A DNA stretch of 64,000 nt from Halapricum salinum (GTDB lineage: Archaea; Halobacteriota; Halobacteria; Halobacteriales; Haloarculaceae). The notes beneath the pieces are model-generated. The model was not told where the DNA came from. It saw only the letters and a program-made list of their open reading frames with translations, and did not search any database. The stretch spans positions 1,356,887 through 1,420,886 of the forward strand of contig NZ_CP031310.1 of the NCBI RefSeq assembly GCF_004799665.1, given 5' to 3'. The position numbers and the translations under genes are program-made. Shown one piece after another: positions 1-64,000 of this stretch. How positions within the stretch are numbered: the stretch's first letter is position 1; the number at the start of each line of letters is the position of its first letter.

Positions 1-1
1 C

Positions 2-214
2 CAGCGCCCGGCCGCGACCAGCGCGGAGACGTTCTTCGAGTTCGAGGAGTCAGTCCCGACTGCCGAGGCCGGGATGGCACTGCCGAGTTTCCGAACGCTC
101 GCCCGTGCACACGGCTGGAACCCGACGTTCGACGCCGACTACGACGACGGCGTTCGGATCGTCGTCGAAGGTGTCGGGACGCGTCTCCGAGGAGCAGTCA
201 CAGCTGGAGACTGA
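2..214 (+). CDS. C-terminal fragment of a probable sensor histidine kinase-like protein
   Basis: An open frame enters from the left edge and stops with TGA at 212-214, leaving 70 residues. The segment LARAHGW followed by an acidic stretch and DGVRIVVEGV resembles the end of a HATPase_c domain, where haloarchaeal kinases carry an alpha helix of the type IAEAHGW and a closing beta strand. The ATP-lid motifs would lie upstream of the window, so the assignment is inferred from a short tail. Its codon usage (G/C at third positions) fits its neighbours. It converges with the TrmB-type gene that ends six bases away. Confidence 0.5.
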   Translation, partial: QRPAATSAETFFEFEESVPTAEAGMALPSFRTLARAHGWNPTFDADYDDGVRIVVEGVGTRLRGAVTAGD

Positions 215-219
215 CGCGG

Positions 220-975
220 TCACGCCGTCGCGAACAGCTCACAGGCCAGCGAGACCAGCACCATCGCGAACGATGTTTCGGCGCTCCAGAAGGCGATCTC
301 TTCCTCGTCGGCGACGTCGTAGGACTGGACGCTCATCAGGATCGTGTCGTCGTCGACCACGAGCAACCGGGCCGTGCTGGCGTCGGGGAAGTGGTCCTCG
401 GACTGGTAGACGGTCTCGATCGGTGCGTCGTCGTCGATTCGGTCGAGCACGGCGCGGTTCTCACTGGCGACCGTCACTGCCAGCCCCGACTCGGCGGCCG
501 CAATCAGTGCTGCCAGCAAATCGTCTTCCAGTAGCCCGGGGTCGGGCGCACCGTAGATGATCCGCTCGTCGGCCTCGCCGAGGAGCTCGATCGCCCGATC
601 GCAGACGTAGTCATGTCCGCGGACCGTCCAGAGCGCTTCGCTCTGTTCGTTGTCCTCTCCGACAGTCCCCCTCACATCTGCGAGATACGCGAAGGCGTCA
701 CGACCGACCGATTCCAGTTGTTCGAGCAGCCGCGTCTCGGCCTCCGCGGGCGAGACGGGGCGATAGACGGTCGGGCGAGTCTGCTGAACGTCCAGCAGGC
801 CGCTCTCTTCGAGACCTTCGGCCGCGCCGTAGACCTGCGAGCGCGGCACGTCGGTGATCTCGGCGACGTCGCTGGCGGTCCCGGTCCCGAGTTTTTGCAA
901 CGCCACGAACACCCGTGCTTCGTAGGTCTTCAGTCCGAGGCGCGTGAGCGCGTCGACGACACCGTCCTCGTCCAT
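220..975 (-). CDS. TrmB family transcriptional regulator
   Basis: 251 residues. Residues 1-80 form a winged helix of the TrmB type: it opens with a helix containing LTRLGLKTYEARVFVAL, and the recognition helix is around VPRSQVYGAAEGLEE, followed by a wing ending in RPTVYRPVSP. The remainder (about residues 100-251) matches the TrmB C-terminal sensor region, which has a phospholipase-D-like fold and binds sugars or other small molecules in characterised members. I chose the ATG at 973-975 because it starts directly at the helix-turn-helix; the frame is open further upstream but overlaps the divergent phosphoesterase. The ligand cannot be read from the sequence. The 156-bp gap to the divergent phosphoesterase must hold both promoters. 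Confidence 0.85.
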   Translation of the reverse strand: MDEDGVVDALTRLGLKTYEARVFVALQKLGTGTASDVAEITDVPRSQVYGAAEGLEESGLLDVQQTRPTVYRPVSPAEAETRLLEQLESVGRDAFAYLADVRGTVGEDNEQSEALWTVRGHDYVCDRAIELLGEADERIIYGAPDPGLLEDDLLAALIAAAESGLAVTVASENRAVLDRIDDDAPIETVYQSEDHFPDASTARLLVVDDDTILMSVQSYDVADEEEIAFWSAETSFAMVLVSLACELFATA

Positions 976-1131
976 CAGCGCCGTTCCCCCTCCGGCGGCT
1001 CGATTCTCAGATTCATCTGTTGTGAGGGTACTACTTACACGACCGGCAAAAGTCGTGCGGTCTTCGAACGGCGTCCTCACGACGAGAAAGAAGCGAACAA
1101 CTCTAAGTCGCTTCCGGCCAGAGATGGGGGC

Positions 1132-1791
1132 ATGCAACTCGGGGTCATCTCTGACGTGCACGCGAACATCGTCGCTCTCGACGCCGTCCTCTCGGATATG
1201 CCCGACGTCGACCTCGTCGTCTGCGCCGGTGACGTGGTCGGGTACAACCCCTGGCCGGGCGAGTGTGTCGATCGGATCCGCGAGAGTTCTATCCCGACGA
1301 TCATGGGCAACCACGACCGCGCGGTCGTCACCGGCGAGTATCCGGGCTTCAACGACATGGCCGTCGCAGGCGTCGAGCACGCACTCGACCGCCTCAGCGA
1401 CGACCAGATCGAGTGGCTCGCGACGCTCGAACCCGAACAACGGCTGGTCGACGACCGGGTGCAGATAGTCCACGGCCACCCCGACGACCCGGACCACTAC
1501 ACCCGCCCCGAGGAGTTCGGGCCCGAGCTGCTGGAGGACGAAGAGCTGTTGATCATGGGCCACACGCACGTCCAGCACCACGAGATCTACGACGAGGGGA
1601 TGGTCGTCAACCCCGGGAGTGTGGGCCAGCCCCGCGATCGGGACCACCGCGCAGCCTATACCCTTGTGGACCTCGAAGAGTGGACAGTCGACGAACGCCG
1701 CGTCGAGTACGACACCGACGCCGTCATCCACGAGGTCGTCGACGCGAAACTCCCCCAGCAGATCGGCTTCCGGCTGACCCAGGGTAGATAA
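1132..1791 (+). CDS. YfcE/MJ0936-type metallophosphoesterase
   Basis: 219 residues, the usual length for small archaeal calcineurin-like phosphodiesterases. The metal-binding motifs appear in order: DVH near residues 8-10, GDVVGYNPWPG near 36, GNHD near 60, GHP near 115 and GHTH near 145, followed by the VNPGSVGQPRD loop typical of this family. The enzyme probably hydrolyses phosphodiesters with two Mn or similar ions in the cytoplasm; the physiological substrate is unknown. The gene is divergent from the TrmB-type regulator. Its stop codon ends at 1791 and the stop of the convergent HAD gene begins at 1792, so the two coding regions abut exactly. Confidence 0.85.
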   Translation: MQLGVISDVHANIVALDAVLSDMPDVDLVVCAGDVVGYNPWPGECVDRIRESSIPTIMGNHDRAVVTGEYPGFNDMAVAGVEHALDRLSDDQIEWLATLEPEQRLVDDRVQIVHGHPDDPDHYTRPEEFGPELLEDEELLIMGHTHVQHHEIYDEGMVVNPGSVGQPRDRDHRAAYTLVDLEEWTVDERRVEYDTDAVIHEVVDAKLPQQIGFRLTQGR

Positions 1792-2412
1792 TCAGACCAT
1801 CGCCCGCAGCGTCGCCCAGAACTCCGGTTTTTCCTCACTGTCCTCGGCGTGGACCGGGACGAATCCCGCGGCACGTGCGCCTTCGACGTCTGCCTCGTAG
1901 TCGTCGCCGACCATGACGTACTGCTCGGCGTCGAGCCGGGAGCGGAGGGACTCGAACGGCGCGGCGTCGGGCTTGTGCGCGCCGGCCCCGTAGGAGGTGA
2001 CGACGGTCTCGAAGTGCGAGAGGAGATCGTGATGTTCGAGTTTGGCCCGCTGCCAGTCGCCGACCCCGTTGGTGATCACCGCCAGCCGGTTCGACTCGCC
2101 GAGTGCGCGCAGGCTCTCGTGAGTGCCGTCAGGAACCGCAGTCGCGGCCTGTTCGACAGCCAGGAGCGCCTCGGCCAGGGCCTCGGGGTCGCCGTCGAGG
2201 TCACCAGCGTCGAGCGCAGCGGCCATCCCGCGCCGGACGGGATCGGGTTCGAGCGCCTCGAACGCGGCGAAGAAGGCCTCGTCGTAGGCCGACAGCAGGT
2301 CGTCCGAAACGTGCCCGAGTTCGGTTTCGAAGGCCTCGGTCAGAATCTCGCCATACGAGCGCTCGAAGCGCAACAGCGTCCCGTCGCAGTCGAAACAGAT
2401 GGCCGTCGTCAT
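1792..2412 (-). CDS. HAD superfamily hydrolase
   Basis: 206 residues. The haloacid dehalogenase motifs are complete: motif I FDCDGT near residues 7-12 (nucleophile Asp and acid/base Asp), motif II VITNG near 115, motif III Lys in HKPDAAPF near 148, and motif IV VGDDYEADVEGA near 168. A helical cap domain sits between motif I and II (subclass I). It is likely a small-molecule phosphatase; the substrate is not evident. It is the last gene of an operon, its ATG overlapping the stop of the UPF0201 gene by four bases. Confidence 0.85.
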   Translation of the reverse strand: MTTAICFDCDGTLLRFERSYGEILTEAFETELGHVSDDLLSAYDEAFFAAFEALEPDPVRRGMAAALDAGDLDGDPEALAEALLAVEQAATAVPDGTHESLRALGESNRLAVITNGVGDWQRAKLEHHDLLSHFETVVTSYGAGAHKPDAAPFESLRSRLDAEQYVMVGDDYEADVEGARAAGFVPVHAEDSEEKPEFWATLRAMV

Positions 2413-2828
2413 GATTCGGGGTCGACCGGGCGGCCCTCGTCGGTCGGCGGCGCGACGTGATCGATGTAGGTCTCGACGTCCGGTTCTTCGACGCGCACCC
2501 GGACGTGGATCTCGCCCAGTTCGGAGGGGTCGCCGACGGCGAAGTTGACCACGCCCTGGAAGGCCGCCTGCTTCTTCAGGTCGAACGAGAAGGTACTCCC
2601 CCGCAGATTCTCGAAGAACTGGCCACGGGCCGTATCGAGGATCTCCTGGCGGTGCAACAACTCGGAGAAGTGCGAGAGATCGTGGACCTCGCCGGTGAGT
2701 TCGCCGTGGGTGTGCTCGGGGTCGGCACCGGGGAAGACGTTGGTGATGGCGTCGGCGACCCGGTCGGCGACCTCGGTGTCGTGGACGGGGGCGGTGATCT
2801 GGACGTCGACGCTGTAGATCGTGCTCAT
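2409..2828 (-). CDS. UPF0201 (COG1325) RNA-binding-type protein
   Basis: 139 residues. The opening IYSVDVQITAPVHDTEVADRV and the later motif LHRQEILDTARGQFFEN are characteristic of the archaeal UPF0201/COG1325 family, which is annotated as an RNA-binding domain related to exosome-associated proteins. The biological role is not established. It overlaps both neighbours by four bases (ATGA junctions), so it is translationally coupled to the UPF0200 nucleotide kinase upstream and to the HAD hydrolase downstream, an arrangement consistent with a single transcript starting upstream of 3394. Confidence 0.85.
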   Translation of the reverse strand: MSTIYSVDVQITAPVHDTEVADRVADAITNVFPGADPEHTHGELTGEVHDLSHFSELLHRQEILDTARGQFFENLRGSTFSFDLKKQAAFQGVVNFAVGDPSELGEIHVRVRVEEPDVETYIDHVAPPTDEGRPVDPES

Positions 2829-3394
2829 GACTCGCCCTCGACAGCCGCGACGCCGTCGGTCAAGAGGATCTGGACGCGCTCGCGGAACGACTCCAGCGAG
2901 TCGGTGTTCTCGATCGTCACGTCGGCTCGGTCCATCGCCTCGCCCATGCCGAAGCCGAGTTCGCGTTCGTCCCGGTCTTCGAGGCTCTCCCCGCCCTCGT
3001 CGACACTCGCATCGCGACCCCGGAGGTCCAGCCGCTCGGCCCGGGTCTCGAAGGGGGCCTCGATACTCACCAGTTCGAAATCCTCGCCGAATGCCTCACG
3101 GAAGGCGTCGACCTCGACGTCCGAGCGGATGCCGTCGACGACCACGGTCTCGCTCCCTTCGAGTTCCTCGCGGATGATCGGCAGCGAGCGTTCTGCGATA
3201 GCTCCGGGACCGTTCTCCTCGCGGAGGCCTTTGGCGACCTCGCCGTGGTGGGTCGCGGGGTCGAGCCCGCGGTCGCGACACTCCTGGCGGATGACGTCGC
3301 CCATCGTCACGACGGGGACGTCGAGTTCGCGAGCGACCTCGGCGGCCTCGCCCTTACCGCTGCCGGCCAGCCCGACGGTTCCGATGACTCTCAT
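2825..3394 (-). CDS. UPF0200 family P-loop nucleotide kinase-like protein
   Basis: 189 residues. A P-loop GLAGSGKGE is at residues 8-16, followed by MGDVIRQE, and by VVVDGIRSDVEVDAFRE, the signature of the archaeal UPF0200 group (COG0237, distantly related to dephospho-CoA kinase and adenylate kinase). The lid-like region is rich in Arg and Asp (RAERLDLRGRDAS). The substrate is unproven. It is the first gene of the UPF0200-UPF0201-HAD operon, with its ATG at 3392-3394; the roughly 108-bp gap upstream separates it from the AT-rich island. Confidence 0.85.
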   Translation of the reverse strand: MRVIGTVGLAGSGKGEAAEVARELDVPVVTMGDVIRQECRDRGLDPATHHGEVAKGLREENGPGAIAERSLPIIREELEGSETVVVDGIRSDVEVDAFREAFGEDFELVSIEAPFETRAERLDLRGRDASVDEGGESLEDRDERELGFGMGEAMDRADVTIENTDSLESFRERVQILLTDGVAAVEGES

Positions 3395-3502
3395 TGGGCC
3401 GATTTTGGCGACAGCGGGAAGTAAGGATTGCGACCTCTAGCTCGGAGAATCCTCGAATGGTCCGAGTGAGGTTGACAAAGTGCTGCTGTTCGGATCGGCG
3501 GT

Positions 3503-4081
3503 TTATTTGGTCTCTTCCGGCCGACTCGTCGTTTCCAACGCTTCAAAATTGGCGTCTAGTGTCATTTCAGTCGGCCGCTTCGTATCGTTTAGCAGTCGCC
3601 AGAGGATGAACCGATAATCGAGCCTGTATTCCGGATCGTCCGGATGTCCACGCCCACCTTCGATCACCTGTGTCGGCTTCAAGTCGAAGTGAATCGTTTG
3701 ATTTTCAATAGTGTAGTCGCTGAATCCCCCCAATCCGTATCGATATGGAAGCGCACCGACGAAGATAGTGAGAAACAACTCGGTGTCTATATTCCCCTGG
3801 ATCCGTCGGAGACTCATCTCCTCGCCCCGGAGGTGATCCCACCGAATATTGGTATCCATCCACTCCGGATCGGTCACGAGCCAGCCGTCAGCGGCAGGTG
3901 CAGCCTCTAGGGTCGGTTGGTCTTCGAGGTACGGATGACCTGACCTCGTACTCAGGTCGGTCTGTACTCGGATCTTCCGACCATCGAGGATGTTTCTGAT
4001 GGCTGAACAACCCGAGAGAGCGGCGAGAGACGTCGCTGCGGTCCCGATGACAGCCCGTCTGTTCATTTGTTCGATATTCAT
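3503..4081 (-). CDS. Predicted lipoprotein of unknown function (second gene of exported-protein pair)
   Basis: 192 residues from ATG 4081; an internal ATG at 4066 (MNRRAVIG) is an equally good start and places the twin Arg nearer the N terminus. The N terminus has NRR, a hydrophobic stretch and the lipobox LSGC around residue 24, so the mature protein should be a membrane-anchored, externally exposed lipoprotein. The mature part has no motif I recognise; it contains a YRYGLGGFSDYTIENQTIHFD segment suggesting beta structure. It lies 19 bp downstream of the Tat-exported protein gene on the same strand, and the pair is AT-richer than its surroundings, hinting at acquisition. Confidence 0.6.
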   Translation of the reverse strand: MNIEQMNRRAVIGTAATSLAALSGCSAIRNILDGRKIRVQTDLSTRSGHPYLEDQPTLEAAPAADGWLVTDPEWMDTNIRWDHLRGEEMSLRRIQGNIDTELFLTIFVGALPYRYGLGGFSDYTIENQTIHFDLKPTQVIEGGRGHPDDPEYRLDYRFILWRLLNDTKRPTEMTLDANFEALETTSRPEETK

Positions 4082-4100
4082 AGTGTGATAGTATATTGGT

Positions 4101-5048
4101 CTAAAAGTCGTTCTTTATGTACGTTTCTCCATCATCCATTTCATATTCATCAGCATACGTCTCAGCACGCCACGAATCCGTAGAATTACTGATTGTAACC
4201 GAGACATCCCCTCCAGATGAAAAGCTCATTGATTCTATCTTTGCGCTGTCCCATAGCGCAATATAATCGATGTACACTCTTCGCGTAAACTCGGTGCCAG
4301 AGATTGGTTCAAGAGGGACATTCAGATGCGAACCAAACCGTCCAATTGTCATGTCTGAATGCGCTGCAGCATCGTACTCAGCACAGCGGTGACCGAACGA
4401 CATGGAGTCGACAGAATTACTAGCTGATGCATACTTCCCATACTCAATATCTCTGCCCCATGTATATTGATCTGGATCGATACTGATCAGTGCCAAATCA
4501 AGCGGCCTGCTAACCGAAGACGTCCACGGATCTTTCAGTGACCAGGAAAAGTCAATTCGGGGGGGATGCCAACGGTAACGCGTGTCATAATATCCCTCAG
4601 TGTAGGTCAATTCTAACCTTGCGTCATCTTTATCCATCCACTGTATCCCTACGTCGGAGGTATCCTGACGCTCGTCAATTGGCTTCAGGCGATTGACCGT
4701 AGCCACTGGCTCTTCGGATGAATTCAGCGTTCGGACGTTCATTTCATCGGGATGAGAGACGCGAACACTACTGTCCATATAAGTGAATTTTGGCCCTCGT
4801 TTCGCGAGTTCTGATCTCCACCGGTCTGTACTCCACCCTTTGCGTTTCCGTTTCCGAAGGAGGGCTTTGTAGGCTCCCGCTGGTAATCCACTACTACGAT
4901 CACCACCTTTGTGTGGAGCAGTTTTCCGTTGTTTTCCGGTAGAGCCTGAAACAGACTCAATACCACCAAGCGTACTAAATCCCGAAACGGCGAGACCAGT
5001 TGATTTCAAGAACCATCGGCGACTTTCCCCAGGGTACTTTCCACCCAT
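4101..5048 (-). CDS. Predicted Tat-exported protein of unknown function
   Basis: 315 residues from the ATG at 5046-5048. The frame is open 57 bp further upstream but the internal start puts ESRRWFLKSTGLAVSGF at residues 7-23, a good twin-arginine signal. After it comes a basic stretch (YKALLRKRKRKGWSTDRWR, about residues 60-80) and then a beta-rich region ending in Asp/Glu-rich residues. I recognise no catalytic motif. Codon use is strikingly less GC-biased than in the genes on either side (many A/T third positions), which suggests recent horizontal acquisition. It is followed 19 bp later by a predicted lipoprotein gene, so the two are probably co-expressed at the cell surface. Confidence 0.6.
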   Translation of the reverse strand: MGGKYPGESRRWFLKSTGLAVSGFSTLGGIESVSGSTGKQRKTAPHKGGDRSSGLPAGAYKALLRKRKRKGWSTDRWRSELAKRGPKFTYMDSSVRVSHPDEMNVRTLNSSEEPVATVNRLKPIDERQDTSDVGIQWMDKDDARLELTYTEGYYDTRYRWHPPRIDFSWSLKDPWTSSVSRPLDLALISIDPDQYTWGRDIEYGKYASASNSVDSMSFGHRCAEYDAAAHSDMTIGRFGSHLNVPLEPISGTEFTRRVYIDYIALWDSAKIESMSFSSGGDVSVTISNSTDSWRAETYADEYEMDDGETYIKNDF

Positions 5049-5282
5049 AGTCCGACAATTAGCCCAATGTATATATACATTCCTATATTTCCTGAATTTT
5101 GGCAAAAAGCTATTGAATGTTAATATAGTGATGGTAAATAGAAATGGGCTGTTGAGAGAACCGGTTGCTATGGATCCGGAGAATCATCCTCCCGTAAAAC
5201 AACTACACTTCGTGTCTCGCTACCACTCACGAACTGCGTTCGCGGTTCCTACCGTCACTGCTCGCTCTATTCGAGGCACTCA

Positions 5283-6125
5283 CTATCTCTCCCGTACGAC
5301 CACGAACTTCGCCAGATCCTCCAGATACTCCAGTGCAGCCTCGTCGGCGACGTCTATCGTCGACAGCGCTTCCAGCGCGGCGTCGGACTCCTCGCGAGCA
5401 CGCTCGTTGGCCTCCTCGGGCGTGAGGTCGGTCACCTCGACCAGCGAGGGCCGTTCCATCGCGGCGTCCTGGCCCGCCGGCTTGCCCAGGGTTTCGGGGT
5501 CGGCGGTCGCGTCTAGCACGTCGTCGCGCATCTGGAAGGCGACGCCCACTCGCTCGGCGTAGTCGCCGACGGCCTCGATCGTGTAGGCGTCGGCGTCGGC
5601 GGCAATCGCGCCCAGTTCCGCGGCCGCCCTGAAGAGCGCACCCGTCTTCCGCCGAGCGAGCGTCATGTACTCCTCTTCGGAAGCGGGCTGCTCGACCAGT
5701 TCGGAGGCCTCGCCCTCGCCGAGTTCGACCATCGCTTCGGCGACGACCTGCATGGCGCGTTCGTCGCTCGAAAAGAGGGCGAACGCCTCACCCAGGAGGC
5801 CGTCGCTGGCGATGATCGCGGGGCCGTGGCCAAAGGCCGCCCAGGCGCTCTCGGAACCGCGGCGGAGGTCGGACTCGTCGATGATGTCGTCGATCACCAG
5901 CGAGGCGTTGTGAACCAGCTCGATCCCGACCGCGAAGTCGACGGCGTCCTCGGGCTCGCCGCCCAGTGCCTCACAGACCAGGACGGTGACCGTGGGACGG
6001 ACGCGTTTGCCGCCAGCGAGGACGACGCTGTCGATCTGTTCGCGCAGGGCGTCGGGTTCGACGGCGTCGACTGCCGCCTCTAATCGCTCGGCGACGAGCG
6101 ACCGACGGCGCTCCAGATACTCCAT
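5283..6125 (-). CDS. Short-chain isoprenyl diphosphate synthase (polyprenyl synthetase family)
   Basis: 280 residues from the ATG at 6123-6125. GGKRVRPTV near residue 38 binds the isopentenyl diphosphate, the first Asp-rich motif is DDIID at 79-83 followed by LRRG, and the second is QMRDDVLD near 213. Trans-prenyltransferases of this type condense isopentenyl diphosphate with allylic diphosphates; in haloarchaea they supply geranylgeranyl or farnesylgeranyl chains for lipids and carotenoids. Chain length cannot be assigned safely here, although the carotenoid genes at 48.6-51.3 kb would need such a product. Transcribed in the same direction as thsA but separated from it by a 397-bp repeat-containing gap. 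Confidence 0.88.
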   Translation of the reverse strand: MEYLERRRSLVAERLEAAVDAVEPDALREQIDSVVLAGGKRVRPTVTVLVCEALGGEPEDAVDFAVGIELVHNASLVIDDIIDESDLRRGSESAWAAFGHGPAIIASDGLLGEAFALFSSDERAMQVVAEAMVELGEGEASELVEQPASEEEYMTLARRKTGALFRAAAELGAIAADADAYTIEAVGDYAERVGVAFQMRDDVLDATADPETLGKPAGQDAAMERPSLVEVTDLTPEEANERAREESDAALEALSTIDVADEAALEYLEDLAKFVVVRER

Positions 6126-6522
6126 CGAACCCGTCCTTCGAACTGGGTCGGCAAGTACGTGACGGTCAGCAGTAGGAACGGAAAGAAAATCGGACGCGAG
6201 CGACGAGGCGCTGAGAGTGTTTCGAGAGAGTGCGGAGCGGTGGCCGCGCTGGCGGCTTGTCGCCAGCGTCCGGGGAAGGGCAGGCCTGCTGAGCGGTTGC
6301 GGTGCGGGAGCGGTGCGGTTAGTGTCCAGCATACGGCGACGCAGTCGCCGTTTTCCCGTCAGAGCTTCGCTCTGACGACGTTCACGTCGTTGCACTCCGT
6401 GAACCCCCGGAATCGCCCTGATAAGGCGATTCCGGCTTTTTTCCCCAAGTTTTTCTCGCGCAGTGGTGCCCGCAGCGCGCCTTGCAGGGCGCGCGAGGAC
6501 ACCCGAGCGAGAAAAAGTGGGT
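6126..6522. repeat. Intergenic region with modular 3' repeat element (copy A, at about 6230-6522)
   Basis: No gene is visible between thsA and the prenyl synthase. Read on the minus strand, starting 3 bases after the thsA stop, it contains: CACTTTTT, a variable hairpin (GCGCGCC/GGCGCGC), GCTGCGGGCACC, the linker AAAAACTTGGGGAAAAA, a hairpin CCGGAATCGCC/GGCGATTCCGG, further insert sequence, the hairpin ACGGCGAC/GTCGCCGT followed by ATGCT, and finally GCAGGCCTGCCCTTCCCC at 6272-6289. The same ordered modules follow serB, polC and metY. The T-run just after the stop suggests transcription termination. Bases 6126-6229 hold the promoter region of the prenyl synthase. Confidence 0.75.
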
Positions 6523-8190
6523 TCACATCATGCCGCCCATGCCGCCGCCCATACCGCCCATGCCGCCGCCGGGCGCACCGCCGGGACCGCCCGCGTCTTC
6601 GCCGCCGGAGGTCGACAGATCGCCGGCAGCGATGATATCGTCGATCTTCAGCACGAGGTTCGCGGCTTCGGCAGCCGAGGAGACGGCCTGGGACTTGGCG
6701 TGGGCCGTCTCGACGACGCCGGCCTCGTAGGTGTCCTCGACGTCGCCGCTGAAGACGTTCAGACCGGCGCGTTCGTCGCCAGACTCGTGGGCGGCGCGGA
6801 GGTCGACCAGCGTGTCGATCGAGTCCAGGCCGGCGTTCTCGGCGAGGACGCGCGGGATGAGTTCCAGCGAGTCCGCGAAGGCCTCGATAGCGAGCTGCTC
6901 ACGGCCGCTGATTGAGTCGGCGTAGTCACGCAGACGGGAGGCGAGTTCGACCTCGACTGCACCACCGCCAGCGAGGACGAGACCGTCGGCGACCGCCGCG
7001 GCGACGACGTCGAGGGCGTCGTTGACGCCGCGTTCGAGTTCGTCGACGACGTGGCCGGTCGAACCGCGAAGCAAGAGGGTGACGCCGTGGGAGTTCTCGC
7101 CCTCGACGACGAACCAGCCACTGTCGTCGTCACGGGAGACGGTGCCGGTTCCGAGATCCGCGGCGGTGAGGCTGTCCAGATCGGAGACGATCCGGGCGTC
7201 GACGACCTCCTTGAGGAACTCGATGTCGGACTGTTTGGTCCGCTTGGTCGCGAGGATTCCCTCCTTGGCCAGCAGGTGCTGGACCATGTCGTCGACGTTC
7301 TTCTGACAGAAGACGACGTCCGCGCCCGAGGCCTTGATCGTCTCGACCATGTCCTTGAGCTGCTGTTCCTCCTGCTCGACGAACTGCTGGAGCTGGGAGG
7401 GGTCGTCGACGCTGAGCTGGGCGTCGGCGTTGGCCTCCTGGATCTCCAGTGCGGTGTCGAGCAGAAGAACGTCGGCGTCCTCGAAGTCCGTCGGCATGTC
7501 CTCGTGTGCGGGGTCGTCCTTGACGAGGACGCCCTCCAGCAGCTCGGATTCGGCGGCGGTCGCACCGGACTCGCTGGTGATGTTGAGGAACTCCAGATCG
7601 ACCACAGTAGAACCGTCCTCGGCCTCGACGGAGACGTGCTCGATGGCGTCGACGACGAGCTGGGCGAGCAGGTCCTTGTTCTGCTCTGCGCCCTTGCCCG
7701 TCATCGAGGTCTCGGCGACCTGCTTGAGGACCTCGGTGTCGTCGACGTCGATCTCCTCGGCGATGTCGTCGATCTCGCTTCGGGCCTGCTTCGCGGCCAT
7801 GTCGAAGCCCTTGATGATCGCCGTCGGGTGGATGTCCTGCTCCAGCAGGTCCTCGGCGTTCTTCAGGAGCTCGCCCGCGATCGAGACCGCGGAGGTCGTG
7901 CCGTCGCCGGCCTCGTCTTCCTGGGTCTCGGCGACCTCGACGATCATCTCCGCGGTCGGGTTGTCGATGTCCATCTCCCGGAGGATGGTGACGCCGTCGT
8001 TGGTGACGGTGACGTCCCCCGTGGATGTGACGAGCATCTTGTCCATCCCCTTCGGTCCGAGCGTCGAGCGTACCGACTCGGCCACCGCGCGGGCCGCAGA
8101 GATGTTGTGGCTCTGTGCGTCCTTGTCCTGCATCCGCTGGGAATCCTCGCCCAGAATAATCATGGGCTGACCCTGCATTCGCTGGCTCAT
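6523..8190 (-). CDS. thsA: Thermosome (group II chaperonin) subunit
   Basis: 555 residues. The sequence has all group II chaperonin hallmarks: LGPKGMDKML near residue 44, VTNDGVTIL near 63, the ATPase motif GDGTTSAVSIAGELL near 94, and the late LVLAGGGAVEVELA segment. The tail is the Gly-Met-rich repeat (GGMGGM type) found on haloarchaeal CCT subunits. It folds proteins in an ATP-dependent double ring in the cytosol. The ATG at 8188-8190 gives the usual MSQRMQGQPM start. A TATA box (8217-8226) lies about 30 bp upstream. Haloarchaea usually have two or three paralogous subunits, so the specific number (cct1/cct2) is not assigned. Confidence 0.95.
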   Translation of the reverse strand: MSQRMQGQPMIILGEDSQRMQDKDAQSHNISAARAVAESVRSTLGPKGMDKMLVTSTGDVTVTNDGVTILREMDIDNPTAEMIVEVAETQEDEAGDGTTSAVSIAGELLKNAEDLLEQDIHPTAIIKGFDMAAKQARSEIDDIAEEIDVDDTEVLKQVAETSMTGKGAEQNKDLLAQLVVDAIEHVSVEAEDGSTVVDLEFLNITSESGATAAESELLEGVLVKDDPAHEDMPTDFEDADVLLLDTALEIQEANADAQLSVDDPSQLQQFVEQEEQQLKDMVETIKASGADVVFCQKNVDDMVQHLLAKEGILATKRTKQSDIEFLKEVVDARIVSDLDSLTAADLGTGTVSRDDDSGWFVVEGENSHGVTLLLRGSTGHVVDELERGVNDALDVVAAAVADGLVLAGGGAVEVELASRLRDYADSISGREQLAIEAFADSLELIPRVLAENAGLDSIDTLVDLRAAHESGDERAGLNVFSGDVEDTYEAGVVETAHAKSQAVSSAAEAANLVLKIDDIIAAGDLSTSGGEDAGGPGGAPGGGMGGMGGGMGGMM

Positions 8191-8216
8191 ACTCGGGCGG
8201 AAGATTGAATGTGCTT

Positions 8217-8226
8217 CTATATAAGT
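8217..8226 (-). promoter_or_regulatory. TATA box of thsA
   Basis: CTTATATAG on the minus strand, 27-36 bp upstream of the thsA start codon. The distance implies a very short leader. Archaeal chaperonin genes are heat-inducible in known cases, but I see no heat-shock operator that I can name with confidence. Confidence 0.6.
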
Positions 8227-8393
8227 GTGCAGGTTTCGTACTTCTCCGAGGTCCAGATAGACAAGCGAGTTTGCAGCTGAAACCGCAAGAAGAGAGTGAT
8301 ACTACCGGAATCGTGTGCCAGAAAGTGACACGGAGATTGGGGAGATGGACCGACGCGCCGAGCAGGATTTATATATGAGAGTGGCGATCCGGG

Positions 8394-8783
8394 TCACTCC
8401 TCCGGAGAGTCAGTTCGCCAGTGGACGACGACAGTCCCGACGGCGAAGGCGTCGTCAGTGGCGCCGTCGCGTTCGAACCGGAGCCGGTTCTCACCCGGGC
8501 GAAGCGGGGACCCGGCAATGGTGTCCATCCAGTATTGCCAGCCCTCACCGGGCGGGATATCGAATCCCGAGAGCGGCTCGTCGTTGAGCATGATCTGGTG
8601 GCCGTACTCGGCGACGTCGTACGCCTGTATCTCGAGATACGAATCGGTCGGGTTCGTCGCGGGAACCTCGAAGGTGTGAGATTTTCCGTGATCGCCGACG
8701 AACGTCGCCCACGGAAGATCGAGCGCGGTCTCGTCGGGGGCGAGAAGTTCCTGCACGGAAACAGTCGCGTAGTCAGCGTGCAT
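8394..8783 (-). CDS. Conserved halobacterial protein of unknown function, beta-sandwich-like
   Basis: 129 residues from the ATG at 8781-8783; the upstream extension to 8852 is not protein-like and is rejected. Features are the segment SHTFEVPATNPTDSYLEIQ, YDVAEYGHQIMLND, and PGEGWQYWMDTIAG, followed by LRPGENRLRFERD. The arrangement (vector-like binding of a hydroxyl-rich ligand, GxNRLRF near the end) resembles galactose-binding/CBM-like jelly rolls, and I recall it as a halobacterial DUF family, but no function is known. It is single-copy here between thsA and a small zinc-finger gene, all on the minus strand. Confidence 0.7.
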   Translation of the reverse strand: MHADYATVSVQELLAPDETALDLPWATFVGDHGKSHTFEVPATNPTDSYLEIQAYDVAEYGHQIMLNDEPLSGFDIPPGEGWQYWMDTIAGSPLRPGENRLRFERDGATDDAFAVGTVVVHWRTDSPEE

Positions 8784-8891
8784 ACAGACGCCTGCGGGGG
8801 AAAGACAATAAGCGTCGGTGGCTGGCGAATCCCAGTGCTCAAGGAAAGCCACCTCGAAAAGCGTGATCCTGGCGTCTCCCGAGCGATACAG

Positions 8892-9068
8892 TCAGGCAGG
8901 TGACCAGCCACAGACGCCGCACTCTGTCGCCGCCCCTTCGTGAAGCCCCCCACAGTCGGGGCACTGCTTCTTATTATAGCTGCGTTCCCAGCCTACAGAC
9001 TCGGTTTCGTGGCCGCGCTGTGACAGAAACTCGTCGAACATGTCGTCGCCACTCGGTGCTGAGGCCAT
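8892..9068 (-). CDS. HVO_0416-type small zinc-finger protein
   Basis: 58 residues from the ATG at 9066-9068. Two CxxC knuckles are seen: CPDCGG near residue 36 and CGVCGW near 50, forming a rubredoxin-like zinc ribbon at the C terminus; the N-terminal half DMFDEFLSQRGH and SVGWERSYNKKQ matches the haloarchaeal family I know as HVO_0416 family zinc finger protein. Such microproteins bind one Zn ion; some haloarchaeal zinc-finger microproteins affect swarming or biofilm formation, but nothing specific can be said here. The TATA box at 9091-9098 is 26 bp upstream, so the message is probably leaderless. Confidence 0.85.
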   Translation of the reverse strand: MASAPSGDDMFDEFLSQRGHETESVGWERSYNKKQCPDCGGLHEGAATECGVCGWSPA

Positions 9069-9090
9069 ACATGCTATGGTATAACACAGC

Positions 9091-9098
9091 ACTATATA
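9091..9098 (-). promoter_or_regulatory. TATA box of the HVO_0416-type gene
   Basis: CTATATAG on the minus strand, centred about 26 bp from the start codon at 9068. This spacing predicts transcription starting at, or within a base or two of, the ATG. Confidence 0.6.
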
Positions 9099-9418
9099 GC
9101 TCTATTGGTTCGTGCAAACGTGTCACATGAGCCTCCGAAATAGACATTCCGGGACGGCAAATCGGGAGACTGGAGGCTATCGAGTGTCGAGAACGACGCG
9201 ATCAGAGCACAGCGGTGCTCCTACCGAGTGTAGTGTCCGAAAGTAGGTGGGGTGGGGGTGGGGGGTGGGGGAAAGGATCATGGCACCGGTGGGGCGGTGC
9301 CACTACCAGTTTCTGGGCGACGGTTGGTAATAAAGATTGCGCCCAAATTATCGAATTTGATTTTAGTTGCGAGAATAGTGCCGGTTACGTAGTACATACT
9401 CGATGCCCCAAGGGGCAA
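9099..9418. other. Gene-free gap with a G-rich tract and hairpin
   Basis: I see no credible gene in these 320 bp. The plus strand carries a run of five G-blocks separated by single T residues at 9246-9271, followed at 9282-9301 by a perfect 7-bp hairpin (GGCACCG, loop GTGGGG, CGGTGCC). Bases 9325-9400 are AT-rich. The flanking genes (zinc-finger gene and acetyltransferase) are both on the minus strand, so the gap is downstream of the acetyltransferase gene and upstream of the zinc-finger promoter. Confidence 0.6.
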
Positions 9419-9928
9419 TCACTCCGTCTGGGCGGCCCACGCCCGGGTAGAGAGATCTTTTTCGAGTAGGGTGAACTCGATGTCGACGCCGTCGATGGTG
9501 CGTGATCGCTGCTCGACGCGGTCGTAGCCCAGTGCTTCGTAGAATCCGACAGCGTTGAGCGAGGAGACGACCGAGAGCGTCTCACAGCCGTCGAAGGCAG
9601 CACTCATCTCCAGTTGACGGAGCAGGCGGGTCGCGATCCCCAGGCGCGCCCAGAACGGGCGGACGAACAGCGCTTCGACGCGGGACTGCTCGGCGTTGAG
9701 GACCCCGTAGCCGGCGATCGTGTCGTCGTCCTCGGCGACGAGGATCTGAAACTGGTCGGCGGACATCGCCGAACGGTACTCCTCGATGGCGTCGTCGTCC
9801 GGAGCCCAGGCTTCCAGTTCGACGGGCGTGTACGCACGCGCGGCGAGTTCCTCGATCGCCGCGCGCTTCACTTCGAGGACAGCCTCGGCGTCGCCTGGCT
9901 TGGCCGTCCGAACCGACACGTCCGGCAT
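9419..9928 (-). CDS. GNAT family N-acetyltransferase
   Basis: 169 residues. Motif A of the GNAT fold is seen as VEALFVRPFWARLGIATRLLRQLE near residues 88-111 (the Q/RxxGxG/A coenzyme A loop is RLGIAT), preceded by IAGYGVLNAEQ and followed by LSVVSSLNAVGFYEALGYDRVE, typical of the C-terminal half. It transfers an acyl group from acyl-CoA to an amine; the acceptor is not predictable. The ATG at 9926-9928 was chosen because upstream sequence is the palindromic element at 9959-10038, which lies in the divergent gap with serB. Confidence 0.85.
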   Translation of the reverse strand: MPDVSVRTAKPGDAEAVLEVKRAAIEELAARAYTPVELEAWAPDDDAIEEYRSAMSADQFQILVAEDDDTIAGYGVLNAEQSRVEALFVRPFWARLGIATRLLRQLEMSAAFDGCETLSVVSSLNAVGFYEALGYDRVEQRSRTIDGVDIEFTLLEKDLSTRAWAAQTE

Positions 9929-9958
9929 CCGCACGCCGGTTGGCGGTCCAGCCCCTTC

Positions 9959-10038
9959 ATACGGTCGGTTGTAAGTCTGTTCCGGATCGATCGCACAGTC
10001 ATGCGATCGCACCGGTAAATCGTTACAACCGACCGTAT
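9959..10038. mobile_element. 80-bp palindromic element (copy 1), MITE-like
   Basis: Perfect 16-bp terminal inverted repeats: ATACGGTCGGTTGTAA at 9959-9974 and its reverse complement at 10023-10038. Inside, CGATCGCA (9988-9995) pairs with TGCGATCG (10002-10009) around the loop CAGTCA, and CCGG at 9982-9985 and 10012-10015 extends the dyad. The boxes AGTCTGTTCC (left) and GGTAAATCGTTAC (right) are shared with the copies at 34.9 and 37 kb. It occupies the divergent promoter gap between the acetyltransferase and serB, so it could also affect their transcription. Confidence 0.75.
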
Positions 10039-10097
10039 CAGTGCTCGCCTCGACGGGAAATCGAGGGGTTTGTGACCCCTCCCGGAGAAGCGGGGGT

Positions 10098-10730
10098 ATG
10101 CTCGTCGCCTTCGACTTCGACGGGACCCTCTCCGACTCGGAGATGACGGTCCTCCTCGGTGAGCAGTGTGGCGTCGCCGACGAAATGGCCGAGATCACCG
10201 AGCGCGCGATGAACGACGAAATCGAGTACGCCGAGAGCCTTCGCCAGCGCTGTGCCCTGCTGGAAGGTCTCGACGACACCCGCGCCGAGACCGCCTTCGG
10301 CGAAGTCCTCCTCCGGGATGGCGCTGCCGACGTGATCGCAGATCTCAACGACGCCGGCGTCCACACCGCCATCCTCACCGGCGGCTTCGAGCGCGGCGTC
10401 GAGGCCGCCCTCGCGAAAGCCGGGGCCTCCGTCGACACTATCGTCGCCAACCGACTCCCCGTCGAGAATGGGGCGTTGACTGGCGAGGTCGAGGGACCGC
10501 TGATCGAGGGTACCAAAGACACCGCCCTGCGGAATCTCGCCAGCGATCTCGACCTCGATCTCTCCGAGACCGTGGCCGTCGGTGACGGCGCCAACGATCT
10601 CCCGATGCTCAGCGTCGCCGGGCTGTCGATCGGTTTCGAACCCAAGCCCGCCGTCAAGGACTCGTGTGACATCGTCGTGACCTCGATGCCCGAACTCCAG
10701 ATCGTGCTGGAAGAAGAACGAGTCCTCTAA
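10098..10730 (+). CDS. serB: Phosphoserine phosphatase
   Basis: 210 residues. HAD motif I is AFDFDGTLSD at residues 4-13 (Asp6 nucleophile, Asp8 acid/base), motif II is AILTGGFE near 95, the Lys of motif III is in EGTKDTALRNLA near 140, and motif IV is VGDGANDLPML near 163, the form characteristic of SerB. It performs the last step of serine synthesis, hydrolysing O-phosphoserine. serS (seryl-tRNA synthetase) lies next to it in convergent orientation, a thematic neighbour. The stop codon is followed within a few bases by modular repeat element copy B. Confidence 0.92.
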   Translation: MLVAFDFDGTLSDSEMTVLLGEQCGVADEMAEITERAMNDEIEYAESLRQRCALLEGLDDTRAETAFGEVLLRDGAADVIADLNDAGVHTAILTGGFERGVEAALAKAGASVDTIVANRLPVENGALTGEVEGPLIEGTKDTALRNLASDLDLDLSETVAVGDGANDLPMLSVAGLSIGFEPKPAVKDSCDIVVTSMPELQIVLEEERVL

Positions 10731-10945
10731 AACCACTTTTTACTTCGTCGGGTGTCCTCGCGAGCGCATAAAAGCGCTCGCTGCGGGCACCTCTCCTCGT
10801 AAAAACTTGGGGAAAAAGGCCGGAATCGCCTTGCGAGGGCGATTCCGGGGAAACGGCGGCCTGCGGCCGCCGTATGCTTGCCAACTCCGCAGCCGCAGGC
10901 CTGCCCTTCCCCGGTTCGCGCGGTCACGACACGCGCTCACGGCCG
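10731..10945 (+). repeat. Modular 3' repeat element, copy B (after serB)
   Basis: Starts at the serB stop. Order of parts: ACCACTTTTT; hairpin CGAGCGC/GCGCTCG; GCTGCGGGCACC; linker AAAAACTTGGGGAAAAA; hairpin CCGGAATCGCC/GGCGATTCCGG; GGAAACGGC; hairpin ACGGCGGCC/GGCCGCCGT followed by ATGCTTG; then GCAGGCCTGCCCTTCCCC at 10901-10918 and a short GC hairpin. It lies between the convergent serB and serS genes. Compared with copy A, linkers are almost identical while two of the hairpin stems carry paired changes. Confidence 0.8.
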
Positions 10946-11000
10946 TCGCCACCAGATAAATAACTCCGCAGATAGATTTCCTTCGTGAGAAAAGGGATTC

Positions 11001-12380
11001 TCAGTCTTTCTCGCCCGCTCCGACCGCACTCTCGCCGACGGGGTCGTGACCCTCGATGACTTCCTGGCCGTCCATGTACGGCCGCAGGGCCTCGGGAATC
11101 GTGACGGTCCCGTCGTCGTTCTGGTAGTATTCCAGGATGGCGACCATCACCCGGGGGAGTGCGAGCCCGGAGGCGTTGAGGGTGTGGATGTAGTCGGCGG
11201 ACTCGTGGCGCTCGGGACGGTACTGGATCCCGGCCCGGCGGGCCTGGAAGTCCTCGAAGTTCGAAGCGGAGGAGACTTCGAGCCAGCGGCCGCCGACGTC
11301 GGGGCCGTGGTCCATGTCGTCGCCGGGGGCCCACACCTCGATGTCGTAGGTCTTCGCAGAGGCGAAGGTGAGATCGCCACCACAGAGGGTGACGGTCCTG
11401 TATGGTAATTCGAGGCGTTCGAGCACTTCCTCGGCCTCGCTCACGAGGGCTTCGAGGCGCTCGTCGCTCTCCTCGGGCGCGACGAAGTTCACCAGCTCCA
11501 CTTTGTTGAACTGGTGGACACGAACGATTCCGCGGGTTTCAGTCCCGTGCTCGCCTGCCTCCCGGCGGAAGTTCGGCGTGTAGGCCTGGTGTTTGAGCGG
11601 GAGATCGTCGTCCATGAGGATCTCGTCGCGATACATGTTCGTGACCGGGACCTCCGCGGTCGGGCAGAGCCACAGGTCGTCCTCGGCGTAGTCGTCGTGC
11701 TCGCCGCCGCCGATCCGGTAGGCGTCCTCGTTGAATTTGGGGAGCTGTCCCGTCCCGCGCATGGACGAACTCTTGACGGGGATCGGCGGGAAGACGTCAG
11801 TATATCCCTGCTCGCGGTGGATGTCGAGCATGAACTGGATGAGCGCGTGTTCGAGGCGTGCGCCGTCGCCCTTCAGGAAGAAGAACCCCCCGCCGGCGAC
11901 CTTCGCGGCTCGGTCCTCGTCGATAATCTCCAGGTCGTCGCCGAGGTCGTAGTGCGGCGTCACGTCGTCGGGGTCGACCCGCAGATCGTCGAAACCCTCG
12001 CGGTGGACCTCGACGTTGTCGCTCTCGTCCTCGCCCGGCGGCACGTCGTCCTGGGGGATATTGGGCAGTTCCAGCAGCGCGGCCTCCAGTTCGGCTTCCA
12101 GTTCGTCGGCGCGCTCCTCGACGTCTTCGAGTTCGGCTTTGAGTTCCTGGGAGCGATCGATGGCGTTCTGGGCCTCTTCCTCTTTGCCTTCCTGTTTGAG
12201 CTGGCCGATCTCGCTGGAGACCTCGTTGCGCTTGTGCCGCAAGTCGTCGCCGCTGGCCTTGAGTTCGCGCCACTGCTCGTCTATCTCCAGGATCGCGTCG
12301 AGATCGACGTCGGTTCCGCGGAGGGAAAGGGCCTCACGGACCGCTTCGGGGTTCTCGCGGAGATACTGCCGTGGGATCAT
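11001..12380 (-). CDS. serS: Seryl-tRNA synthetase
   Basis: 459 residues, normal for the standard (bacterial/eukaryal/haloarchaeal) type. Residues 1-110 contain the long antiparallel coiled coil (heptads rich in Glu/Lys/Leu, e.g. ELKAELEDVEERADELEAEL) that grips the long variable arm of tRNA-Ser. The class II core follows: TAEVPVTNMY near 245, motif 2 with NFRREAGEHG and RVHQF near 275-295, and motif 3 GLALPRVMVAILEYYQ near 410. The ATG at 12378-12380 gives MIPRQYLREN, the canonical start. It charges tRNA-Ser (and tRNA-Sec where present) with serine. Confidence 0.95.
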   Translation of the reverse strand: MIPRQYLRENPEAVREALSLRGTDVDLDAILEIDEQWRELKASGDDLRHKRNEVSSEIGQLKQEGKEEEAQNAIDRSQELKAELEDVEERADELEAELEAALLELPNIPQDDVPPGEDESDNVEVHREGFDDLRVDPDDVTPHYDLGDDLEIIDEDRAAKVAGGGFFFLKGDGARLEHALIQFMLDIHREQGYTDVFPPIPVKSSSMRGTGQLPKFNEDAYRIGGGEHDDYAEDDLWLCPTAEVPVTNMYRDEILMDDDLPLKHQAYTPNFRREAGEHGTETRGIVRVHQFNKVELVNFVAPEESDERLEALVSEAEEVLERLELPYRTVTLCGGDLTFASAKTYDIEVWAPGDDMDHGPDVGGRWLEVSSASNFEDFQARRAGIQYRPERHESADYIHTLNASGLALPRVMVAILEYYQNDDGTVTIPEALRPYMDGQEVIEGHDPVGESAVGAGEKD

Positions 12381-12531
12381 TGTCTCTGAGTTCTGTGTGC
12401 CGCGTGAAAATCGTAGCGATACCACGTGCCGGCGTGCCACGGCCCGACACGCCCCTTTCACGGTATGATATACCAAGGCACAACCGTTAGCGTTCGGCGG
12501 ACAATCCACGTGCTACGGGATCAGGTGTCAC

Positions 12532-13026
12532 ATGGGGGAGAACGACCACGTGCGTCTCGAGGAAGGCGGCGGATTCGCCAGCATGCTGGCGACCGAGGCG
12601 GTCCACTACCTGCCGGGGACAATCGCGGCCGAAGCGTTCGACGAGCACGGTCTGGGTGGGCGCGATACCCGGCGGCCGTACGACGACGGGGCGCTCACAC
12701 TGGGTCACCACGGCGACGAGGGGATCCACGTCGCCTGGCTCAAGAGCGGCGAGTGGCTCGCCTACGAGACCGAGGTCGACGGTGCGGGCGTGTACGAACT
12801 CACTGCCCGCGTCGCGGCCGCCCCGGCGTACGGCGGCGGCTCGTTTCGAGTCGACTGCGACGGCGTCGACGTCGGCACGGTGGCGTTCGAGCCGACCGAC
12901 CACTGGTACGACTTCCGGGCAGTGCGAATCCGGGTGAGGCTGGCCGCCGGCGAGCGCACGCTCAAAATCGTCGCCGAAGAAGGCGGCTGGAGTCTCGATC
13001 GAATCACGATCGAACGGCCGGCGTGA
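12532..13026 (+). CDS. CBM6-like carbohydrate-binding protein without export signal
   Basis: 164 residues. The sequence follows the family 6 carbohydrate-binding module: IAAEAFDEHG (first strand), VAWLKSGEWLAYETEVDGAGVYELTARVA, GGGSFRVDCDGVDVGTV, then DHWYDFRAV and LAAGERTLKIVAEEGGWSLDRITIE. GEWLAYETEV with the conserved Trp and the final aromatic WSLDRI are the ligand-binding edge in known CBM6 domains. Unusually, there is no signal peptide, no lipobox and no catalytic domain, so it may act in the cytoplasm or be secreted by an unrecognised route. It is divergent from serS. Confidence 0.75.
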   Translation: MGENDHVRLEEGGGFASMLATEAVHYLPGTIAAEAFDEHGLGGRDTRRPYDDGALTLGHHGDEGIHVAWLKSGEWLAYETEVDGAGVYELTARVAAAPAYGGGSFRVDCDGVDVGTVAFEPTDHWYDFRAVRIRVRLAAGERTLKIVAEEGGWSLDRITIERPA

Positions 13027-13059
13027 GAACGCGGAGCGTGAGGACGGACCAGTCCGTCG

Positions 13060-13377
13060 CTACATCCACAACAGCTGTGCGTGTCGCGTCCCCGCTAACT
13101 CCATGACGTTGTCGGGGTCGACGAACCCCTCTTCGATCGCCAGCTCAACGGCGTCCTCACCGACGAGGTTCGCGGTCGAACAGCGCGCGAGACTCTGGGC
13201 GACGGCGTCCGGATCAGCAGGGTCGCCGTCGTAGAACTCCTCGGTCACCGTCAGCGAGACGTCGCCGTTCTCGAAGGTCTCTCCGAGGACGTCGGCGTCA
13301 CAGACCGCCACGAGCAGCCCTTCCTGTGTCTCCCGTTCGGAGAGCAACAACCCGTCGGCAGTGTTTTCGGTCGCCAT
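13060..13377 (-). CDS. DUF424 family protein
   Basis: 105 residues. LLLSERETQEGLLVAVCDADVLGETFENGDVSL at the start, FYDGDPAD in the middle, and NLVGEDAVELAIEEG with a final HAQLLW are diagnostic of the archaeal DUF424 family. The family is widespread in archaea and often near translation genes, but the function is unknown. Its ATG lies one base beyond the stop of the TPR gene upstream, so both are in one operon. Confidence 0.85.
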   Translation of the reverse strand: MATENTADGLLLSERETQEGLLVAVCDADVLGETFENGDVSLTVTEEFYDGDPADPDAVAQSLARCSTANLVGEDAVELAIEEGFVDPDNVMELAGTRHAQLLWM

Positions 13378-13378
13378 C

Positions 13379-14110
13379 TTACTCCATCAGCCGCTCTTGC
13401 TGTTTCTCCTGGATTTCTTCTGCCTGCTCGGCGACCTCCTCGGCGCGGTCGTGCTCGCCGGCTTCTTCGAGGGCCCGGGCTTTCTCCTGAAGCACCTCGG
13501 CGTTGCGGAATCCGAGTCGCGTGGCGTTGTCGAGGGCTTCGACGGCCTGTTCGGCCAGCCCGCGTTCCAGCAGGAAGAACCCGCGGTTGTACCAGGCCTG
13601 GCCGGAGCGTTCGTCCAGTTCGACGGCGCGCTCGGCGTGTTCCAGGGCCTGCTCGGCCCGGCCGGACTCCCAGAGGGCGTAGGCCAGGTTGGTCTCTGCG
13701 GCGGCAGCGTGTTCGGAGTCGTCGTCGATCCGCAGCGCTTCCTGGTAGGCTCCGATGGCCTCCTCGTGTTCGTCCATCTCGGCGTGGGCGACGCCCTTGT
13801 TGACCCAGGCCTCCTGCTCGACGAGGTCCTCGTCAGTGAAGCGGGCGGCCCGCTCGAAGGTGTCGGTCGCCTGCTCGAAGCGGTTGATTCCCATGTAGTT
13901 GAGGCCGACGTCCAGCAGTTCCTCGGCGTCGACCTGGTCGTTCGACACGGTGCGCTCGTCGAGCATGTCCGCGAGGACGCGGCTGTCGACGGGGTCGACC
14001 TTGTCCTGATCGACTTCCAGTTCGGGCGGGTCGAGATCGAATCCCTCGTAGGGATCGCCGAATCCCTGTCCCTCCGAGAAACGGTGGTCGTCGCGCTCGT
14101 CGTCAGTCAT
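13379..14110 (-). CDS. Tetratricopeptide-repeat protein
   Basis: 243 residues. About four to five TPR units run from residue 63 to 225, for example LDVGLNYMGINRFEQATDTFERAARF, AWVNKGVAHAEMDEHEEAIGAYQEALRI, TNLAYALWESGRAEQALEHAERAVEL and AWYNRGFFLLERGLAEQAVEALDNATRL, each with the W/G/A/P-type consensus positions. The N-terminal 60 residues are acidic and probably disordered; the C terminus is Glu/Gln-rich helical. It has no export signal, so it is likely a cytosolic scaffold. It is the first gene of a pair with DUF424. Confidence 0.88.
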   Translation of the reverse strand: MTDDERDDHRFSEGQGFGDPYEGFDLDPPELEVDQDKVDPVDSRVLADMLDERTVSNDQVDAEELLDVGLNYMGINRFEQATDTFERAARFTDEDLVEQEAWVNKGVAHAEMDEHEEAIGAYQEALRIDDDSEHAAAAETNLAYALWESGRAEQALEHAERAVELDERSGQAWYNRGFFLLERGLAEQAVEALDNATRLGFRNAEVLQEKARALEEAGEHDRAEEVAEQAEEIQEKQQERLME

Positions 14111-14163
14111 ACCGGAAGGTTGGCGAAGCAGAGGGTTAAGGGCTACGTCCCAAAGAGACGCGT

Positions 14164-14721
14164 ATGAGCAAGCGGCTGTTCGTCAGCGTCGATCTGGACG
14201 GTCTCGCCGACGACGTCCGGGCAATCCAGGATCACTTCGAGGGTGCGAGCGGGCTGAATTTCGTCGATCCCGAGCAAGCCCACGTCACCCTCAAGTTTCT
14301 CGGAGATACCGACGAGGACCTCGTTCCCGACGTCTGTGAGGAACTCGAAGCCGCCGTCGAGGAGAGTGGTGTCGATCCCTTCGAGGCGACCTTCGGCGGG
14401 CTGGGGGTCTTTCCCTCCCGTTCGTACATCAGCGTCGTCTGGCTCGGCATCCGCGAGGGCGGCGAGCAACTGAGCGCACTCCACGAGGCCATCGAATCCC
14501 GAACGGTCGACCTGGGCTTCGATCCCGAAGAACACGACTTCACCCCACACGTCACGCTCGCGCGGATGAATCACGCCGGCGGGAAAGAACGCGTCCAGGA
14601 CGTCGTCGAGAATCACGACCCCGACGCCGGACCGCTGCAGGTCGAGGAGATTAGACTGACCGAGAGCGTCCGCACCGAGGAGGGGCCGCGCTACTCGACG
14701 CTCGAACGTGTCCGTCTCTGA
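14164..14721 (+). CDS. thpR: RNA 2',3'-cyclic phosphodiesterase (LigT/ThpR family)
   Basis: 185 residues. The 2H phosphoesterase signature is complete: HVTLKFLGD near residue 41 and HVTLARMNHAGG near 127, each providing one HxTx catalytic pair. The opening KRLFVSVDLDG is typical of ThpR. The enzyme hydrolyses 2',3'-cyclic phosphodiesters at RNA ends and can ligate tRNA halves in vitro. It is divergent from the TPR gene across a 53-bp gap that must hold both promoters. Confidence 0.9.
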   Translation: MSKRLFVSVDLDGLADDVRAIQDHFEGASGLNFVDPEQAHVTLKFLGDTDEDLVPDVCEELEAAVEESGVDPFEATFGGLGVFPSRSYISVVWLGIREGGEQLSALHEAIESRTVDLGFDPEEHDFTPHVTLARMNHAGGKERVQDVVENHDPDAGPLQVEEIRLTESVRTEEGPRYSTLERVRL

Positions 14722-14813
14722 ACTAATCCACCTGTGCCCACCGGTCTTAGGCCCGCCAAAACCCATCACGTTACTGATAGGTCTTAAGTGGCCGGGACGC
14801 GTAGGCGGCGGTG

Positions 14814-15626
14814 ATGGATCTGTGGTTCAACCTGACGCTGGTGTTCGTCGCGGGGCTCATCACGGCGCTGGCGACGGGGTTAGGAGCGATCCCGTTCTTT
14901 CTGGTCGACGACATCGGCGACCGCTGGAACGTGATCCTGTGGGGCTTTGCCTCCGGGATCATGCTGTCGGCGTCGCTATTCGGGCTGATCCTGGAGGGAC
15001 TGCAGAACGGTGGGAGCAGCCCGTACCTGAAACTCGGCGCTGGTCTGTTGACTGGGGTCGCACTCGTGGTGGTGAGTCACCGCGTTATCGAAGGGAGAGA
15101 AGTCAATCCCCGCGAGTACGAGGAGGCAGATTTCAAGAAGCTCGTGCTGATCCTCGGTATCTTGACCGTCCACAGTTTTCCGGAAGGTGTGGCAGTCGGG
15201 GTCTCCTTCGCCGAGTTAGGGTTCGAGGGCGTCGAGGGGTTCGTGATCGCAGGGCAACTCGTCCCGCTACTGGCGGTGTTCATGACAGTCGCGATCTCGA
15301 TCCACAACATCCCCGAAGGCGTGGCGATTTCGATCCCGTTGCGGTCGATGGGCGTCAGCGAGTGGCGGATGGTCGGCTGGGCGGTCTTCTCTAGTCTCCC
15401 CCAGCCGATCGGGGCCGTCCTCGCCTTCTACTTCGTCCGAATCGCCCGGGAGTTTCTCCCCTTCGGCTTCGGGTTCGCTGCCGGTGCGATGATCTATCTC
15501 GTCCTAACGGAGTTCGTCCCGGAAGCGCTCGATCAGGGGTCGGGCCTGCCTGGGGGTGGCCGTCGAGAGTTGCTCGCCGGAATCGGGGGCGGCGTGGTGT
15601 TGATGGTGCCGCTGGCGTTCGTCTAG
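14814..15626 (+). CDS. ZIP family divalent metal transporter
   Basis: 270 residues with about eight hydrophobic segments. The two signature helices of ZIP/GufA-type transporters are present: HSFPEGVAVG near residue 120 and HNIPEGVAI near 164, which supply the metal-coordinating His and Glu residues. A short cytoplasmic loop follows helix 3. Such proteins move zinc or other divalent cations into the cytosol. A GTG three bases upstream of the ATG is also possible. The sequence CTTAAG at 14783-14788 is placed as a TATA box about 28 bp upstream, suggesting a leaderless message. Confidence 0.87.
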   Translation: MDLWFNLTLVFVAGLITALATGLGAIPFFLVDDIGDRWNVILWGFASGIMLSASLFGLILEGLQNGGSSPYLKLGAGLLTGVALVVVSHRVIEGREVNPREYEEADFKKLVLILGILTVHSFPEGVAVGVSFAELGFEGVEGFVIAGQLVPLLAVFMTVAISIHNIPEGVAISIPLRSMGVSEWRMVGWAVFSSLPQPIGAVLAFYFVRIAREFLPFGFGFAAGAMIYLVLTEFVPEALDQGSGLPGGGRRELLAGIGGGVVLMVPLAFV

Positions 15627-15645
15627 TCGGAAATCGAGGATGGTT

Positions 15646-16131
15646 CTATATGGGGAGTGAACTCTCGATGACTTCCAGATCGAGCTGGACGGAGAGCGGA
15701 TCGGCGTGGTCACTCGGAGGGTTCTCGCTACGATAGCCCGAGTGGTCCAGCACGAAGTAGCCCGTTCCGTCGATGTCCAGAGAGGTCCGGCCGTCGGTCG
15801 TCACCTCGTAGAGGTCGGCGTCGACACGCAGCGACCGTCCGCTGAGCGACTGGTGGCCTGGCGGTTGTGCATCCGGATTCTCGCCGTTAGTGTAGGCCCG
15901 ATACTGCTCTTTGGCACTGGCGCTCGTGAACACGTAGACGTCGAACGACTGGTCGTCACGAGCGATATATCGAACCTTTTCACCGCTGGCTGGCAACTCC
16001 GTGATGTTCCCACGCCCGACTGGAACAGTCACAGTCTCGTTTTTCGACAACACCACTTCACCACCCATACAACCGGCCGTGCCGACCGTCACACCGGCCA
16101 ATACCGTCGAGAGAAATGCGCGACGTTGCAT
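15646..16131 (-). CDS. Predicted lipoprotein of unknown function
   Basis: 161 residues from the ATG at 16129-16131; the frame is open upstream but [21 protein letters not shown] is a clean Tat-type signal with a lipobox TAGC, Cys at about residue 21. The mature domain is predicted to be mostly beta (alternating polar/hydrophobic residues, e.g. [18 protein letters not shown]) and resembles the many orphan halobacterial cell-surface lipoproteins. No motif assigns a function. It converges with the ZIP transporter gene, 19 bp away. Confidence 0.65.
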
Positions 16132-16303
16132 CACAATAATGTCTCGTGGAGACCTACATATGTTCACCTCCCCGATTCTCAGGTCTGAATACACGACCCA
16201 CTGGCCAGTGGGCGTGAGGCGGAGCCGAACGCCGAGGAGTCACGAGCGTACGCAGGCGCAAAAGAACACACATTTAAGCCGGGACGCGGAAAGGATGCAC
16301 ACT

Positions 16304-16456
16304 ATGGGTAAGAAATCGAAGGGCAAGAAAAAGCGCCTGGCAAAGCTAGAGCGCCAGAACAGCCGCGTCCCGGCCTGGGTCGTCATGAAGACCGACCGCG
16401 ACGTCCAGCGCAACGCAAAGCGTCGCCACTGGCGGCGGAGTGACACCGACGAATAA
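16304..16456 (+). CDS. rpl39e: Large-subunit ribosomal protein L39e
   Basis: 50 residues, the normal size. [16 protein letters not shown], then [26 protein letters not shown] is the full family consensus. It lines the exit tunnel of the archaeal ribosome. It is first in an operon; its stop overlaps the L31e start by one base (TAATG). A TATA-like ATTTAAGC at 16272-16279 lies about 28 bp upstream. Confidence 0.97.
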
Positions 16457-16734
16457 TGAGTTCCAGTGATTTCGAGGAGCGAGTCGTCACCGTCCCGCTC
16501 CGCGACGCCAAAGCAGCGCCCAAACAGGAGCGAGCCGACAAGGCGATGAAGATCATGCGCGAGCACCTCGCAAAGCAGTTCGCCGTCTCCGAGGACGCCG
16601 TCCGACTCGACCCCTCGCTGAACGAGGCGGTCTGGTCGCGCAGTCGGTCGAAGCCGCCGAGCAAGCTTCGCGTTCGCGCCGCTCGCTTCGAGGAAGAGGG
16701 CGAAGCGATCGTCGAAGCAGAACCGGCCGAGTAG
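16456..16734 (+). CDS. rpl31e: Large-subunit ribosomal protein L31e
   Basis: 92 residues. [24 protein letters not shown], then [25 protein letters not shown] match L31e along the full length; the acidic tail ([14 protein letters not shown]) is a haloarchaeal adaptation. It sits near the tunnel exit where nascent-chain factors bind. It is translationally coupled to L39e and precedes aIF6 by only four bases. Confidence 0.97.
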
Positions 16735-16738
16735 AGCG

Positions 16739-17401
16739 TTGCTCCGCGCTGCCTTCTCCGGATCGTCGTACGTCGGTGTCTTCGCTCGCACCACCGACGA
16801 CTGCCTGTTGATCCGGCCGGATCTGGACGACGACCTGCTGGAGACGCTGACCGACGCCCTCGAAGTGCCGGCTGTCGAGACAACCGTCGGCGGCTCCGGC
16901 ACGGTCGGCTCGCTAGCCACTGGCAACGAGAACGGCCTGCTGGTGAGCAGCCGCGTCAGGGACACCGAGCGCGAGCGGATCGCCGAGGTCGTCGATCTGC
17001 CCGTCGTCGAGTTGCCGGGCAAGATCAACGCCGCCGGCAACGTCGTGCTGGCGAACGATTCTGGCGCGTACGTTCACCGCGACCTGCCCCGCGAGGCCGT
17101 CCAGGCAGTGAAAGACGCACTCGACGTGCCGGTCGAGCGCGGCGACATCGCGGGCGTCGAAACCGTGGGTACGGCCGCAGTCGCGACCAACAGCGGCGTC
17201 CTCGCCCATCCGAAAGCGACCGACGCCGAACTCGACGCGCTCGAAGAGCTGCTCGACGTGCCCGCCGACATCGGAACGATCAATTACGGCGGACCGCTGG
17301 TCGGCTCGGGACTCGTGGCCAACGAAAACGGCTACGTCGCCGGTCAGGAGACGACCGGGCCCGAATTAGGGCGGATCGAGGACGCGCTCGGGTATATTTG
17401 A
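16739..17401 (+). CDS. eif6: Translation initiation factor aIF6 (eIF6 homologue)
   Basis: 220 residues from a TTG start at 16739-16741, chosen because the protein begins [15 protein letters not shown] as in other haloarchaeal aIF6. The five-fold internal repeats of the pentein fold are visible ([62 protein letters not shown]). It binds the 50S subunit and blocks premature joining. L39e-L31e-aIF6 is a conserved archaeal cluster, often followed by L18a and prefoldin; here it ends at aIF6 and converges with aspartate kinase. Confidence 0.95.
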
Positions 17402-17423
17402 GGACGGAAAACGACTCGCCGTT

Positions 17424-18602
17424 TTAGAATTTCTTCTGGACCAGTTGCAGCGCCTGCTCGCGGTCGTCCCAGGGGACGAACACCGAGACCGACGTCGCGG
17501 AGGTGATGACGTCGTAGATGTTGATGTGCGCATCCGAGAGGGGATCGACCACGCGTTTGACGTTGCCGGGCTGGTTCGGGAGTTCGCCGCCGGTAACCCG
17601 AACGACGGCGATTTCGTCTTCGACGGTCACAGACGAAAGGGTCTCGTCGTCGACGACCTTGTCGTGCAAGAGTGCTTCAACCTCGTCGGCCTTCGCCTGG
17701 TCGACGTAGAACGTCACCGAGTCCATTCCCGAGGAGTTGGCCTCGATGTTGATGCCCTCGTCGCCCAGTGCCGACGCGAGATTACCCAGGATGCCGGGGC
17801 TGTTTCGGATGGCCCGGCCGGCGATGGTCACGCAGGCCAGTTTCGTCTCTTCGAGGTCGATGAGGTTCTGGAACTGGCCCTCGATGGAGGTTCCCCCTGC
17901 GAGCAGGTCGCCCGTCTGGTAGTGGACGACCCGGACGCCGAGGTTGGCGTCCTTGTAGCTGAGCGCGGAGGGCGCGACGACTTCCGCGCCGCGGAAGGAT
18001 AGCGATCGGAGTTCGTCGACGGTGATCTCGCCGACGTTGCGCGCGCCTTCGACGACGCGGGGGTCGCCGGTCATGACGCCCTCGACGTCGGTGACGATCA
18101 CCACTTCGTCGGCGTCCATGTACTTGCCCAGCATGACAGCCGAGGTGTCCGAGCCGCCGCGGCCGAGCGTCGTGACGTTGCCCTGGTGGTCCTGAGCGAG
18201 GAAGCCAGTGATGACCGGGACGACATCGTTGAGTTGGCCGGCGAGCGCGTGGGTCCGCCGGGTCGTCTCCTCGACGTCGACTTCGCCGTACTCGTCGGTG
18301 ATGATCGGCCACTGCTCGCTGCCGGGTTCGAGGAAGACAGCCTCGATCCCGCGGGCGGCGAGTGCACCCTTGAGCATCCGGACGGAGGTTCGCTCGCCCA
18401 TCGAGACGATCTGGGCGCGGTCTTCCTCGGTGACGTCGTACTCGATCTCGCTGAGGAGGTCGTCAGTCGTGTTGCCCATCGCGCTCGCGACGACGGCGAT
18501 CTCGTGGCCCTGCTCGACGGCTTTGGCGATCGAATCCGCGGCTCGATTGATTCGGTCGCCGTTGCCGAGGCTCGTCCCGCCGAACTTCGCGACTACGCGC
18601 AT
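17424..18602 (-). CDS. lysC: Aspartate kinase
   Basis: 392 residues. The kinase domain opens with VVAKFGGTSLGNGDRI and has the LGRGGSDTSAVMLG nucleotide-binding motif near residue 148 and a VVIVTDVEGVMTGDPRVV segment. Two ACT regulatory domains follow from about residue 260 (GILGNLASALGDEGINIEANSSG, and PGNVKRVVDPLSDAHINIYD), implying feedback control by lysine, threonine or methionine. The enzyme phosphorylates aspartate, the first step to Met, Thr and Lys. The gene is monocistronic here and converges with aIF6. Confidence 0.93.
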   Translation of the reverse strand: MRVVAKFGGTSLGNGDRINRAADSIAKAVEQGHEIAVVASAMGNTTDDLLSEIEYDVTEEDRAQIVSMGERTSVRMLKGALAARGIEAVFLEPGSEQWPIITDEYGEVDVEETTRRTHALAGQLNDVVPVITGFLAQDHQGNVTTLGRGGSDTSAVMLGKYMDADEVVIVTDVEGVMTGDPRVVEGARNVGEITVDELRSLSFRGAEVVAPSALSYKDANLGVRVVHYQTGDLLAGGTSIEGQFQNLIDLEETKLACVTIAGRAIRNSPGILGNLASALGDEGINIEANSSGMDSVTFYVDQAKADEVEALLHDKVVDDETLSSVTVEDEIAVVRVTGGELPNQPGNVKRVVDPLSDAHINIYDVITSATSVSVFVPWDDREQALQLVQKKF

Positions 18603-18747
18603 GCTCTCACCTGTGCCGTGTGTGCGTCACTCATTATCCCGCCATATCGCGTCACGGGGAATAACTGTGTCCATTCGCCCCAACGACGTCGATTGGTTTC
18701 TCGCCACCGGGGGACGGTATAAGTAGGTGGGAGCCAACACCACGTGT

Positions 18748-19137
18748 ATGCAGATCAGGGACGCCGTCGAGGCCGACGCCAGCCACCTCGCCGATCTCAC
18801 CGATGCTCCACGAGACGTCATGCGAAACCTGATCCACGACCGCACGGTACGAGTCGCCGAGGACGACGAGGCGATCGTCGGATTCGTGAGCTTCGACGCC
18901 CGCGCCGAGACAGTCCACGTCACCCAGATCGAGGGCTCGGCCGACGCCTGCGAGCGACTGCTCGAAGAACCAGTCGGCTTCGCCGAGGGCGAGGGGATGG
19001 CCGTCGAACTACTCGTTCCCGAATCGAGTGAGACTGTTCGAGAAGCGGCACTCGACGCTGGCTTCGACGAGGAGGGAACCGGACCAGCTTTCGACGGCAT
19101 GCCGACAATCCGGTATCGACTGCAAACAGGGGGGTGA
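18748..19137 (+). CDS. GNAT-like N-acetyltransferase, short
   Basis: 129 residues from the ATG at 18748-18750. The start MQIRDAVEADASHLADLTD is a typical GNAT opening (IRxAxxxDxxxL), then a strand RVAEDDEAIVGFVSFDA, and a late EAALDAGFDEEGTGPAFDG. The canonical R/QxxGxG/A loop is not clear (FAEGEGMAVE occupies the position), so CoA binding is uncertain. A TATA box GGTATAAG at 18717-18724 is 26 bp upstream, consistent with leaderless expression. Confidence 0.7.
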   Translation: MQIRDAVEADASHLADLTDAPRDVMRNLIHDRTVRVAEDDEAIVGFVSFDARAETVHVTQIEGSADACERLLEEPVGFAEGEGMAVELLVPESSETVREAALDAGFDEEGTGPAFDGMPTIRYRLQTGG

Positions 19138-19577
19138 CGCAGGACAGCGGACTCGACGACACGCCGTAGCTCGACAGTAGCGGCGCGCGGTGGCGACTCG
19201 CTTGTGAGTCGACGGCGACGCGCGAGGTGTTCGTGAGTCGACGGCGAACGCTTGGAAGTGCTTGCTCTTCCAGTAGATGAGGAACGCAGCGAGCGGCGCG
19301 AGCGAGTAACGCAGTCGGCTGGGGAGGTTTGTGGCTGTCTATAGCGGTGCAGTCGTGGAAGTCACCAGCATACGGCGACTGCGTCGCCGTTTCCCCGCGA
19401 GCGGTGCGAGACGCGACCGAAGGTCGGGTCTCGATTGCGAACGGTGAGCGGAGCGAGCCGTGAGCGCTCTACCGAGCGCGAGCGGCCTTTTTCCCCACGT
19501 TTTTGCGTGAGAGTGGTCCGCCACGAGCCGGCAGGCTCGTGTGCGAGACCCGAACTCGCAAAAACGTGAGTGCCGGA
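19138..19577. repeat. Gene-free gap with modular 3' repeat element, copy C (about 19340-19577)
   Basis: No gene is visible. From the polC stop on the minus strand the modules are: CGTTTTTG, a long hairpin (CGAGCCTG/CAGGCTCG), linker CAAAAACGTGGGGAAAAAGG, a long GC-rich hairpin region, GGGGAAACGGC, and the hairpin ACGGCGAC/GTCGCCGT followed by ATGCTGG at 19367-19390. The GCAGGCCTGCCC module is missing or degenerate. Bases 19200-19250 hold a 15-bp direct repeat GTGAGTCGACGGCGA (19205-19219 and 19230-19244) and other GC-rich hairpins. Confidence 0.65.
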
Positions 19578-22500
19578 TTACATGAAGTCGGCAATCCCGC
19601 TCTGCTTGTTCTTGTCATTCTCGAACACCCGCTCGATCGAGCGTTCCAGAATCTCCAGACGCTGTTTGGTGTACTCCCGGCAGCCGAACTCCTCGGCGAC
19701 CTGGGTCGCGGTGTCGATGTACTTGTTGACCGAGCCCTCGTGGACGGTCAGATTCACCCGCCCACCGCACTCCCGACAGTCGCCGGTCAGCGGCACTCGT
19801 CGATAGCTCTCCCCGCAGTCGAGACAGCGTGTCTCCTGCCGGGAGAACGCCCGGAGGTTCCCGATCAGGTCCGGCAGGAAGTGATACTCGATGATCCGCT
19901 CGGCGACGTCGGTCTCGTCCACAGCACGAAGTTTCCGGGCGAGGGCGAGCTGGGCGTCCATCTTGTCCTCCATCGACCCGAGCGTCTTGTACGCCGACAG
20001 ATCCGGTCCCAGCGCGATGTCGCTCGTGTCGTGAGTGTGATCGAAGCCCGTGTACTCCTGGTCGGTCCCCAGCGTCTCCTCGGCGATGGTCATGACGTCC
20101 TCGACGTCCTCGGGATCGGCCATCTCGCGGGTCGCCTCGTAGAACTCCAGGGGGTACTCCCGCATGATGTCGACGTTGTGGGCCTCGTCGTCGATCTCGT
20201 TCGGGTCGATTCGCGAGGACATCACCAGGGGTGCGTCCATGCGACCACCTCGTTGATTGGGGAGGTACTTGCGGCTGAAGTTCAGCAGGCCGTCCATCAG
20301 CAACATCACGCAATCTTCGTCGCCGTCGCACTGCTTTTGAGATGTGTCATTCGCTATTAACGAATGCGTCTCTTCGACAGTGAGACAGTACGTGTGATCG
20401 ACAGCAGATTCGACATACTCGACAGTATCGATCTCGTCGACGAGATACTCACCCGATCCACCGTCGAAAACGCGGCGGCCGAGGGGTGTGATCTGTTCGA
20501 CGTGTTCTGCCAGACGCTGTCGCTTTCGCGTGAGATGAAGATCGACCAGCTCGTCGAACCGAACGGCATCGGTCGAGGAGATCGTAATCACGTATCCTTC
20601 CGCAGACATCGAATCGTCGTCAGCATCGTAGAAGTCGGGGAACTTCGAGGTGAGTGGAGCCGGATCTGTCTTCGTCACGCGACCATTAATCCCGAGGCGG
20701 GTGAGTAGCGCGAGTAACTCCTCTTTCAGCCCGCGACTGACAGTCGTCGCCGTGACTGTGAGGGAGTTTTTGTCGACCGATCCATCGCCACTGAAGTATC
20801 CACTGAGGTACGCGGCGACGATATGGTCTGGTGCGTCGAATAGACACGACGGCACACTCTTCTCTTCGGCGTGGACGCCACAGTCCAGCACCGTATCGAA
20901 AAAGACGCGAAGCAATCGACCAGAGACAGTGATTTTGGAATCGTTTTCGCGATACGGTGAAACGCCGAACTCCGATTCGAGCGTGTCGACAAAGAAGTCA
21001 CGTGCCTCAGATTCGACACCGGAAATCGTCATCTGGTGGATCGTCCCCTTTGGAGTCTGCTGTTCACGTGCGAATCCCTCAGCAGTGTAGTACCCCAGCA
21101 GTGTCGCGACGGACTCGTTTAGTGAAACGAATCGATCGATCTCGGTCCTATCACGCTTCATTCCGAGAACGACGTCGTCCGGTATCCGATCGACGACGGC
21201 ATCGAGCGAACCGAGAAGTTCCAGCAAGAACGCCGCAGGGAAACTCTCACGGTAGAGGTAGTTGCTGAGACGCTTCTTGCTAAGGTCGAAAAACGCAGCC
21301 GTACTCTTCAGTGGATAGAACGTTCCATCCCACTCGTCTGCGAGGACATCCTCGAAGAGCTGGTACAGGAAGTCCTTATCGAGCCCTTTGATCATCAATG
21401 ACTCATTGTCGACGGCCGGGGTTTCGAGGAATTCACGTAGCAGATCGAACCGATGGATGGACTCGGTCGAGAGTGCAGATCCCACGTCAGTCGGTGTAAC
21501 GAGACTGTCTGCAGAACTCAGGGAGGCGGCTTGCTTGGAACTGAGCTCTCCATCTTCGAAGACGTGCATCTCGTGATCCGGCGTCACGGTTACTTCGCGT
21601 CCGCTTCGTGTTTCGATCTGCACCATGTGTTTGGGTGCAGGATGTTTCGACACCGCCTGAACAGGTCGAGATTCGATCGTCCCGTCCTCGGCGAGCGATG
21701 GAACAGATACGTCGCCCTCGAGTTCATTCACGAGTGTTCCGAAGTCGTCCGCAGACACCTGCTCGACATCCAATCGGTCTTCGACGAACGATCGAATTTC
21801 GTCGTAGTGAGTCACCCCGTTCTCGTCTTTGTACCAGACCTTTGTCTCCGGATGGAAACAGTTCCGACGCTTGGCCGCGTGGAAGTACGGATGAGCATAT
21901 CCCACCGCGGCAGAGGTGAAACCTATCACTCTTCCGACCGTCGCGGCGCTGGTGTGAGGGGCCATCCCGAAGACCAGTTCCCCGACGAGGTCCTGGCGCT
22001 CGTCGAACTCGTAGAAGGCGTCGAGACCGTAGTACTCCGTCAGGAGGTCGTCGACGAAGTCTGCGGTCTTGAGCATGTGCTCGGCCGCGCCGTCCGAGAG
22101 GACGATGTCCTGAACCTTGAGTTCGACCAGCTGGTCGTCGTGGCGCAGCGGGTCGCCGTTGACGTCTTGCTCGTAGCCGAGCTGGCGGAACTGCTCGGCC
22201 GTGACGTCCAGTTCTTCGGGTCGAACCGACGTCACGGGCAGGTCGGTCATGTCGTAGCGAACCGTGCCGTCTTTGAACGCGCTGACGTCGTGTTTCGCCC
22301 GGAGAACTCCCTTCTCCATCGGCTCGGGGATTTTCTCTTCCGAGGAGAGTCCTTTGACGCCTTTCAGCACGTCGAAGGCCGCCTCGCGCTCGCCGACCGA
22401 CGCCATCGCGTCGCGGTAGGCCGCCTCGATGTCGAGGATTTTGTACTGGGTCGGACGGGCCAGCGTCTCACACCGCGGACACTCCGCACGCCCGGACTCG

Positions 22501-24698
22501 TCGGGTTCGGTCTCGGTCTCGCAGTCGGGACAGACGTACACCGCCTCGGCGACGCCGCCACAGTCGGGACAGCGCGCCTCGTGGGTATCCGTTCCACAGT
22601 CGACACAGCGCCGCCGGGCGACCTCGACCTCGACCAGGCCGGGTTGGTCCTGCATCGTCTCGGCGTGCTTGCCGGCTTTGGCGACGTCACGCTGAGAACC
22701 GCCAGCCTCGCCGATCGGATAGAGGGTGTGCACCGCCGGGGAGAGTTCGCGCTCCTCAGACTTCTCGGGGCGACCCATCCGGTTGCCGATCCGGGTCGGC
22801 GCGCGCTCGCGCACCCGAAACGGTGCGACCTCGTTGATCGCGACGATCGCGTTCTCGCCCTCCGCATAGGTGCGAGCACGCTCGGAGAGGTCGTCCCGGT
22901 CCCACTGGCGCTGGAGGGAGTCGTCGAATCCCAGCGACCGCGCCAGCGGCCGCCACTCCTCGACGACCAGCGTCTCCTCGGTCTGGGTGTGCGGGACCAG
23001 TAGCCGCTCCAGTGCCTCTCGAACCGAATCGGTCCGTGGTATGTGAAGGTCTGACGTTCCACTGGAAACAGAGGGGTCTGTGTCATCGAGCGTAGCGCCG
23101 TCAGTTGTCGCAATATCTGCAGATTCGATGGCTGTAGCTAGTTCACACGCCGCGTCGATAGAGATGTCGTGCCAGCAATAGGTGTATTTCGGGTGGAGTG
23201 GTGTGTCGTACTCGCCAGCCCACTGGAGGGCTTCCTCGGGAGTCGGGTCGTCGAGGTCCACATCTATCGTATCTTCCATCGCCTGGACGTCTGCGTCCGA
23301 CTGAGCGAACTCCTGGACCCACCACTCGACGGTGTAGGAGGCGGGTGCGAGCGGGTGGTTGTTCTCGACGAACTCGCCGTAGTTGACCAGGTACTCGCCC
23401 AGGTCGAGGATCTTCTCGACGCCGTTACGAACTTCGAGTGCTTCCTCGGGGTCGTCGATCCGGCGGACCTCTCCGTTGGCGAGTTTGACCGTGGGACCCT
23501 CGATAGAGTCGACCGGAATGACACCGGCGGCCTTCCCGGGCCGCTCGGTCTTGATCTGGGTCCCGGTCGCGAGAAAGTCGTCGACGAGGTGCATCGTCGC
23601 CGGATGGACGCCTGCCGTCGCGAAGCCGTGATTCCGTGAGCGGCCGTAGCGCAGTCGAAACCCACCCGCCTCGCTGGGGTGGCCGAACACTGGTCGGCCG
23701 GCGATGAGGTCTCTGAGATACTTCTTTGCCGGATCGACTCGCGGCGGGCCGTCGGGTTCGTCGGATTCGTCCCCCTCCGCTTCCGATGGAACCTCGTCCT
23801 CGGAGTCGTCTGGCGCTTCGTCCCCGTCGCCGTCTTCGGACGCGTGCTCGTCGTCTTTCCCGATCGTGCCGTCGATGAGGTCCTGCAGCCACGGCCAGTC
23901 GACCTCGTCGAGGTTCCGGGTATAGCGCTGGATCTTCGGGGCCTTCAGCGCGATCCCCTCAGCCATGACCAGACACATCCCGCCGCGGGCGGCGTTCGAG
24001 TCGACGCGTTCGAGGTCGCGATAGCCCGACACTTCCTCGTCGCCCGTCGCCTCCCCGTCGAGCATGATCGGCATGTGCTCGGCGATGAATTTGGACTCCT
24101 TTTCCTTCGGGGAGTACTGCAGCCCAGTCTCCTTGTCGTAGAGATCGATCTCCTCGGCGTAGCGACCGATCTCCTCGTCTCTGGCTTTGTACTGGCTCAT
24201 CCCGAGGAGTGCGCGTGCGTAGTCGGCGACGAGAACAGAGAGGGCCTGGGCAGTCCCCCCCGCAGATCGGATCGGCCCCGCGTAGTAGACGTTGACGAAC
24301 TCCGTCCCGTCGTCGTTCTGGAGGACTTCGACGCGGTCGATCCCCTCGATCGGGGCGGCGACGACACCCTCCGTCAGGAGGGCGACCGCGGTTCTGACTG
24401 CGCCCTCCACTTTGCCCGCTTTCGAGTCGTAGTCACCGACGCTGCCGTCGACGAAGTCCTCGACGAGTTCGAGCGCAGCCTCTTCCCGACTCATCTGCCC
24501 CTCTAATTCGCGCACGCGTTCGGCGACGCCGTCGATCCCGAGGATGTTCTCGACGCGGTCGGCCATGTCCCGTGCAGTCGGGATCTCGACCTCGGGTTCA
24601 GGGTCACCGCCGCGTTTGCGTGCGGCATTGGCGATTTCCATCGCCTCGTCGAGTCCGGATTCGAGCCGCTCGAAGTACCGCTCGTCCGCGTCTCTCAT
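19578..24698 (-). CDS. polC: DNA polymerase D (family D) large subunit DP2, interrupted by an intein
   Basis: 1706 residues including a 510-residue intein; the spliced protein is 1196. Seen in order: N-terminal DP2 region with YYAGPIRSAGGTAQALSVL and FGHPSEAGGFRLRYGRSRN; a zinc-ribbon region (CVDCG, CPDCGG, CPDCE, CPRCE); the double-psi barrel core; the catalytic segment AKRRN-CDGDEDC joined only after splicing; and the C-terminal CLDCG/CRECGG zinc knuckle. It is the catalytic subunit of replicative PolD with DP1 (encoded at 30.7-32.3 kb). The ATG at 24696-24698 overlaps the upstream PPC gene by four bases; a GTG nine bases earlier is possible. An acidic low-complexity insert (about residues 285-325) and a variable linker near 545-560 carry no known function. 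Confidence 0.95.
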   Translation of the reverse strand: MRDADERYFERLESGLDEAMEIANAARKRGGDPEPEVEIPTARDMADRVENILGIDGVAERVRELEGQMSREEAALELVEDFVDGSVGDYDSKAGKVEGAVRTAVALLTEGVVAAPIEGIDRVEVLQNDDGTEFVNVYYAGPIRSAGGTAQALSVLVADYARALLGMSQYKARDEEIGRYAEEIDLYDKETGLQYSPKEKESKFIAEHMPIMLDGEATGDEEVSGYRDLERVDSNAARGGMCLVMAEGIALKAPKIQRYTRNLDEVDWPWLQDLIDGTIGKDDEHASEDGDGDEAPDDSEDEVPSEAEGDESDEPDGPPRVDPAKKYLRDLIAGRPVFGHPSEAGGFRLRYGRSRNHGFATAGVHPATMHLVDDFLATGTQIKTERPGKAAGVIPVDSIEGPTVKLANGEVRRIDDPEEALEVRNGVEKILDLGEYLVNYGEFVENNHPLAPASYTVEWWVQEFAQSDADVQAMEDTIDVDLDDPTPEEALQWAGEYDTPLHPKYTYCWHDISIDAACELATAIESADIATTDGATLDDTDPSVSSGTSDLHIPRTDSVREALERLLVPHTQTEETLVVEEWRPLARSLGFDDSLQRQWDRDDLSERARTYAEGENAIVAINEVAPFRVRERAPTRIGNRMGRPEKSEERELSPAVHTLYPIGEAGGSQRDVAKAGKHAETMQDQPGLVEVEVARRRCVDCGTDTHEARCPDCGGVAEAVYVCPDCETETEPDESGRAECPRCETLARPTQYKILDIEAAYRDAMASVGEREAAFDVLKGVKGLSSEEKIPEPMEKGVLRAKHDVSAFKDGTVRYDMTDLPVTSVRPEELDVTAEQFRQLGYEQDVNGDPLRHDDQLVELKVQDIVLSDGAAEHMLKTADFVDDLLTEYYGLDAFYEFDERQDLVGELVFGMAPHTSAATVGRVIGFTSAAVGYAHPYFHAAKRRNCFHPETKVWYKDENGVTHYDEIRSFVEDRLDVEQVSADDFGTLVNELEGDVSVPSLAEDGTIESRPVQAVSKHPAPKHMVQIETRSGREVTVTPDHEMHVFEDGELSSKQAASLSSADSLVTPTDVGSALSTESIHRFDLLREFLETPAVDNESLMIKGLDKDFLYQLFEDVLADEWDGTFYPLKSTAAFFDLSKKRLSNYLYRESFPAAFLLELLGSLDAVVDRIPDDVVLGMKRDRTEIDRFVSLNESVATLLGYYTAEGFAREQQTPKGTIHQMTISGVESEARDFFVDTLESEFGVSPYRENDSKITVSGRLLRVFFDTVLDCGVHAEEKSVPSCLFDAPDHIVAAYLSGYFSGDGSVDKNSLTVTATTVSRGLKEELLALLTRLGINGRVTKTDPAPLTSKFPDFYDADDDSMSAEGYVITISSTDAVRFDELVDLHLTRKRQRLAEHVEQITPLGRRVFDGGSGEYLVDEIDTVEYVESAVDHTYCLTVEETHSLIANDTSQKQCDGDEDCVMLLMDGLLNFSRKYLPNQRGGRMDAPLVMSSRIDPNEIDDEAHNVDIMREYPLEFYEATREMADPEDVEDVMTIAEETLGTDQEYTGFDHTHDTSDIALGPDLSAYKTLGSMEDKMDAQLALARKLRAVDETDVAERIIEYHFLPDLIGNLRAFSRQETRCLDCGESYRRVPLTGDCRECGGRVNLTVHEGSVNKYIDTATQVAEEFGCREYTKQRLEILERSIERVFENDKNKQSGIADFM
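20331..21860 (-). mobile_element. Intein with LAGLIDADG homing endonuclease in PolD large subunit
   Basis: 510 codons, host residues 947-1456. It begins with Cys (CFHPETKVWYKD, block A) directly after host AKRRN. Block B is REVTVTPDHEMHVF with the TxxH motif. Two LAGLIDADG helices are visible, LLGYYTAEGFA (acidic residue Glu) and AAYLSGYFSGDGSV (Asp). The C-terminal part is VDHTYCLTVEETHSLIAND and it ends SQKQ before host Cys. It thus ends in Lys-Gln rather than His-Asn, as in Pyrococcus PolII inteins that have a terminal Gln and still splice. The insertion point is the PolD active-site segment, a classical intein site. Confidence 0.9.
23055..23080 (+). other. ORB-like motif inside polC coding region
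   Basis: TTCCACTGGAAAC followed by AGAGGGGT matches the haloarchaeal origin recognition box pattern seen at 27.1-27.8 kb (TTCCACnnGAAAC, then A/G-rich GGGGT). It is on the plus strand within the polC linker; the minus strand encodes DPSVSSGT. Function is inferred, not shown. Confidence 0.6.
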
Positions 24699-25117
24699 AG
24701 CGGCCACAGGTCGAGATCGGTCGTCTCGTCGTGTGCGCGTTCGAGTGAATCCTCGAACGTGCGGACGTACAGTTCACCCGCGAAGACCGTCGCGCTGTCG
24801 AGATGGCCGGCGACGGTCGAGCCGTCGGCCCGCGAGAGCGTCACGTGCGTGTGCGCGAACGGTTCTCCCTCCAGCAGCGAGACGTTGCCCACGCAGGAGG
24901 CGACTTCCAGTGGTTCGCCGAACCACTCGGGGAAGTACTCCTGTTCGGTCTGGTCGTAGTACCAGAGTTCCGCGTCCTGAACAGCGCCGAGGCCGACGAA
25001 GAAGGCCGCGTCGATCCCTTCCGCGCGTGCGAAGTCCTCGATCTGAGCGCGCCAGTCCTCGCCGTGTGAGAGACGGGCGACGAACTCGCGGGTGCCCTCG
25101 ACTTCGCGATAATCCAT
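24695..25117 (-). CDS. PPC (DUF296) domain protein
   Basis: 140 residues. The single domain has the PPC/DUF296 hallmarks: REFVARLSHGEDWRAQIEDFARAEGIDAAFFVGLGAVQDAELWYYD at the start, SCVGNVSLLEGEPFAHTHVTLSRADGSTVAGHL with the conserved HxH and GH, and TVFAGELYVRTF near the end. In plants the domain is fused to AT-hooks; in prokaryotes it stands alone as a trimer that may bind a metal or nucleotide. Its stop overlaps the polC start by four bases (ATGA), so both are in one operon, and a replication-linked role is an inference from this coupling. Confidence 0.85.
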   Translation of the reverse strand: MDYREVEGTREFVARLSHGEDWRAQIEDFARAEGIDAAFFVGLGAVQDAELWYYDQTEQEYFPEWFGEPLEVASCVGNVSLLEGEPFAHTHVTLSRADGSTVAGHLDSATVFAGELYVRTFEDSLERAHDETTDLDLWPL

Positions 25118-25190
25118 ACCCGAAGAGGATGGGGGCGAGCGACAAAATAGTTGCTAGTGATACCGGAATCGGACTGCCGAACGAGGTCGA

Positions 25191-25904
25191 TCAGTCCTGC
25201 CAGCGATCGGGCACCTGAATCGAGTACTTGCCGTCTTCCTGCAGGGCGATGATGTACTCCTCGCGGTCGTACAGCTCCATGAGGTTGAGCTCGTACTGGC
25301 CCGGTTCGAGTACCTTGATCGACTCGAACTGGTCGTTGAGTTCCTCGCGAAGCTCCGAGAGGTCCGGTCGGTCCGAGCCGTCGTCGGGCTGCTGGACGAC
25401 CTGGCCCTCGGCCGGCGGGTCGCTCGCGTCAGTGTCTGGGAGTTCGTCCGGGCTGACGACGTCGGAGCGGGCGCTGGCCTGGGCTGCGTCTTCACCGCTG
25501 GCCGTCTCGGCGGACTCGGCCGAGTCGTTCAGTGCGACCCCCGCGACCGTCTCCGAGTCCGACGCTGTGGTCGAAGCGTCAGTGGCTGTCGAAGCGTCGG
25601 CAGCCGCGTCGGGGCCGCCGGTTCCACTCGAACCGCTGGGGGTCGGGGGGCGATCCCCGCTACTCGAGCCGCTCCCGGAGCCGACGAAGTTTCTGACCGT
25701 GGCGGCAGCGTTGCCGACCGCACCGGTGACCGACTCCTGTTCGGGTCGTTCTGGTGGTTCCGCGTCGCCCGGCGGTTCTGCGGGGACATCCGCCCCTTCG
25801 GGGTGGAACTGGAACTTCGTGCCGCCACAGTCCGGACAGCCCGAGAGCATCTCCTTGGAGCCGTCGGCGAACACGTGGCCGCAGGTCGTACACTGGTGTG
25901 GCAT
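25191..25904 (-). CDS. oapC: OapC, origin-associated zinc-ribbon protein
   Basis: 237 residues. An N-terminal zinc ribbon CTTCGHVF and CPDCGGTKFQFHP (residues 5-35) is followed by about 125 residues of Ser/Thr/Ala/Asp-rich, probably disordered linker, and then a conserved C-terminal domain (ELREELNDQFESIKVLEPGQYELNLMELYDREEYIIALQEDGKYSIQVPD). This matches the archaeal OapC family encoded next to origins. It is the third gene of oapA-oapB-oapC; its ATG overlaps the oapB stop by one base. Its precise role at the origin is not established. Confidence 0.87.
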   Translation of the reverse strand: MPHQCTTCGHVFADGSKEMLSGCPDCGGTKFQFHPEGADVPAEPPGDAEPPERPEQESVTGAVGNAAATVRNFVGSGSGSSSGDRPPTPSGSSGTGGPDAAADASTATDASTTASDSETVAGVALNDSAESAETASGEDAAQASARSDVVSPDELPDTDASDPPAEGQVVQQPDDGSDRPDLSELREELNDQFESIKVLEPGQYELNLMELYDREEYIIALQEDGKYSIQVPDRWQD

Positions 25905-26296
25905 CAGTTGCGAGAGACGAGTGCGCTGATGAGCGTTTCGTCCTTGTGCAGGGTCTCGATCTGGTCTGCCGGCCCGATCACGGTCAACTTCTTCGGCGTC
26001 GATTCCTTGCCCATGAGTCGGCCGAGGAAACTTCCGTCGTCGTCGCCTGACTGGGGATAGCTCTCGATCTCGATCCCGTTGAACTCGTCCGGGCTGATCT
26101 CGGTCATCGTGACCTCGATGAGCCGGGATTCCTCGTCCGGCGTGAGGCCCTCTTCGAGGATCACGATGTTGCCATCGCGCACGCCGTCGAGGATCATCCG
26201 GATCTTCTCCATGCTCGTCAGGCCCTCCATCCGCTGGGCGCTGATCATGTCGATCTGCACGCCTTCACCGTCGTCTGGTGCTTTGACTTCTGCCAT
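25904..26296 (-). CDS. oapB: OapB, origin-associated DUF2073 protein
   Basis: 130 residues from the ATG at 26294-26296; a GTG at 26303-26305 would overlap oapA by four bases. The protein has VQIDMISAQRMEGLTSMEKIRMILDGVRDGNIVILEEGLTPDEES, then LTVIGPADQIETLHKD, which match the DUF2073/OapB family. The family is found only in archaea, next to the GTPase OapA, and may have a KOW-like or KH-like fold; RNA-binding has been reported for an OapB homologue from thermococci as part of a guide-RNA pair, which I recall but cannot confirm here. Confidence 0.85.
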   Translation of the reverse strand: MAEVKAPDDGEGVQIDMISAQRMEGLTSMEKIRMILDGVRDGNIVILEEGLTPDEESRLIEVTMTEISPDEFNGIEIESYPQSGDDDGSFLGRLMGKESTPKKLTVIGPADQIETLHKDETLISALVSRN

Positions 26297-26301
26297 CGTG
26301 A

Positions 26302-26949
26302 TCACCCGAAGTACTCCGCGATCTTGTCGTAGACCTCGTCCATGTTGTCACCTTCGAGTGCCGACAGCGGGATCGTCTCGTGCTGGGGGAAGGCGTTGCG
26401 GATCCGCTGGACCGACGAATCTTCCTTGTCGATCTTGTTCGCGAGGATCAGCACCGGCAGGTCCTGACTCTCGATGATACCGATGAGCATCGTGTTGACC
26501 TGCGTGAACGGGTCGGTCGTGCTGTCCAGCACGTACACCACGCCGTCGACGTCCTCGCGGAGCCAGTGCATGGCCTCGGCGACGCCCTCGGTCGCCTCCC
26601 GCGACCGGCGGACGGCGTCCTCTTTCTCCATGTCGTGTTCGAGAAACTCCGTGTAGTCGACCTTCGTGGTGACGCCGGGCGTGTCGACGATGTCGATCGA
26701 GACGGTACCGCCGTCACGCTCGATTTCGACGTTCTCCTTGCGGCGAGCCCGACGAGTCTCGTGGGGAACGTGACTCTCCGGTCCGACGGCGTCGCCGTGT
26801 TCTGTCCAGTCGCGAGCGATCCGGTTGGCGAGCGTCGTCTTGCCCGCGTTCGGAGGCCCGTAGATGCCGATACGTTTCGGGTCTTGTTCAGAGAACAGCG
26901 TCGCCGCCGCACGGGAAATGCTGTCCCTGAGTCCTGTGAGCAGTCCCAT
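26302..26949 (-). CDS. oapA: OapA, Era/Der-like origin-associated GTPase
   Basis: 215 residues. GTPase motifs are complete: G1 GPPNAGKTTLAN near residue 31, the switch I region, G3 DTPGV near 89, G4 NKID near 168, and G5 SAL near 197. It belongs to a distinct archaeal small GTPase group encoded at replication origins. The gene is the first of the operon leading away from the origin. Its start is 1.1 kb from orc1, across the origin. Similar oap genes border origins in other haloarchaea, which supports the origin call. Confidence 0.9.
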   Translation of the reverse strand: MGLLTGLRDSISRAAATLFSEQDPKRIGIYGPPNAGKTTLANRIARDWTEHGDAVGPESHVPHETRRARRKENVEIERDGGTVSIDIVDTPGVTTKVDYTEFLEHDMEKEDAVRRSREATEGVAEAMHWLREDVDGVVYVLDSTTDPFTQVNTMLIGIIESQDLPVLILANKIDKEDSSVQRIRNAFPQHETIPLSALEGDNMDEVYDKIAEYFG

Positions 26950-27058
26950 CCTCAGTATTCCTCCCGCGCCCGATTCCGGGCGTCTGAACGTACAAGCTTC
27001 GCGTATTCACTTAAGTTTGCGTCAGACATACATAAACGACCGTACAGGAATCGGGTAA

Positions 27059-27082
27059 TTCGAGGTGAAACAGAGGGGTTCG
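27059..27082 (+). other. ORB 1 of the origin
   Basis: GAGGTGAAACAGAGGGGTTC, close to the haloarchaeal ORB core GAAACnnAGGGG. It lies 110 bp from the oapA start codon and could also influence that promoter. Confidence 0.65.
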
Positions 27083-27144
27083 AAAGGAGGGGAAAAACGG
27101 TGAAATCGTAGACCCCCCGGGCACGCGGAGAAAAGCGATCAGGC

Positions 27145-27167
27145 GGACCGGAAACGAAGGGGTTTGC
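27145..27167 (+). other. ORB 2 of the origin
   Basis: GGACCGGAAACGAAGGGGTT carries the full GAAACGAAGGGGT core in the same orientation as ORB 1, about 86 bp away. Confidence 0.7.
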
Positions 27168-27205
27168 AGGTGGAGATTCGACAGTCACGCGCGTTGCGAG
27201 GAATA

Positions 27206-27267
27206 CTAGATGGAATTACGCGTGACTAGAGGTGAAACGAGGGTTACTAGAGTGGAAATGGGGGTTA
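27206..27267 (+). repeat. Three tandem 20-21-bp units with CTAG heads in the origin
   Basis: Units 27206-27225, 27226-27246 and 27247-27267 each begin CTAGA and contain TGGAA or TGAAA; the last two share CTAGAG, a GTGRAA core and GGGTTA and are degenerate ORBs with an exact 21-bp period, i.e. two helical turns. A fourth CTAGA follows at 27268. Confidence 0.7.
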
Positions 27268-27316
27268 CTAGAATATAGTGCTAGTACCCTAGAAGTCCTA
27301 GAGGGGGCGATTGGGC

Positions 27317-27345
27317 ATACCCCCACCCCTTCGTTTCGACTGGAG
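27317..27345 (-). other. ORB 3 of the origin (inverted)
   Basis: On the minus strand CTCCAGTCGAAACGAAGGGG followed by TGGGGGT: a strong ORB core with G-run. It is inverted relative to the ORB at 27785, so the pair brackets the probable unwinding region. Confidence 0.8.
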
Positions 27346-27784
27346 TCCTGAGACCCCAGGGGGTGGGAGTTGGCGAGACAGGGTCGGACGGTTGGAATAG
27401 GGGATGAATTTCGAAGACGATCGGTGGCGCGCAGATGTAGTTCGGAACTGATACGCTCGACGTGCTGTGTATCTATGACGTGAACAAGACAGAATCGCTA
27501 GAGGAGCGTTTCTAGTCGAACCGACCCCGAGAACGGACTTCGAGAGAGGAGATAAGGCGTCTCCGAAAGAAGATAGGCAGCGGCAGAGATCCGACGAAGA
27601 AACCTCCCTAGAAAACTAGCTAGTACAAGAAGAGAGTCGGTTGTGCTGTCTCTCTAGACTGTCTAGTGCAGTACCCACAATACAACGCAACTTATCCCCA
27701 CTACGGATGTGTTACAACGGTACCCGTATTAAATCATTCGTCTTCTAGGAGACGGTCTGACCCCCTCCCCCACCCTGTTGTGTC

Positions 27785-27812
27785 GTTCCACCCGAAACGA
27801 AGGGGTGGGGGG
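27785..27812 (+). other. ORB 4 of the origin
   Basis: GTTCCACCCGAAACGAAGGG followed by GTGGGGGG: the best ORB in the window. Upstream, 27760-27776 holds GTCTGACCCCCTCCCCC, which is imperfectly complementary to the G-run and GACAGAC that follow the ORB, making a larger dyad of about 55 bp. Confidence 0.82.
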
Positions 27813-28063
27813 ACAGACCCACCATCTCAGAAATATGTCCCAGGGCTAGGGACAGAAAATCGATCGCCGTATCGATCTCCCTTCGACGAACCTGTCTTTC
27901 GATCACCAGCTGAGCTCGGATCGATCCCTCTCGTTCCGTAATATTTAATATGCTGTCAACCACGGGTTCCTTTTGGTTCAACTGGACACGGCGCGAGACG
28001 GCAAAGACCGGTATTCCGGCGATATCGGCCCTCTCTATCGCTATCTCTCTTCGCGCCGTGTCA

Positions 28064-28089
28064 TTTCCACCTGAAGACAAGGGGAGCGG
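28064..28089 (+). other. Degenerate ORB overlapping the orc1 promoter region
   Basis: TTTCCACCTGAAGACAAGGG then GAGCGG ends five bases before the orc1 ATG. Orc1 binding here would allow autoregulation; this is an inference from position. Confidence 0.55.
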
Positions 28090-28094
28090 CCATC

Positions 28095-29645
28095 ATGACT
28101 GACACAGACCACGACTCCGAGAACGGGACCGACTCCGGGCAGACGGAGGCCCGATCCAGCGTATCGATCGACGAGCAGAGCGATCCGGACTCCGGGTCGT
28201 CAGTCCTCGACGACGTCGTCCTCGATTCGGTCGAGGACGCCGACGAGGACGCCGACGAAGCCTCCCGTGGGTTGTTCGACGACCTTCTCAGTGGCGAGCC
28301 GATCTTCGAGAAGAAGGAGGTCCTTCGCCCGTCCTACACGCCGCGGAAACTCCCCCATCGGGAGGACCAGATCAACAGCATGGCGACGATTCTCGTCAGC
28401 GCCCTCCGCGGAGATACCCCGTCCAATATCCTGATCTACGGGAAGACAGGCACTGGAAAGACTGCCAGCGCGAAGTTCGTCAGCGAGGAACTCGAAACCA
28501 CGTCCCAGAAGTACGAGGTCCCGTGTGAAGTCGAGTACATCAACTGTGAAGTGACCGACACACAGTACCGGGTACTCGCCCAGCTCGCGAACAAGTTCAT
28601 CGAGAAGAACCGCCAGCATCTTTCCGACCACATCGACGAACTCGAAGGCTTGCGTGAGCGTGCTCGTGAGGACGGGACGGTCCTCGCGACCGAGGAGTTC
28701 GAGTCCCTCGACGATCTCGACTCGACGATCGAAGACCTCCGTGAGGAACGCGACAGTTTCGAAGAAGTCCCCATGACCGGCTGGCCGACCGACCGCGTCT
28801 ACAACAGCTTCTTCGAGGCCGTCGATCAGACCGAACGCGTCGTCGTCATCATGCTCGACGAGATCGACAAGCTCGTCGAGAAGTCCGGTGACGACACCCT
28901 CTACAACCTCTCGCGGATGAACTCCGAACTGGAGAACTCCCGCGTCTCGATCATGGGAATCTCCAACGACCTGAAGTTCACCGACTTTCTCGATCCTCGT
29001 GTCAAATCTTCACTCGGTGAAGAGGAGATCGTCTTCCCACCGTACGACGCAAACCAGCTTCGAGACATTCTGGAGGCTCGCGCACAGGTCGCCTTCGAGG
29101 ACGACTCGCTGTCGGGCGAGGTCATCCCGCTGTGTGCCGCGTTCGCCGCCCAGGAACACGGCGACGCCCGCCGCGCGCTCGACCTCCTCCGGACCGCAGG
29201 CGAACTCGCCGAGCGTGACAAGACCGACAAAGTGCTGGAGGATCACGTCCGACAGGCCCAGGAGAAGATCGAACTCGACCGCGTCGTCGAAGTCGTCCGT
29301 ACCCTCCCCACCCAGTCGAAACTCGTCCTCTTCGCCATCATCCTCCTGGAGAAGAACGGCGTCCACAACATCAACACCGGCGAGGTCTACAACATCTACA
29401 AGAGTCTCTGTGAGGAGATCGACGCCGACGTCCTCACCCAGCGCCGCGTGACCGATCTCATCTCGGAACTGGACATGCTCGGTATCGTCAACGCCGTCGT
29501 CGTCTCCAAGGGACGATACGGCCGTACCAAAGAGATCTCGCTGTCGGTCCCGATCGACGAGACCGAAGCCGTCCTCCTGAGCGACTCACGACTCGGCGAC
29601 ATCGAGGACGTCCAGCCGTTCGTCCAGGCCCGGTTCGATCACTGA
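28095..29645 (+). CDS. orc1: Orc1/Cdc6 origin-binding initiator
   Basis: 516 residues. Residues 1-65 are acidic and disordered. The AAA+ core follows: Walker A GKTGTGKT near residue 116, Walker B VVIMLDEID near 254, sensor 1 ISNDLKF near 292, the ISM-type insertion of initiators, and sensor 2 GDARRALDLLR near 356. The C-terminal winged helix spans about 395-516 and includes NGVHNINTGEVYNIYKSLCEE. It binds ORBs, melts DNA and loads MCM. Adjacent placement to the ORB-rich gap supports the cognate relationship. Haloarchaea have many paralogues; this locus matches the orc1 linked to oapABC. Confidence 0.94.
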   Translation: MTDTDHDSENGTDSGQTEARSSVSIDEQSDPDSGSSVLDDVVLDSVEDADEDADEASRGLFDDLLSGEPIFEKKEVLRPSYTPRKLPHREDQINSMATILVSALRGDTPSNILIYGKTGTGKTASAKFVSEELETTSQKYEVPCEVEYINCEVTDTQYRVLAQLANKFIEKNRQHLSDHIDELEGLRERAREDGTVLATEEFESLDDLDSTIEDLREERDSFEEVPMTGWPTDRVYNSFFEAVDQTERVVVIMLDEIDKLVEKSGDDTLYNLSRMNSELENSRVSIMGISNDLKFTDFLDPRVKSSLGEEEIVFPPYDANQLRDILEARAQVAFEDDSLSGEVIPLCAAFAAQEHGDARRALDLLRTAGELAERDKTDKVLEDHVRQAQEKIELDRVVEVVRTLPTQSKLVLFAIILLEKNGVHNINTGEVYNIYKSLCEEIDADVLTQRRVTDLISELDMLGIVNAVVVSKGRYGRTKEISLSVPIDETEAVLLSDSRLGDIEDVQPFVQARFDH

Positions 29646-29708
29646 CGCCGATACGCTGTTGCAGTACTGAGGGAGACGCGTCAGCCGAGCACTGGCCGAG
29701 TGGACGAT

Positions 29709-30602
29709 TCAGCCGGTCGCGTTCGTCATCGCCTCGCCACTGGCCGTCAGGTTCGTGTTCGTCGGCGGTGTCGCGCTGGCACTCGCACTCAGCCTGATGT
29801 TCCCCAGGTAGGGGACGGACAGCTCTGCCGTGCCGATGATCCACTTCGGTTTGACGGGGCTGTCCGCGATTCCCGAGACCTGATCGTAACTCGGATTCGC
29901 GTCTCCTTTCGTGATGAACCCGTCGTGTGGGGCCGGACAGTTCGGCACCCGATTTCCGCTGCTTCCACGTTCGCAGACACTGTTTCCGTTGAGATACTCG
30001 GGATCGGCCTTCTCGACCCAGTTCTCACCCTCTTCGACCCAGAACATCGCGCGGTGTATCACGGGCGTGTCGCGTTCGTTGCCGTCCGGTTCGTAGACGA
30101 CCACGTCTCCGGGGCCGTCGAACTTCGTGTAGCCCGTTCCCTCGGCCGCCCGAGCGGTGACGATTCCCGTCTCGTGGGCGTTCGGGCCAGGGAACCGATC
30201 GCTCTCCATGACGAACACCAGATCGCCCCGCTCCAGGGTCGGCTCCATGCTCCCGCTCTCGACGGCGACCATCGGCGGCCAGATCCCGCTGGCGGTGAAC
30301 AGCAACGCCCCGATCAGCGCGACGATCACTACACTGCTGGCCAGATCCCAGACGTAGAGCACCCAGTTTGGGACGTCTGACTCTCCCGGAGTGCGCTGGC
30401 GAGGCGCTGATTCGTGGCCACCCCGATGAGACTGGGTCTCGGTTTCGTGCTGCGACGACGCTCGTTCGCGCCGATCCGCCGACCACTGCTCGGACTCTCC
30501 CGGAGCCCCATCCTCGTGGCCGCTTTCGGGAAACCCCTCGTTGGCGTCGTCCCGGCGGGAGGGCTGGTCGTCGCCGGCCGACTGCCACTCGTCGTCTCGC
30601 AT
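29709..30602 (-). CDS. sec11: Signal peptidase I (Sec11 type)
   Basis: 297 residues. A roughly 75-residue Gln/Ser/Glu/Arg-rich cytoplasmic tail precedes one transmembrane helix (VLYVWDLASSVVIVALIGALLFTA). The catalytic Ser is in VESGSMEPTL near residue 117, the box with RGDLVFV follows, and the His of the archaeal/ER-type Ser-His-Asp triad is in VIHRAMF near 181; KGDANPSYD supplies the Asp. A hydrophobic but not clearly transmembrane end follows. It removes signal peptides at the membrane. It is divergent from the PolD small subunit, as at other haloarchaeal oriC1 loci. Confidence 0.9.
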   Translation of the reverse strand: MRDDEWQSAGDDQPSRRDDANEGFPESGHEDGAPGESEQWSADRRERASSQHETETQSHRGGHESAPRQRTPGESDVPNWVLYVWDLASSVVIVALIGALLFTASGIWPPMVAVESGSMEPTLERGDLVFVMESDRFPGPNAHETGIVTARAAEGTGYTKFDGPGDVVVYEPDGNERDTPVIHRAMFWVEEGENWVEKADPEYLNGNSVCERGSSGNRVPNCPAPHDGFITKGDANPSYDQVSGIADSPVKPKWIIGTAELSVPYLGNIRLSASASATPPTNTNLTASGEAMTNATG

Positions 30603-30743
30603 TGTTGCTGTTCATCCAGTCGAGCGCTACCAATCTTTCGCTTGCGGCGTGTCGTCGCGCGCCGTTCGCTTTCTACGAGACGCTCGCTTCACTCGCGTCT
30701 CGCCATCCGCCAATCTTTTGCTCACCGACGCGAAGTTCGCTGT

Positions 30744-32309
30744 GTGCCTCTGGAGACGCCCGCCCGGATCGTCAGCGAACTCGCAGCCCGCGGCTACAAC
30801 GCCGAACGCGAGGCCATCACGTTACTCGCCGACGCTGAGGACACCGACGCGGCACTCGAACGCGCACTCGAAGCCGTCCCCCAGGACGCGCTGAAAATCG
30901 AAGTCTCCCACGTCAAGCGATCTCTCGAAACCGACACCGGGCCCGCCAGTGCTGACCCACCGTCGGCTGCTGGAACCACGCCATCGTCTCCGCCGACTGA
31001 AGACCCCTCTGTTTCGACTGGAAACAACACCCAAACATCGACAGATAGCGGCGGGCTGGATGCAGTCGAAACGGAGGGGGGATCACGTCACATCGATCCC
31101 GAGCAGCTCGTCGTCGACATCGCCGGCGACATGACAGGTGAGTCGACCGGGACGGGCGAGTACAAGGATTTCGTGGCGGTCTTCCGCGATCGCTACGAGC
31201 GTCTCTCGAAGAAGTTGCGTGGGCGGGTGAACCACCGCCCGACCGACGCACTCGAAGCCCTGCCCGGCAACGAGGAGGCCGCGCTCGTCGGGATGGTTAG
31301 CGACATTCGCTCGACCGCTAGCGGCCACTGGCTGGTCGAACTCGAAGACACGAACGGGACCTTTCCGACGCTCGTGATGAAAGACCGGAAGATCGCCGAT
31401 CTCGTCCAGGAACTCCTGCTGGACGAGGTGATCGCCGTCGAGGGGACGCTGGCCGACGACGGCGGTATTCTGTTCGTCGACTCGCTTCACTTTCCGGACG
31501 TCCCGCGGACCCACGAACCCTCGACGGCCGACCGACCCGTGAAGGCCGCACTCATCAGCGACGTCCACGTCGGCAGCCAGGAGTTCATGGCCGACGCCTG
31601 GCACCGCTTCGCCGACTGGCTCCACACCGACGACGCCGAGGGTGTCGAATACCTCCTGATCGCCGGGGACATGGTCGAGGGCGTCGGCGTCTACCCCGAC
31701 CAGGACGAGGAACTGGACGTCATCGACATCTACGACCAGTACGAGCGCTTCTCGGAGTACCTGAAAGAAGTTCCGGGCGACATGGAGATCGTCATGATCC
31801 CGGGCAACCACGACGCCGTCCGCCTCGCAGAACCACAGCCGGCCTTCGATTCGGAACTTCGGGACATCATGTCCGCCCACGACGCCCGTTTCACCTCCAA
31901 CCCCTCGACCGTGACCATCGAGGGCGTCTCGGTGCTGATGTACCACGGGGTCAGTCTGGACGAAGTCATCGCCGAGCTGCCCGACGAGAAAGCCAACTAC
32001 GACGAGCCGCACAAGGCGATGTACCAGCTCCTCAAGAAGCGCCACGTCGCGCCCCAGTACGGTGGTCACACCCGCCTCGCACCCGAAGAGAAGGACCATC
32101 TCATCATTGACGAAGTGCCCGACATCTTCCACTCGGGGCACGTCCACAAACTCGGCTACGGGAAGTACCACAACGTCCTCACGATCAATTCGGGCTGTTG
32201 GCAGGCCCAGACGGACTTCCAGAAGAGCGTGAATATCGATCCTGACGCCGGCTTTGCACCCATCGTCGACCTGGAGACGCTGGAACTCACGATCCGCAGT
32301 TTCGGTTGA
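30744..32309 (+). CDS. polB: DNA polymerase D small subunit DP1
   Basis: 521 residues from a GTG at 30744-30746 (VPLETPARIVSELAARGYNAE), chosen by family similarity; the open frame upstream is not protein-like. Residues 1-60 are helical, 60-115 a variable linker (containing DPSVSTGN), then an OB domain from about 145 and a calcineurin-like phosphoesterase domain with ISDVHVGS, AGDMVEG, IPGNHDAVR, YHGVSLD, and SGHVHKLGYG, the 3'-5' exonuclease of PolD. All metal ligands are present, so proofreading should be active. It partners polC on the other side of the origin. Confidence 0.93.
   Translation: MPLETPARIVSELAARGYNAEREAITLLADAEDTDAALERALEAVPQDALKIEVSHVKRSLETDTGPASADPPSAAGTTPSSPPTEDPSVSTGNNTQTSTDSGGLDAVETEGGSRHIDPEQLVVDIAGDMTGESTGTGEYKDFVAVFRDRYERLSKKLRGRVNHRPTDALEALPGNEEAALVGMVSDIRSTASGHWLVELEDTNGTFPTLVMKDRKIADLVQELLLDEVIAVEGTLADDGGILFVDSLHFPDVPRTHEPSTADRPVKAALISDVHVGSQEFMADAWHRFADWLHTDDAEGVEYLLIAGDMVEGVGVYPDQDEELDVIDIYDQYERFSEYLKEVPGDMEIVMIPGNHDAVRLAEPQPAFDSELRDIMSAHDARFTSNPSTVTIEGVSVLMYHGVSLDEVIAELPDEKANYDEPHKAMYQLLKKRHVAPQYGGHTRLAPEEKDHLIIDEVPDIFHSGHVHKLGYGKYHNVLTINSGCWQAQTDFQKSVNIDPDAGFAPIVDLETLELTIRSFG
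31001..31026 (-). other. ORB-like motif inside PolD small-subunit gene (minus orientation)
   Basis: Minus strand reads GTTTCCAGTCGAAACAGAGG then GGTCT, matching the origin ORB core. The plus strand encodes DPSVSTGN in the variable linker, almost the same peptide as at the ORB-like site in polC. Confidence 0.6.
31061..31084 (+). other. Second ORB-like motif in the same linker, inverted
   Basis: TGCAGTCGAAACGGAGGGGG on the plus strand, 34 bp from the preceding site and in opposite orientation with both G-runs pointing outwards, the same geometry as the inverted pair in the origin. Confidence 0.55.
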
Positions 32310-32412
32310 TTTGGCTGGAACAGGACAGTATTGCTGCTTGTCACCTGCTCCGGCGATACCGGACGGTAGACGGTGGTTATACGGTCCCCACGGCTGAACG
32401 GATAGCTGAATC

Positions 32413-33705
32413 ATGAGTGACGACCGCGGATTCGAGACGGACGCCCTGCACGTCGGTCAGGAAGAGCCGGACCCGGCGACGGGCGCGCGAGCACCGCCGA
32501 TCTACCAGACGACCAGCTACGTCTTCGAGGACGCAGAGGACGCGGCCCAGCAGTTCGCCCTAGAGAAGCCGGGCCACATCTACTCGCGACTGATGAACCC
32601 GACCTGCTCGATGCTGCAGGAACGGCTCGCCGCACTCGAAGGTGGGGTCGGTGCCGTCGCCACGGCCTCGGGAATGGCCGCGCTCAATCTGGCGACCTTC
32701 CTGCTGGCGGACGTCGGCGACAACGTCGTCACCGCCTCCGCACTCTACGGCGGGACCTACACCTATTACACCCACACTGCGCCGCGCAACGGCGTCGAGA
32801 CGCGCTTCGTCGACACACTGGACTACGACGCCTACGAAGAGGCCATCGACGAGGACACGGCCTACGTCCACCTCGAAACCATCGGCAACCCCGCGCTGGT
32901 GACCCCCGATATCGAGCGTATCGCCGACATCGCCCACGAGAACGACACGCCGCTGTTCGTGGACAACACCTTCGCGACACCCTACCTGTGTAACCCGCTC
33001 GAACACGGCGCGGACCTGGTGTGGAACTCCACGACCAAGTGGATCCACGGCTCCGGAACCACGATCGGTGGCGTCCTCGTCGACGGGGGCTCCTTCCCCT
33101 GGAGCGACCACGCCGAGAAGTACCCCGAAGTCGCCGGCGACAACCCCGCCTACCACGGCGTCAACTTCGAGGAGCGCTTCGGCGAGGCCGCCTTTACATA
33201 CGCGGCCATCGCTCGCGGGCTGCGTGACCTGGGCTGCCAGCAGTCCCCCTTCGACGCCTGGCAGACGCTGCAAGGTCTCGAATCGCTGCCGATGCGGATG
33301 GATCGCCACTGCGAGAACGCCCAGCTCGTGGCGGAGTGGCTCGAAGACCACGAGGAAGTCTCCTGGGTCACCTATCCCGGCCTCGAATCACACGAGACCC
33401 ACGAGAACGCCTCGAAATATCTCGACGGCGGCTACGGCGGCATGATCACCTTCGGGCTCGAAGAAGGGTACGAGGCCGCGCGTGACACCGTGGAGTCGAC
33501 CGAGTTGGCGAGTCTGCTCGCGAACGTCGGCGACGCCAAGACGCTGATCATCCACCCGGCGAGTACGACCCACCAGCAGCTTTCGGACGAAGAGAAGGCC
33601 GCTGCCGGCGTCACCGACGACATGGTCCGGCTCTCGGTGGGTGTCGAGGACCCGCAGGACATCATCGACGATCTGGATCAGGCGATCACCTGGTCGACGC
33701 ACTAG
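32413..33705 (+). CDS. metY: O-acetylhomoserine sulfhydrylase / cysteine synthase-like PLP enzyme
   Basis: 430 residues. It is a gamma-family PLP enzyme: YSRLMNPTCSMLQERLAALEGG near residue 55, SGMAALNLATF near 84, VDNTFATPYLCNPLEHGADLVWNSTTKWIHGSGTTIGG near 187 with the Schiff-base Lys in STTKW, and HPASTTHQQLS with VRLSVGVED near the end. MetY makes homocysteine from O-acetylhomoserine and sulfide. metX often follows in haloarchaea but is absent here; instead, the repeat-rich gap begins. ATG at 32413. Confidence 0.9.
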   Translation: MSDDRGFETDALHVGQEEPDPATGARAPPIYQTTSYVFEDAEDAAQQFALEKPGHIYSRLMNPTCSMLQERLAALEGGVGAVATASGMAALNLATFLLADVGDNVVTASALYGGTYTYYTHTAPRNGVETRFVDTLDYDAYEEAIDEDTAYVHLETIGNPALVTPDIERIADIAHENDTPLFVDNTFATPYLCNPLEHGADLVWNSTTKWIHGSGTTIGGVLVDGGSFPWSDHAEKYPEVAGDNPAYHGVNFEERFGEAAFTYAAIARGLRDLGCQQSPFDAWQTLQGLESLPMRMDRHCENAQLVAEWLEDHEEVSWVTYPGLESHETHENASKYLDGGYGGMITFGLEEGYEAARDTVESTELASLLANVGDAKTLIIHPASTTHQQLSDEEKAAAGVTDDMVRLSVGVEDPQDIIDDLDQAITWSTH

Positions 33706-33776
33706 GTGTTTCTGTCTTTTTGTCGGGTGCTACTCGTTGGCTAGGAATCGTCGCTATCACTGGGGGCAACAAGCAG

Positions 33777-33902
33777 GGAAAGCCCTCGCCTCGCTGGCGG
33801 TCGCTGAGAAGGATATCTTCGCTCGCTTTGCTCGCTCAGATAGAGCCTGCTCAGCGACTCCACTACGTCGCCAGCGAGTCTCGCCCTTTCAATCCGCCAG
33901 GA
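33777..33902 (+). repeat. Intergenic repeat family 2, copy 1
   Basis: Starts GAAAGCCCTCGCC, continues GGCGGTCGCTGAG, ATATCTTCGCT and ends CGCCCTTTCAATCCGCCAGG. The reverse complement is present, imperfectly, at 34241-34361. Confidence 0.6.
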
Positions 33903-34240
33903 TCCGCACCGCTACAGCAGGCCTGCCCTTCCGCCACCACTTTTTCCTCCCTCGGGTTTCCTCGTTCGCTTTGCTCACTGCGGGAACCACTCGGTCAGAA
34001 AAACGTGGGGAAAAACGACCCGGACGACTCACTCACTTCGTTCGTTTGCGTCCGGTGAAACGGCGTTCGCTTCGCTCGCCGTATGCTTGTACTGACCGCA
34101 CAGCAGGCCTGCCCTTCCCCGAGTCGCGCGCTGAAACGCGCTCCTGGCCACCGCCGAGCGGTCAGGAAGCGTGTTCCGGCGCCACTCGCGCCGGAACCGG
34201 GGAGGTGTGGGGCTACAATAAGGCGGTTGCGGTGATGTCA

Positions 34241-34361
34241 CCTGGAGGAATGAAAGGGCGAACCACGATCGCGCCGAAGGAGCGTCGCCTGAGCGACCAC
34301 TATCCGAGCGAAGCGAAGATATGTCGCTCAGCGACCGCGAGCGTGGTGAGGGCTTTCGAGG
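34241..34361 (-). repeat. Intergenic repeat family 2, copy 2 (inverted), with truncated copies to 34480
   Basis: On the minus strand it reads CGAAAGCCCTCACCACGCTC, GCGGTCGCTGAGCGACATAT, then CGCCCTTTCATTCCTCCAGG, aligning with copy 1. Two further fragments of its left end, GCGAGCGTGAGGGCTTTTCC (34396-34415) and GAGCGTGGAGAGGGCTTTCG (34451-34470), follow in tandem. Confidence 0.6.
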
Positions 34362-34522
34362 CGTTGTCGTCTCAAGTGGTCGCGGTTCCTAGCGAGCGTG
34401 AGGGCTTTTCCGGGTCGTTGCTGGTCTCTGTTGTGTCGTTATTTCCTAGCGAGCGTGGAGAGGGCTTTCGAGGTGGTTCTCTCTCGACCAGCTATCCCCT
34501 CCACGCACGTTTCCACCCGAAC

Positions 34523-34855
34523 CTAGGGGGTCGTATAGGTCGTGATCGCCGAAATATCCCCCTCAGCAAAGGTCATTACATCGACGAACGCGGTAATCTG
34601 CTTCCCACCCGCGGACAACAACCGCCCTTCGACGGCCAGCCCATCCGCCTGCTCGTAGATCGCGTCGATCGGATGGCTCGTGTCGCTCTGCGGACGCTCC
34701 TCGCGCATGAACTGGACGAACTCGGCCCGCCCATCGATCGTCATGTCGGGGCGTCGGTGGACGAAATCGGGCGTCAGAATGGATTCGAGCGTCTCGTAGT
34801 CGTGCTCGTCGAGCGACCGATAGTACGTCCGTGCGGTCGCCGCTCGCTCGTCCAT
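34523..34855 (-). CDS. SnoaL/NTF2-like fold protein
   Basis: 110 residues. A helix-first cone fold of NTF2-like type is suggested by ARTYYRSLDEHDYETLESILTPDFVHRRPDMTIDGRAEFVQFMREER near the start, followed by strands LAVEGRLLSAGGKQITAFVDVMTFAEGDISAITTYT. Such proteins are small ligand-binding or isomerase-like enzymes; no catalytic residues can be assigned. It is transcribed toward the repeat-rich gap, and a copy of the palindromic element lies directly upstream (34907-34980). Confidence 0.8.
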   Translation of the reverse strand: MDERAATARTYYRSLDEHDYETLESILTPDFVHRRPDMTIDGRAEFVQFMREERPQSDTSHPIDAIYEQADGLAVEGRLLSAGGKQITAFVDVMTFAEGDISAITTYTTP

Positions 34856-34906
34856 ACCCTCTCTGGGTCCTCACCCGAGTAGAAACCAGTGGTTCTTCGC
34901 CGATTC

Positions 34907-34980
34907 ATAGTGATTACTGTCGGTCTGTTCCACATCGACCGCCCGGAGTCGGGCGGTCGTAGTGGTAAATCGCTACACTA
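34907..34980. mobile_element. Palindromic element copy 2 (right end truncated)
   Basis: Left arm ATAGTGATTACTGT (34907-34920), then GGTCTGTTCCACATCGACCG, hairpin GACCGCCCG/CGGGCGGTC around GAGT, and GGTAAATCGCTACA. Bases 34921-34977 match 37121-37177 with two differences. The right arm is imperfect (TACACTATCAC) because the element runs into the stop codon of the peroxiredoxin fusion gene at 34981. It represents the uninterrupted form of the 37-kb element. Confidence 0.7.
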
Positions 34981-36402
34981 TCACTCCGAGGACTCTCGCT
35001 GGTCGCCCTCGCTGCCTTCCAGTTCGGCAGCGATTTCGGCGACTTCTTCGTCCGAGACATCCGCGTCCTCGCGCTCGTCTTCGTCGCCGTCCGCGCGGTC
35101 CTCGCCACCGCTTTGCTGTTCGAGTTCGGCTGCGATCTCGGCGACTTCCTCGTCTGAGACGTCCGTGTCCTCGTCACTCTCCCGCTCGCCGTCCGCTCGC
35201 TCATCCTCCGCGAGTTCGACCGGCTCGGTTCGGTTGTCCTCGACCGGTTCCTCGGCCTCGGGTGCGACCGCACCGACGGCGTCCTCGATCTGGCCGGCCT
35301 CGGCCCCGCCGGAATCGCCCATCTCGACGCCCTTCCCGCCGTACTCGCGGGCGCGGCGCTCGGCCTCGGTCTCCATCCCCCGTTTGTCTTCGTCCTCGTC
35401 GTCGTCGATCTCGACTTCCTCGACTTCGAGGTCGACACCGCCGGCGGCTTCGAGGTCGTCCTCGTCGGCGGCCTCGTCGCGGATCTCGTCCATGATCGAG
35501 GTCTTCTCTTCGCGTTCGAGGAGGATCTCACCGTCTTCGCTGACGATATCGTCCGGGTTCAGCGGTTCCTCGATGTCACGGGCGGTCTCCAGCGGCGCCT
35601 CGGCGTCCTGACGGTACCCCTCGCCAACGGCCCCGTCGCCACTGGAGTAGGCGTCTGCGGCGTCGGCCAGCCAGTCGGCAGCCTGCCACAGCGAGTTGGC
35701 CTTGCTACGAGCCCGATCGAACGGTTCGTCCAGCACTGGCGAATCGCTGAATCGGAAGGCCGTGTCGAACTCCTCGGCGGCCTCCTCGAACTCCTCGCGA
35801 GCCCGCTCGAAGTCGCTCCGGGCGATCATCCAGTCGTGGTCGCCGAACCCGTTCATCGCACTCGTGAACGCCCGCCGCCCCTCGACGTAGTGGGCGTGGC
35901 CGACTCGATACCGAGAGAGGGCCGTCGAGTCGCCGCCGATCGCTTCCACTGTCACGCGGATGGGTTCGACCTGCGGGAGCTCGTAGGGGTCGCTGGTCGT
36001 CCAGCGATACTGGATCATCCCGTTGAGATCGATCACGAACACGGCTCGCTGGAGCAGATACCCTTCGTCGCGGTCGTCGACGACGTCGTAGGCCTCGCCC
36101 ACCTCTCGACGAGTGTCGCTCAAAAGTGGGACCTTGAGGTCGTAGCGGTCGGCGAAGACGCGGTGGCTGTGGACGCTGTCGGGCGAGATCGCCAGGATCG
36201 TCACGTCCTTCTGCATGGTGAAGAGATCGAGTTCGCCGACGTCCGATCCCTCCTCGTCACAGGCGGGGTTGAAGTCCGCGGGGTAGAACATGAGGATCAC
36301 GACCTCCTCGCCGAGGTACGAATCGAGGGACTGGCGATCGAATTCGCCGTCGACCACCCCTGGCAACTCGAAGGTCGGCGCGTCGTCCCCCGCTCTGGGC
36401 AT
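34981..36402 (-). CDS. Peroxiredoxin-like protein with long acidic C-terminal extension
   Basis: 473 residues from the ATG at 36400-36402. Residues 1-150 are a peroxiredoxin/AhpC-TSA domain: APTFELPGV, VVILMFYPADFNPACDEEGSDVG with one Cys at the peroxidatic position, then TILAISPDSVHSHRVFADRYDLKVPLLSD and AVFVIDLNGMIQYRW. Residues 170-270 form a helical domain, and the remainder is Glu/Asp-rich, with the peptide DVSDEEVAEIAAELE occurring twice near the end. No second (resolving) Cys is seen, so it would be a 1-Cys type. The helical/acidic extension is unusual and may mediate assembly. A TATA box (36419-36428) precedes it by about 22 bp. Confidence 0.8.
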   Translation of the reverse strand: MPRAGDDAPTFELPGVVDGEFDRQSLDSYLGEEVVILMFYPADFNPACDEEGSDVGELDLFTMQKDVTILAISPDSVHSHRVFADRYDLKVPLLSDTRREVGEAYDVVDDRDEGYLLQRAVFVIDLNGMIQYRWTTSDPYELPQVEPIRVTVEAIGGDSTALSRYRVGHAHYVEGRRAFTSAMNGFGDHDWMIARSDFERAREEFEEAAEEFDTAFRFSDSPVLDEPFDRARSKANSLWQAADWLADAADAYSSGDGAVGEGYRQDAEAPLETARDIEEPLNPDDIVSEDGEILLEREEKTSIMDEIRDEAADEDDLEAAGGVDLEVEEVEIDDDEDEDKRGMETEAERRAREYGGKGVEMGDSGGAEAGQIEDAVGAVAPEAEEPVEDNRTEPVELAEDERADGERESDEDTDVSDEEVAEIAAELEQQSGGEDRADGDEDEREDADVSDEEVAEIAAELEGSEGDQRESSE

Positions 36403-36418
36403 GTCACCGAAAAGTAGG

Positions 36419-36428
36419 TGTATATAGT
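36419..36428 (-). promoter_or_regulatory. TATA box of the peroxiredoxin fusion gene
   Basis: Minus strand AACTATATAC about 17-26 bp upstream of the start codon; predicts a very short or absent leader. Confidence 0.5.
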
Positions 36429-36506
36429 TAATACTGCTGGCTCTTTTCGCGTGCTGTAACGACCGGAACGGTCGGCTTTTGCCCGCGGCCACCCTACGAA
36501 CCGCCA

Positions 36507-37001
36507 GTGGAGCTTCACGTCCGCTACGAGGGCAACGACGACCCCGACAAGTGTAGCGCCCGCAAGCTCGCTCGCTTCGACCTCGCCGAGCTACACCGCT
36601 CGACGCGAGCCACGCCATCTGGAGTCGTCCTCAACCCCTTCGCCGAACAGGCGCTGTCGCCTGCAGATGCCGACCGGAAGCGGCTGGTCGCGCTCGACTG
36701 CTCGTGGGAGACTGCCGAACGCGAGGCCTTCGATCTTGACGGTGTCCACCGCGCACTCCCCTTCCTCGTCGCCGCGAACCCGATCAACTACGGGACGGCC
36801 TTCCAGCTCAACACCGTCGAAGCGTTCGCCGGCGCGCTCGTAATTCTGGGCCACCGCGAACAGGCCGAAGAGATCCTCTCGAAGTTCTCGTGGGGCCACA
36901 CCTTTCTGGAACTCAACGAGGAACCCTTGCGGCGCTACAGCGAGTGTGCCGACTCCGCCGAGATTCTCGACGTGCAGGACGACTATCTGGCCGACGAATG
37001 A
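36507..37001 (+). CDS. tsr3: 16S/18S rRNA aminocarboxypropyltransferase Tsr3 (DUF367)
   Basis: 164 residues from a GTG at 36507-36509 ([24 protein letters not shown]), which matches other haloarchaeal Tsr3. Conserved signatures are [31 protein letters not shown], and [28 protein letters not shown], with a C-terminal [21 protein letters not shown]. The enzyme transfers the 3-amino-3-carboxypropyl group of S-adenosylmethionine to a modified uridine in small-subunit rRNA. It is divergent from the peroxiredoxin fusion gene. Confidence 0.9.
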
Positions 37002-37023
37002 GGGCGTCCGACGCGGGAATACT

Positions 37024-37188
37024 CATAGTGATTACTGTATAGTAACAATTGAAACGATTTACACACCGATCGCACTGTTGTCGTGCGATCGTGTGTGCAT
37101 TGACTTTCAATGGCTACTATAGGTCTGTTCCACATCGACTGCCCGGAGTCGGGCGGTCGTAGTGGTAAATCGCTACAGTAATCACTAT
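37024..37188. mobile_element. Palindromic element copy 3, with an inserted copy 4
   Basis: Outer ends ATAGTGATTACTGTA (37025-37039) and TACAGTAATCACTAT (37174-37188) are perfect 15-bp inverted repeats. The interior right part (37121-37177) matches copy 2. Relative to copy 2, 82 bp (37039-37120) are inserted after GATTACTGT. It occupies the gap between tsr3 and cydA. Confidence 0.75.
37039..37120 (-). mobile_element. Palindromic element copy 4, nested in copy 3 and in reverse orientation
   Basis: 82 bp with its own ends ATAGTAACAATTGAAA (37039-37054) and TTTCAATGGCTACTAT (37105-37120), complementary at 14 of 16 positions. A central stem GATCGCAC/GTGCGATC is flanked by ACAC/GTGT. On the minus strand it carries GTAAATCGTTTCAATTG, the right-hand box of the family. 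Confidence 0.75.
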
Positions 37189-37299
37189 CAGTCCTACCAA
37201 AGTTTACGCTACGCATCTAAGTGCCTTTCGGGGATTCGCACCTCGTGCAGTCATACAGCCCGTTTTTTGACGCTCAATGGCATTAGACGACGTAAATAG

Positions 37300-38727
37300 A
37301 TGTTCGCGAACGTGTTCGATACACTCCTGTTTCTCTCGCCCGAATTCGGCAGTCGCGTACAGTTCGGCTGGACGATCACCGTCCACATCCTCTTTGCGTC
37401 GCTGTCGATCGGCCTCGCACCGTTCATCGTCTACTTCACGTACAAGGACGTGAAAACGGGTGCCGAGCGCTTTGCCCACCTGCGGAACTTCTGGGTGAAG
37501 GTCTTCGCGGCCGGGTTCGTCATGGGCACAGTCACAGGGATTCCGATGAGCTTCCAGTTCGGGACGAACTTTCCCGTCTTCTCTGAGTTCGCCGGCGAGA
37601 TGATCGGCGGCCCCCTCGCCTTCGAGGCGAAGATGGCGTTCTTCCTCGAAGCCGTCTTCCTCGGCGTCCTGCTGTTCGGTCGCGAGCGCGTCAGCGATCG
37701 GACGTACGTCCTCTCGTCGGTGCTGGTCGGCGTCGGCGCGTGGCTGTCTGGCTTCTGGATCCTCGTGGTCAACTCCTGGATGCAGACCCCACAGGGCTTC
37801 GAGATGATCACGCGAAACGGCCAGGAGATCGCCAAACTGACCGACCCCGTCGCGGCGTTTCTCAACCCGCGCTTGCCGTGGATGTACTTCCACATGATCA
37901 ACGCCTCGGTCATCTCCGTCGCACTGCTGGTCGGCGGCGTCTCCGCCTACCTCGTCTGGAAGAACCGCGACTCCGAGGCCTGGAAAAGCGCGCTGAAGAT
38001 CGCAGTCCTCATCCTGCTCGTGACCGCACCGCTGCAGGCGCTGCACGGCGACGCCTACGCTCGCCACGTCCAGGACTCCCAGCCTCAGAAGTTCGCGAGC
38101 ATGGAGGCCCACTACGAGAGCGGGGCTGCCGACCTCCACCTCATCGCTATCCCGACCGACATCTCGTCGTTCACCGATCCGCGGGCGGAGAACCTCTTCA
38201 CTGTGAGTTTACCCGGCTTCGCGTCGTTCCTCGTCGAAGGTGACATGGACGCCTCGATACAGGGGCTGAACGAGTACGAGGAGAATCCGCCCGTGGCGCT
38301 GGTGTTCTGGTCGTTCCGGTTCATGGTCGGCCTCGGATTCCTGTTCATCGGGCTGGCCCTGTGGGGCGGCTATCTCACCTGGAAAGACCGTCTCGCCGAG
38401 AGCACGCTCTTCTTGCGAGCGATGATCGCTGCGTCGCCGTTCGGGTTCGCGGCGCTTTTGACCGGGTGGTACGTCACCGAGATCGGTCGCCAGCCCTGGG
38501 TGATCCAGGACTATCTTCGAACTGGTGAGGCGGTCTCCCAGTCCCTCACGAGTGCGGAGGTGACGACGACACTCGCCATCTTCGTCGTCGTCTACGTCGC
38601 GCTCGTCCTCACCGCGCTGTACGTGCTGAAGTGGCTCATCAACGACGAACTCGATCGCATGGGCGTCCAGCGAAGCTCACGTGGGCGCTGGCGCGGCCCG
38701 ATCCCGTGGGTGAGCGACGATGATTGA
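37300..38727 (+). CDS. cydA: Cytochrome bd-type quinol oxidase subunit I
   Basis: 475 residues with nine predicted membrane segments. FGWTITVHILFASLSIGLAPFIVY carries the early axial His, GFVMGTVTGIPMSFQFGTN and GPLAFEAKMAFFLEAVFLGVLLFG contain the conserved Glu pair of the high-spin heme channel, and GWYVTEIGRQPWVI is the GRQPW signature. The quinol-binding Q loop is short. The subunit holds hemes b and d (or b) and reduces oxygen. The ATG at 37300 follows a region with the nested palindromic elements. cydB overlaps its end by eight bases. Confidence 0.95.
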   Translation: MFANVFDTLLFLSPEFGSRVQFGWTITVHILFASLSIGLAPFIVYFTYKDVKTGAERFAHLRNFWVKVFAAGFVMGTVTGIPMSFQFGTNFPVFSEFAGEMIGGPLAFEAKMAFFLEAVFLGVLLFGRERVSDRTYVLSSVLVGVGAWLSGFWILVVNSWMQTPQGFEMITRNGQEIAKLTDPVAAFLNPRLPWMYFHMINASVISVALLVGGVSAYLVWKNRDSEAWKSALKIAVLILLVTAPLQALHGDAYARHVQDSQPQKFASMEAHYESGAADLHLIAIPTDISSFTDPRAENLFTVSLPGFASFLVEGDMDASIQGLNEYEENPPVALVFWSFRFMVGLGFLFIGLALWGGYLTWKDRLAESTLFLRAMIAASPFGFAALLTGWYVTEIGRQPWVIQDYLRTGEAVSQSLTSAEVTTTLAIFVVVYVALVLTALYVLKWLINDELDRMGVQRSSRGRWRGPIPWVSDDD

Positions 38728-39730
38728 GCCGCTCCTGATTCCCGTCGATTCGTACCTGATTCCGTCGCTGCCGACGGTGTGGTTCGGGGTCGTCCTCTTT
38801 ACCGTCGCGATGTACGTCGCACTGGACGGGTTCGACTTCGGGATCGGGATGCTCTACGCCCTCCGCGAGGACGACCACGAGCGCGAGACGATGCTCGCGG
38901 CGTTCGGGCCCGTCTGGGACGCCAACGAGGTCTGGCTCGTCGCCTTCGGGACGACGCTGCTGGCGGCGTTCCCCGTGGTCTACTCCCGACTCCTGAGCGA
39001 TCACTATCTCGTGGCGATCGGGATCGTCCTCGCACTCCTGTTCCGCGGACTCGGCCCCGAACTCCGCGAGCAACGCGAGGACGCCCAGTGGCAGCGCGCC
39101 TGTTCGGGACTGTTCGTCGTCGGGAGCCTCCTCTCGCCGCTGTTCATCGGAATGCTCGTCGGCAGCTGGGTCTTCGCCGCCGGAACGCTGTCGCTGCCCA
39201 GCATTCTCACCGGGGTCGGTCTGATCGCGCTCTCGGTCACCAATGGTGCGGCCTTCCTCGCGGCCAAGACCAGTGGTGAACTCCGTGCGGCGATGCGCTC
39301 GTACGGAATCGGCGCCACCCTGGCGTATCTCGGCGGCGTCGTCGTCCTGCTCGCGGTGGTCGTCGCCACCGACGCCGGCGGCGCGGCCGAGACCATCCTC
39401 TCGATCCCGGGCGTCGCCGTCGTCGGTCTCTCCGTGGCCGTCGCACTCGGCGGGATCGCCGCCGCCAGAACCGAGAACGACCGCCTGTGGTTCGCCAGCA
39501 CGCTCGCGCTCTCCGGGCTACTCGTCGCACTCGTCGCACTACTGCTGTACCCGACTGTTTACCCACCAGGCGGCCTGACCATCGACGACGCGGTCGTCTC
39601 GCCGCTCGCGCTCAATCTTACCACTGTTCTCGGCCTGCCCGTTCTGCTCGTGGTCCTCTGGTACTTCAAGTTCCTCTACGGCGTCTTCTCCGGCCCGATC
39701 GAACCCGAAGGCGACGGTTACGGCGGCTGA
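38720..39730 (+). CDS. cydB: Cytochrome bd-type quinol oxidase subunit II
   Basis: 336 residues, eight or so membrane segments. TVAMYVALDGFDFGIGMLY and FGPVWDANEVWLVAFGTTLLAAFPVVYS are the family signatures; the D/E residues here form the proton channel. It overlaps cydA by eight bases, indicating translational coupling. Together they provide a proton-motive, high-affinity terminal oxidase branch. No cydDC or cydX-like genes are seen nearby, and the downstream amidotransferase has its own promoter. Confidence 0.95.
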   Translation: MIEPLLIPVDSYLIPSLPTVWFGVVLFTVAMYVALDGFDFGIGMLYALREDDHERETMLAAFGPVWDANEVWLVAFGTTLLAAFPVVYSRLLSDHYLVAIGIVLALLFRGLGPELREQREDAQWQRACSGLFVVGSLLSPLFIGMLVGSWVFAAGTLSLPSILTGVGLIALSVTNGAAFLAAKTSGELRAAMRSYGIGATLAYLGGVVVLLAVVVATDAGGAAETILSIPGVAVVGLSVAVALGGIAAARTENDRLWFASTLALSGLLVALVALLLYPTVYPPGGLTIDDAVVSPLALNLTTVLGLPVLLVVLWYFKFLYGVFSGPIEPEGDGYGG

Positions 39731-39781
39731 AACTCCCTGCTTTCTCCCGCACTCGCCACACCCGCCGAAACACTCAAACAT

Positions 39782-39801
39782 GTATTGCGCGTGTTGTACA
39801 A
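39782..39801 (+). promoter_or_regulatory. Possible operator half-site upstream of the amidotransferase gene
   Basis: GTATTGCGC at 39782-39790 equals the left nine bases of the 14-bp palindrome upstream of trxA, followed by a separate palindrome TTGTACAA at 39794-39801. It lies within 25 bp of the start codon, where a repressor would block transcription. Shared control with trxA is an inference. Confidence 0.35.
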
Positions 39802-39805
39802 TATA

Positions 39806-40516
39806 ATGAGTACAGATATAGCCGAGCCGCGGATCGCGCTGCTGGACGCCTCAGTCGGGGAGACGCCGGCAGAGCGGAACTTCCGCCGAGAACTCGACGC
39901 CGACGTACAGGCGTTCAAAGTCAGCGAGGGCGACCTCCCACCGCCGGTCGAGACGAGCGAGATGTGGCCGTTCGACGCGGCGGTGATCTCCGGCTCCCAG
40001 ACGTCCGTCTACGACGAGCACACGTGGATCGACGCCGTCGAGGCCTGGACTCGTGCGGCGGTCGAGGCGGGCGTTCCTATTCTGGGAGTCTGCTGGGGAC
40101 ACCAGTTGCTCGCGCAGGCGCTGGACGGGGCTGTCGACCCGATGGGTCGGTACGAACTCGGCTACCACGAGGTCGATCGGATCGCCGACGATCCGCTGTT
40201 CTCGGGGCTCGACGAGACCTTCCTGGCCTTCGAGACCCACTCCGACGAGGTCACGCGGTTGCCGTCCGAAGCGACGGTACTCGCCGAAAATGACCGCTCG
40301 CTGCAAGCCTTTCGGATCGCGAACGCCTGGGGCGTCCAGTTCCATCCCGAGTACGACCTCGAGACCGCTCGCTGGGTCACCGAGAACAAGCGCGGCGAGG
40401 TCGCTGACGACGAACTGGAGCGGATCCTCGCGGCGATCACGACCGAAAACGCGGCGCGTGCTCGCGACGCCAAAGGAGTCTTCGAGAACTTCGTGGCGAT
40501 CGCGGCCGATACCTGA
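39806..40516 (+). CDS. Class I glutamine amidotransferase-like protein
   Basis: 236 residues from the ATG at 39806-39808. The GATase fold is complete: ISGSQTSVYDEHTWID near residue 67, catalytic Cys in GVCWGHQLLAQAL near 97, and His-Glu in WGVQFHPEYDLE near 183. It resembles GMP-synthase-like or gamma-glutamyl hydrolase-like stand-alone amidotransferases, whose partner is unknown. It lies 75 bp downstream of cydB on the same strand but has promoter-like sequence. Confidence 0.85.
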   Translation: MSTDIAEPRIALLDASVGETPAERNFRRELDADVQAFKVSEGDLPPPVETSEMWPFDAAVISGSQTSVYDEHTWIDAVEAWTRAAVEAGVPILGVCWGHQLLAQALDGAVDPMGRYELGYHEVDRIADDPLFSGLDETFLAFETHSDEVTRLPSEATVLAENDRSLQAFRIANAWGVQFHPEYDLETARWVTENKRGEVADDELERILAAITTENAARARDAKGVFENFVAIAADT

Positions 40517-40542
40517 GGCTCACACTACCGGCTGTTGGTCAA

Positions 40543-41469
40543 TCAATCGCCTGCTGCGGTCTCGAGTTTCTGGTAGTCGACGTACTCGCCGGTGCCGCGG
40601 AGTGCTTCGAGGAGGCTGATCGCCGCGCGTGTGCCCTCCCCGACGGAGGTGTTGATCTGGCGCTGGCCGCCGGTCACGTCTCCTGCCGCGTACACGTGCG
40701 GGAGGTTGGTCGCCATCTCCTCGTCGGTCCGGATGGTCTGACCTTCGGTCGCGACGCCGATCATCTCCGCGAGATCCGTCCCGCCGGCCGCACCCAGCGC
40801 GACGAACACGCCCTCGACTGCGATTTCCTCGCCGTCACGCGTGACGACGCGTTCGAGCATGTCCTCGCCTTCCAGGCGGTCGAGCCGGTCGGTTCGGACC
40901 GGGATCCCCTCCTCGTCGAGGCGGTCCCGAAGTCCGGGGTCGGCTTCGAACTCGTTGCCGTTGGTCAGCACCTGCACGTCGTCGGTGTAATCGAGCAACA
41001 TCAGCGCCTCCTTGGCGGCGTAGTTGGCCGCGCCGACGACCGCGACGGGGTCGTCCCGGTAGAAGAAGGCGTCACACTCCACGCAGTAGGAGACGCCCTG
41101 GCCCTCGAACTCCTCGACGTGCTTGATCGCCGGCGATTTGTAGGACGCGCCGGTCGCGAGGACGACGCCCCGAGCTTCGTAGGTCGACTCGGTCGTCTCG
41201 ATCTCGTAGGTCTCGCCCGACTGTGCAAGCCGGACGACCTCCTCGCTGACGAACTCCGTCCCGAACTTTTCGGCCTGCCGGTGGCCTCGCTCGACCAGTT
41301 CGGGGCCGGTGATCCCCTCCGGGAATCCGTAGACGTTCTCCATGCGGTCGACGTCGCGGGTCGTCCCGCTGCCGTCGTCGAAGACGTACGTCTCCTGGTC
41401 GGCCCGCGCCGTGTAGACCGCCGCGCTCAATCCCGCGGGGCCGCCGCCGATGATGGCTACGTCGATCAT
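40543..41469 (-). CDS. trxB: Thioredoxin reductase-like flavoprotein
   Basis: 308 residues from the ATG at 41467-41469. The FAD-binding GGGPAGLSAAVYTARA is at residues 8-23, the redox-active disulfide CVEC is near 129-132 (YCVECDAFFYRDD), and the FAD tail motif is YAAGDVTGGQRQINTSVGEG near 267. The second dinucleotide fingerprint reads VVGAANYAAKEALML rather than GGGxSAxEE, so NADPH binding is doubtful. It is 20 bp downstream of trxA, so the two form an operon. It presumably reduces the thioredoxin, with an unclear electron donor. Confidence 0.85.
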   Translation of the reverse strand: MIDVAIIGGGPAGLSAAVYTARADQETYVFDDGSGTTRDVDRMENVYGFPEGITGPELVERGHRQAEKFGTEFVSEEVVRLAQSGETYEIETTESTYEARGVVLATGASYKSPAIKHVEEFEGQGVSYCVECDAFFYRDDPVAVVGAANYAAKEALMLLDYTDDVQVLTNGNEFEADPGLRDRLDEEGIPVRTDRLDRLEGEDMLERVVTRDGEEIAVEGVFVALGAAGGTDLAEMIGVATEGQTIRTDEEMATNLPHVYAAGDVTGGQRQINTSVGEGTRAAISLLEALRGTGEYVDYQKLETAAGD

Positions 41470-41489
41470 CTGTTGTCGTCCCTCCTCGT

Positions 41490-41879
41490 TCACTGGTACT
41501 CCTCGATCAGCGCTTCCAGCTGTTCTCTGGGCTGTGCGCCGACGACCTCTTCGACTGCCTCACCGTCGGCAAAGAGCACGAGCGTCGGGACGCCGCGCAC
41601 GCCGTACTCGGCGGCCAGCTGCTGGTTGGCGTCGACGTCGACCTTCGCGACCGCCGCGTCGGTCTCGGCGGCCAGGTCGGCGACGACTGGCGCGATCATC
41701 TTGCACGGTCCGCACCAATCCGCGTAGAAGTCGGTCAGGACGACGTCGTAGGACTCGACGACCTCGTCGAGCTCCTGCTTCGAACCGACCTGAATCGGCT
41801 CCGACGGCGCTTCTCCGCCGCTTTCATTTGTTTCTGCCGGGCTGGTACTCGTCTCGTCTACAGTCTGTCGCTCGCTCAT
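41490..41879 (-). CDS. trxA: Thioredoxin
   Basis: 129 residues from the ATG at 41877-41879. The active site is FYADWCGPCKMIAP near residues 51-63, with the cis-Pro in GVRGVPTLVLF near 94. The first 30 residues are a Ser/Glu-rich, disordered N-terminal extension common in haloarchaeal thioredoxins. It donates electrons to ribonucleotide reductase, peroxiredoxins and other targets; the peroxiredoxin fusion at 34.9-36.4 kb is a possible local client. A TATA box (CTTTAAAA, 41902-41909) lies 26 bp upstream, immediately next to a perfect palindrome. Confidence 0.92.
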   Translation of the reverse strand: MSERQTVDETSTSPAETNESGGEAPSEPIQVGSKQELDEVVESYDVVLTDFYADWCGPCKMIAPVVADLAAETDAAVAKVDVDANQQLAAEYGVRGVPTLVLFADGEAVEEVVGAQPREQLEALIEEYQ

Positions 41880-41909
41880 CACGACATCGTATGCACTCTG
41901 AGTTTTAAA

Positions 41910-41923
41910 GTATTGCGCAATAC
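41910..41923. promoter_or_regulatory. Palindrome upstream of trxA, candidate operator
   Basis: GTATTGCGCAATAC is a perfect 14-bp palindrome directly upstream of the trxA TATA box, overlapping where the transcription factor B recognition element would be. Nine of its bases recur upstream of the amidotransferase gene at 39782-39790. No regulator gene is adjacent. Confidence 0.5.
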
Positions 41924-41978
41924 ACTCAATACAGTTGGTTGGGGCAGGTTGTCGTCGAGTCGCGAGTTGCCCCAGACC

Positions 41979-42407
41979 CTACGGTCGTGCCTGCTCACGG
42001 ACGAGGTGGATCGTCCCGGGCGAGAGGTCGAGTTCGTCGAGCGCGGCGTCCAGGTCGACGCTCTGGAACGCGTCTGCTCGGTTTCGCTGGGTCCGTGCGA
42101 CGTGGCTCAGGTACGCGACTCGGAGGAGGACGACCGCGTCGTGGACGCTCGCGTCGTCCAGATCGAGTCGCGTCCAGCCCGCTTCCAGTTCGGCGTCGGC
42201 CAGTCCGTGGCGGACGACTGTTCTTGGGAGCTTGCCGGGGAGACAGGCCTCGACACCGTCTGTTTCGACGCGTCCGAACGCCCGTCCGTCTACTCGGAGT
42301 GTCGTCGTCCCGTGCCGACGTTCGCTGCGGACGACCCGGCGAACACCCTCCCAGGTCGACGCTGAATCGAGAATCGAAGCCGTTCGTTCGGTCAGTTCAC
42401 GAGCCAT
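41979..42407 (-). CDS. DUF5519-like small protein
   Basis: 142 residues from the ATG at 42405-42407; ATGs six and twelve bases upstream are equally possible. The pattern GTTTLRVDGRAFGRVETDGVEACLPGKLPRTVVRHGLADAELEAGWTRLDLDD resembles the luciferase-domain-associated DUF5519 family (short compact beta/alpha domain). Function unknown. A TATA-like ACTTATGT (42433-42440) precedes it by about 26-30 bp. The gap to the trxA operon holds the palindrome described above. Confidence 0.6.
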   Translation of the reverse strand: MARELTERTASILDSASTWEGVRRVVRSERRHGTTTLRVDGRAFGRVETDGVEACLPGKLPRTVVRHGLADAELEAGWTRLDLDDASVHDAVVLLRVAYLSHVARTQRNRADAFQSVDLDAALDELDLSPGTIHLVREQARP

Positions 42408-42460
42408 TCGCATTGGCATACGATATCAAGAGACATAAGTTCGTCTCCAAAGCCCCTCAC

Positions 42461-43495
42461 TCAACAGAAGCCACGGGGGTCCGATGGCGGCCCCAGCGGA
42501 CTCGACGGCAGCCCCTCGGAGAGGTCGGGATCGTTGTAGCCGCCGGGCGCCACGTCGTTGGGCGTGTCGGGATAGAACAGCGCGGCCAGCGCCTGGATGT
42601 GTTCGCGCCCGACCGAGAGTTCGAACTGGCCACCGCCGTACATCGTGATTCCACGATTCTCGCAGAATTCGATGGCGTCCAGCAGCGACTCGACGGTGCC
42701 GAACCGCGAGGGTTTGATGTTGCACCACTCGGGTTCGAACGGCAGTGCTTCGATGTCGGCACGGGAGTGGATGGGTGCGTCCCAGGAGACGCGATCTTCG
42801 TGACCGGCGAGGATCGCCTCGGTCTCGTCGGTCAGTTTGGGGTCTTCGACGACTGCCTCTGGAAATCCTTCGACGACGCGCTCGTAGAGGTCTGGATCGG
42901 CTTCCTGGTCGACCTCCGTTCCCTCGTATTGCCCTTTCAGATCCAGGATCCGAACTCGATCTCGCGAGGCCAGATCGGCCACCAGGTCGTCGGTCCACTC
43001 CGGCGTCGGATCGAGTTTGAACTCGATACCCGAATCGTATTCCAGCAGCTCGTCCACGCGGTCGGTCGTCGGTGGCTCGCCCAGCCGCGTGCTCACGACG
43101 AAGCGGACGGGGTCGTAAGTGCGACCGAGCGCAGCCCCGAGATTCGTGTCGTTCTGTTTGAGCGCCAGATCGAGCGCGGCGCTCTCGACGCCCCACCGTC
43201 GATAGTTCCGAAAGACCTCCCGGTCCGGCGGCTCGGCGAAGAGGTCCACGTCCTCGAGCGCTGTCGAGAACCCGTCGAGCGTGAACTCCCCGGTCGGAAG
43301 CTCCAACTCCTCACGTTGGAGGATCTCGTGGTCCTCTGTTTCGTAGGTAACGTCCTCGCCGCGGCCTGTCTCGCCTGCGCCCTGAAGCTCGATGACGGTG
43401 CTCGCGCGGACGAATCCGCTGGTCGTGTCGCGCTCGAATCCCGTGAGCGTCCAGTCGTCGACTGTGAGCGAGAGATCGGCGAGTTGGTCGTACAT
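42461..43495 (-). CDS. Enolase-superfamily protein (muconate-lactonizing / o-succinylbenzoate synthase-like)
   Basis: 344 residues from the ATG at 43493-43495. The N-terminal capping domain is followed by a (beta/alpha)8 barrel with AALDLALKQ near 118, EFKLDPTP (Lys of the first catalytic strand) near 156, VRILDLKGQYEG near 177, VVEDP near 214, then WCNIKPSRFGTVE (second Lys, CNIKPSR near 257) and MYGGGQFELSVGRE near 290. The order of Lys and acidic ligands fits the muconate-lactonizing subgroup of the superfamily. Metal ligands Asp/Glu/Asp appear present but degenerate. Substrate unknown. Confidence 0.75.
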   Translation of the reverse strand: MYDQLADLSLTVDDWTLTGFERDTTSGFVRASTVIELQGAGETGRGEDVTYETEDHEILQREELELPTGEFTLDGFSTALEDVDLFAEPPDREVFRNYRRWGVESAALDLALKQNDTNLGAALGRTYDPVRFVVSTRLGEPPTTDRVDELLEYDSGIEFKLDPTPEWTDDLVADLASRDRVRILDLKGQYEGTEVDQEADPDLYERVVEGFPEAVVEDPKLTDETEAILAGHEDRVSWDAPIHSRADIEALPFEPEWCNIKPSRFGTVESLLDAIEFCENRGITMYGGGQFELSVGREHIQALAALFYPDTPNDVAPGGYNDPDLSEGLPSSPLGPPSDPRGFC

Positions 43496-43584
43496 GCTCA
43501 CCCGGACGGACGGAGTCGCCTTCAGGGTACTGCTCGATCCGAGACTGGCGCGTCTCTTTTAATTGGGGCGTCCGTACGCCGGGT

Positions 43585-43968
43585 ATGGCCGACAGCGAGT
43601 ATCAGGCAGGAGTCTGCAATATCGGCGGTACCGAACGGACCAGGCGCTGGCAGATGGGCTTCGCGAGTTTCGCGGTCGCAGTGCTCTACGTCGCGGTCGT
43701 CCTCTGGTTCGGGCTTCCGGTGACGTATCTCCTCGGCACGTTCGTCTTCCTCTACGGCGGGGCACTGGGCGTGTTACAGGCCCAGAAAGGGTTCTGTGCC
43801 GCCTACGGGATGAGCGGCCGCTACGGGTTCGACGACGGGTCGGGATCGGTCGAGGACACCGCCGCCCTGGCCAGCGACCGCAAGCGATCACTCCTCATCA
43901 TCGCGCAGGCCTCTGCCGCCGCCCTCCTCGGGACCTCGCTCCTCTACGGGGCCGTCCTCTCCCTGTAG
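43585..43968 (+). CDS. Small membrane protein with CNIG motif
   Basis: 127 residues with three predicted membrane helices (about 28-48, 49-66 and 108-127). The N terminus GVCNIGGTERTRRWQMG resembles the CNIG-E-R signature found in small bacterial and archaeal membrane proteins of unknown function. Internal helix-to-loop region contains QAQKGFCAAYGMSGRYGFDDGSG. It overlaps the convergent acetyltransferase gene by 81 bp at its 3' end. Confidence 0.65.
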   Translation: MADSEYQAGVCNIGGTERTRRWQMGFASFAVAVLYVAVVLWFGLPVTYLLGTFVFLYGGALGVLQAQKGFCAAYGMSGRYGFDDGSGSVEDTAALASDRKRSLLIIAQASAAALLGTSLLYGAVLSL

Positions 43969-44382
43969 AGGCTTCTCGATCACGTCGCCCCAGCGCTCCA
44001 TTCCCTGTTCGCGGTAGAATCCCCCGGCACTGTCGTTGCCGTCGACCAGCGCGAGCGCGACGTACTCGCACTCTCGCTCGCGGGCCCACGACTCGACGTG
44101 CGCGAGCAGTGCCTGGCCATACCCCGATCGCTGGTGGGCCTCGTCGACGACGAGATCGTGGATCCAGGCGTGGCGAACATGATGGAGAACGCGCTGGATC
44201 GACACGCCCGCGACCGCTACGATCACATCATCGTCGAACAGTCCGAACAGCCGATAATCGTCCTCCTCACGCCAACTTCGGATCTCAGCGGAGGTCTTCT
44301 CCTCCCACAGTTGCCCCAGGATCGGGACGGCCGCGTCCCACTGGGCGTCGCTGGTCAGTTCCTCGATCCGCGTCTCGGTCAT
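43888..44382 (-). CDS. GNAT family N-acetyltransferase
   Basis: 164 residues from the ATG at 44380-44382. IHDLVVDEAHQRSGYGQALLAHVESWARERECEYVALAL contains the coenzyme A motif QRSGYGQA, and FYREQGMERWGDVIEKPL ends the fold. The last 27 codons (EDGPVEERGPEEGGGRG) run antisense through the 3' end of the CNIG membrane-protein gene and may be an extended tail not found in relatives. The acceptor is unknown. Confidence 0.8.
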   Translation of the reverse strand: MTETRIEELTSDAQWDAAVPILGQLWEEKTSAEIRSWREEDDYRLFGLFDDDVIVAVAGVSIQRVLHHVRHAWIHDLVVDEAHQRSGYGQALLAHVESWARERECEYVALALVDGNDSAGGFYREQGMERWGDVIEKPLQGEDGPVEERGPEEGGGRGLRDDEE

Positions 44383-44479
44383 AGTCGGGTTGTCGATACC
44401 CCGAGACAAAAGCCGCAGTGGTGGTGTGCCATCGCGTGCAGGGGCCACGTTTATGCCGCCGCCCGGCGACCCCGCAGGT

Positions 44480-44851
44480 ATGCTTCACGGGCCGGCGCTG
44501 TGGTACGCCCTCGCTGTCGGGTCGCTCTACTTCGTCGTGATGATCGGGACGGCGGGGCGGCGCTACGACCTGCTGCGGCCGCGATTTTTCGTCTACAGCG
44601 GTCCCGGCGTCCTGATCGAGGGCGCTGTGCCAGTGTACCTGCTCTTGCGCTTTCGGTTGTTCGTCCCCGTGCTCGCGCTGGCGTACCTCTCGGGGCGGAC
44701 GATCCGAATCGAGCGCGAGCGCGGCGAGGACAAACCCTTCATCTCGACCCTCCAACTGTGGCCCCTGGAGGTCGCCGTCCTGGCCGCCCTCGGCGGGATC
44801 GAGTACCTGCTATCCGGCTGGCTTGGACTCTCGACGAGTGGACTGGTTTGA
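44480..44851 (+). CDS. Predicted membrane protein of unknown function
   Basis: 123 residues from the ATG at 44480-44482 with three to four membrane segments (residues 5-25, 40-60, 60-75 and 92-115). It has an Arg-rich loop GRTIRIERERGEDKP. The TATA box TTTATGC at 44450-44456 is 26-28 bp upstream. I do not recognise the family. Confidence 0.55.
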   Translation: MLHGPALWYALAVGSLYFVVMIGTAGRRYDLLRPRFFVYSGPGVLIEGAVPVYLLLRFRLFVPVLALAYLSGRTIRIERERGEDKPFISTLQLWPLEVAVLAALGGIEYLLSGWLGLSTSGLV

Positions 44852-45000
44852 TCTTACGACGTTCCCGTTCGACGACTGCTCTGTCAGATTTGGCTATATA
44901 GCGGTGCTGAAGTCACTTTACCAGTAGTATTCTCGAGTGGCAGTCGTCTGCCTGACAGATGCGTAAATTTATAGTTATGGACTATGCGATGGAGAATGAC

Positions 45001-45561
45001 ATGTCTCGTGCACGTCAAAGAGGCAGCGATCCAGTACAGACACTCAAGGACAACCTCGGCGTCGGTGCGGCGGTCGGTGCGGTGGGGTTCATAATCAATT
45101 ACGTTCTGATGTACCTCTTCATCACCATCGATGGGGCGGAAACCGGTGACGAGGGCTGGAAGCTCGTCGGAAACGTTCTGTATAACGCGCAGTTCGTCGA
45201 CAGCGAGCTCAGTGGCGGCGGAATGTCGATATCATTTAATCTGATCACTGACAGTGGCTCGGATATTGCGAGCACGATTCCGTCGTTCGTGTACAACCTC
45301 GGACCTATCATCGTTCTCGTAGCAGTCGGGTTTTTCGTCGCTCAACAGGCCCAGGCAATGGACATTGGGAGTTCGGTTGCTGCAGCCGTCTCGATCGTTC
45401 CCGGGACGCTCGTACTGTCGATCGTCGGAATATTCCTGTTCGAGTACTCTGAGCAGGGCGCATCGGCAGGCCCGGAACTCATGATGGGTATCCTGTTCGT
45501 TGGCATTCTTCTCCCAGCCTTTGCCGGCGCAATCGGCGGCGCGATAGCGGACCAGGTCTAA
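45001..45561 (+). CDS. Predicted membrane protein of unknown function
   Basis: 186 residues from the ATG at 45001, chosen because the TATA-like AAATTTATAG (44966-44975) is 26-35 bp upstream; the frame opens 42 bp earlier. Four membrane helices are predicted: 22-44, 100-120, 128-150 and 158-182. The loop after helix 1 is acidic and Gly/Ser-rich and looks extracellular. Codon use is somewhat AT-richer than the neighbours. No family is recognised. Confidence 0.55.
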   Translation: MSRARQRGSDPVQTLKDNLGVGAAVGAVGFIINYVLMYLFITIDGAETGDEGWKLVGNVLYNAQFVDSELSGGGMSISFNLITDSGSDIASTIPSFVYNLGPIIVLVAVGFFVAQQAQAMDIGSSVAAAVSIVPGTLVLSIVGIFLFEYSEQGASAGPELMMGILFVGILLPAFAGAIGGAIADQV

Positions 45562-45594
45562 CGAGCGTTCGAATTCCGGATTTTCGTAGCGAAC

Positions 45595-48564
45595 TCAGTC
45601 GTCGTCAGCCGCCGGCTTCGCCACGTCGTGATCCGCCCGCGGTCCCTGCTTGTCCACGTCCGGAAGGAGGTCACGCAGGTACTCGCCCGTGTACGAATCC
45701 CCGTCTCGGGCGACGCCTTCGGGCGTCCCGGTGGTGACGACCTCGCCGCCGTTCTCGCCGCCCTCCGGCCCGAGGTCGACGATGTGGTCGGCGTTTTTCA
45801 CCAGATCGAGTTCGTGCTCGATGACGACCACCGTATTGCCGTCGTCGGCCAGCCGGTGCAGCACGTCGATCAGTTTGCGTTCGTCCTCTGGGTGGAGACC
45901 AGTCGTGGGTTCGTCCAGCAGATAGAGCGTCTCACCCGAATCCTTCTTCCCGAGTTCCTCGGCGAGTTTGATCCGCTGGGCCTCCCCGCCGGACAGCGTC
46001 GTCGAGGGCTGGCCCAGGCGCATGTAGCCCAGCCCGACGTCCTTCAGGAGCTTGAGCCGTCGTCGAATCCCGGAGTGGCTCTCGAAGAAGTCGTGGGCCT
46101 CGTCGACGCTCATCCCGAGGACGTCCGCGATGGTCGCGCCCTTGTAGGTGACGTCCAGCGTCTCGTCGTTGTAGCGGTCGCCGCCACACTCCTCGCAGGG
46201 GACGTAGACGTCGCTGAGGAAGTTCATATCGATCTTGACGTTGCCCTGCCCGCCGCAGGCCTCACAGCGACCGCCTTTGACGTTGAACGAGAAGCGCCCC
46301 TTCTCGTAGCCCCGTTGCTTGGAGAGCTTGGTCTCGGCGAACAGTTCCCGGATGTGATCGAAGACGTTGGTGTACGTGGCAGGATTGCTTCGGGGGGTGC
46401 GCCCGATCGGCGACTGGTCGATCAGCCGGACAGTCTCGATCTGGTCGAGCCCCTCGATCTCGTCGTGCTCGCCGGGGTTCACGTCTGTATCGTTCATCCG
46501 TCGGACGAGGCCTTTGTAGAGGATGTCGTGCATCAGCGTGGACTTGCCCGACCCCGAGACGCCAGTGATCGCAGTGAACGTGCCCAGTGGGATGTCCACG
46601 TCGAGATCCTTGAGGTTGTGCTGGCGTGCGCCCTTGATCGTGACCGCGCCGTCGCCCTCCCGACGAGTGTCGGGCACGCCGATGGTCCGCTCGCCGGAGA
46701 TGTACTCGCCCGTGATCGACTCGTCGGTGTCGATCACCTCGTCGACGTCACCGTTGACGACGACCTCGCCGCCGCGCTTGCCCGGGCCGGGACCCATGTC
46801 GATGATGTTGTCCGCGCGGTGCCAGGTCGTCTCGTCGTGTTCGACCACGAGCAGCGTGTTCCCGAGGTCCCGTAACTCTTCGAGTGTGTTGAGCAGGCGG
46901 ACGTTGTCTCGCTGATGGAGACCGATCGAGGGTTCGTCCAGCACATAGAGCACGCCCACCAGCCCCGAACCGATCTGGGTCGCGAGCCGGATCCGCTGAC
47001 TCTCTCCACCAGAGAGGGTCGAGGCCTCCCGATCCAGCGTGAGGTAGTCCAGGCCGACCTCGCACATGAATCCCAGCCTGGCGCGGATCTCCTTGAGGAT
47101 CTCTTCTGCGATCTTGGTGTCTCGCTCGTCGAGACTCGATTCGAGGTTCTCGAAGTGCTCCAGAGCGTCACCGATCGACATCCGATTGACCTCGGTGATC
47201 GAGACGCCGTCCACGAGCACCGCCCGGGATTCGGATTTCAGGCGGGTGCCCTCACATTCGGGGCACGTGGTCGTAGCCATGTACTCCTCGATGTGCTCGC
47301 GGGCGCGGTCGGAGTCGGTCTCGACGTGGCGGCGTTCGAGGTTGTTGATGACGCCCTCGAAGCGCTCGGTCTTCTCGCGGGTCCCGTTCTTGGTCGTCCA
47401 CTGGAAGTGGACCTGCCGATCCGTCCCCCAGAGGAACTGCCGCCGAACGGATTCGTCCAGTTCCTCGAAGGGCGTCTCGACGGAGACGCCGAAGTGCTCG
47501 GCGACGTTGTCGATCTGCCGGGAGTAGTAGGTCCGGTTGTAGCTCCAGGGTTCGAAGACGTCCTTGAGCGGTTTCGAGGGATCGGTCACGACGAGTTCGG
47601 GGTCGACTTCTTTCGTCTCGCCGATCCCCTCACACTCCGGGCAGGCGCCGTGCGGGGAGTTGAACGAGAACGAGCGAGTTTCGATCTCGGAGATGTCGAT
47701 CCCGCAGTGCGTACACGCGAGATCTTCGGAAAATTCGACGACGAGACGCTCGCGATCGGAGTGGTCGGGACTCTCGCCGGTGCCAGCGAGGTCACCGGTC
47801 GAGCGGGCCGTCGCTCCGCCTAACTCGGCGTCTTCGGGCGGGTCGGGCAGGATGACCTTGAGGATTCCCCCACTTTCGTCGAGGGCGGTCTCGACGGAGT
47901 CGGTGATCCGCGAGCGGGCCTCCGGGGCGACCTTCACGCGGTCGACGATCACGTCGATGGTGTGGTCGTAGTTCTCGTCCAGATCAGGTCTATTCATCGT
48001 GAGGTCGTACTCCTCGCCGTCGACCTCCACCCTGGCATAGCCCTCGCTGACCAGGTCGTCGAAGCGGTCCTCGAAGGCCCCCTTCTGGTCGCGGACGATC
48101 GGCGCCGCGAGTTTCGCACGGGTCCCCTCGGGCAGTTCGAGAATTCGGGACACCATGTTCTGGGCCGATTGCTCGCCCACTTCGCGACCGCATTCGGGGC
48201 AGTGGGGCACGCCGATCCGGGCGTAGAGCAGTCGGAGGTAGTCGTGGAGTTCCGTGACTGTGCCCACCGTCGACCGGGGGTTGTTGGCGGCGTTCTTCTG
48301 GTCGATGCTGATCGCCGGGGAGAGTCCTTCGACGTTCTCGACCTGTGGTTTGTCCATCTGGCCCAGGAAGTTCCGGGCGTACGCCGACAGCGATTCGATG
48401 TAGCGACGCTGGCCCTCGGCGTAGACGGTCTCGAACGCGAGTGAGGACTTGCCCGAGCCGGACAGGCCAGTCACCACTGTGAGTTCTTCGCGCGGGATCT
48501 CGACGTCGATGTCCTTGAGGTTGTGTTCCTCGGCACCGCGGACCTCGATGACGTCTTTGCTCAT
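45595..48564 (-). CDS. uvrA: UvrABC excinuclease subunit A
   Basis: 989 residues. Two ABC ATPase modules: Walker [14 protein letters not shown] near residue 33 with its signature [12 protein letters not shown] near 515, and Walker [14 protein letters not shown] near 672 with [16 protein letters not shown] near 857. Two zinc fingers are visible (CTHCGIDI with CPECEG near 300-345, and CEACGGQG with CEECGGDR near 770). UvrA2 scans DNA and loads UvrB in nucleotide excision repair. uvrB and uvrC are not adjacent here. The gene is monocistronic. Confidence 0.96.
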
Positions 48565-48634
48565 TAGCGATTGCCAGGGTCTGGGTCAGTGAAACCCTGT
48601 CGGTTGCGGACAGCGCGAAGCACGACCATCGTGT

Positions 48635-50236
48635 CTACCACGACAGCGGCACGGACCGCCCCAGCACCCGGTCGAGTCGCCCGCCGCCCCCAGTCCGATC
48701 TTCGACGACGGCGTCGGCCACCTGCTCGCCGCTGATCAGCGTCATCGGCACGCCGATCCCGGGGTTAGTGTACCCGCCGACGTAGTACAGGTCCTCGACT
48801 TTCGAAGCCCGGTGTGACGGCCGGAGCGGGCCGGTCTGGGTCAGCGTGTGGGCCATCCCGAGCGCCGTCCCCTGCGGGTAGTTGAACCGGTCGGCGAACT
48901 CCGAGACGCAGGCCGACTCCTCGACGACGATCCGGTCGCGAAGGTCGACGCCGACGTTTCGCGCGAGGTCGTTGAGGAGCCGATCGCGATAGCGCTCGCG
49001 CCTCTCGCTGCCGTCGTCGAGCCCCGGCGCGATGGGGACGAGGATCACGACGGCGTGGTGGCCCTCCGGGGCGACGGAATCGTCGGTCTTCGAGGGCACA
49101 GCCAGGTAGTAGGCGGGATTCTCGGGCCACTGCGGGTCCTCGAAGAGCTGCTCGAAGTGCGGGTCCCAGTCTTCGGGGAACACCAGCGAGTGATGGGCCA
49201 GCGGGTCGACCTCGCCCTCGACGCCGAGGTACCACAGCAGCGCGGAGGGGGCGTAAGTCCGGTCGTCCCAGTAGTCGGGATCGTGACTTCGCTCGGCCGG
49301 CGAGAGCAGGTCGCGCTCGACGTGGGCCGGGTTGGCGTTGGCGACCGCGACATCGGTGTGAGAGCGGCCGTCGGTCGTCTGGAGCACGAGCCCGCTGGCG
49401 GTGTTCTGGATGTCGGTCACCTCGACACTGGTCCGGTAGCCGACGCCGTGTTCCCGGCCCAGTTCCACGATCCCTTCGACGACGCTGTAGATGCCACCTT
49501 CGGGATAGTAGACGCCGAGGTTGTAGTCGACGTGAGCCATCAGGTTGTACAGTGCGGGTGTGTTGTGCGGCGATCCGCCCAGGAAGACGAGCGTGTATTG
49601 CAGGAGTTGCTGGAGTTTCGGCTCGTCGAAGTACCCCTCGACGTGCTCCTGCATCGAACCGAGCAGTGAGAGCCCCCGGCCGCAGCGGGCGACGTCCAGA
49701 TCCAGCATGTCTCGCACCCGTGAGCGATCTTCGTAGACGAAGTGCTCCATCCCTACCTCGTAGGCGTACTCGGCCTCGTCGAGATAGGCGTCGAAGGTCT
49801 CGCCACCGCCGTCCTCGTAGGCCGCGAAGATCTCGCGGGACTGCTCGCGGTCCGGGCTCGTGCTCACCCAGTCACAGACCGGGTCGATCTCGTCACTGTC
49901 GGGCGCGCCCTTCTCGGGCTGCGGTGGGCTGTCCGTGAAGAACACCCGGTAGTGGGGATCGAGCTGGTCGATAGTGTAGTAGTCATCGGGCTCGCGATTG
50001 AAGTGTTCGAAGAAGCGCTCGAAGACGTCCGGCATCAGGTACCAGGAGGGGCCGGTGTCGAAGCGAAAGCCGTCGCGTTCTATGCGGTTGGCGGCCCCGC
50101 CGAGGCGCTCGTTTCGTTCGAGGACGGTGACGTCGGCACCGGCCTGTGCGAGGTAGGCCGCCGCAGAGAGCCCGCCGAAGCCGCCGCCGATCACCGTGAC
50201 TGATTCGTCGTCGAGTGGGTCGTCGGTGAATTTCAT
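48635..50236 (-). CDS. crtI: Phytoene desaturase (CrtI type)
   Basis: 533 residues. The FAD/NAD(P)-binding GGGFGGLSAAAYLAQAGADVTVLERNERLGGAANRI is at residues 17-52, and the signature YYVGGYTNPGIGVPMTLISGEQVADAV is at the end. It desaturates phytoene stepwise to lycopene. blh lies ten bp away on the same strand and uses the downstream carotenoid beta-carotene to make retinal, so the two genes are an operon for retinal (and carotenoid) synthesis. The phytoene synthase and cyclase genes lie elsewhere. Confidence 0.9.
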   Translation of the reverse strand: MKFTDDPLDDESVTVIGGGFGGLSAAAYLAQAGADVTVLERNERLGGAANRIERDGFRFDTGPSWYLMPDVFERFFEHFNREPDDYYTIDQLDPHYRVFFTDSPPQPEKGAPDSDEIDPVCDWVSTSPDREQSREIFAAYEDGGGETFDAYLDEAEYAYEVGMEHFVYEDRSRVRDMLDLDVARCGRGLSLLGSMQEHVEGYFDEPKLQQLLQYTLVFLGGSPHNTPALYNLMAHVDYNLGVYYPEGGIYSVVEGIVELGREHGVGYRTSVEVTDIQNTASGLVLQTTDGRSHTDVAVANANPAHVERDLLSPAERSHDPDYWDDRTYAPSALLWYLGVEGEVDPLAHHSLVFPEDWDPHFEQLFEDPQWPENPAYYLAVPSKTDDSVAPEGHHAVVILVPIAPGLDDGSERRERYRDRLLNDLARNVGVDLRDRIVVEESACVSEFADRFNYPQGTALGMAHTLTQTGPLRPSHRASKVEDLYYVGGYTNPGIGVPMTLISGEQVADAVVEDRTGGGGRLDRVLGRSVPLSW

Positions 50237-50246
50237 GTGTCTCTCT

Positions 50247-51335
50247 TCAGGGGACGTACCAGATACCGCGCTCGCGGTCGAACCACGAGCCGATTACGAC
50301 GTGTGGGAGCGCGATGATGCTGACGAAGATACTCCAGAACGCGACGCCGCCGAGCAGGTATCCGCCGCCGCCAAGCGGTTGTGGCGAGAGCAGCCACAGC
50401 AGGGCTGCCAGTCCGAACGTCGCGACGCTGCCAGCGACCAGCACGCCCCACGCGCCCAGTGCCACCAGCCGTGTGTCGTCGCTGTCGAGGATCGTCAGGA
50501 GTCCGTCGGCAGTCTCCTCGCCGTCGGCTGCGGGGTCGCTCGTTACTGCGGTCGTCCGGGCGACCTGCCGTAGCGAGTACCACAGCGGGAAGTACAGCCC
50601 GACGGCGACGACGACCGGGACGACCGCGAAGTACGCGACCAGCAGCAACGTCTCGGCGGCGTCGGCGACGTACGACCCCGTCCCTGCCGACCGGACGTAG
50701 CCCAGCGCGAGGTGAGCAATGGCCAGCCCACCGAAGCCGACCCCGATCAGTTGCCGGGTCAGCGGGAAGTACTGACTCACTGCGGCGAGGCCGCCGGGCT
50801 CGAAGATATCGACCATCAGCGCGCTGAACGTGTGGAACGTCTCTGGAAAGGCGACGATTGGCACGCACATCACCGCCCCACCGCGGACGAGCGCTGCGAG
50901 CGCTCGCTGGGGACGGGTCTGGAGGTGATCGGTGCCGTAGGTCGCGTCCATGACGTGCAGGCCACCGTGACCGCCCTTGGCGATGGCGACCCCGAGCGCC
51001 AGCGCGAGGCCGGCGACCGGGGCGACGAACAGGAGGGCGACGAACCCCGCGATCGAACCCAGGTACAGTCCGACGTATCGCAGCTGGAAGGACGCCGACC
51101 GCCGCCGGAGGTTGTCGAAGTGTTCGAACCCACCGTGCGGGAGGTTCATCGCGACCATCCCGAAGAGGTACACCGCTGCCTGCACCCGCAACGAGAGGTC
51201 GAAGCCGACCACCGTCGCCAGCGCGAACCCGGCCAGCAAGATCGCGAGCGCGATCCGCGAGAGCGCCAGTGCCGTCCCGCCCGGTACCTCAGCCGTGCGC
51301 CACAGAACCGCCCGTCGGGTGGCGTGTTCGGACAT
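50247..51335 (-). CDS. blh: Brp/Blh-family beta-carotene 15,15'-dioxygenase
   Basis: 362 residues from the ATG at 51333-51335, with about eight to ten hydrophobic segments. Conserved His-rich sites of the Brp/Blh family are seen: MNLPHGGFEHFDN near residue 62, KGGHGGLHVMDATYGTDHLQ near 122, and ALPHVVIGSWFDRERGIW at the end. The enzyme cleaves beta-carotene into two retinal molecules, the chromophore of rhodopsins. It precedes crtI by ten bp. No opsin gene is in the window. Confidence 0.88.
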   Translation of the reverse strand: MSEHATRRAVLWRTAEVPGGTALALSRIALAILLAGFALATVVGFDLSLRVQAAVYLFGMVAMNLPHGGFEHFDNLRRRSASFQLRYVGLYLGSIAGFVALLFVAPVAGLALALGVAIAKGGHGGLHVMDATYGTDHLQTRPQRALAALVRGGAVMCVPIVAFPETFHTFSALMVDIFEPGGLAAVSQYFPLTRQLIGVGFGGLAIAHLALGYVRSAGTGSYVADAAETLLLVAYFAVVPVVVAVGLYFPLWYSLRQVARTTAVTSDPAADGEETADGLLTILDSDDTRLVALGAWGVLVAGSVATFGLAALLWLLSPQPLGGGGYLLGGVAFWSIFVSIIALPHVVIGSWFDRERGIWYVP

Positions 51336-51444
51336 CGCAGGCCGTATGGACTGTACCCCGTTCAACGGCGTCCCGAACGTCTGCGGCCTTTTTTATGATC
51401 GAATATCACCACTTTCAAGCCGTATTCTCGAAAATCTCCCCTAT

Positions 51445-52029
51445 ATGAGTCAAGAAACTGACTACAGTATCTCGGGGATAGAGCTCACGGACGATCGCTA
51501 CACCGTCGAGCAGTCGCTGATCCGCAACAAGTACCGCGCCGAAGACGCCGACGGGAACCTCGTCATCCGCGGCAAACAGAAGATGTTCAAGCTGAAAGAG
51601 GAGTTCCCGTTCGTCGACAGCGACGGCGAGGAAGTCTTCAAAGTGAAAGCGGGCGGGATCATCGACGTCGCCGGCGACTACGTCCTCAGCGACGCCCAGA
51701 CTGGCGAGGAGCTCGTCATCCTCGACAACGACTACTCGATCTTCCAGGACACCTGGAAGATCCGCGACGCTCGCGACGAGCGCAAGATCGCCGAGATCAA
51801 CTCCCGTGGTGCGGCCGTCACGCTCGCGCGGAATCTCGTCCCGATCGTCGGGCCGCTGATCCCCCACAAGTACGAGATCAGTGACCTCGACGGCGATCAC
51901 GTCGGGAACATCGAGGGGCAGCTCTCGCTGAAAGACCGCTACGACGTCGTGATCGACGACACCAGCGACGTGCCGAAAGAGCCGATCGTCGCCGCCGCGA
52001 TGGTCATCGACGCGATCCAGAATCACTGA
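51445..52029 (+). CDS. LURP-one-related (scramblase-like) protein
   Basis: 194 residues. GIELTDDRYTVEQSLIRNKYRAEDADGNLVIRGKQKMFKLKEEFPFVDSDGEEVFKVK and DYSIFQDTWKIRDARDERKIAEI, LVPIVGPLIPHKYEISDLDGDHVGNIEGQLSLKDRYDVVIDD are consistent with the LURP-one (DUF567/Tubby-like) beta-barrel fold, here with a C-terminal helix AAAMVIDAIQ. Members are cytosolic, membrane-facing or of unknown role. It is divergent from blh. Confidence 0.78.
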   Translation: MSQETDYSISGIELTDDRYTVEQSLIRNKYRAEDADGNLVIRGKQKMFKLKEEFPFVDSDGEEVFKVKAGGIIDVAGDYVLSDAQTGEELVILDNDYSIFQDTWKIRDARDERKIAEINSRGAAVTLARNLVPIVGPLIPHKYEISDLDGDHVGNIEGQLSLKDRYDVVIDDTSDVPKEPIVAAAMVIDAIQNH

Positions 52030-52035
52030 TCCCCG

Positions 52036-52545
52036 TCACTGTTCGCCTGCGAGTGAGTGCTGGATCGCACCGCCCAGTGCCCCGAACAGCGCCGGGAACA
52101 GGAGACTTCCGAACAGGAGGCTCACGTAGCGGGCCGGGACGGGAACGTTCGAGAACGGCGTCGAGGGCACGAGATAGACAGCCAGCACGACCATCGAACA
52201 CAGGAAGACACCCAGCACGATGCTCGCACCCGCTTTGACCGCTGGCCAGCCCCGGTCTACACGACTCGTCTGGGCGACGACGATCGCACCGCCGGCGATC
52301 GCGGCGAGAAATCCCACACCAGTGGGCACGAGCCACACCAGCGGGAACGTCTGGGCGGCCGCCGCGTAGAACGCGAGCGCGACGCCAGCGACGTAGATCG
52401 TGGCCCCGAATCCGACGGTGGAGAATCCCTCTGGAACGCGGAACGCGACGGCCACGAGGATGCCGACGAGCGCGCCGACGAGCCAGACACCGACCCCGAC
52501 GAGCACGCCGGTCACGAGCGGCGATCGACCCGGTCCGTAGGACAT
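52036..52545 (-). CDS. Predicted membrane protein of unknown function
   Basis: 169 residues from the ATG at 52543-52545. Five hydrophobic segments are visible (about 9-33, 48-62, 67-88, 101-119 and 132-156). The termini are short. Relatives appear to be a halobacterial-only membrane family; no charged catalytic residue is conserved in view. It converges with the LURP-one gene (six bp apart) and is divergent from the repeat-propeller gene. Confidence 0.55.
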   Translation of the reverse strand: MSYGPGRSPLVTGVLVGVGVWLVGALVGILVAVAFRVPEGFSTVGFGATIYVAGVALAFYAAAAQTFPLVWLVPTGVGFLAAIAGGAIVVAQTSRVDRGWPAVKAGASIVLGVFLCSMVVLAVYLVPSTPFSNVPVPARYVSLLFGSLLFPALFGALGGAIQHSLAGEQ

Positions 52546-52625
52546 GTCTCGGTTTGCGGCCACCGGTGCAAAATAGCTGCCGCCCGACCCTCGATTTCAT
52601 GGCCCCTCCCCCCGTGGCTCCGGGT

Positions 52626-53609
52626 ATGCCGACGGTCTACGCGGCGCTGGAGGATCGACTGCTGGCCGCCAGCGGGGACGACGGCTCCTGGCGGACGGTC
52701 GTCCGCCTCGAAGGCCGTGATCTCGAATGCGTCGCCGTCTCACCGGCAGACCCCGACCAGGTGTTCGTCGGTGCGTTCGCCTCGGGACTGTGGCGGAGTA
52801 CGAACGCCGGGCGGGACTTCGATCGCGCCTGGCTCGCGGACGCCCCGGGAGCCGTGACGGCCGCTGCCGTCTCGCCACACGATCCAGCCGTCGTCTGGAC
52901 CGGTACCGAACCGAGCAAGGTCTATCGATCGCCTGACGCGGGCGATTCCTGGGACCTCCGTCCCGGACTGGCCTCGCTGCCCTCCGCCGGGGAGTGGTCG
53001 TTTCCGCCACGGCCCGAGACCCATCACGTCCGCTGGATCGAACCCGATCCTCACACTCGGGAGCGCCTCTACGTCGGGATCGAGGCCGGCGCGCTCGTCT
53101 GGACCGACGACGGCGGTGCGACCTGGCGGGATCGGCCCGAGGACGCCCCACACGATCCCCATGAGCTCGCGACCGATCCCGACGAGCCGGGTCGTGTCTA
53201 CGCCGCTGCCGGCGACGGCTACGCCGAATCCACTGATGCGGGCGATTCCTGGACCTTCCCACAGACCGGGCTGGACCACCGCTACGTCTGGAGTCTCGCA
53301 GTCGACCCTACCGATCCCGAGCACGTCCTGATTTCGGCGGCGACGAGTGCCCACCGCGCGCACAACCCTGACGGCCAGAACTTCGTCTATCGGCGTGTCG
53401 ACGGCCACTGGGAGCGGTCGATGGACGGCCTGCCCGGTCCCGACGGGATTGCCCGCCCCGTGCTCGACGTCGGTCCGGACGGGGCGTTCTACGCGCTGAC
53501 CAACCACGGCCTCTTTCGGTCGCCGACTGGCGACGGTTGGCACCGTCTCCCCGTGGACTGGCTGCCCGAATATCGCGAGCAGGTCCCGCAGGGACTGGCT
53601 GTCGTCTAG
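52626..53609 (+). CDS. BNR/sialidase-like beta-propeller protein
   Basis: 327 residues from the ATG at 52626-52628. Repeated Asp-box units (S/TxDxGxxW) are seen: SPDAGDSWDL near 98, TDDGGATWRD near 159, STDAGDSWTF near 201 and less clear STNAGRDF and SPTGDGWHR elsewhere; this indicates a six- or seven-bladed propeller related to sialidases, photosystem-stability factor YCF48 and VPS10. It has no signal peptide, so it is probably cytosolic. Substrate unknown. Confidence 0.75.
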   Translation: MPTVYAALEDRLLAASGDDGSWRTVVRLEGRDLECVAVSPADPDQVFVGAFASGLWRSTNAGRDFDRAWLADAPGAVTAAAVSPHDPAVVWTGTEPSKVYRSPDAGDSWDLRPGLASLPSAGEWSFPPRPETHHVRWIEPDPHTRERLYVGIEAGALVWTDDGGATWRDRPEDAPHDPHELATDPDEPGRVYAAAGDGYAESTDAGDSWTFPQTGLDHRYVWSLAVDPTDPEHVLISAATSAHRAHNPDGQNFVYRRVDGHWERSMDGLPGPDGIARPVLDVGPDGAFYALTNHGLFRSPTGDGWHRLPVDWLPEYREQVPQGLAVV

Positions 53610-53653
53610 CCGGGCCACGAAGACCTTTCACCCTGCCGGCCGACAACTCGCGT

Positions 53654-54157
53654 ATGGACGACTCTCCCGCCGACCGAACTCCCGGCCTCGAAAGCGACGA
53701 CGAGACCGAATCGGCCGCCCCTCCGTCCGACGAAAGCGTCGCAGACGACTCCCTCGAAGCCGAATTCGAACAAGCGGACGAGACGCCACCGCTCCGCACA
53801 CGACTCCGCAAACTCCTGCTCGGCGTCTCGCTGGGCGCGGTCGCTCTCGCACTGCTTGCGGCACTGCTCCGGCGCGTGCTCGGCGACAGCGAAGACGACG
53901 CCGAAACAGCTGCGGACGACGACCCCGAGACGACTGCCTCCGAGGGCGCCGCGCTCGAACAGGATGATCTCGGCGCCGTACCTGAGCAGGATACTCCCGA
54001 CGCCGAACCTGACATGGAGACTTCCGACGCCGACGAGGAAGTCGAGTCCGTCTCGGACCTCCTGACGGCCGACGCCGAGGGGGCTGCCGCGATGGTCGGT
54101 CTCGGATTCAACCTGCTCGTGCGTGCGCTGGTCGACGACGACGAAGCCGACGCCTGA
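53654..54157 (+). CDS. Acidic single-span membrane protein of unknown function
   Basis: 167 residues. One hydrophobic helix (LLLGVSLGAVALALLAALL, about residues 53-71) separates a 48-residue acidic N terminus from an acidic Glu/Asp/Thr-rich C terminus. The last segment contains a further hydrophobic patch (AAAMVGLGFNLLVRALV). Low complexity makes family assignment unreliable; it may be a peripheral anchor. It starts 44 bp after the propeller gene on the same strand, likely in the same transcript. Confidence 0.5.
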   Translation: MDDSPADRTPGLESDDETESAAPPSDESVADDSLEAEFEQADETPPLRTRLRKLLLGVSLGAVALALLAALLRRVLGDSEDDAETAADDDPETTASEGAALEQDDLGAVPEQDTPDAEPDMETSDADEEVESVSDLLTADAEGAAAMVGLGFNLLVRALVDDDEADA

Positions 54158-54234
54158 TCTCCGACGAAGCACACGCCCGAGCCACGGTTGAGTAGTCCGA
54201 CAGCCTCAAGCGACCGGCCCCGGATCTAGCAGGC

Positions 54235-56676
54235 ATGAACTTTCACGAGGCGGCGAACTTCTGTCTGGAGTTGCGTCGGTTCCCGCCCCGGCGCGGGATC
54301 GACGCCACGCGTGCGCTGCTGTCGGAACTCGACGATCCTCACGCGGACCTTTCGGCCGTGCAGATTGCCGGCTCCAACGGGAAAGGATCGACCGCCCGGA
54401 TGCTCGAGTCAACACTCAGAGAGGCGGGGCTGTCGGTCGGACTCTATACCTCTCCACACCTCGACGACGTTCGGGAACGCGTCCGGGTCGACGGTCGCAA
54501 GATCCCCAAAGCCGACCTCGTCGAGTTCGTCGAGGCGGTCCGTCCCTCCGTCACCGATCGGGCCGCCGACGGCGACGCGCCCACGTTCTTCGAGACGCTC
54601 ACCGTGCTCGCGCTCTGGCACTTCGCCCGCGAAGACGTCGACGTCGCGATTCTGGAAGTCGGCATCGGCGGGAAGTTCGACGCCACCAGCGTCGTCGACC
54701 CCGTCGCCAGTGCCGTCACCAGCGTCACGCTCGAACACACCGACATCCTCGGGGACACGATCGAGGAGATCGCCACCGACAAGGCCCACGTCGCACCCGC
54801 CGACGCGCCCCTGGTGACCGGCGCCACCGGCGGCGCTCGCGAGGCCATTCGAGACGTCGCTGGCGACGTCCTCACCGTCGACGAATCTGACGCTGACGTT
54901 GAATTTGCCTACGACGGAATCGTCGAGACGGGCGGCCGCGTCGAACTCACAGGTGCGGACTTCGCAGTCGAGACGCGCCTGCCGCTGCCCGGATCGCATC
55001 AGGCCCGCAATGCCGGCGTCGCGGCAGCGCTCGCCCGGCAAGTGGCCGACATCGACGAATCGACGCTCGCCCGCGGCCTGCGGAACGCCCACTGGCCGGG
55101 ACGCTTCGAGGTGATGAATCGAGAGCCCCTGACCGTCCTCGACGGGGCGCACAATCCCGGCGGCTGCGAGCAGGTCGCCGAGACTCTGGGTGAGTTCGAC
55201 TACGACGATCTCCACCTCGTCGTCGGCGCGATGGTCGACAAGGATCATCACGGCATCGCTGCCGCACTCCCCGACCCCGATCACGTCGTCGCCTGCCAGG
55301 CCGACGTCGACCGCGCAGAAGACGAGTCGGTCGTTGCTACTGCCTTCGAAGGCGAGTATCCCGACGCCACGGTCGAGACGCGCTCGGACGTGGCTGGGGC
55401 ACTCGAGATCGCGCTGGACGCCGCCGAGTCGGGTGACGCAGTCCTCGTGTCGGGCTCGCTCTACACCGTCCGAGAGGCACGGACCCGCTGGACCCGTAAC
55501 ATGATCCCCAAACGAATCACGGATCTCGAGGACTCTCGCGATGTTATCTCGGGGGCACACGTCACGGACGCGGGCGTCTGGCGGATGCGCGGCAAGGGCG
55601 TCCACCGCGTCGTCAAGACGCGCGTCCAGCCCCGACAGGCCCAGTATCTCAAGGAGGAACTGCTGTCGCTGGGCGGGGAGTGTGCGGTCTCGGCGCTGAA
55701 CAACCAGGACGAAGAACCGCTGGACGTCGTGATGATGGGGACGCTCGCGCAGTTCAAGCGCCTCGCCGACAAACTGGACGGCCAGCCCTACGGCCTCTCG
55801 CCGCTGGCCGACGAGCTGCGCGAGCACCTCGGTATCCAGGTTGAGCCCACGAGTCGAGACTACCCCTGGGAGGACGGCACGGCGATCATGGGCATCCTCA
55901 ACGTCACGCCCGACTCGTTCCACGACGGCGGCGAGTACGACGCCACCGAGGCGGCGGTCGCCCGGGCCGAGGAACTGGTCGAACACGGCGCGGACATCCT
56001 CGATATCGGCGGCGAGTCGACCCGTCCCGGGGCCGATCCCGTCCCCGTCGCCGAGGAGATCGACCGCGTCGTCCCGGTGATCGAACGCCTCGCGGATCTC
56101 GATATCACGATCTCGATCGACACCCGGAAAGCCGCCGTCGCCGAGGCCGCCCTCGAAGCCGGCGCGGACATCCTGAACGACGTCTCGGGACTGGAAGACC
56201 CCGAGATGCGCCACCTCGCCGTCGAGTACGACGCACCCGTCGTCGTGATGCACAGCATCGACACGCCTGTGGACCCCGACCACGAGATCGACTACGACGA
56301 CGTCGTCGAGGACGTCCTCGACCAGTTGACCGAGCGCGTTCTCCTGGCCGAAAAAGCGGGACTCGATCGCAGCCAGATCCTCGTCGATCCGGGGCTCGGC
56401 TTCGGGAAATCTCCCGCCGAGGACTTCGAGATGCTGGGTCGGATCGAGGAGTTTCAGGCGCTGGGCTGTCCCGTGCTGGTCGGCCACTCCCACAAGTCGC
56501 TGTTCGGCCACGTCGGCCTGGACGCCGACGAGCGGACCGAGGCCACGGTCGCGGGGACGGCTCTGGCGGCCGAACGCGGCGCGGACGTGGTCCGTGTCCA
56601 CGACGTGAAGGCCAACGTCGCCGCCCGGGACGTCGTCGCCGCCGCCGACGATCCCGACGCCTTCGACGGGGCGTGA
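54235..56676 (+). CDS. folCP: Folylpolyglutamate synthase-dihydropteroate synthase fusion
   Basis: 813 residues. Residues 1-420 are a Mur-ligase-type FolC: IAGSNGKGSTARMLESTL (P-loop) near 44, TVLALWHFAREDVDVAILEVGIGGKFDATS near 122, and LDGAHNPGGCEQV near 300. Residues 422-530 form a linker domain (VISGAHVTDAGVWRMRGKGVHRVVKTRV, VSALNNQDEEPLDVVMMGTLAQF) seen in some DHPS proteins. Residues 545-805 are FolP: IMGILNVTPDSFHDGG, LDIGGESTRPGADPV, GLGFGKSPAEDFEML, GHSHKSLFG. The combination does glutamylation and pteroate synthesis; the fusion is known in haloarchaea. Confidence 0.92.
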   Translation: MNFHEAANFCLELRRFPPRRGIDATRALLSELDDPHADLSAVQIAGSNGKGSTARMLESTLREAGLSVGLYTSPHLDDVRERVRVDGRKIPKADLVEFVEAVRPSVTDRAADGDAPTFFETLTVLALWHFAREDVDVAILEVGIGGKFDATSVVDPVASAVTSVTLEHTDILGDTIEEIATDKAHVAPADAPLVTGATGGAREAIRDVAGDVLTVDESDADVEFAYDGIVETGGRVELTGADFAVETRLPLPGSHQARNAGVAAALARQVADIDESTLARGLRNAHWPGRFEVMNREPLTVLDGAHNPGGCEQVAETLGEFDYDDLHLVVGAMVDKDHHGIAAALPDPDHVVACQADVDRAEDESVVATAFEGEYPDATVETRSDVAGALEIALDAAESGDAVLVSGSLYTVREARTRWTRNMIPKRITDLEDSRDVISGAHVTDAGVWRMRGKGVHRVVKTRVQPRQAQYLKEELLSLGGECAVSALNNQDEEPLDVVMMGTLAQFKRLADKLDGQPYGLSPLADELREHLGIQVEPTSRDYPWEDGTAIMGILNVTPDSFHDGGEYDATEAAVARAEELVEHGADILDIGGESTRPGADPVPVAEEIDRVVPVIERLADLDITISIDTRKAAVAEAALEAGADILNDVSGLEDPEMRHLAVEYDAPVVVMHSIDTPVDPDHEIDYDDVVEDVLDQLTERVLLAEKAGLDRSQILVDPGLGFGKSPAEDFEMLGRIEEFQALGCPVLVGHSHKSLFGHVGLDADERTEATVAGTALAAERGADVVRVHDVKANVAARDVVAAADDPDAFDGA

Positions 56677-56738
56677 CTCTTGTCGCCCGGTGAGAACAGT
56701 CCGACAACGATAGGTAGGAGCGCTCTGACCACCCGGGT

Positions 56739-58031
56739 ATGCGAGTAGATATCGGGAACGCACTGGACGAGGTCGCCACGCCGGGCATCCCGGAGGACGC
56801 GCTGGACCGACTGGACAGCCGCGTCGCCGACGCCCACGAGCGCATCGCCGAGGGCCGTGCCGCCCACGAACACGGCTACGAGTCGCTGAACCTCCCCGAG
56901 ACGGTCGACACCGGCGCGATCCGCGAGGCCGTCGAACCCTTCCAGGGATCGGAGTCGATCATCAACGTCGGCATCGGCGGCTCCGCGCTGGGTTCAGCTA
57001 CCCTCTCGTCGGCGCTGGAAAGCGACGTTGACGCCTACTACCTGGACAACGTCGACCCCGAGTGGATCGAACGTCTCCTCGAGGAGATCGATCTCTCCTC
57101 GACCGCGGTCAACGTCGTCTCCCGCTCGGGCACGACCGCCGAGACCCTCTCGAACTTCCTCGTGGTCCAGCAGGCCATGGAAGACGAAGGCGTCGACTGG
57201 GCCGAGCGCACCTGGGTCACCACCGGCGAGTCGGGCAACCTCCGGGATCTGGCGGACAAACACGATCTGCCGTCGCTCAAGGTCCCTGACGGCGTCCCGG
57301 GCCGCTTCTCGGTCCTCTCGACCGTGGGTCTGGCGTCGGCCGCGCTGCAGGGCCACGACATCGACGCCATCGTCGAGGGGGCGAGAGACGCCGAGCGCTC
57401 GCTCTCCGGCTCGCTGTACGACTCACCGGCCTACGCCTACGGTGCGATCGCCCACGCGCTGGACATCCGTGGCGCGGGCGTCAACGCGATGATGCCCTAC
57501 TCGGAGTCCCTGGAGACCTTCGCGGAGTGGTACGCCCAGCTGTGGGCCGAGAGCCTCGGCAAAGACGGCCTCGGGCAGACGCCCGTCCGCGCGCTCGGCG
57601 CGACCGACCAGCACTCTCAACTCCAGCTCTACCGTGCCGGCCCTCACGACAAGATGGTCACGTTCGTCCAGGTCGCCGACCGCGACGACGTCGCCATCCC
57701 CGAGACGGATCTGGAGGGCCTCTCGTATCTCGGCGGCTCGTCGCTGGGCGAACTCATCGACGCCGAGTTCGAGGCCACCGAAGCGAGCCTGGCTGCGGCG
57801 GACGTTCCCAACGTCCGCATCGAGATCGATCGCGTCGACGAGTACAACCTCGGAAACCTCCTCTACAACATGAAGGCCGCGACCGTGATGGCGGGTGAAC
57901 TCTACGGCATCGACACCTACGTCCAGCCCGCGGTCGAGTGGGGCAAGAAGGCCGCTCGCGGGCTGCTCGGTGGCGGCGACTTCGAGGAGGCCGACGCCGT
58001 GGCCGAGAAGAACGTCTTCGAGATCGAGTAA
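56739..58031 (+). CDS. pgi: Glucose-6-phosphate isomerase
   Basis: 430 residues, shorter than the bacterial/eukaryal enzyme but usual for archaeal Pgi-like forms of the PGI superfamily. Signatures: INVGIGGSALGSATL near residue 76, VVSRSGTTAETL near 127, LSTVGLASAALQG near 190, and a QHSQLQLYRAGPHDKMVTFV region near 289 and GKKAARGLL near the end. It interconverts glucose-6-phosphate and fructose-6-phosphate (gluconeogenesis). It begins 62 bp after folCP. Confidence 0.92.
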   Translation: MRVDIGNALDEVATPGIPEDALDRLDSRVADAHERIAEGRAAHEHGYESLNLPETVDTGAIREAVEPFQGSESIINVGIGGSALGSATLSSALESDVDAYYLDNVDPEWIERLLEEIDLSSTAVNVVSRSGTTAETLSNFLVVQQAMEDEGVDWAERTWVTTGESGNLRDLADKHDLPSLKVPDGVPGRFSVLSTVGLASAALQGHDIDAIVEGARDAERSLSGSLYDSPAYAYGAIAHALDIRGAGVNAMMPYSESLETFAEWYAQLWAESLGKDGLGQTPVRALGATDQHSQLQLYRAGPHDKMVTFVQVADRDDVAIPETDLEGLSYLGGSSLGELIDAEFEATEASLAAADVPNVRIEIDRVDEYNLGNLLYNMKAATVMAGELYGIDTYVQPAVEWGKKAARGLLGGGDFEEADAVAEKNVFEIE

Positions 58032-58093
58032 TCGACCACGACCCCGCCGATTGCAGAATCTTTATCTCGGGTGACAGTGACCGCAGCTAATAG

Positions 58094-58297
58094 ATGGCGT
58101 CTGATCGCACCGACCGGGTGGGGATTGCAATCGCCGTGGCTGCAGTGGTCGTGTTGCTCTACAGCGCGTTCTTCGCGGCGGCATTGTTGCTCGGGCTGAT
58201 CGTCGTCGTCGGACTGGTCGTGCTGTATCTGCTGTGGCGGTTCGTCCGGGCGGCCGAACGGATCGCGACGGCGCTGGAAGCGCAGTCTCCCGAGTAA
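58094..58297 (+). CDS. Small two-helix membrane protein
   Basis: 67 residues with two closely spaced transmembrane helices (VGIAIAVAAVVVLLYSAFFAAALLLGLIVVVGLVVLYLLW, about residues 9-48) and a charged C terminus. It begins 62 bp after pgi. Such microproteins are often overlooked; its function is unknown. Confidence 0.5.
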   Translation: MASDRTDRVGIAIAVAAVVVLLYSAFFAAALLLGLIVVVGLVVLYLLWRFVRAAERIATALEAQSPE

Positions 58298-58362
58298 CGG
58301 TGGCAGCGCCGATCCGCACGCGCCACCCGTGACTTTCCGAGCCTGAAACCGTTCGGCCACCA

Positions 58363-58370
58363 TTTTTATA
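58363..58370 (+). promoter_or_regulatory. TATA box of the ABC transporter operon
   Basis: TTTTTATA about 26 bp upstream of the ATG at 58393, predicting leaderless transcription of the ATPase-permease pair. Confidence 0.55.
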
Positions 58371-58392
58371 CTGGTTGCCCAAGCTGGGAGTG

Positions 58393-59151
58393 ATGACAGC
58401 GCCCTCCCCTGCGATCTCGACGCGCGACCTGACGAAACGCTACGGTGGAACCACTGCCGTCGACGGCCTGACATTCGAGGTACCCAGTGGCGTGGTCTAC
58501 GGCTTTCTGGGACCGAACGGGGCCGGCAAGACCACGACCATGCGAATGCTCACTGGGCTGGTCGAACCCACCGACGGCGACGGCTTCGTCGCCGGAACAC
58601 ACTGCACCGAGCGCCGACACCTCGTCGATCACATCGGCCTCCTCCCGGAAGAGCCGCCGCTGTACGGCGAACTCACCGCGCGTGAGCAACTCCAGTTCGC
58701 CGCCGACCTCCGTGATCTCTCCTGGGAGTCCGTCGAAGAGCGTGCACTCGGTCTCGCGGATTCGCTCGGCCTCGTTCCGGACCTCGACCGGCGGGTCGAC
58801 GGCTTCTCGAAGGGGATGAAACAGAAGACGGCGTTCATCCAAACTGTCCAGCACGACCCGGACGTGGTCTTTCTGGACGAACCCACGTCGGGACTCGACC
58901 CCCGCGCTGCCCGCACTCTCCGGGAGTTGATCGTCGATCTGGCCGCCGCGGACACGACGGTCTTTCTGTCGACGCACATCCTGCCCGTCGTCGAGGAGAT
59001 CGCCGATCAGGTGGGCGTGCTCTACGACGGCCGGCTCGTCTCGGAGGGCTCGCCCGCCGATCTCACAGCCGGGGTCGGCGGCGACGGCGAGGCCGATCTG
59101 GAAGACGCGTTCCTCGAACTGACCGACGAACCCGCGGCCGCCTGGGGGTGA
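58393..59151 (+). CDS. ABC transporter ATP-binding protein
   Basis: 252 residues from the ATG at 58393-58395. Walker A GPNGAGKTTTMRM near residue 41, Q-loop GLLPEEPPLYGELT near 84, signature VDGFSKGMKQKTAFIQT near 137 (an unusual FSKGMKQ variant of LSGGQ), Walker B VVFLDEPTSGLDP near 160 and switch His in STHILPVVEE near 192. It powers the permease encoded four bases downstream; the pairing with one large permease suggests an exporter of the Nod/ABC-2 type. The solute is unknown. Confidence 0.88.
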   Translation: MTAPSPAISTRDLTKRYGGTTAVDGLTFEVPSGVVYGFLGPNGAGKTTTMRMLTGLVEPTDGDGFVAGTHCTERRHLVDHIGLLPEEPPLYGELTAREQLQFAADLRDLSWESVEERALGLADSLGLVPDLDRRVDGFSKGMKQKTAFIQTVQHDPDVVFLDEPTSGLDPRAARTLRELIVDLAAADTTVFLSTHILPVVEEIADQVGVLYDGRLVSEGSPADLTAGVGGDGEADLEDAFLELTDEPAAAWG

Positions 59152-59155
59152 GCCG

Positions 59156-60763
59156 ATGACGCACACGTTCTCGCGCACGACGCTGCGGGACGCCTGGACG
59201 CTCACACGGACGGAACTGCGGACGTACGTGCGTCACGTCACTGGCAGTTCGCGCCAGACGGTCGGCGTCGCGTTCATGGTCCTGGCGTTCGGCGTCCTCT
59301 TTCCGCTGACGTTTATAGGGAGCGCGACCGCTTTCGGCGAGGCGCTCGCGACCGGCTCGGTCCCGCTCGGGTCCGCCGGCGTCGCCTTTGCCGTCGTGCT
59401 TTCGGTCGCCGGCTACGTCGGTGCTGCCGGCGGCTTCAACCAGGAGCGCGTCGGGCAGATCGGCCCGCTCGTTCGGACGTCGATCCCGCCGCTCGCCGTC
59501 TCGCTCGGCCGCTTCGCGAATCGATCGCTGCAGGCACTCGCCATCTTCGTCCCGGCGACGCTAGTGCTGTTGGCGGGTGTCGCGGTCGGTGCCGGCGGTC
59601 CGGTCGCGCCGCTGCTAGTCGCGGTCGCGGTCGTGCCGCTGTTCGCGGTAGGGCTGGTCGGCGGCCGGATCGTCGGCGACCTCGTGCGGTACGCGAACGA
59701 ACGACTGGCGGTGTCGCTGTGGATCAAAGCCGTCCTGATGATCGTGTTGATGGTCGCAATCTTCGTCGGGACCCAACTCCTGTTGAACTCCCAGTACGAG
59801 GGCGGCGGCGCGTACGGGACGGTGATCGCCGGTCCGGTACTGCCCGGCCAGCCGTTGCAGGCGCTCGCGAGCGTCGTCTTCGCGCCGCTGGGCGCGGCCG
59901 TACAGCCGCTCGGACTCGTCGTCGCCGGCACGACGCTGGCCGCCATTCCGGTCGGGCTGGTGGTCGCGATGCGCCTGGAGACGCGGATGCTCGTCCAGGA
60001 CCTGGGGAGCGACGCTGCCGGAGTGACACAGAGCCACGGCGTCCCTCGCCTTTTCGAAGTCACACCGTCGACCCGCGTGGCCTGGCGATACCTCCTCAGG
60101 ACGCGTCGCGACCCGCGGACGCTGGCGCACCTCTCGCCGTTGCTGTTCGGGGCGATGGGGATGGCCGGCTCGGCCGTGCAGGATCCGGGGATCGTCCTGT
60201 CGCTCGGCCCGGCCGCGGCTGTCGTGGCCGGTGCGGTGTTAGCCGGCGGGGCCTACGGGCTGAATCCGCTGGGTGACGACCGCGATCAGCTCCCGCTGTT
60301 GCTGACGAGCACGCCCTCGGTCGGGGTCGTCCTCCGCGGCCGGATGCTCGCGGGGATCGCTCTCGGGCTGGTCGCCGCCGTCGGGATCGGCGCGCCGCTC
60401 GGGCTGGTCGAACACGGTCCTGGCTACGTCCTCGGCCAGTCGGTGCTGGCGGTCTTTCTCGCGACCGTGAGCACGGGCATCGCGGTCGGACTCGGCGCGG
60501 TCGTCCCGAAGTTCGAGCGACGCGAGTACATGAGCGTCGAGCGAGCCCACCCCTCTCAGTGGGCGATGATGGGATTCTTTTTCGGCGGTCTCATCGTCGG
60601 CGCGATCGGCTTCGTCCTCCTCTGGGCGACGCTGTCCGGGGAGCCTCTCATCGCTGTCGCGCTCGGCTGGCTGGTCTACGTGGTCGTCCTCGGACTGGCG
60701 GCCGGTGGCGGCTACCGCTACGCCGTCTCCCGGATGGATGCGTTCACCCTGGACGACGTCTGA
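59156..60763 (+). CDS. ABC transporter permease (multi-span)
   Basis: 535 residues. Eleven to twelve hydrophobic segments are visible, including paired helices near residues 40-80, 100-150, 160-200, 230-260, 340-400 and 440-520. The soluble N terminus has the basic TRTELRTYVRHVTG helix typical of ABC-2 permeases. It begins four bp after the ATPase gene, so they are co-translated. A drug, lipid or peptide exporter is likely; no periplasmic partner is present. Confidence 0.8.
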   Translation: MTHTFSRTTLRDAWTLTRTELRTYVRHVTGSSRQTVGVAFMVLAFGVLFPLTFIGSATAFGEALATGSVPLGSAGVAFAVVLSVAGYVGAAGGFNQERVGQIGPLVRTSIPPLAVSLGRFANRSLQALAIFVPATLVLLAGVAVGAGGPVAPLLVAVAVVPLFAVGLVGGRIVGDLVRYANERLAVSLWIKAVLMIVLMVAIFVGTQLLLNSQYEGGGAYGTVIAGPVLPGQPLQALASVVFAPLGAAVQPLGLVVAGTTLAAIPVGLVVAMRLETRMLVQDLGSDAAGVTQSHGVPRLFEVTPSTRVAWRYLLRTRRDPRTLAHLSPLLFGAMGMAGSAVQDPGIVLSLGPAAAVVAGAVLAGGAYGLNPLGDDRDQLPLLLTSTPSVGVVLRGRMLAGIALGLVAAVGIGAPLGLVEHGPGYVLGQSVLAVFLATVSTGIAVGLGAVVPKFERREYMSVERAHPSQWAMMGFFFGGLIVGAIGFVLLWATLSGEPLIAVALGWLVYVVVLGLAAGGGYRYAVSRMDAFTLDDV

Positions 60764-61036
60764 TCGCGCAGTATTTGCCGCCCACACCTCGGTTTACGTT
60801 CCTGGATTTAAAATCCGATAATAGAGATATATGATCAAGATAGTGCGGAAATACATTTTGCTATGGTCTTTTTCGTTGGTGATAATTGAGAAGATACGAA
60901 AAAGTATGGGGTGTGCAGTGAGTCGATGTGAGTCGACCGCCCGGCGGGCGCCGTCGGCCGACGATCCGGTTGTAGGCGTCACCGGCCGAGAGACGCGGCA
61001 CCGACCCGACAATTCAGGGGGGCTCACGATCGAGTG

Positions 61037-62413
61037 ATGTTTCTGCTCGACAGCGAGGACCGACTCTCGTACGTGACCGACTCTCTGGCTGGGTGGCTGG
61101 CTGCCGGCCGGAACGAACTCACTGGGGCGCCACTCACCGAACTCGTGGTAGAGCGGGATCGCCGGCGGGTCGAGACCGCACTCGCGGCGGTCCGTGACGG
61201 TGGGCCGCGAGCGAGCAGGGAGTGTGTCTGCCGGCTGGCGACCGACGACGGCCCCCGACAGGTCGCCGTCGAGTTCGTCTCGCTGTCCGACCAGTTCGCC
61301 GATGTGCTGGGCACAGTCAGGAGCGGTGGCGACCAGCGGGCCCAGGCCGAACTGGCGACCGCCCGGGATCGGTTCGGCTCGCTGTTCGATCTGATCCCCG
61401 ACGCCGTCGTCGAGATCGAGTTCGTCGACGTCGGGCCGGTCGTGCGCTCGGTCAACCGGGCGTTCGAGGACGTCTTCGGGTACGACGCCGCTACCGTCGT
61501 CGACGAGCCGCTCAACGACTTCGTCGTCCCGCCGGGCCAGGACGGCGAAGCCGACGAGTTCGACCAGCGGACGGCCGAGGGGAAGGTCAACTACGCGGTC
61601 GTGGTCCGACAGACCGCAGAGGGCCGCCGGGAGTTCCTCTATCGCGGCATCCCCTACGACCGCGGCGAGGCGGGTCAGTACGCCTTTGCAATCTATAGCG
61701 ACATCACCGAACAGCAGCGTGCCCGCGAGCGGTTGCAGGTCCTCCAGCGCGTCATGCGGCACAACATGCGCAACGAACTCACCGTCCTCCAGGGGACTGC
61801 GGCGACGATCCGCGACCACAGCGACGACCCGGTGGTGCGGAAGGCGGCGGGGCACGCACTCAGTAGCGCCGAGTCGCTGGCGACGCTCAGCCGGAAGGCC
61901 CAGACCGCGGCGAACGTCCTCGACGAACCCCGGGACGGGGCTGTCGTCGACGCCGCCACCCAGGCACGGGCAGTCGCTGATCGGTACCGTTCCCGGCGGC
62001 CTGCCGGGACGATCGAGACCGACCTCCCGGAGTCGCTTCCGGTCACCGTGGGGCCACCGCTGGCCCGCGCGCTTGACAACCTCGTCGAGAACGCCTTGAC
62101 CCACGCCGGCGACGAGCCGACGATCCTGGTCAGCGGCGAACGACGGCCCGACTCGAACCACCCGGCAACGGAGGCGACGATATCGGTTGTCGACGACGGC
62201 GACGGGATACCGGCCACCGAACGAGCCACGATCTTCGAGGACGAGGATCCGACGAAGCTCGAGCACGGTTCCGGCCTCGGCCTGTGGCTGGTGAAGTGGA
62301 TCGTCGAGTCGGCGGGCGGTCGCCTCGACTACGACCGGCGTGACGGCATGACTGTCGTCACGATGTGGCTCCCGGCCGCGACCGACCGGACGGCTGTCCC
62401 AGCGGACGACTGA
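61037..62413 (+). CDS. PAS-domain sensor histidine kinase
   Basis: 458 residues; a GTG three bases earlier would add one residue. The N terminus looks like a PAS fragment (FLLDSEDRLSYVTDSLAGWLA), a second PAS covers about residues 110-235 (FGSLFDLIPDAVVEIEF, FGYDAATVVDEPL, YAFAIYSDITEQQ). The phosphoacceptor is in RVMRHNMRNELTVLQG near 238, the N box DNLVENALTHA near 345, VVDDGDGIP near 383 and GSGLGLWLVKWIVE near 412. No membrane segments, so it is a cytosolic sensor. Cognate regulator not in view. Confidence 0.85.
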   Translation: MFLLDSEDRLSYVTDSLAGWLAAGRNELTGAPLTELVVERDRRRVETALAAVRDGGPRASRECVCRLATDDGPRQVAVEFVSLSDQFADVLGTVRSGGDQRAQAELATARDRFGSLFDLIPDAVVEIEFVDVGPVVRSVNRAFEDVFGYDAATVVDEPLNDFVVPPGQDGEADEFDQRTAEGKVNYAVVVRQTAEGRREFLYRGIPYDRGEAGQYAFAIYSDITEQQRARERLQVLQRVMRHNMRNELTVLQGTAATIRDHSDDPVVRKAAGHALSSAESLATLSRKAQTAANVLDEPRDGAVVDAATQARAVADRYRSRRPAGTIETDLPESLPVTVGPPLARALDNLVENALTHAGDEPTILVSGERRPDSNHPATEATISVVDDGDGIPATERATIFEDEDPTKLEHGSGLGLWLVKWIVESAGGRLDYDRRDGMTVVTMWLPAATDRTAVPADD

Positions 62414-62481
62414 TCGGATACACAACGCCAGCCCGACTGGGGGCCGGTACTGGTTTCCCGCTGACAGCAGACAGTCGATCT

Positions 62482-62757
62482 ATGTCCTTGCACACGACGC
62501 GACTGAAAGCGTACCTCGATCACTTCCTACCGCGTGAGGTCATCGGCCCCGTCATCATCGTCTTCTCCCTGGAGGGGGTGATCGACGGCATCTTCGGCCT
62601 GTACGTCCCCGCGGAGTACGCCACACTAGGCTGGGGCGCTGTCTTCGTGCTCTCGCTCGCACTGGTCGCCTACTGGGGCTCTGTCGACGAACCCGCGCTC
62701 GAAGAACTCCACGAACGCCTCGACGAACTCGAAGACGAACACGAAGAGAGTACCTGA
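62482..62757 (+). CDS. Small membrane protein with C-terminal coiled coil
   Basis: 91 residues from the ATG at 62482-62484. Two hydrophobic stretches (VIGPVIIVFSLEGVIDGIFGLYV and LGWGAVFVLSLALVAYWG) are followed by an acidic, heptad-patterned tail (LEELHERLDELEDEHEE). Function unknown. It is 68 bp from the histidine kinase gene on the same strand. Confidence 0.55.
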   Translation: MSLHTTRLKAYLDHFLPREVIGPVIIVFSLEGVIDGIFGLYVPAEYATLGWGAVFVLSLALVAYWGSVDEPALEELHERLDELEDEHEEST

Positions 62758-62812
62758 GCGCCTCCTACACGATTTCTCCTCGGCGGCCGCCCGTCACTTT
62801 CGAAGCCACAAC

Positions 62813-62856
62813 AAATATATATGGCAATACCGAAGAAAAGATTAGGCACGTCTAAT
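62813..62856 (+). promoter_or_regulatory. Promoter and metal-repressor-like operator of the metal ABC operon
   Basis: TATA box ATATATATGG at 62815-62824 is followed 17 bp later by ATTAG-GCACGT-CTAAT (62841-62856), an inverted repeat with a 6-bp spacer at the expected transcription start. This resembles DtxR/MntR/SirR-type metalloregulator operators, as expected for a zinc or manganese uptake operon. The regulator is not encoded here. Confidence 0.55.
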
Positions 62857-62877
62857 TTAGGGATTTGGTAGATAACT

Positions 62878-63951
62878 ATGTCACGAGAACTACGCGATAA
62901 CGGAGGGATGACGCGACGGGACGCGATTCGCGCAGGCTGTGGGGCGGCGATTGCGGGGCTGGCCGGCTGCGGTGCGCTCCCGAGTGCACCGGCGCGAGGC
63001 GACGATTCTGGGGGGGACGGACCGGTCGCGGTCGCGTCGTTCTTCAGTTTCTTCGACTTCGGCCGCGAGATTGCCGATGGAACGCCGCTGACGGTCGAGA
63101 ATCTGGTTCCAACGGGACTCCACGGCCACGGCTGGGAACCGAACGCGAGTATCACGCAGCGGATCATCGACGCAGACGCGTTCGTCCACGTCGGCGCGGA
63201 CTTCCAGCCCTGGGCCGACCGCGCGATCGACGTCCTCGAAGCCGACGACGTCGACACGGCGCTGATCAACGCCCGAGAGGGGGTCGAACTGGTGGACCTC
63301 GCTGCCTCGCTCGACCCCGACGAGGAGGGTGTCGGCTCCCAGCGCGGGAAGGACCCGCACTTCTGGCTCGACCCCCGGCGTGCAAAGCAGTCCGTCGACA
63401 ACATCGCCGACGGCTTTGCTGACCTTCTCCCCGAGCACGCCGACGCCTTCCGCGACAACGCCGCGACGTACAAGCGTGAGGTGCTCGACCGGATCGACGC
63501 CGATTACCAGGACATCTTCGACCGCGCCGATCGGGACATCGTCCAGCTGGCCGCCCACAACGCCTTCCAGTACATCGGCGTCCGCTACGGCGTGCGGATG
63601 CGACCGCTGGTCACCAATCTGGCGGCGAGCGGCGACGTCAAGCCCGCCGACATCCGCGAGGCGACCGAAGTCATCCGCGAGAACGACATCCGCTACATCG
63701 CCAACGGCGTCTTCGAGTCCCAGACGCCGGCCCAGCAACTCGTCCGCGAGACACAGGTCGAGGCGTACTTCCCCGTGACGCCGTACGCCGGCGTTCGTGA
63801 GGAATGGGTCGAACAGAACTGGGGCTACGAGGAGATCGCCGACAACATCAATATGCCCACCTTCGAGATCGTCCTCGGCAACGAGACGCCCGCCGAGGCC
63901 GCACCCTGGGACGGCTGGGTCGAGCAGTGGGAGAACTTCGAACCGATATGA
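62878..63951 (+). CDS. znuA: Metal ABC transporter substrate-binding lipoprotein (ZnuA-like)
   Basis: 357 residues. MTRRDAIRAGCGAAIAGLAGCG gives a Tat-type signal with a lipobox, mature Cys near residue 31, so it is anchored outside the membrane. The cluster A-I substrate-binding protein signature is present: His in LVPTGLHGHGWEPNASI near 78, DAFVHVGADFQPW near 107, then DPHFWLDPRRAKQ near 165 and YFPVTPYAGVREEW near 290. The central metal-binding His/Asp pattern fits Zn or Mn uptake. An ATG at 62908 is an alternative start. The next gene starts with a four-base overlap. Confidence 0.85.
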   Translation: MSRELRDNGGMTRRDAIRAGCGAAIAGLAGCGALPSAPARGDDSGGDGPVAVASFFSFFDFGREIADGTPLTVENLVPTGLHGHGWEPNASITQRIIDADAFVHVGADFQPWADRAIDVLEADDVDTALINAREGVELVDLAASLDPDEEGVGSQRGKDPHFWLDPRRAKQSVDNIADGFADLLPEHADAFRDNAATYKREVLDRIDADYQDIFDRADRDIVQLAAHNAFQYIGVRYGVRMRPLVTNLAASGDVKPADIREATEVIRENDIRYIANGVFESQTPAQQLVRETQVEAYFPVTPYAGVREEWVEQNWGYEEIADNINMPTFEIVLGNETPAEAAPWDGWVEQWENFEPI

Positions 63952-64000
63952 GCACGACTGACTCCGACTCCACGGCGGACGGGACCGCACGGCAGGCCGC
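63948..64000 (+). CDS. Start of the next gene of the metal-uptake operon (partial)
   Basis: The ATG at 63948-63950 overlaps the previous stop (ATGA); only about 17 residues (MSTTDSDSTADGTARQA) are in the window. Position suggests the ATPase (znuC-like) or permease of the metal transporter, but the sequence itself shows only a polar N terminus. Confidence 0.5.
   Translation, partial: MSTTDSDSTADGTARQA

What the first reader, a model, noticed from the sequence alone, without database searches (positions are those of the whole stretch)
6230..6522. Modular repeat element follows stop codons of thsA, serB, polC and metY in gene orientation
At four loci (6230-6522 minus, 10731-10945 plus, 19340-19577 minus, 33706-34160 plus) the same order of modules begins within about 15 bases of a stop codon: a T-run, a hairpin, GCGGGCACC-like box, AAAAAC(T/G)TGGGGAAAAA, a hairpin, GAAACGGC, a hairpin ending GCCGTATGCT, and in three copies GCAGGCCTGCCCTTCCCC. 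Stems differ among copies with paired changes (for example ACGGCGAC/GTCGCCGT and ACGGCGGCC/GGCCGCCGT) whereas linkers are nearly constant. The covariation suggests a structured 3' RNA or termination/processing element that has been dispersed, possibly with its own mobility.
Basis: seen in the sequence. Interest (0 to 1): 0.78.

Follow-up and report, generated by a model that had tools for sequence, protein, structure and literature searches.

The report
Dispersed gene-end hairpin terminators in haloarchaea
A folded DNA element of about 140 bases is copied dozens of times in salt-loving archaea, almost always directly behind genes, where it probably stops transcription in both directions; it appears to have spread from gene end to gene end with no identified enzyme to move it.

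Summary
A ~140-nt, three-hairpin element (P1, P2, P3) occurs four times in the window. Its exact 16-nt core occurs 44 times in this 3.45-Mb haloarchaeal genome, and a covariance model finds it in 75/76 genomes of the family and 120/146 of the order. Compensatory changes are abundant. Its 5' end lies 0-6 nt behind a stop codon in 81 of 136 copies (7.4 expected), or 0-7 nt behind a tRNA. Across subfamilies the basal stem changes with compensation, while three five-base T tracts persist in 63-67 of 68 copies: one on the sense strand, two on the antisense strand. T5 is the experimentally strong terminator of a haloarchaeon. I read it as a compact two-way transcription terminator that has spread between gene ends. 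Evidence for spreading: ndk carries a copy in 1 of 6 congeners; reverse-oriented copies are flanked by direct repeats of 17-127 bp; there are tandem arrays. No reverse transcriptase or Y1 transposase was found in the genome. The structure is optimised on the antisense strand (54 elements to 1), which terminator function alone does not explain. The metY copy is 231 nt from its stop, and the GCAGGCCTGCCC box is a separate repeat. Term-seq would decide.

The parts
6328..6520 (-). copy 1, behind thsA (stop TGA 6525-6523, 2-nt spacer); P1 + core + P2 + extra hairpins + P3 ending ATGCT
   Evidence: CM E 5.6e-22 over 6377-6520
10733..10878 (+). copy 2, behind serB (stop TAA 10728-10730, 2-nt spacer); the cleanest complete copy
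   Evidence: E 9.4e-32
10737..10741 (+). sense T5 tract of copy 2 (5' arm of P1 basal stem; putative terminator for the upstream gene)
   Evidence: sequence; T5 kept in 67 of 68 copies across subfamilies; T5C terminates 95% in H. volcanii (PMC7237163)
10801..10816 (+). core AAAAACTTGGGGAAAA of copy 2; carries the two T tracts of the antisense strand
   Evidence: 44 exact copies and none with 1 mismatch in the genome
10820..10848 (+). hairpin P2 of copy 2 (CCGGAATCGCC / GGCGATTCCGG)
   Evidence: covariation
10853..10878 (+). hairpin P3 of copy 2 and 3' box ATGCT
   Evidence: closing pair A-U 24 / C-G 16, never broken
19367..19569 (-). copy 3, behind polC (stop TAA 19580-19578, 8-nt spacer); variant basal stem TCACG-T5 / A5-CGTG
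   Evidence: E 1.4e-13
33937..34087 (+). copy 4, 231 nt downstream of metY, directly behind a separate GCAGGCCTGCCC repeat
   Evidence: E 5.5e-28

Best explanation
A dispersed, structure-conserved gene-end element of Halobacteriales that acts as a compact two-way transcription terminator and insulator, and that has spread from gene end to gene end. Sense transcripts of the upstream gene stop at the T5 tract 4-10 nt behind the stop codon or tRNA. Transcripts arriving from the other side pass hairpins P3 and P2 and stop at the double tract T5-N7/8-T5. Shown here: the anatomy, covariation, placement, conservation of the three T5 tracts across subfamilies, presence at one gene end in a single species of six, and flanking direct repeats and arrays. 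Inferred: termination itself, and the route of spreading (copying or template switching, or an unidentified recombinase acting on the antisense-strand hairpins).
For: Placement 0-6 nt behind sense stops in 81 of 136 copies against 7.4 expected (largest of 10,000 simulations 18), and behind tRNA genes. In a second sample of 40 loci chosen by model score from families f1, f2, f4, f6, f7, f8 and f10, 18 follow stops and 6 follow tRNAs. The three T5 tracts are kept in 67, 64 and 63 of 68 copies, while the basal stem swaps CCA/TGG, CGA/TCG and GTA/TAC. T5 starts within 12 nt of the stop in only 3.7% of genes without the element. T5C gives 95% termination in H. volcanii (PMC7237163). The next gene is convergent in 47 of 73 against 84 of 210 at other genes (p 4e-4). 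The core has 44 exact copies and none with 1 mismatch, which suggests every copy is constrained. Spreading: ndk has the element in 1 of 6 congeners; direct repeats and arrays.
Against: No transcript data were available. The strand bias of the hairpins is as strong where the next gene runs the same way (46:6) as where it converges (38:4), and it includes P1, beyond the antisense T tracts; terminator function alone does not predict this. Archaeal T-tract termination needs no hairpin, so the heavy structure asks for a further role. Some copies, such as the metY copy, are not next to a gene end.
Confidence: 0.55

Rival explanations
1. Chiefly a selfish, non-autonomous mobile element (MITE- or SMR-like, perhaps moved as single-stranded DNA through the antisense-strand hairpins) that targets gene ends; any termination is incidental and serves only to make insertions harmless.
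For: Presence at ndk in one of six congeners; direct repeats of 17-127 bp around reverse-oriented copies and tandem arrays; antisense-strand bias of GNA triloops and tandem GA pairs, independent of context; imperfect terminal repeat CCAC-T5 / A5-CGTGG.
Against: No decayed cores: 44 exact, 0 with one mismatch. Near-universal presence in the family with compensatory evolution. No Y1 transposase in the genome; no exact match in viral contigs, and no phage match. No detectable duplication around the many sense-oriented copies.
Confidence: 0.25
2. A structured 3' UTR or small RNA: the upstream transcript runs through, and the folded RNA protects or regulates the mRNA.
For: Position and orientation behind genes; strong covariation; a conserved U-G wobble at columns 23/58 that pairs only on the sense strand.
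Against: A strong terminator motif stands at the very start of the element on the sense strand; the antisense strand folds better (RNA -71.3 against -67.3 kcal/mol, lower in 35 of 50) and carries the stabilising loops; copies also follow tRNA genes.
Confidence: 0.12
3. A DNA-level landmark (for example for a nucleoid, condensin or topoisomerase factor), like some REP/BIME sequences, needing no transcription.
For: Chromosome-wide dispersal, hairpins capable of cruciform extrusion, lineage-uniform cores suggesting a recognised site.
Against: Does not explain the exact stop and tRNA adjacency or the conserved T5 tracts on both strands.
Confidence: 0.06

Closest known systems
REP / BIME sequences with RAYT transposases (bacteria)
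   Same: Short dispersed hairpins in many copies, often close behind stop codons, strand-specific structure (REP near stops: PMC12306157).
   Different: Three hairpins with conserved linkers, three T5 tracts, order-wide compensatory evolution; the genome has no Y1 transposase.
ERIC, BOX and RUP repeats (bacteria)
   Same: Modular, structured, intergenic, no coding capacity, unknown or borrowed mobilisation (from general knowledge; BOX/RUP paper PMC3049150 listed).
   Different: Archaeal; placed exactly at ends of protein and tRNA genes; different sequence and anatomy.
Small mobile repeats (SMR) and PATEs of Haloquadratum walsbyi (PMC3119063)
   Same: Haloarchaeal, about 110 bp (SMR-A), many copies, no transposase, inverted terminal repeats, mobilisation enigmatic.
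   Different: SMRs are reported without target duplications and with other mobile elements as targets; here targets are gene ends. Sequences could not be compared.
Archaeal U-tract (aCPSF1-dependent) terminators
   Same: T5 tract shortly behind genes; works like one (PMC7237163, PMC8716108, PMC7515710).
   Different: Ordinary archaeal terminators are short T runs without a conserved multi-hairpin body.
Integron attC sites
   Same: Sit behind stop codons; folded on the bottom strand; variable stems with conserved structure (general knowledge).
   Different: No RYYYAAC/GTTRRRY core seen; genes are housekeeping and tRNA genes, not cassettes in an array.

Membership tests
archaeal T-tract transcription terminator | T tract of 5 or more on the coding strand shortly behind the gene | tested here: met
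   T5 starts at +4 to +10 in most sense-type copies; 3.7% of other genes have T5 within 12 nt; conserved in 67 of 68
archaeal T-tract transcription terminator | transcripts end there | not testable with these tools
   no transcript data
REP/RAYT | Y1 (RAYT) transposase available in the genome | tested here: not met
   PF01797: no match in own genome; controls ring, including H. volcanii
SINE-like retroposon | reverse transcriptase available | tested here: not met
   PF00078: none in own genome, 5 of 382 Halobacteria
SINE-like retroposon | variable-length target site duplications | tested here: inconclusive
   direct repeats of 17-127 bp around reverse-oriented copies, none around sense-oriented ones; some repeats look like alleles of other species
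MITE | terminal inverted repeats | tested here: inconclusive
   P1 ends form CCAC-T5 / A5-CGTGG, but P2 and P3 lie outside it
MITE | fixed short target duplication and a related transposase | tested here: inconclusive
   repeats vary in length; a related transposase was not searched for
integron attC | R''/R' boxes RYYYAAC and GTTRRRY | tested here: not met
   alignment A1 shows no such conserved boxes at the element's ends or core (by inspection)
any Rfam family | score over the gathering threshold | tested here: not met
   no match in the window; only sub-threshold animal microRNA matches
Haloquadratum SMR | sequence relationship | not tested
   SMR sequences not held

The most novel reading that the evidence does not exclude
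A new class of mobile element whose insertion is aimed at the 3' ends of genes or mature RNAs (stop codons and tRNA ends alike), propagated through a single-stranded antisense DNA form with GNA/tandem-GA hairpins by template switching or an unknown enzyme, and domesticated order-wide as terminators.
Probability: 0.22. Interest if true: 0.9.

Novelty: new variant of a known kind. Interest (0 to 1): 0.74.

Why it matters
If right, most members of Halobacteriales carry dozens of standardised terminators as dispersed, spreading cassettes, so that the ends of transcripts of chaperonin, polymerase, metabolic and tRNA genes are shaped by one repeat family. It would link repeat dispersal to transcription termination in archaea, supply ready-made two-way terminators for archaeal genetics, and pose a testable question: how does an element find gene ends without a known transposase?

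Tried and rejected
Retroposition by a resident reverse transcriptase: attractive because of variable-length repeats and short unmatched spacers before CCAC, but no RT in the genome. REP/IS200 mobilisation: no Y1 transposase. Phage or plasmid carriage: no exact match in viral contigs, no phage match, two partial plasmid matches. Antisense RNA as the sole reason for the strand bias: rejected because the bias does not depend on the next gene's direction. A general haloarchaeal hairpin bias: co-directional intergenic hairpins outside elements show none (24 GNA against 21 TNC; the large '-+' count in that table probably comes from runs of N and was ignored). GCAGGCCTGCCC as a module: rejected. Treating every flanking repeat as a simple target duplication: qualified, because X copies at the radical-SAM gene differ from the adjacent gene only at synonymous sites and resemble other species, so recombination between species also shaped them.

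Full report
What is there. The window lies in a 3.45-Mb haloarchaeal chromosome. The four reported loci share a real element. A covariance model built from 40 relatives finds exactly four copies in the window with E from 9e-32 to 1.4e-13. The 16-nt core AAAAACNTGGGGAAAA occurs 44 times in the chromosome with no reversed-pattern control matches. With up to three mismatches allowed there is no copy with one mismatch, two with two, and a number with three that is close to the control. The stems of these copies differ widely while the core does not. I take this as strong constraint, or homogenisation, of the core in every copy.

Anatomy. Sense strand: CCAC, five T, a variable stem, an upper stem with a conserved U-G wobble and a bulged U, a variable hairpin, the returning strands, then AAAAAC(T/G)TGG, GGAAAAAC, hairpin P2, (G)TGAA, hairpin P3, ATGCT. 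On the 40-row alignment 93.2% of paired cells form standard pairs, against 35-49% when partners are slid by one to three columns. There are 165 cells changed on both sides, against 16-59 when slid and 46 in shuffles. The closing pair of P3 is A-U in 24 and C-G in 16 sequences and is never broken. The structure was partly chosen from these sequences, so the paired percentage is inflated; the double changes are less affected.

Distribution. A pattern scan of named genomes gave 84 loci, 82 of them in Halobacteria: Haloarcula, Natronomonas, Halapricum, Halosimplex, Halorientalis, Halovenus, Salinarchaeum, Haloglomus, Halohasta and others. There was no exact match in viral contigs, and phage and plasmid collections gave none and two partial matches. 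Weak matches in some families may reflect general haloarchaeal hairpins; many are below 1e-15. Subfamilies differ in the basal stem with compensation: CCAC/GTGG, CCAT/ATGG, CGA/TCG, GTA/TAC. What stays is the sense T5 (67 of 68), the first A5 (64) and the second A5 (63), the last two usually 7-8 nt apart.

Placement. With a simple gene finder of my own, 81 of 136 copies with both neighbours start 0-6 nt behind a stop codon in the gene's direction, against 7.4 expected from their own gaps; the largest of 10,000 simulations was 18. Thirteen copies follow tRNA genes, ten of them by 1-2 nt. A second sample of 40 loci, taken by model score and not by the exact core, gave 18 stops and 6 tRNAs. The same gene ends carry the element in several genera, for example thsA. 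The next gene is convergent in 47 of 73 cases, against 84 of 210 elsewhere. Convergent pairs sometimes carry one element each (L038, L073, L109, L101).

Which strand folds. Triloops are TNC on the sense strand, thus GNA on the antisense strand, and tandem mismatches are TC/TC, thus GA/GA on the antisense strand. By element the vote outside this genome is 54 to 1. GNA triloops closed by C-G and tandem sheared GA pairs are known stabilising motifs (general knowledge), and predicted energies agree. Hairpins elsewhere in intergenic regions show no such bias, and the bias is the same before co-directional and convergent genes. The structure therefore serves the element on its antisense strand as such. 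This is the least explained finding; it fits antisense hairpins upstream of the antisense double T tract only in part.

Spreading. Many of these are flanked by direct repeats of 17-127 bp: a second copy of the gene's last bases stands 2-6 nt before CCAC. A congener has three tandem elements separated by 24-bp copies of a gene end, with P1, P2 and P3 shuffled between units. At ndk the element is present in one of six congeners. Repeat copies at a radical-SAM gene differ from the neighbouring gene at synonymous sites and resemble other species, so recombination between species has contributed. No reverse transcriptase or Y1 transposase is found in the genome.

How it most likely works. T5C terminates 95% of transcripts in H. 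volcanii (PMC7237163), and archaeal termination at U tracts involves aCPSF1 (PMC8716108, PMC7515710; titles and abstracts read). The only sequence features kept across all subfamilies are T5 tracts on both strands, and the element stands where a terminator would stand. I therefore propose a two-way terminator cassette, at 0.55. The step from motif to termination is inference.

Novelty. No Rfam family matches, and the library searches found no description of such an element in haloarchaea, though the library lacks most subscription papers. The kind, dispersed structured gene-end repeats, is known from bacteria; the haloarchaeal SMRs and PATEs (PMC3119063) are the nearest archaeal relatives in kind. 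Its exact gene-end placement, the tRNA targets, the three T5 tracts and order-wide compensatory evolution set it apart.

Limits. Gene calls are heuristic. The main sample was chosen by exact core. Model E-values are rough. Counts per genome are lower bounds. Relatedness among copies was not fully corrected.

Noticed in passing
window 6274-6292, 10896-10914, 33917-33932, 34103-34120: GCAGGCCTGCCCTTCCCC is a separate repeat (about 20 other places in the genome), often followed by a GGGTCGCG...CTCCCGGCCACC hairpin; it frequently lies next to the element.
   Followed up: partly
L009, L024, L154, L156, L165, L149 (own genome): A P1 variant with two extra hairpins and its own conserved linkers (CTCTGCTCACGG...CCGTTCGCATGG...) is shared by several copies.
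   Followed up: no
L038 (2860-2936 +), L073 (2087-2163 -), L109 (1663-1738 -): Divergent subfamily keeping only CCACTTTTTRC and GCAAAAACTTGGGGAAAA around a different inner stem (GGTCGCGCGCC...GGCGCGCGAC), also near stop codons.
   Followed up: partly
L053 7785, L064 7468 (-), L071 6157 (-), L105 2657 (-); own genome 1273200: Sister core AAAAACGTGGGYGAAAAAGGCGC, a common form in other genera.
   Followed up: yes
own genome copies L001-L012: P2 is nearly identical (CCGGAATCGCC...GGCGATTCCGG) among many copies of this genome but different in other genera: concerted evolution or recent exchange of hairpin modules.
   Followed up: partly
L057, L072, L113: Degenerate pieces of the tRNA 3' half stand downstream of elements that follow tRNA genes.
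   Followed up: partly
382 Halobacteria genomes: Reverse transcriptases (PF00078) are nearly absent from the class: 5 genomes.
   Followed up: no

Follow-up and report, generated by a model that had tools for sequence, protein, structure and literature searches.

Why does a hairpin lie between an acetyltransferase gene and serB in Halapricum salinum, and what keeps its arms complementary when the arms of its other copies have a different sequence? A first-pass annotation of the window (the whole 64,000-nucleotide stretch analysed here, positions 1,356,887 to 1,420,886 of contig NZ_CP031310.1) had described an 80-bp, fully self-complementary element at this site, shaped either by selection on folding or by a transposition mechanism that copies one end from the other. 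The hairpin belongs to a new superfamily of haloarchaeal MITEs that make a 3-bp TNA duplication. How such elements move and how they keep their shape are questions of graded certainty, which are taken up below with the evidence that bears on each.

The hairpin and its locus

The fold itself is not in doubt. In the hairpin at 9959-10038 the 16-bp outer arms are perfect and an inner stem of eight pairs is present; folded as RNA, the stretch forms a stem of 16 pairs, then a 7x7 internal loop followed by 4 pairs, and beyond a 2x2 loop a last stem of 8 pairs, with an energy of -46.3 kcal/mol against a shuffle mean of -20.24 (z -9.44, with 0 of 200 shuffles equally good). Full self-complementarity was an overstatement, however, as two boxes oppose each other unpaired. 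Because the outermost A and T of the 80 bp are part of a TCA direct repeat, the limits of the element, here called A1, are better placed at 9960-10037:

9957..9959, no strand: left target-site duplication of A1, TCA, the same triplet as the right flank
9960..10037, plus strand: copy A1, 78 bp, arms TACGGTCGGTTGTAA, recognised by its hairpin, a model match, its target-site duplication and its absence at the locus in genomes G001, G002 and G005
9975..9983, plus strand: left box GTCTGTTCC of A1, an exact match, comprising the unpaired side of the internal loop plus CC
10014..10022, plus strand: right box GGTAAATCG of A1, an exact match
10038..10040, no strand: right target-site duplication of A1, TCA, the same triplet as the left flank

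The neighbours are those first named: a GNAT acetyltransferase on one side and, on the other, a hydrolase of the HAD family that is consistent with SerB. Both genes are present in G001, G002 and G005, where alignment of the locus finds the element absent; in G004 the intergenic stretch is longer and different. A separate inverted repeat around GGGGTTTGTGACCCC (window 10063-10081), directly upstream of serB, is retained, though altered, in G001, G002, G004 and G005 and may be an operator or leader structure.

Copies of the boxes had also been noted at 34.9 and 37.0-37.2 kb, and exact GTCTGTTCC/GGTAAATCG pairs do occur there, at 34923/34964 and 37123/37164. They belong to two further copies, one of them interrupted by a member of another family, B:

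34908..~34987, plus strand: copy A2 (model match 34907-34987), with a decayed right arm, an approximate right end and only the left target-site duplication, TCA
37026..37187, plus strand: copy A3, interrupted by a family B copy, with the target-site duplication TCA at 37023-37025 and 37188-37190
37040..37119, minus strand: family B copy inserted into A3's left arm and bordered by TA at 37038-37039 and 37120-37121

The nested copy has 100% identity to two other places of the same genome. Its insertion is compatible with a TA duplication, and comparison of family B on plasmids is ambiguous. With one mismatch allowed, GTCTGTTCC alone is not enriched in the window over shuffles; the signal is the box pair at fixed spacing. 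Two other parts of the window, ~33730-34470 and 10730-10950, show ~70-90% identity to many places of the genome on both strands and are unrelated to the hairpin element. A Pfam search with the window ORF at 33641-34882 returned no match.

A dispersed family and its wider superfamily

Searching the whole genome bears out the idea of a dispersed family. The host genome holds 25 exact box pairs at the fixed spacing (the reversed control gives 0), with copies lying in both orientations, and a covariance model built from 23 copies yields 87 matches over both strands at E up to 0.01, which fall in 51 places, five of them family B. Relatives carry copies as well: the model matches in 97 of 146 genomes of the host's family and in 20 of 22 genera, with up to 31 matches per genome among the matches listed. 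Among the matches listed in a box-pair scan of named records, the exact pair at correct spacing occurs in Halapricum hydrolyticum and in the MAG Halobacteriales archaeon QH_10_67_22, the further rows of that scan resembling chance. Plasmids of Haloarcula, Natrinema, Natronorubrum, Halococcus, Halostella and others carry relatives of the element. Bursts are seen in G136, with 110 exact box pairs, and in G138, with 99 half-pattern matches, and these two genomes are good places to seek an active helper.

Beyond the family proper, half-element patterns match in 36 of the 146 genomes. Most of the 30 listed half-element loci hold related elements of ~70-195 bp whose ends read TASNG..TGT and whose duplications are mostly TNA (a few loci are chance), and other families with the same end rule and different boxes were found at locus L262 (family C) and at L150 (families D and E). 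Searching plasmids with families D and E was unproductive, and a search of a phage collection gave no match to the element. One 40-bp remnant (G000:C1:206499-206540) keeps both arms and the right box only, apparently through internal deletion.

Target duplications and empty sites

Movement is recorded in the flanks. Among 123 copies in the fetched loci (at most 2 mismatches in each box, at most 7 in the arms), 94 have identical 3-bp flanks: TCA in 51, TGA in 40, TAA in 2 and TTA in 1. Empty sites, which the first-pass annotation had proposed seeking in relatives, are found on plasmids. Three copies on the Halomicrobium plasmid pHmuk01 (87715-87793, 187625-187703 and 202422-202500) correspond to sites with a single triplet in pLC1Hm-01, a syntenic plasmid of the same genus; in the case of 187625-187703, one flanking triplet carries a substitution. 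An arm-only scan of pHmuk01 and pLC1Hm-01 turned up 24 and 14 candidates, of which many are chance, and those that remain are shared by both plasmids, unalignable or not element-like.

Two of the three pHmuk01 empty-site insertions adjoin annotated gene ends. In 20 of 52 copies the duplicated triplet could serve as the stop of an open frame 80 or more codons long whose GC3 exceeds 0.7, as could 417 of 5880 TGA sites in the same loci; intergenic placement alone would raise the number, and the 20 include at least one spurious frame, that of the window copy, which runs antisense to serB. Such counts give a weak link between insertion and stop codons.

Several of the traits by which MITEs are recognised are found here: elements of 78-82 bp with no coding capacity, inverted ends of 14-16 bp, a target duplication of fixed length and many dispersed copies with evidence of mobility. 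Hairpin anatomy, and the abundance of PATEs in haloarchaea (PMC3119063), might instead call to mind a hairpin element of the REP-like or PATE kind, derived from IS200/IS605 and moving as single-stranded DNA. This origin is the most improbable of those considered, since the family has true terminal inverted repeats and 3-bp duplications, and PATEs are described as having neither in the account of them in PMC3119063.

Arms that differ and pair

That arms differ between copies and pair within each copy was an observation of the first pass, and it holds up quantitatively. Over 23 copies and 30 pairs, 72 cells are changed on both sides, where shuffles give 21.9 and slid versions no more than 12; the test takes the copies as they are, relatedness included. 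Mismatch between arms, over 16 positions, averages 1.37 within a copy and 3.68 between copies, and the majority of copies remain able to form the hairpin.

The same annotation had gone further, proposing that the interior is conserved and the ends are free, the reverse of ordinary MITEs. Here the data disagree: conservation across 35 copies is 1.52-1.55 bits at the tips and 1.56-1.59 at the boxes, and only mid-arm positions 7-11 fall to ~1.0, in a profile that covers 35 of 52 rows (length 82, family B excluded) and whose model was built from box-bearing copies, which favours the boxes. The copies compared at first had boxes in common because those boxes had been used to spot them.

Pairing of this kind, with a stable fold and compensatory changes, is also what a structured RNA or an RNA-level regulatory element would display, its repetition then being happenstance. 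Base pairs speak to this directly. The 123-copy set has 29 G-U pairs versus 22 A-C mismatches; G-U is therefore not clearly above A-C, and the counts give no hint that one RNA strand is under selection. Copies lie on both strands, an Rfam search with the element gave no match, and target duplications and empty sites belong to a mobile element. A role as RNA is accordingly very improbable, and selection on RNA folding, one of the first suggestions, is unlikely.

How, then, does pairing arise? Among 60 mostly young copies, one-sided changes number 69 and two-sided complementary changes 6, so homogenisation is not fast; the excess of one-sided changes implies that pairing accrues slowly, or through selection on which copies jump again.

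Inverted loops and unlike boxes

The innermost part of the hairpin records a further process. Two pHmuk01 copies, 4602-4680 and 69164-69242, have the same shell around an 11-nt loop that is exactly inverted. Among 38 distinct 6-nt centres, seven reverse-complement pairs occur, a number that column shuffles reach in 0.06%; reverse-only and complement-only pairs number 0 each, though at 6 nt the closing pair lies within the centre, which makes these two controls partly unfair. The 4-nt centres give six reverse-complement pairs (P 0.011 or 0.006 in two tests). Arm homogenisation and spacer inversion are among the consequences stated for template switching between short inverted repeats in PMC8604942. 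The proposal that one end is copied from the other therefore survives in part: the inverted loops support it indirectly, nothing ties the copying to transposition, and the young copies speak against fast copying.

The boxes behave differently from the arms in that they stay unlike. Symmetric boxes, sought in an exact form with TGT and ACA also required, occur in 0 of 146 genomes, and asymmetric copies number 167, in 11 of the 146. That the boxes are never symmetric in the form searched suggests that their asymmetry is functional, and they may be protein-binding sites.

The search for a helper transposase

As the elements carry no gene, a helper was sought elsewhere in copy-rich genomes. The transposase family PF01609 is matched in all six genomes of the genus, the matches in G000, G003 and G005 being weak and non-matching. 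It is also matched, though sparsely, in 9 of 12 further copy-rich genomes; the host genome has two weak matches, and most copy-rich genomes have few or none. PF13586 is matched in 0 of 18 genomes. No autonomous element with the family ends was found in the 2,245,446 bases of fetched loci, a search of loci rather than of whole genomes. Of 13 long candidates with matching ends and triplets, nine are complete small elements at both ends, three are so at one end (among them L093, which covers window copies A2 and A3) and one is the insertion at L262.

That insertion (L262 1008-2498, in G001) is an IS4-type element in the right box of a family C copy, with a 10-bp duplication. Its ends had at first seemed to be those of a family C element, but it was rejected as mobiliser on account of its own inverted ends, its 10-bp duplication and its position inside that copy; its ends resemble those of ISH8. 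An ISH3-like transposase at L258 was likewise rejected, as it occurs in 71 of 146 genomes yet is missing from every one of the copy-rich G001-G005, and a search for inverted ends around it and its relatives found nothing convincing. The host genome also encodes, on the minus strand of L253 (1297-3162), a single 621-aa IS4-like transposase-like protein, 43% identical to a protein in G001; no recognisable inverted ends were found around its gene.

How the family may move and keep its shape

Very probably, the hairpin is a gene-less MITE, one member of a large superfamily in haloarchaea, that a TNA-cutting transposase mobilises in trans, with template switching and paired-end selection keeping its arms complementary. 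A DDE-type transposase acting in trans would make a 3-bp staggered cut at TNA targets, chiefly TCA or TGA, and a cut so staggered results in a duplicated triplet around each insertion. The arms would stay complementary, even as their middle drifts, through polymerase template switching at the hairpin combined with selection for two ends that must work as a pair.

Alternatively, the arms may match only in that both ends are read by the same transposase, with the arms of different subfamilies answering to different transposases and no part played by folding or template switching. The conservation of the TASNG tips and the TGT block is what transposase sites would show, and, since young copies change mostly on one side, pairing could be kept by which copies jump on. 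Such an account is conceivable, though we consider it doubtful: at least 11 different perfect arms are found with the same boxes, several of them in one genome that is almost without transposase genes of the families searched, and the loop inversions require another process.

A more unusual possibility is an element whose helper reads its fold. Such a helper would recognise a fixed tip, the asymmetry of the internal loop and a mid-arm that is paired but free in sequence; the form it reads may be a hairpin or a cruciform. Mid-arms that vary yet pair, an internal loop that stays asymmetric (0 of 146 genomes symmetric versus 167 asymmetric copies) and the failure to find an ordinary transposase in the genomes and loci searched would all fit. 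We regard it as unlikely, because copies with mismatched arms exist among the 123, and staggered duplication and conserved tips are typical of double-strand DDE transposition; we also know of no enzyme that reads such a fold. There is, by the same token, only a small chance that the family represents a class of gene-less transposon whose helper reads fold and sequence together and is a resident enzyme outside the insertion-sequence families searched. Were that so, a fold-reading helper would let the arms drift by hairpin template switching without loss of mobility.

With the trans-mobilised MITE as the preferred reading, haloarchaea gain a mini-transposon superfamily that is widespread, has been active recently and follows a defined target rule; its missing transposase can be hunted.

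Comparison with known systems

Titles and abstract openings in the literature yielded no description of the hairpin family. IS5-type and PIF/Harbinger/Tourist elements make 3-bp TNA duplications, and the family matches them in this respect (TCA, TGA, TTA and TAA); no cognate DDE transposase was found in the copy-rich genomes searched, and a relation of the ends is putative. Among haloarchaeal elements, ISH2 is ~520 bp long. It is moved by ISH8 with a 10-bp duplication, and MITEHsal1/2 are haloarchaeal MITEs with known parents, as they are presented in PMC10264941. These resemble the hairpin family in being short and gene-less, with inverted ends and a target duplication; the hairpin family differs in its much shorter length, 3-bp duplication and near-complete hairpin, and in that no parent was found.

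SMR-A (HqIRS42, 43, 55) and SMR-B (HqIRS40, 41) of Haloquadratum walsbyi are likewise haloarchaeal, gene-less and ~80-110 bp long with prominent inverted ends, and they too have ends unrelated to known transposons, many copies, an unexplained mobilisation and a habit of inserting into other mobile elements (PMC3119063), SMR-A doing so in the palindromes of PATEs. In a comparison made by description only, SMRs are reported there without target duplication, whereas the hairpin family makes one of 3 bp.

Template switching at quasi-palindromes, as treated in PMC8604942, finds its counterpart in the homogenised arms and inverted spacers seen across copies of the hairpin family, although here we infer the process from dispersed copies rather than from mutations at a single locus. 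Since these dispersed copies record both arm homogenisation and loop inversion, the family can be used to measure how hairpin replication errors reshape archaeal palindromes.

Follow-up and report, generated by a model that had tools for sequence, protein, structure and literature searches.

In the window analysed here, a 64,000-nucleotide stretch (positions 1356887-1420886) of the 3,452,056-bp chromosome of Halapricum salinum (G000, below the own genome), one short palindromic element is interrupted by another. We put the probability at roughly 0.8 that this composite represents one hairpin class inserted into a second, that the two classes share one architecture and populate haloarchaeal genomes, and that they are mobilised in trans, each following its own target rules.

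Read from the sequence, the composite consists of ATAGTGATTACTGT (37025-37038), an 82-bp insert (37039-37120) and AGGTCTGTTCC...CACTAT (37121-37188); together with its flanks (37023-37190) it reads TCA TAGTGATTACTGT [82 bp] AGGTCTGTTCC...CACTA TCA (Table 1). These coordinates and this composition had been given in an earlier note on this DNA and were borne out, as was its description of the 82 bp as a full element in reverse orientation whose ends are complementary in 14 of 16 positions. A covariance model of the element family matched 37039-37120 in minus orientation, at 75.5 bits, and the host in plus orientation. When the 82 bp were removed, the remaining element differed from the copy at G000:2291312-2291393 by two substitutions and no indel, and three uninterrupted copies (L010, L016 and L018) carry exactly ACTGTAGGTC at the junction. 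The same note had equated the composite with the copy at 34907-34980 plus 82 bp and nothing else. Alignment did not uphold this, as the 34907 copy differs from the excised composite by C for A at the junction, one further substitution and an altered right arm, and it is because of this arm that it makes the poorer uninterrupted reference. Its right TCA is the stop codon of a redoxin gene (34981-36402, minus strand).

The insert's entry point in the host, ACTGT|AGGTC, lies 2 bp ahead of the host internal loop. The target within the host arm is GTAG and the outcome is ACTG-TA-[80 bp]-TA-GGTC, and the net gain of 82 bp is compatible both with an 80-bp element that duplicated TA and with an 82-bp element that duplicated nothing. 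Six full copies of the 82-mer are present in the own chromosome, all within unrelated flanks, and three of them, the window insert included, are mutually 100% identical. Since five other chromosomal copies resemble the insert at 90-100% identity (two at 100%) and folding gives z-scores of -8.9 to -10.5 for host-type elements and of -5.8 for the insert, the insert stands far above chance, and the nested insertion at 37039-37120 is confirmed as real.

Table 1. Family elements and their parts in the window (window coordinates)
Feature	Position	Strand	Basis or remark
Host hairpin element (TNA class), split by the 82-mer	37025..37188	+	left part 37025-37038, remainder 37121-37188; sequence and family model
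Inserted 82-bp hairpin element (CTAG/TA class)	37039..37120	-	six full chromosomal copies; model match 75.5 bits
TA at left junction of insert, possible target duplication	37038..37039	.	read from sequence
TA at right junction of insert	37120..37121	.	read from sequence
Left TCA, target duplication of host element	37023..37025	.	TNA same on both sides in 23/30 family copies
Right TCA, target duplication of host element	37188..37190	.	sequence and family pattern
Host left internal-loop motif GTCTGTTCC	37123..37131	+	
Host right internal-loop motif GGTAAATCG	37164..37172	+	
Insert right internal-loop motif TGTAAATCG	37055..37063	-	
Second host-class copy, altered right arm	34907..34981	+	TCA on both sides (34905-34907, 34981-34983)
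Third family copy, ATACGG...CCGTAT arms, uninterrupted	9959..10038	+	87.9 bits

Both classes are about 80 bp long (80-82 bp) and fold alike, with a 16-bp stem, a 7x7 internal loop, a short stem, a 2x2 loop, a 9-bp stem and a small loop. The outer 16-bp stem starts with ATA in both; the right loop motif has TAAATCG in common between the classes, and the left one GTC. Across 24 own-genome copies, 93.7% of the pair cells are standard pairs, compared to 24-53% for slid structures, a figure that is favoured by the structure having been drawn from these same sequences; the two-sided, compensatory changes found at 17 of the 29 pairs are informative. For the 82-mer, 154 copies from many genomes keep 14 of the 16 outer positions paired in 90-99% of copies. 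Lacking coding capacity and bounded by terminal inverted repeats (80-82 bp, 16-bp stems), the elements qualify as MITEs in the broad sense. Among elements of one type, called kat2 here (L119, L152, L155 and others), the apical loop can point either way with respect to the arms, as though flipped within the hairpin.

The host family amounts to about 45 copies in the own genome and comprises several arm types (ATAGTGATTACTGTAG, ATAGTGGTTGCTGTAG, ATACGGTCGGTTGTAA and others); the arms vary from copy to copy, and the internal motifs GTCTGTTCC and GGTAAATCG are constant. Elements sit mostly between genes. The 82-mer was detected in eight of the 59 genomes searched (own genome counted) and was not found in five genomes of the same genus; more than 100 loci carry it in named haloarchaea such as Halomicrobium, Natrinema, Natrialba, Haloarcula and Natrarchaeobius, and it was found in 48 plasmids. 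Matches to the family model are wide and patchy, with 44 of the 145 haloarchaeal genomes and 21 of the 49 genera represented, and one Haloquadratum plasmid, PL47, gave none. Viral contigs yielded no match to the 82-mer, and 15 of them matched the host class by a loose pattern only.

Several further features were observed in this survey. The third family copy of the window has a GNAT acetyltransferase frame on one side and a HAD hydrolase gene on the other and may occupy a promoter region; a stop-codon location for it was considered and dropped after family searches of the neighbouring frames had placed it between these two genes. A weak model match at 6052-6134 (minus strand, 34.9 bits) falls within a long reading frame and may be a decayed copy or due to chance. 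Two inverted repeats of about 120 bp (6405-6523 and 10731-10850), separated by 4.2 kb and with 72-92% complementarity in pieces, adjoin a Cpn60/TCP-1 chaperonin gene. Elsewhere, two 82-mers (L161, 166-425; L197, 2146-2340) hold about 100-170 bp of GC-rich repeat DNA in the hairpin loop, and others (L122, L124, L137, L174, L191 and L228) are tandem, adjacent or overlapping, several with a common CTAT/ATAG junction.

The two classes differ in where they insert. The 82-mer is flanked by CT|AG in 90 of 176 copies, and T at -1 and A at +1 are present in about 90%; CTAG is the main determinant of its entry. This tetramer is depleted about fivefold in the window, where it occurs 39 times compared to 212 expected from base composition. 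Because flanks that deviate from this pattern in most cases lack a mirrored change at the ends of the element, a TA duplication by the 82-mer is possible rather than proven. The host class enters CTNAG and duplicates TNA, which is the same on both sides in 23 of 30 own-genome copies; this target duplication, a further mark of MITEs, was also confirmed against an empty site. The duplicated TNA is mostly TCA or TGA and often a stop codon, and an open frame of 80 codons or more terminates at 14 of 29 copies, compared to 20% of random TGAs. Targeting of stop codons as such was considered and rejected, selection for harmless sites being a sufficient explanation. A spread that does little harm is suggested by insertion at CTAG, which is rare here, and at TGA stops, where the duplication restores the stop.

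Relatives provide filled and empty sites for both classes. In the Natrinema species N. gari and N. altunense, a single 82-mer makes up the whole difference at one locus, and of the 82-mers in the related Halomicrobium plasmids pHmuk01 and pLC1Hm-01, several face an empty site in the other plasmid. The same plasmid pair holds a host-class element at AACTGA...TGACGCC opposite AACTGACGCC, which is a direct TGA duplication, and at one further site there are four extra bases beyond a simple insertion. These filled and empty sites in Halomicrobium show precise insertion. Because composite loci are bare or empty in sister genomes, the order from empty to single to nested is visible in living relatives: within the Halomicrobium group, the L236 locus carries the 82-mer on its own in G119 and neither element in G028, which gives composite, single and empty states of one locus in three genomes; a bare 82-mer is found at the L129 locus in G119 and another at the L152 locus in G028. 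G119 agrees with H. mukohataei in its plasmid coordinates, and G028 belongs to the same genus. For the nesting in the window itself, the orthologous locus in genomes of the same genus is without both elements, the intergenic DNA being too diverged to align, and no exact empty site was found there. At one intergenic spot (L298, G028:C1:1813100-1813350), an unrelated-arm element of the ATACTGCC type occupies the place where sister species have an 82-mer.

Nesting also occurs in the reciprocal direction. In H. katesii, elements with ATACGG...CCGTAT arms have split five 82-mers at AATTG|A and duplicated TGA; the inserted element is of the type kat1 in four of these composites and of the type kat2 in one, and both types also stand alone at CT[C/G]A sites. 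Other elements occupy the same 82-mer arm position in Natrarchaeobius and N. ejinorense, and in pLC1Hm-01 a ATACTGCC-type element sits in the other arm of the 82-mer, at the mirror position. Since five different elements occupy one 82-mer arm position, there must have been no fewer than five independent events. Gene conversion may have contributed to the four kat1 cases in H. katesii, and any nesting rate taken from these loci is a biased estimate, since they were gathered through their 82-mers. Mobility of the elements is shown by copies in unrelated surroundings, by sites found both filled and precisely empty, by TNA duplication, by the stepwise states in relatives and by reciprocal nesting.

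The earlier note had read the composite as a non-coding mobile element nested in another of its kind and had added that such elements prefer their own arms as target. The first part stands: the insert occurs alone, the host occurs without it, and the relatives pass through empty, single and nested states; the note had named a 164-bp form always found as a unit, with no 82-bp form elsewhere, as what would speak against its reading, and bare 82-mers clearly contradict this. The second part is, as a general rule, not supported. Insertion at the arm position recurs in other genomes for TNA-class elements entering the 82-mer, but in the opposite direction homology places only one of 176 82-mer copies, that of the window, inside a host-class element. 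A looser hairpin screen returned 14 of 176 copies compared to 12 of 463 random points, the 14 being mostly tandem, terminal or unrelated palindromes, and the host arm's GTAG at the entry point is a secondary target of the 82-mer; therefore, an arm preference of the 82-mer is not supported.

These observations fit a picture in which the class of the 82-mer enters CTAG-like sites at T|A, the host class enters CTNAG with duplication of TNA, and an 82-mer entered the host element of this chromosome at GTAG. DDE-type enzymes make staggered cuts of 2-3 nt at symmetric sites. We infer that a protein of such behaviour, which acts in trans and cuts symmetric targets with a stagger of 2 or 3 nt, may move both classes and may recognise the ATA termini together with the subterminal loop motifs.

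A transposase with ends matching those of the elements, the search for which the earlier note had proposed, was looked for and not found. The own genome gave no match to IS630 (PF13358), Y1 (PF01797) or the IS5-type family PF13586. It encodes two proteins with PF01609 (DDE_Tnp_1), neither with obvious terminal repeats, of which one is ISH3-like and common on plasmids and the other is rare. The rare one (L273, 1297-3162, minus strand; 621 aa), with one distant plasmid relative, is a candidate mover. Partial matches led to no longer, gene-bearing version of the elements, only to truncated copies and to a few whose loop contains additional repeat DNA, and no recognisable transposase was seen among the genes between close pairs of the same type when these were inspected by eye.

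Some known IS groups, among them subgroups of the IS5 family, use TA or TNA targets. The strongest competing explanation, which we regard as a serious possibility at somewhat below even odds, is that the elements are MITEs of the ordinary sort, derived from a known DDE insertion sequence, and that the autonomous copy of this sequence has been lost from the genome or falls outside the families tested. Terminal inverted repeats, duplications of 2-3 bp in symmetric sites and the lack of coding capacity agree with it, and MITEs can outlive their parent, as exemplified by mobile MITEs of Haloquadratum without a functional parent transposase (PMC3119063). It accounts less well for arms that differ strongly across subfamilies around constant internal motifs and for the failure to find a gene-bearing version; moreover, PF13586 was above cut-off in none of 16 genomes, and IS630 was present in eight of the 16 and did not parallel element number. 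More tentatively, and in our view rather doubtfully, the elements could form a haloarchaeal superfamily of structured hairpins whose mover, an enzyme of a kind hitherto unrecognised, reads free arms and fixed loop motifs instead of constant terminal sequences, with two related target modes (TA in CTAG, TNA in CTNAG) and arms that are repeatedly targeted by one another.

Movement by a Y1 HUH transposase that reads the hairpin as single-stranded DNA in trans, which would make the elements REPIN/RAYT-like or IS200/IS605-derived in the manner of PATEs, seems improbable to us. Short, mostly intergenic hairpins of high copy number, with free arm sequence and conserved unpaired motifs, would suit such an enzyme, and PATEs and IS605-type elements are common in haloarchaea, but PF01797 had no match in the own genome or in G028, both rich in elements, and the targets are symmetric with a 3-bp duplication in the host class, whereas IS200/IS605 elements duplicate nothing (PMC3119063). 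Least credible of all is spread by homologous recombination or gene conversion, or a fixed RNA or terminator structure with nesting as a replication accident: conversion among 82-mers could partly explain the four H. katesii composites with nearly the same inserted element, and palindromes are prone to template switching, as the element type with a flipped loop may recall, but the existence of filled and empty sites largely refutes it, and precise junctions at short motifs, unrelated flanks, empty sites with one copy of the target, the occupation of the same arm position by different elements across species and the absence of an Rfam match in the window all stand against it. Under the favoured reading of two trans-mobilised hairpin classes, these gene-less elements of about 80 bp offer an architecture, target rules, identical copies, empty sites and nesting by which the question of their mover becomes testable.

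A literature search, with most subscription journals outside its reach, found no paper describing the element family, but comparable systems are known. REPIN/RAYT elements (PMC3116915, PMC2817692) are likewise hairpin-forming, non-coding, of high copy number and moved in trans; here, by contrast, a target duplication is present and two element-rich genomes contain no Y1 transposase. The IS605-derived PATEs differ from the present elements, which have terminal inverted repeats and, in the host class, a TNA duplication. MITEs in general, and the palindromic MITE-like repeats of bacteria such as Correia/NEMIS, RUP, ERIC and YPAL (PMC2229807, PMC10969869), are also short, non-coding and mostly intergenic, with terminal inverted repeats, often TA termini or duplications and long stem-loops, whereas here the arms vary with compensatory changes around two fixed loop motifs and the searches described above found no parent IS. 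A further comparable system comes from Haloquadratum walsbyi, for which Dyall-Smith et al. (2011; PMC3119063) reported small mobile repeats lacking a transposase, with 192 nested events, in which SMR-A was inserted into PATE palindromes and the mover was reported as unknown. Judged by this published description, SMR-A and SMR-B are similar to our elements in being haloarchaeal, about 80-110 bp long and present in many copies, with inverted terminal repeats, no transposase, ends unrelated to known transposons and a location in palindromes of small elements; they differ in that SMRs were reported without target duplication, whereas the host class here duplicates TNA, and in that SMR-A mainly enters PATEs and IS605-type elements, whereas the 82-mer mainly enters CTAG. 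Nested small mobile repeats have thus been known from Haloquadratum since 2011.
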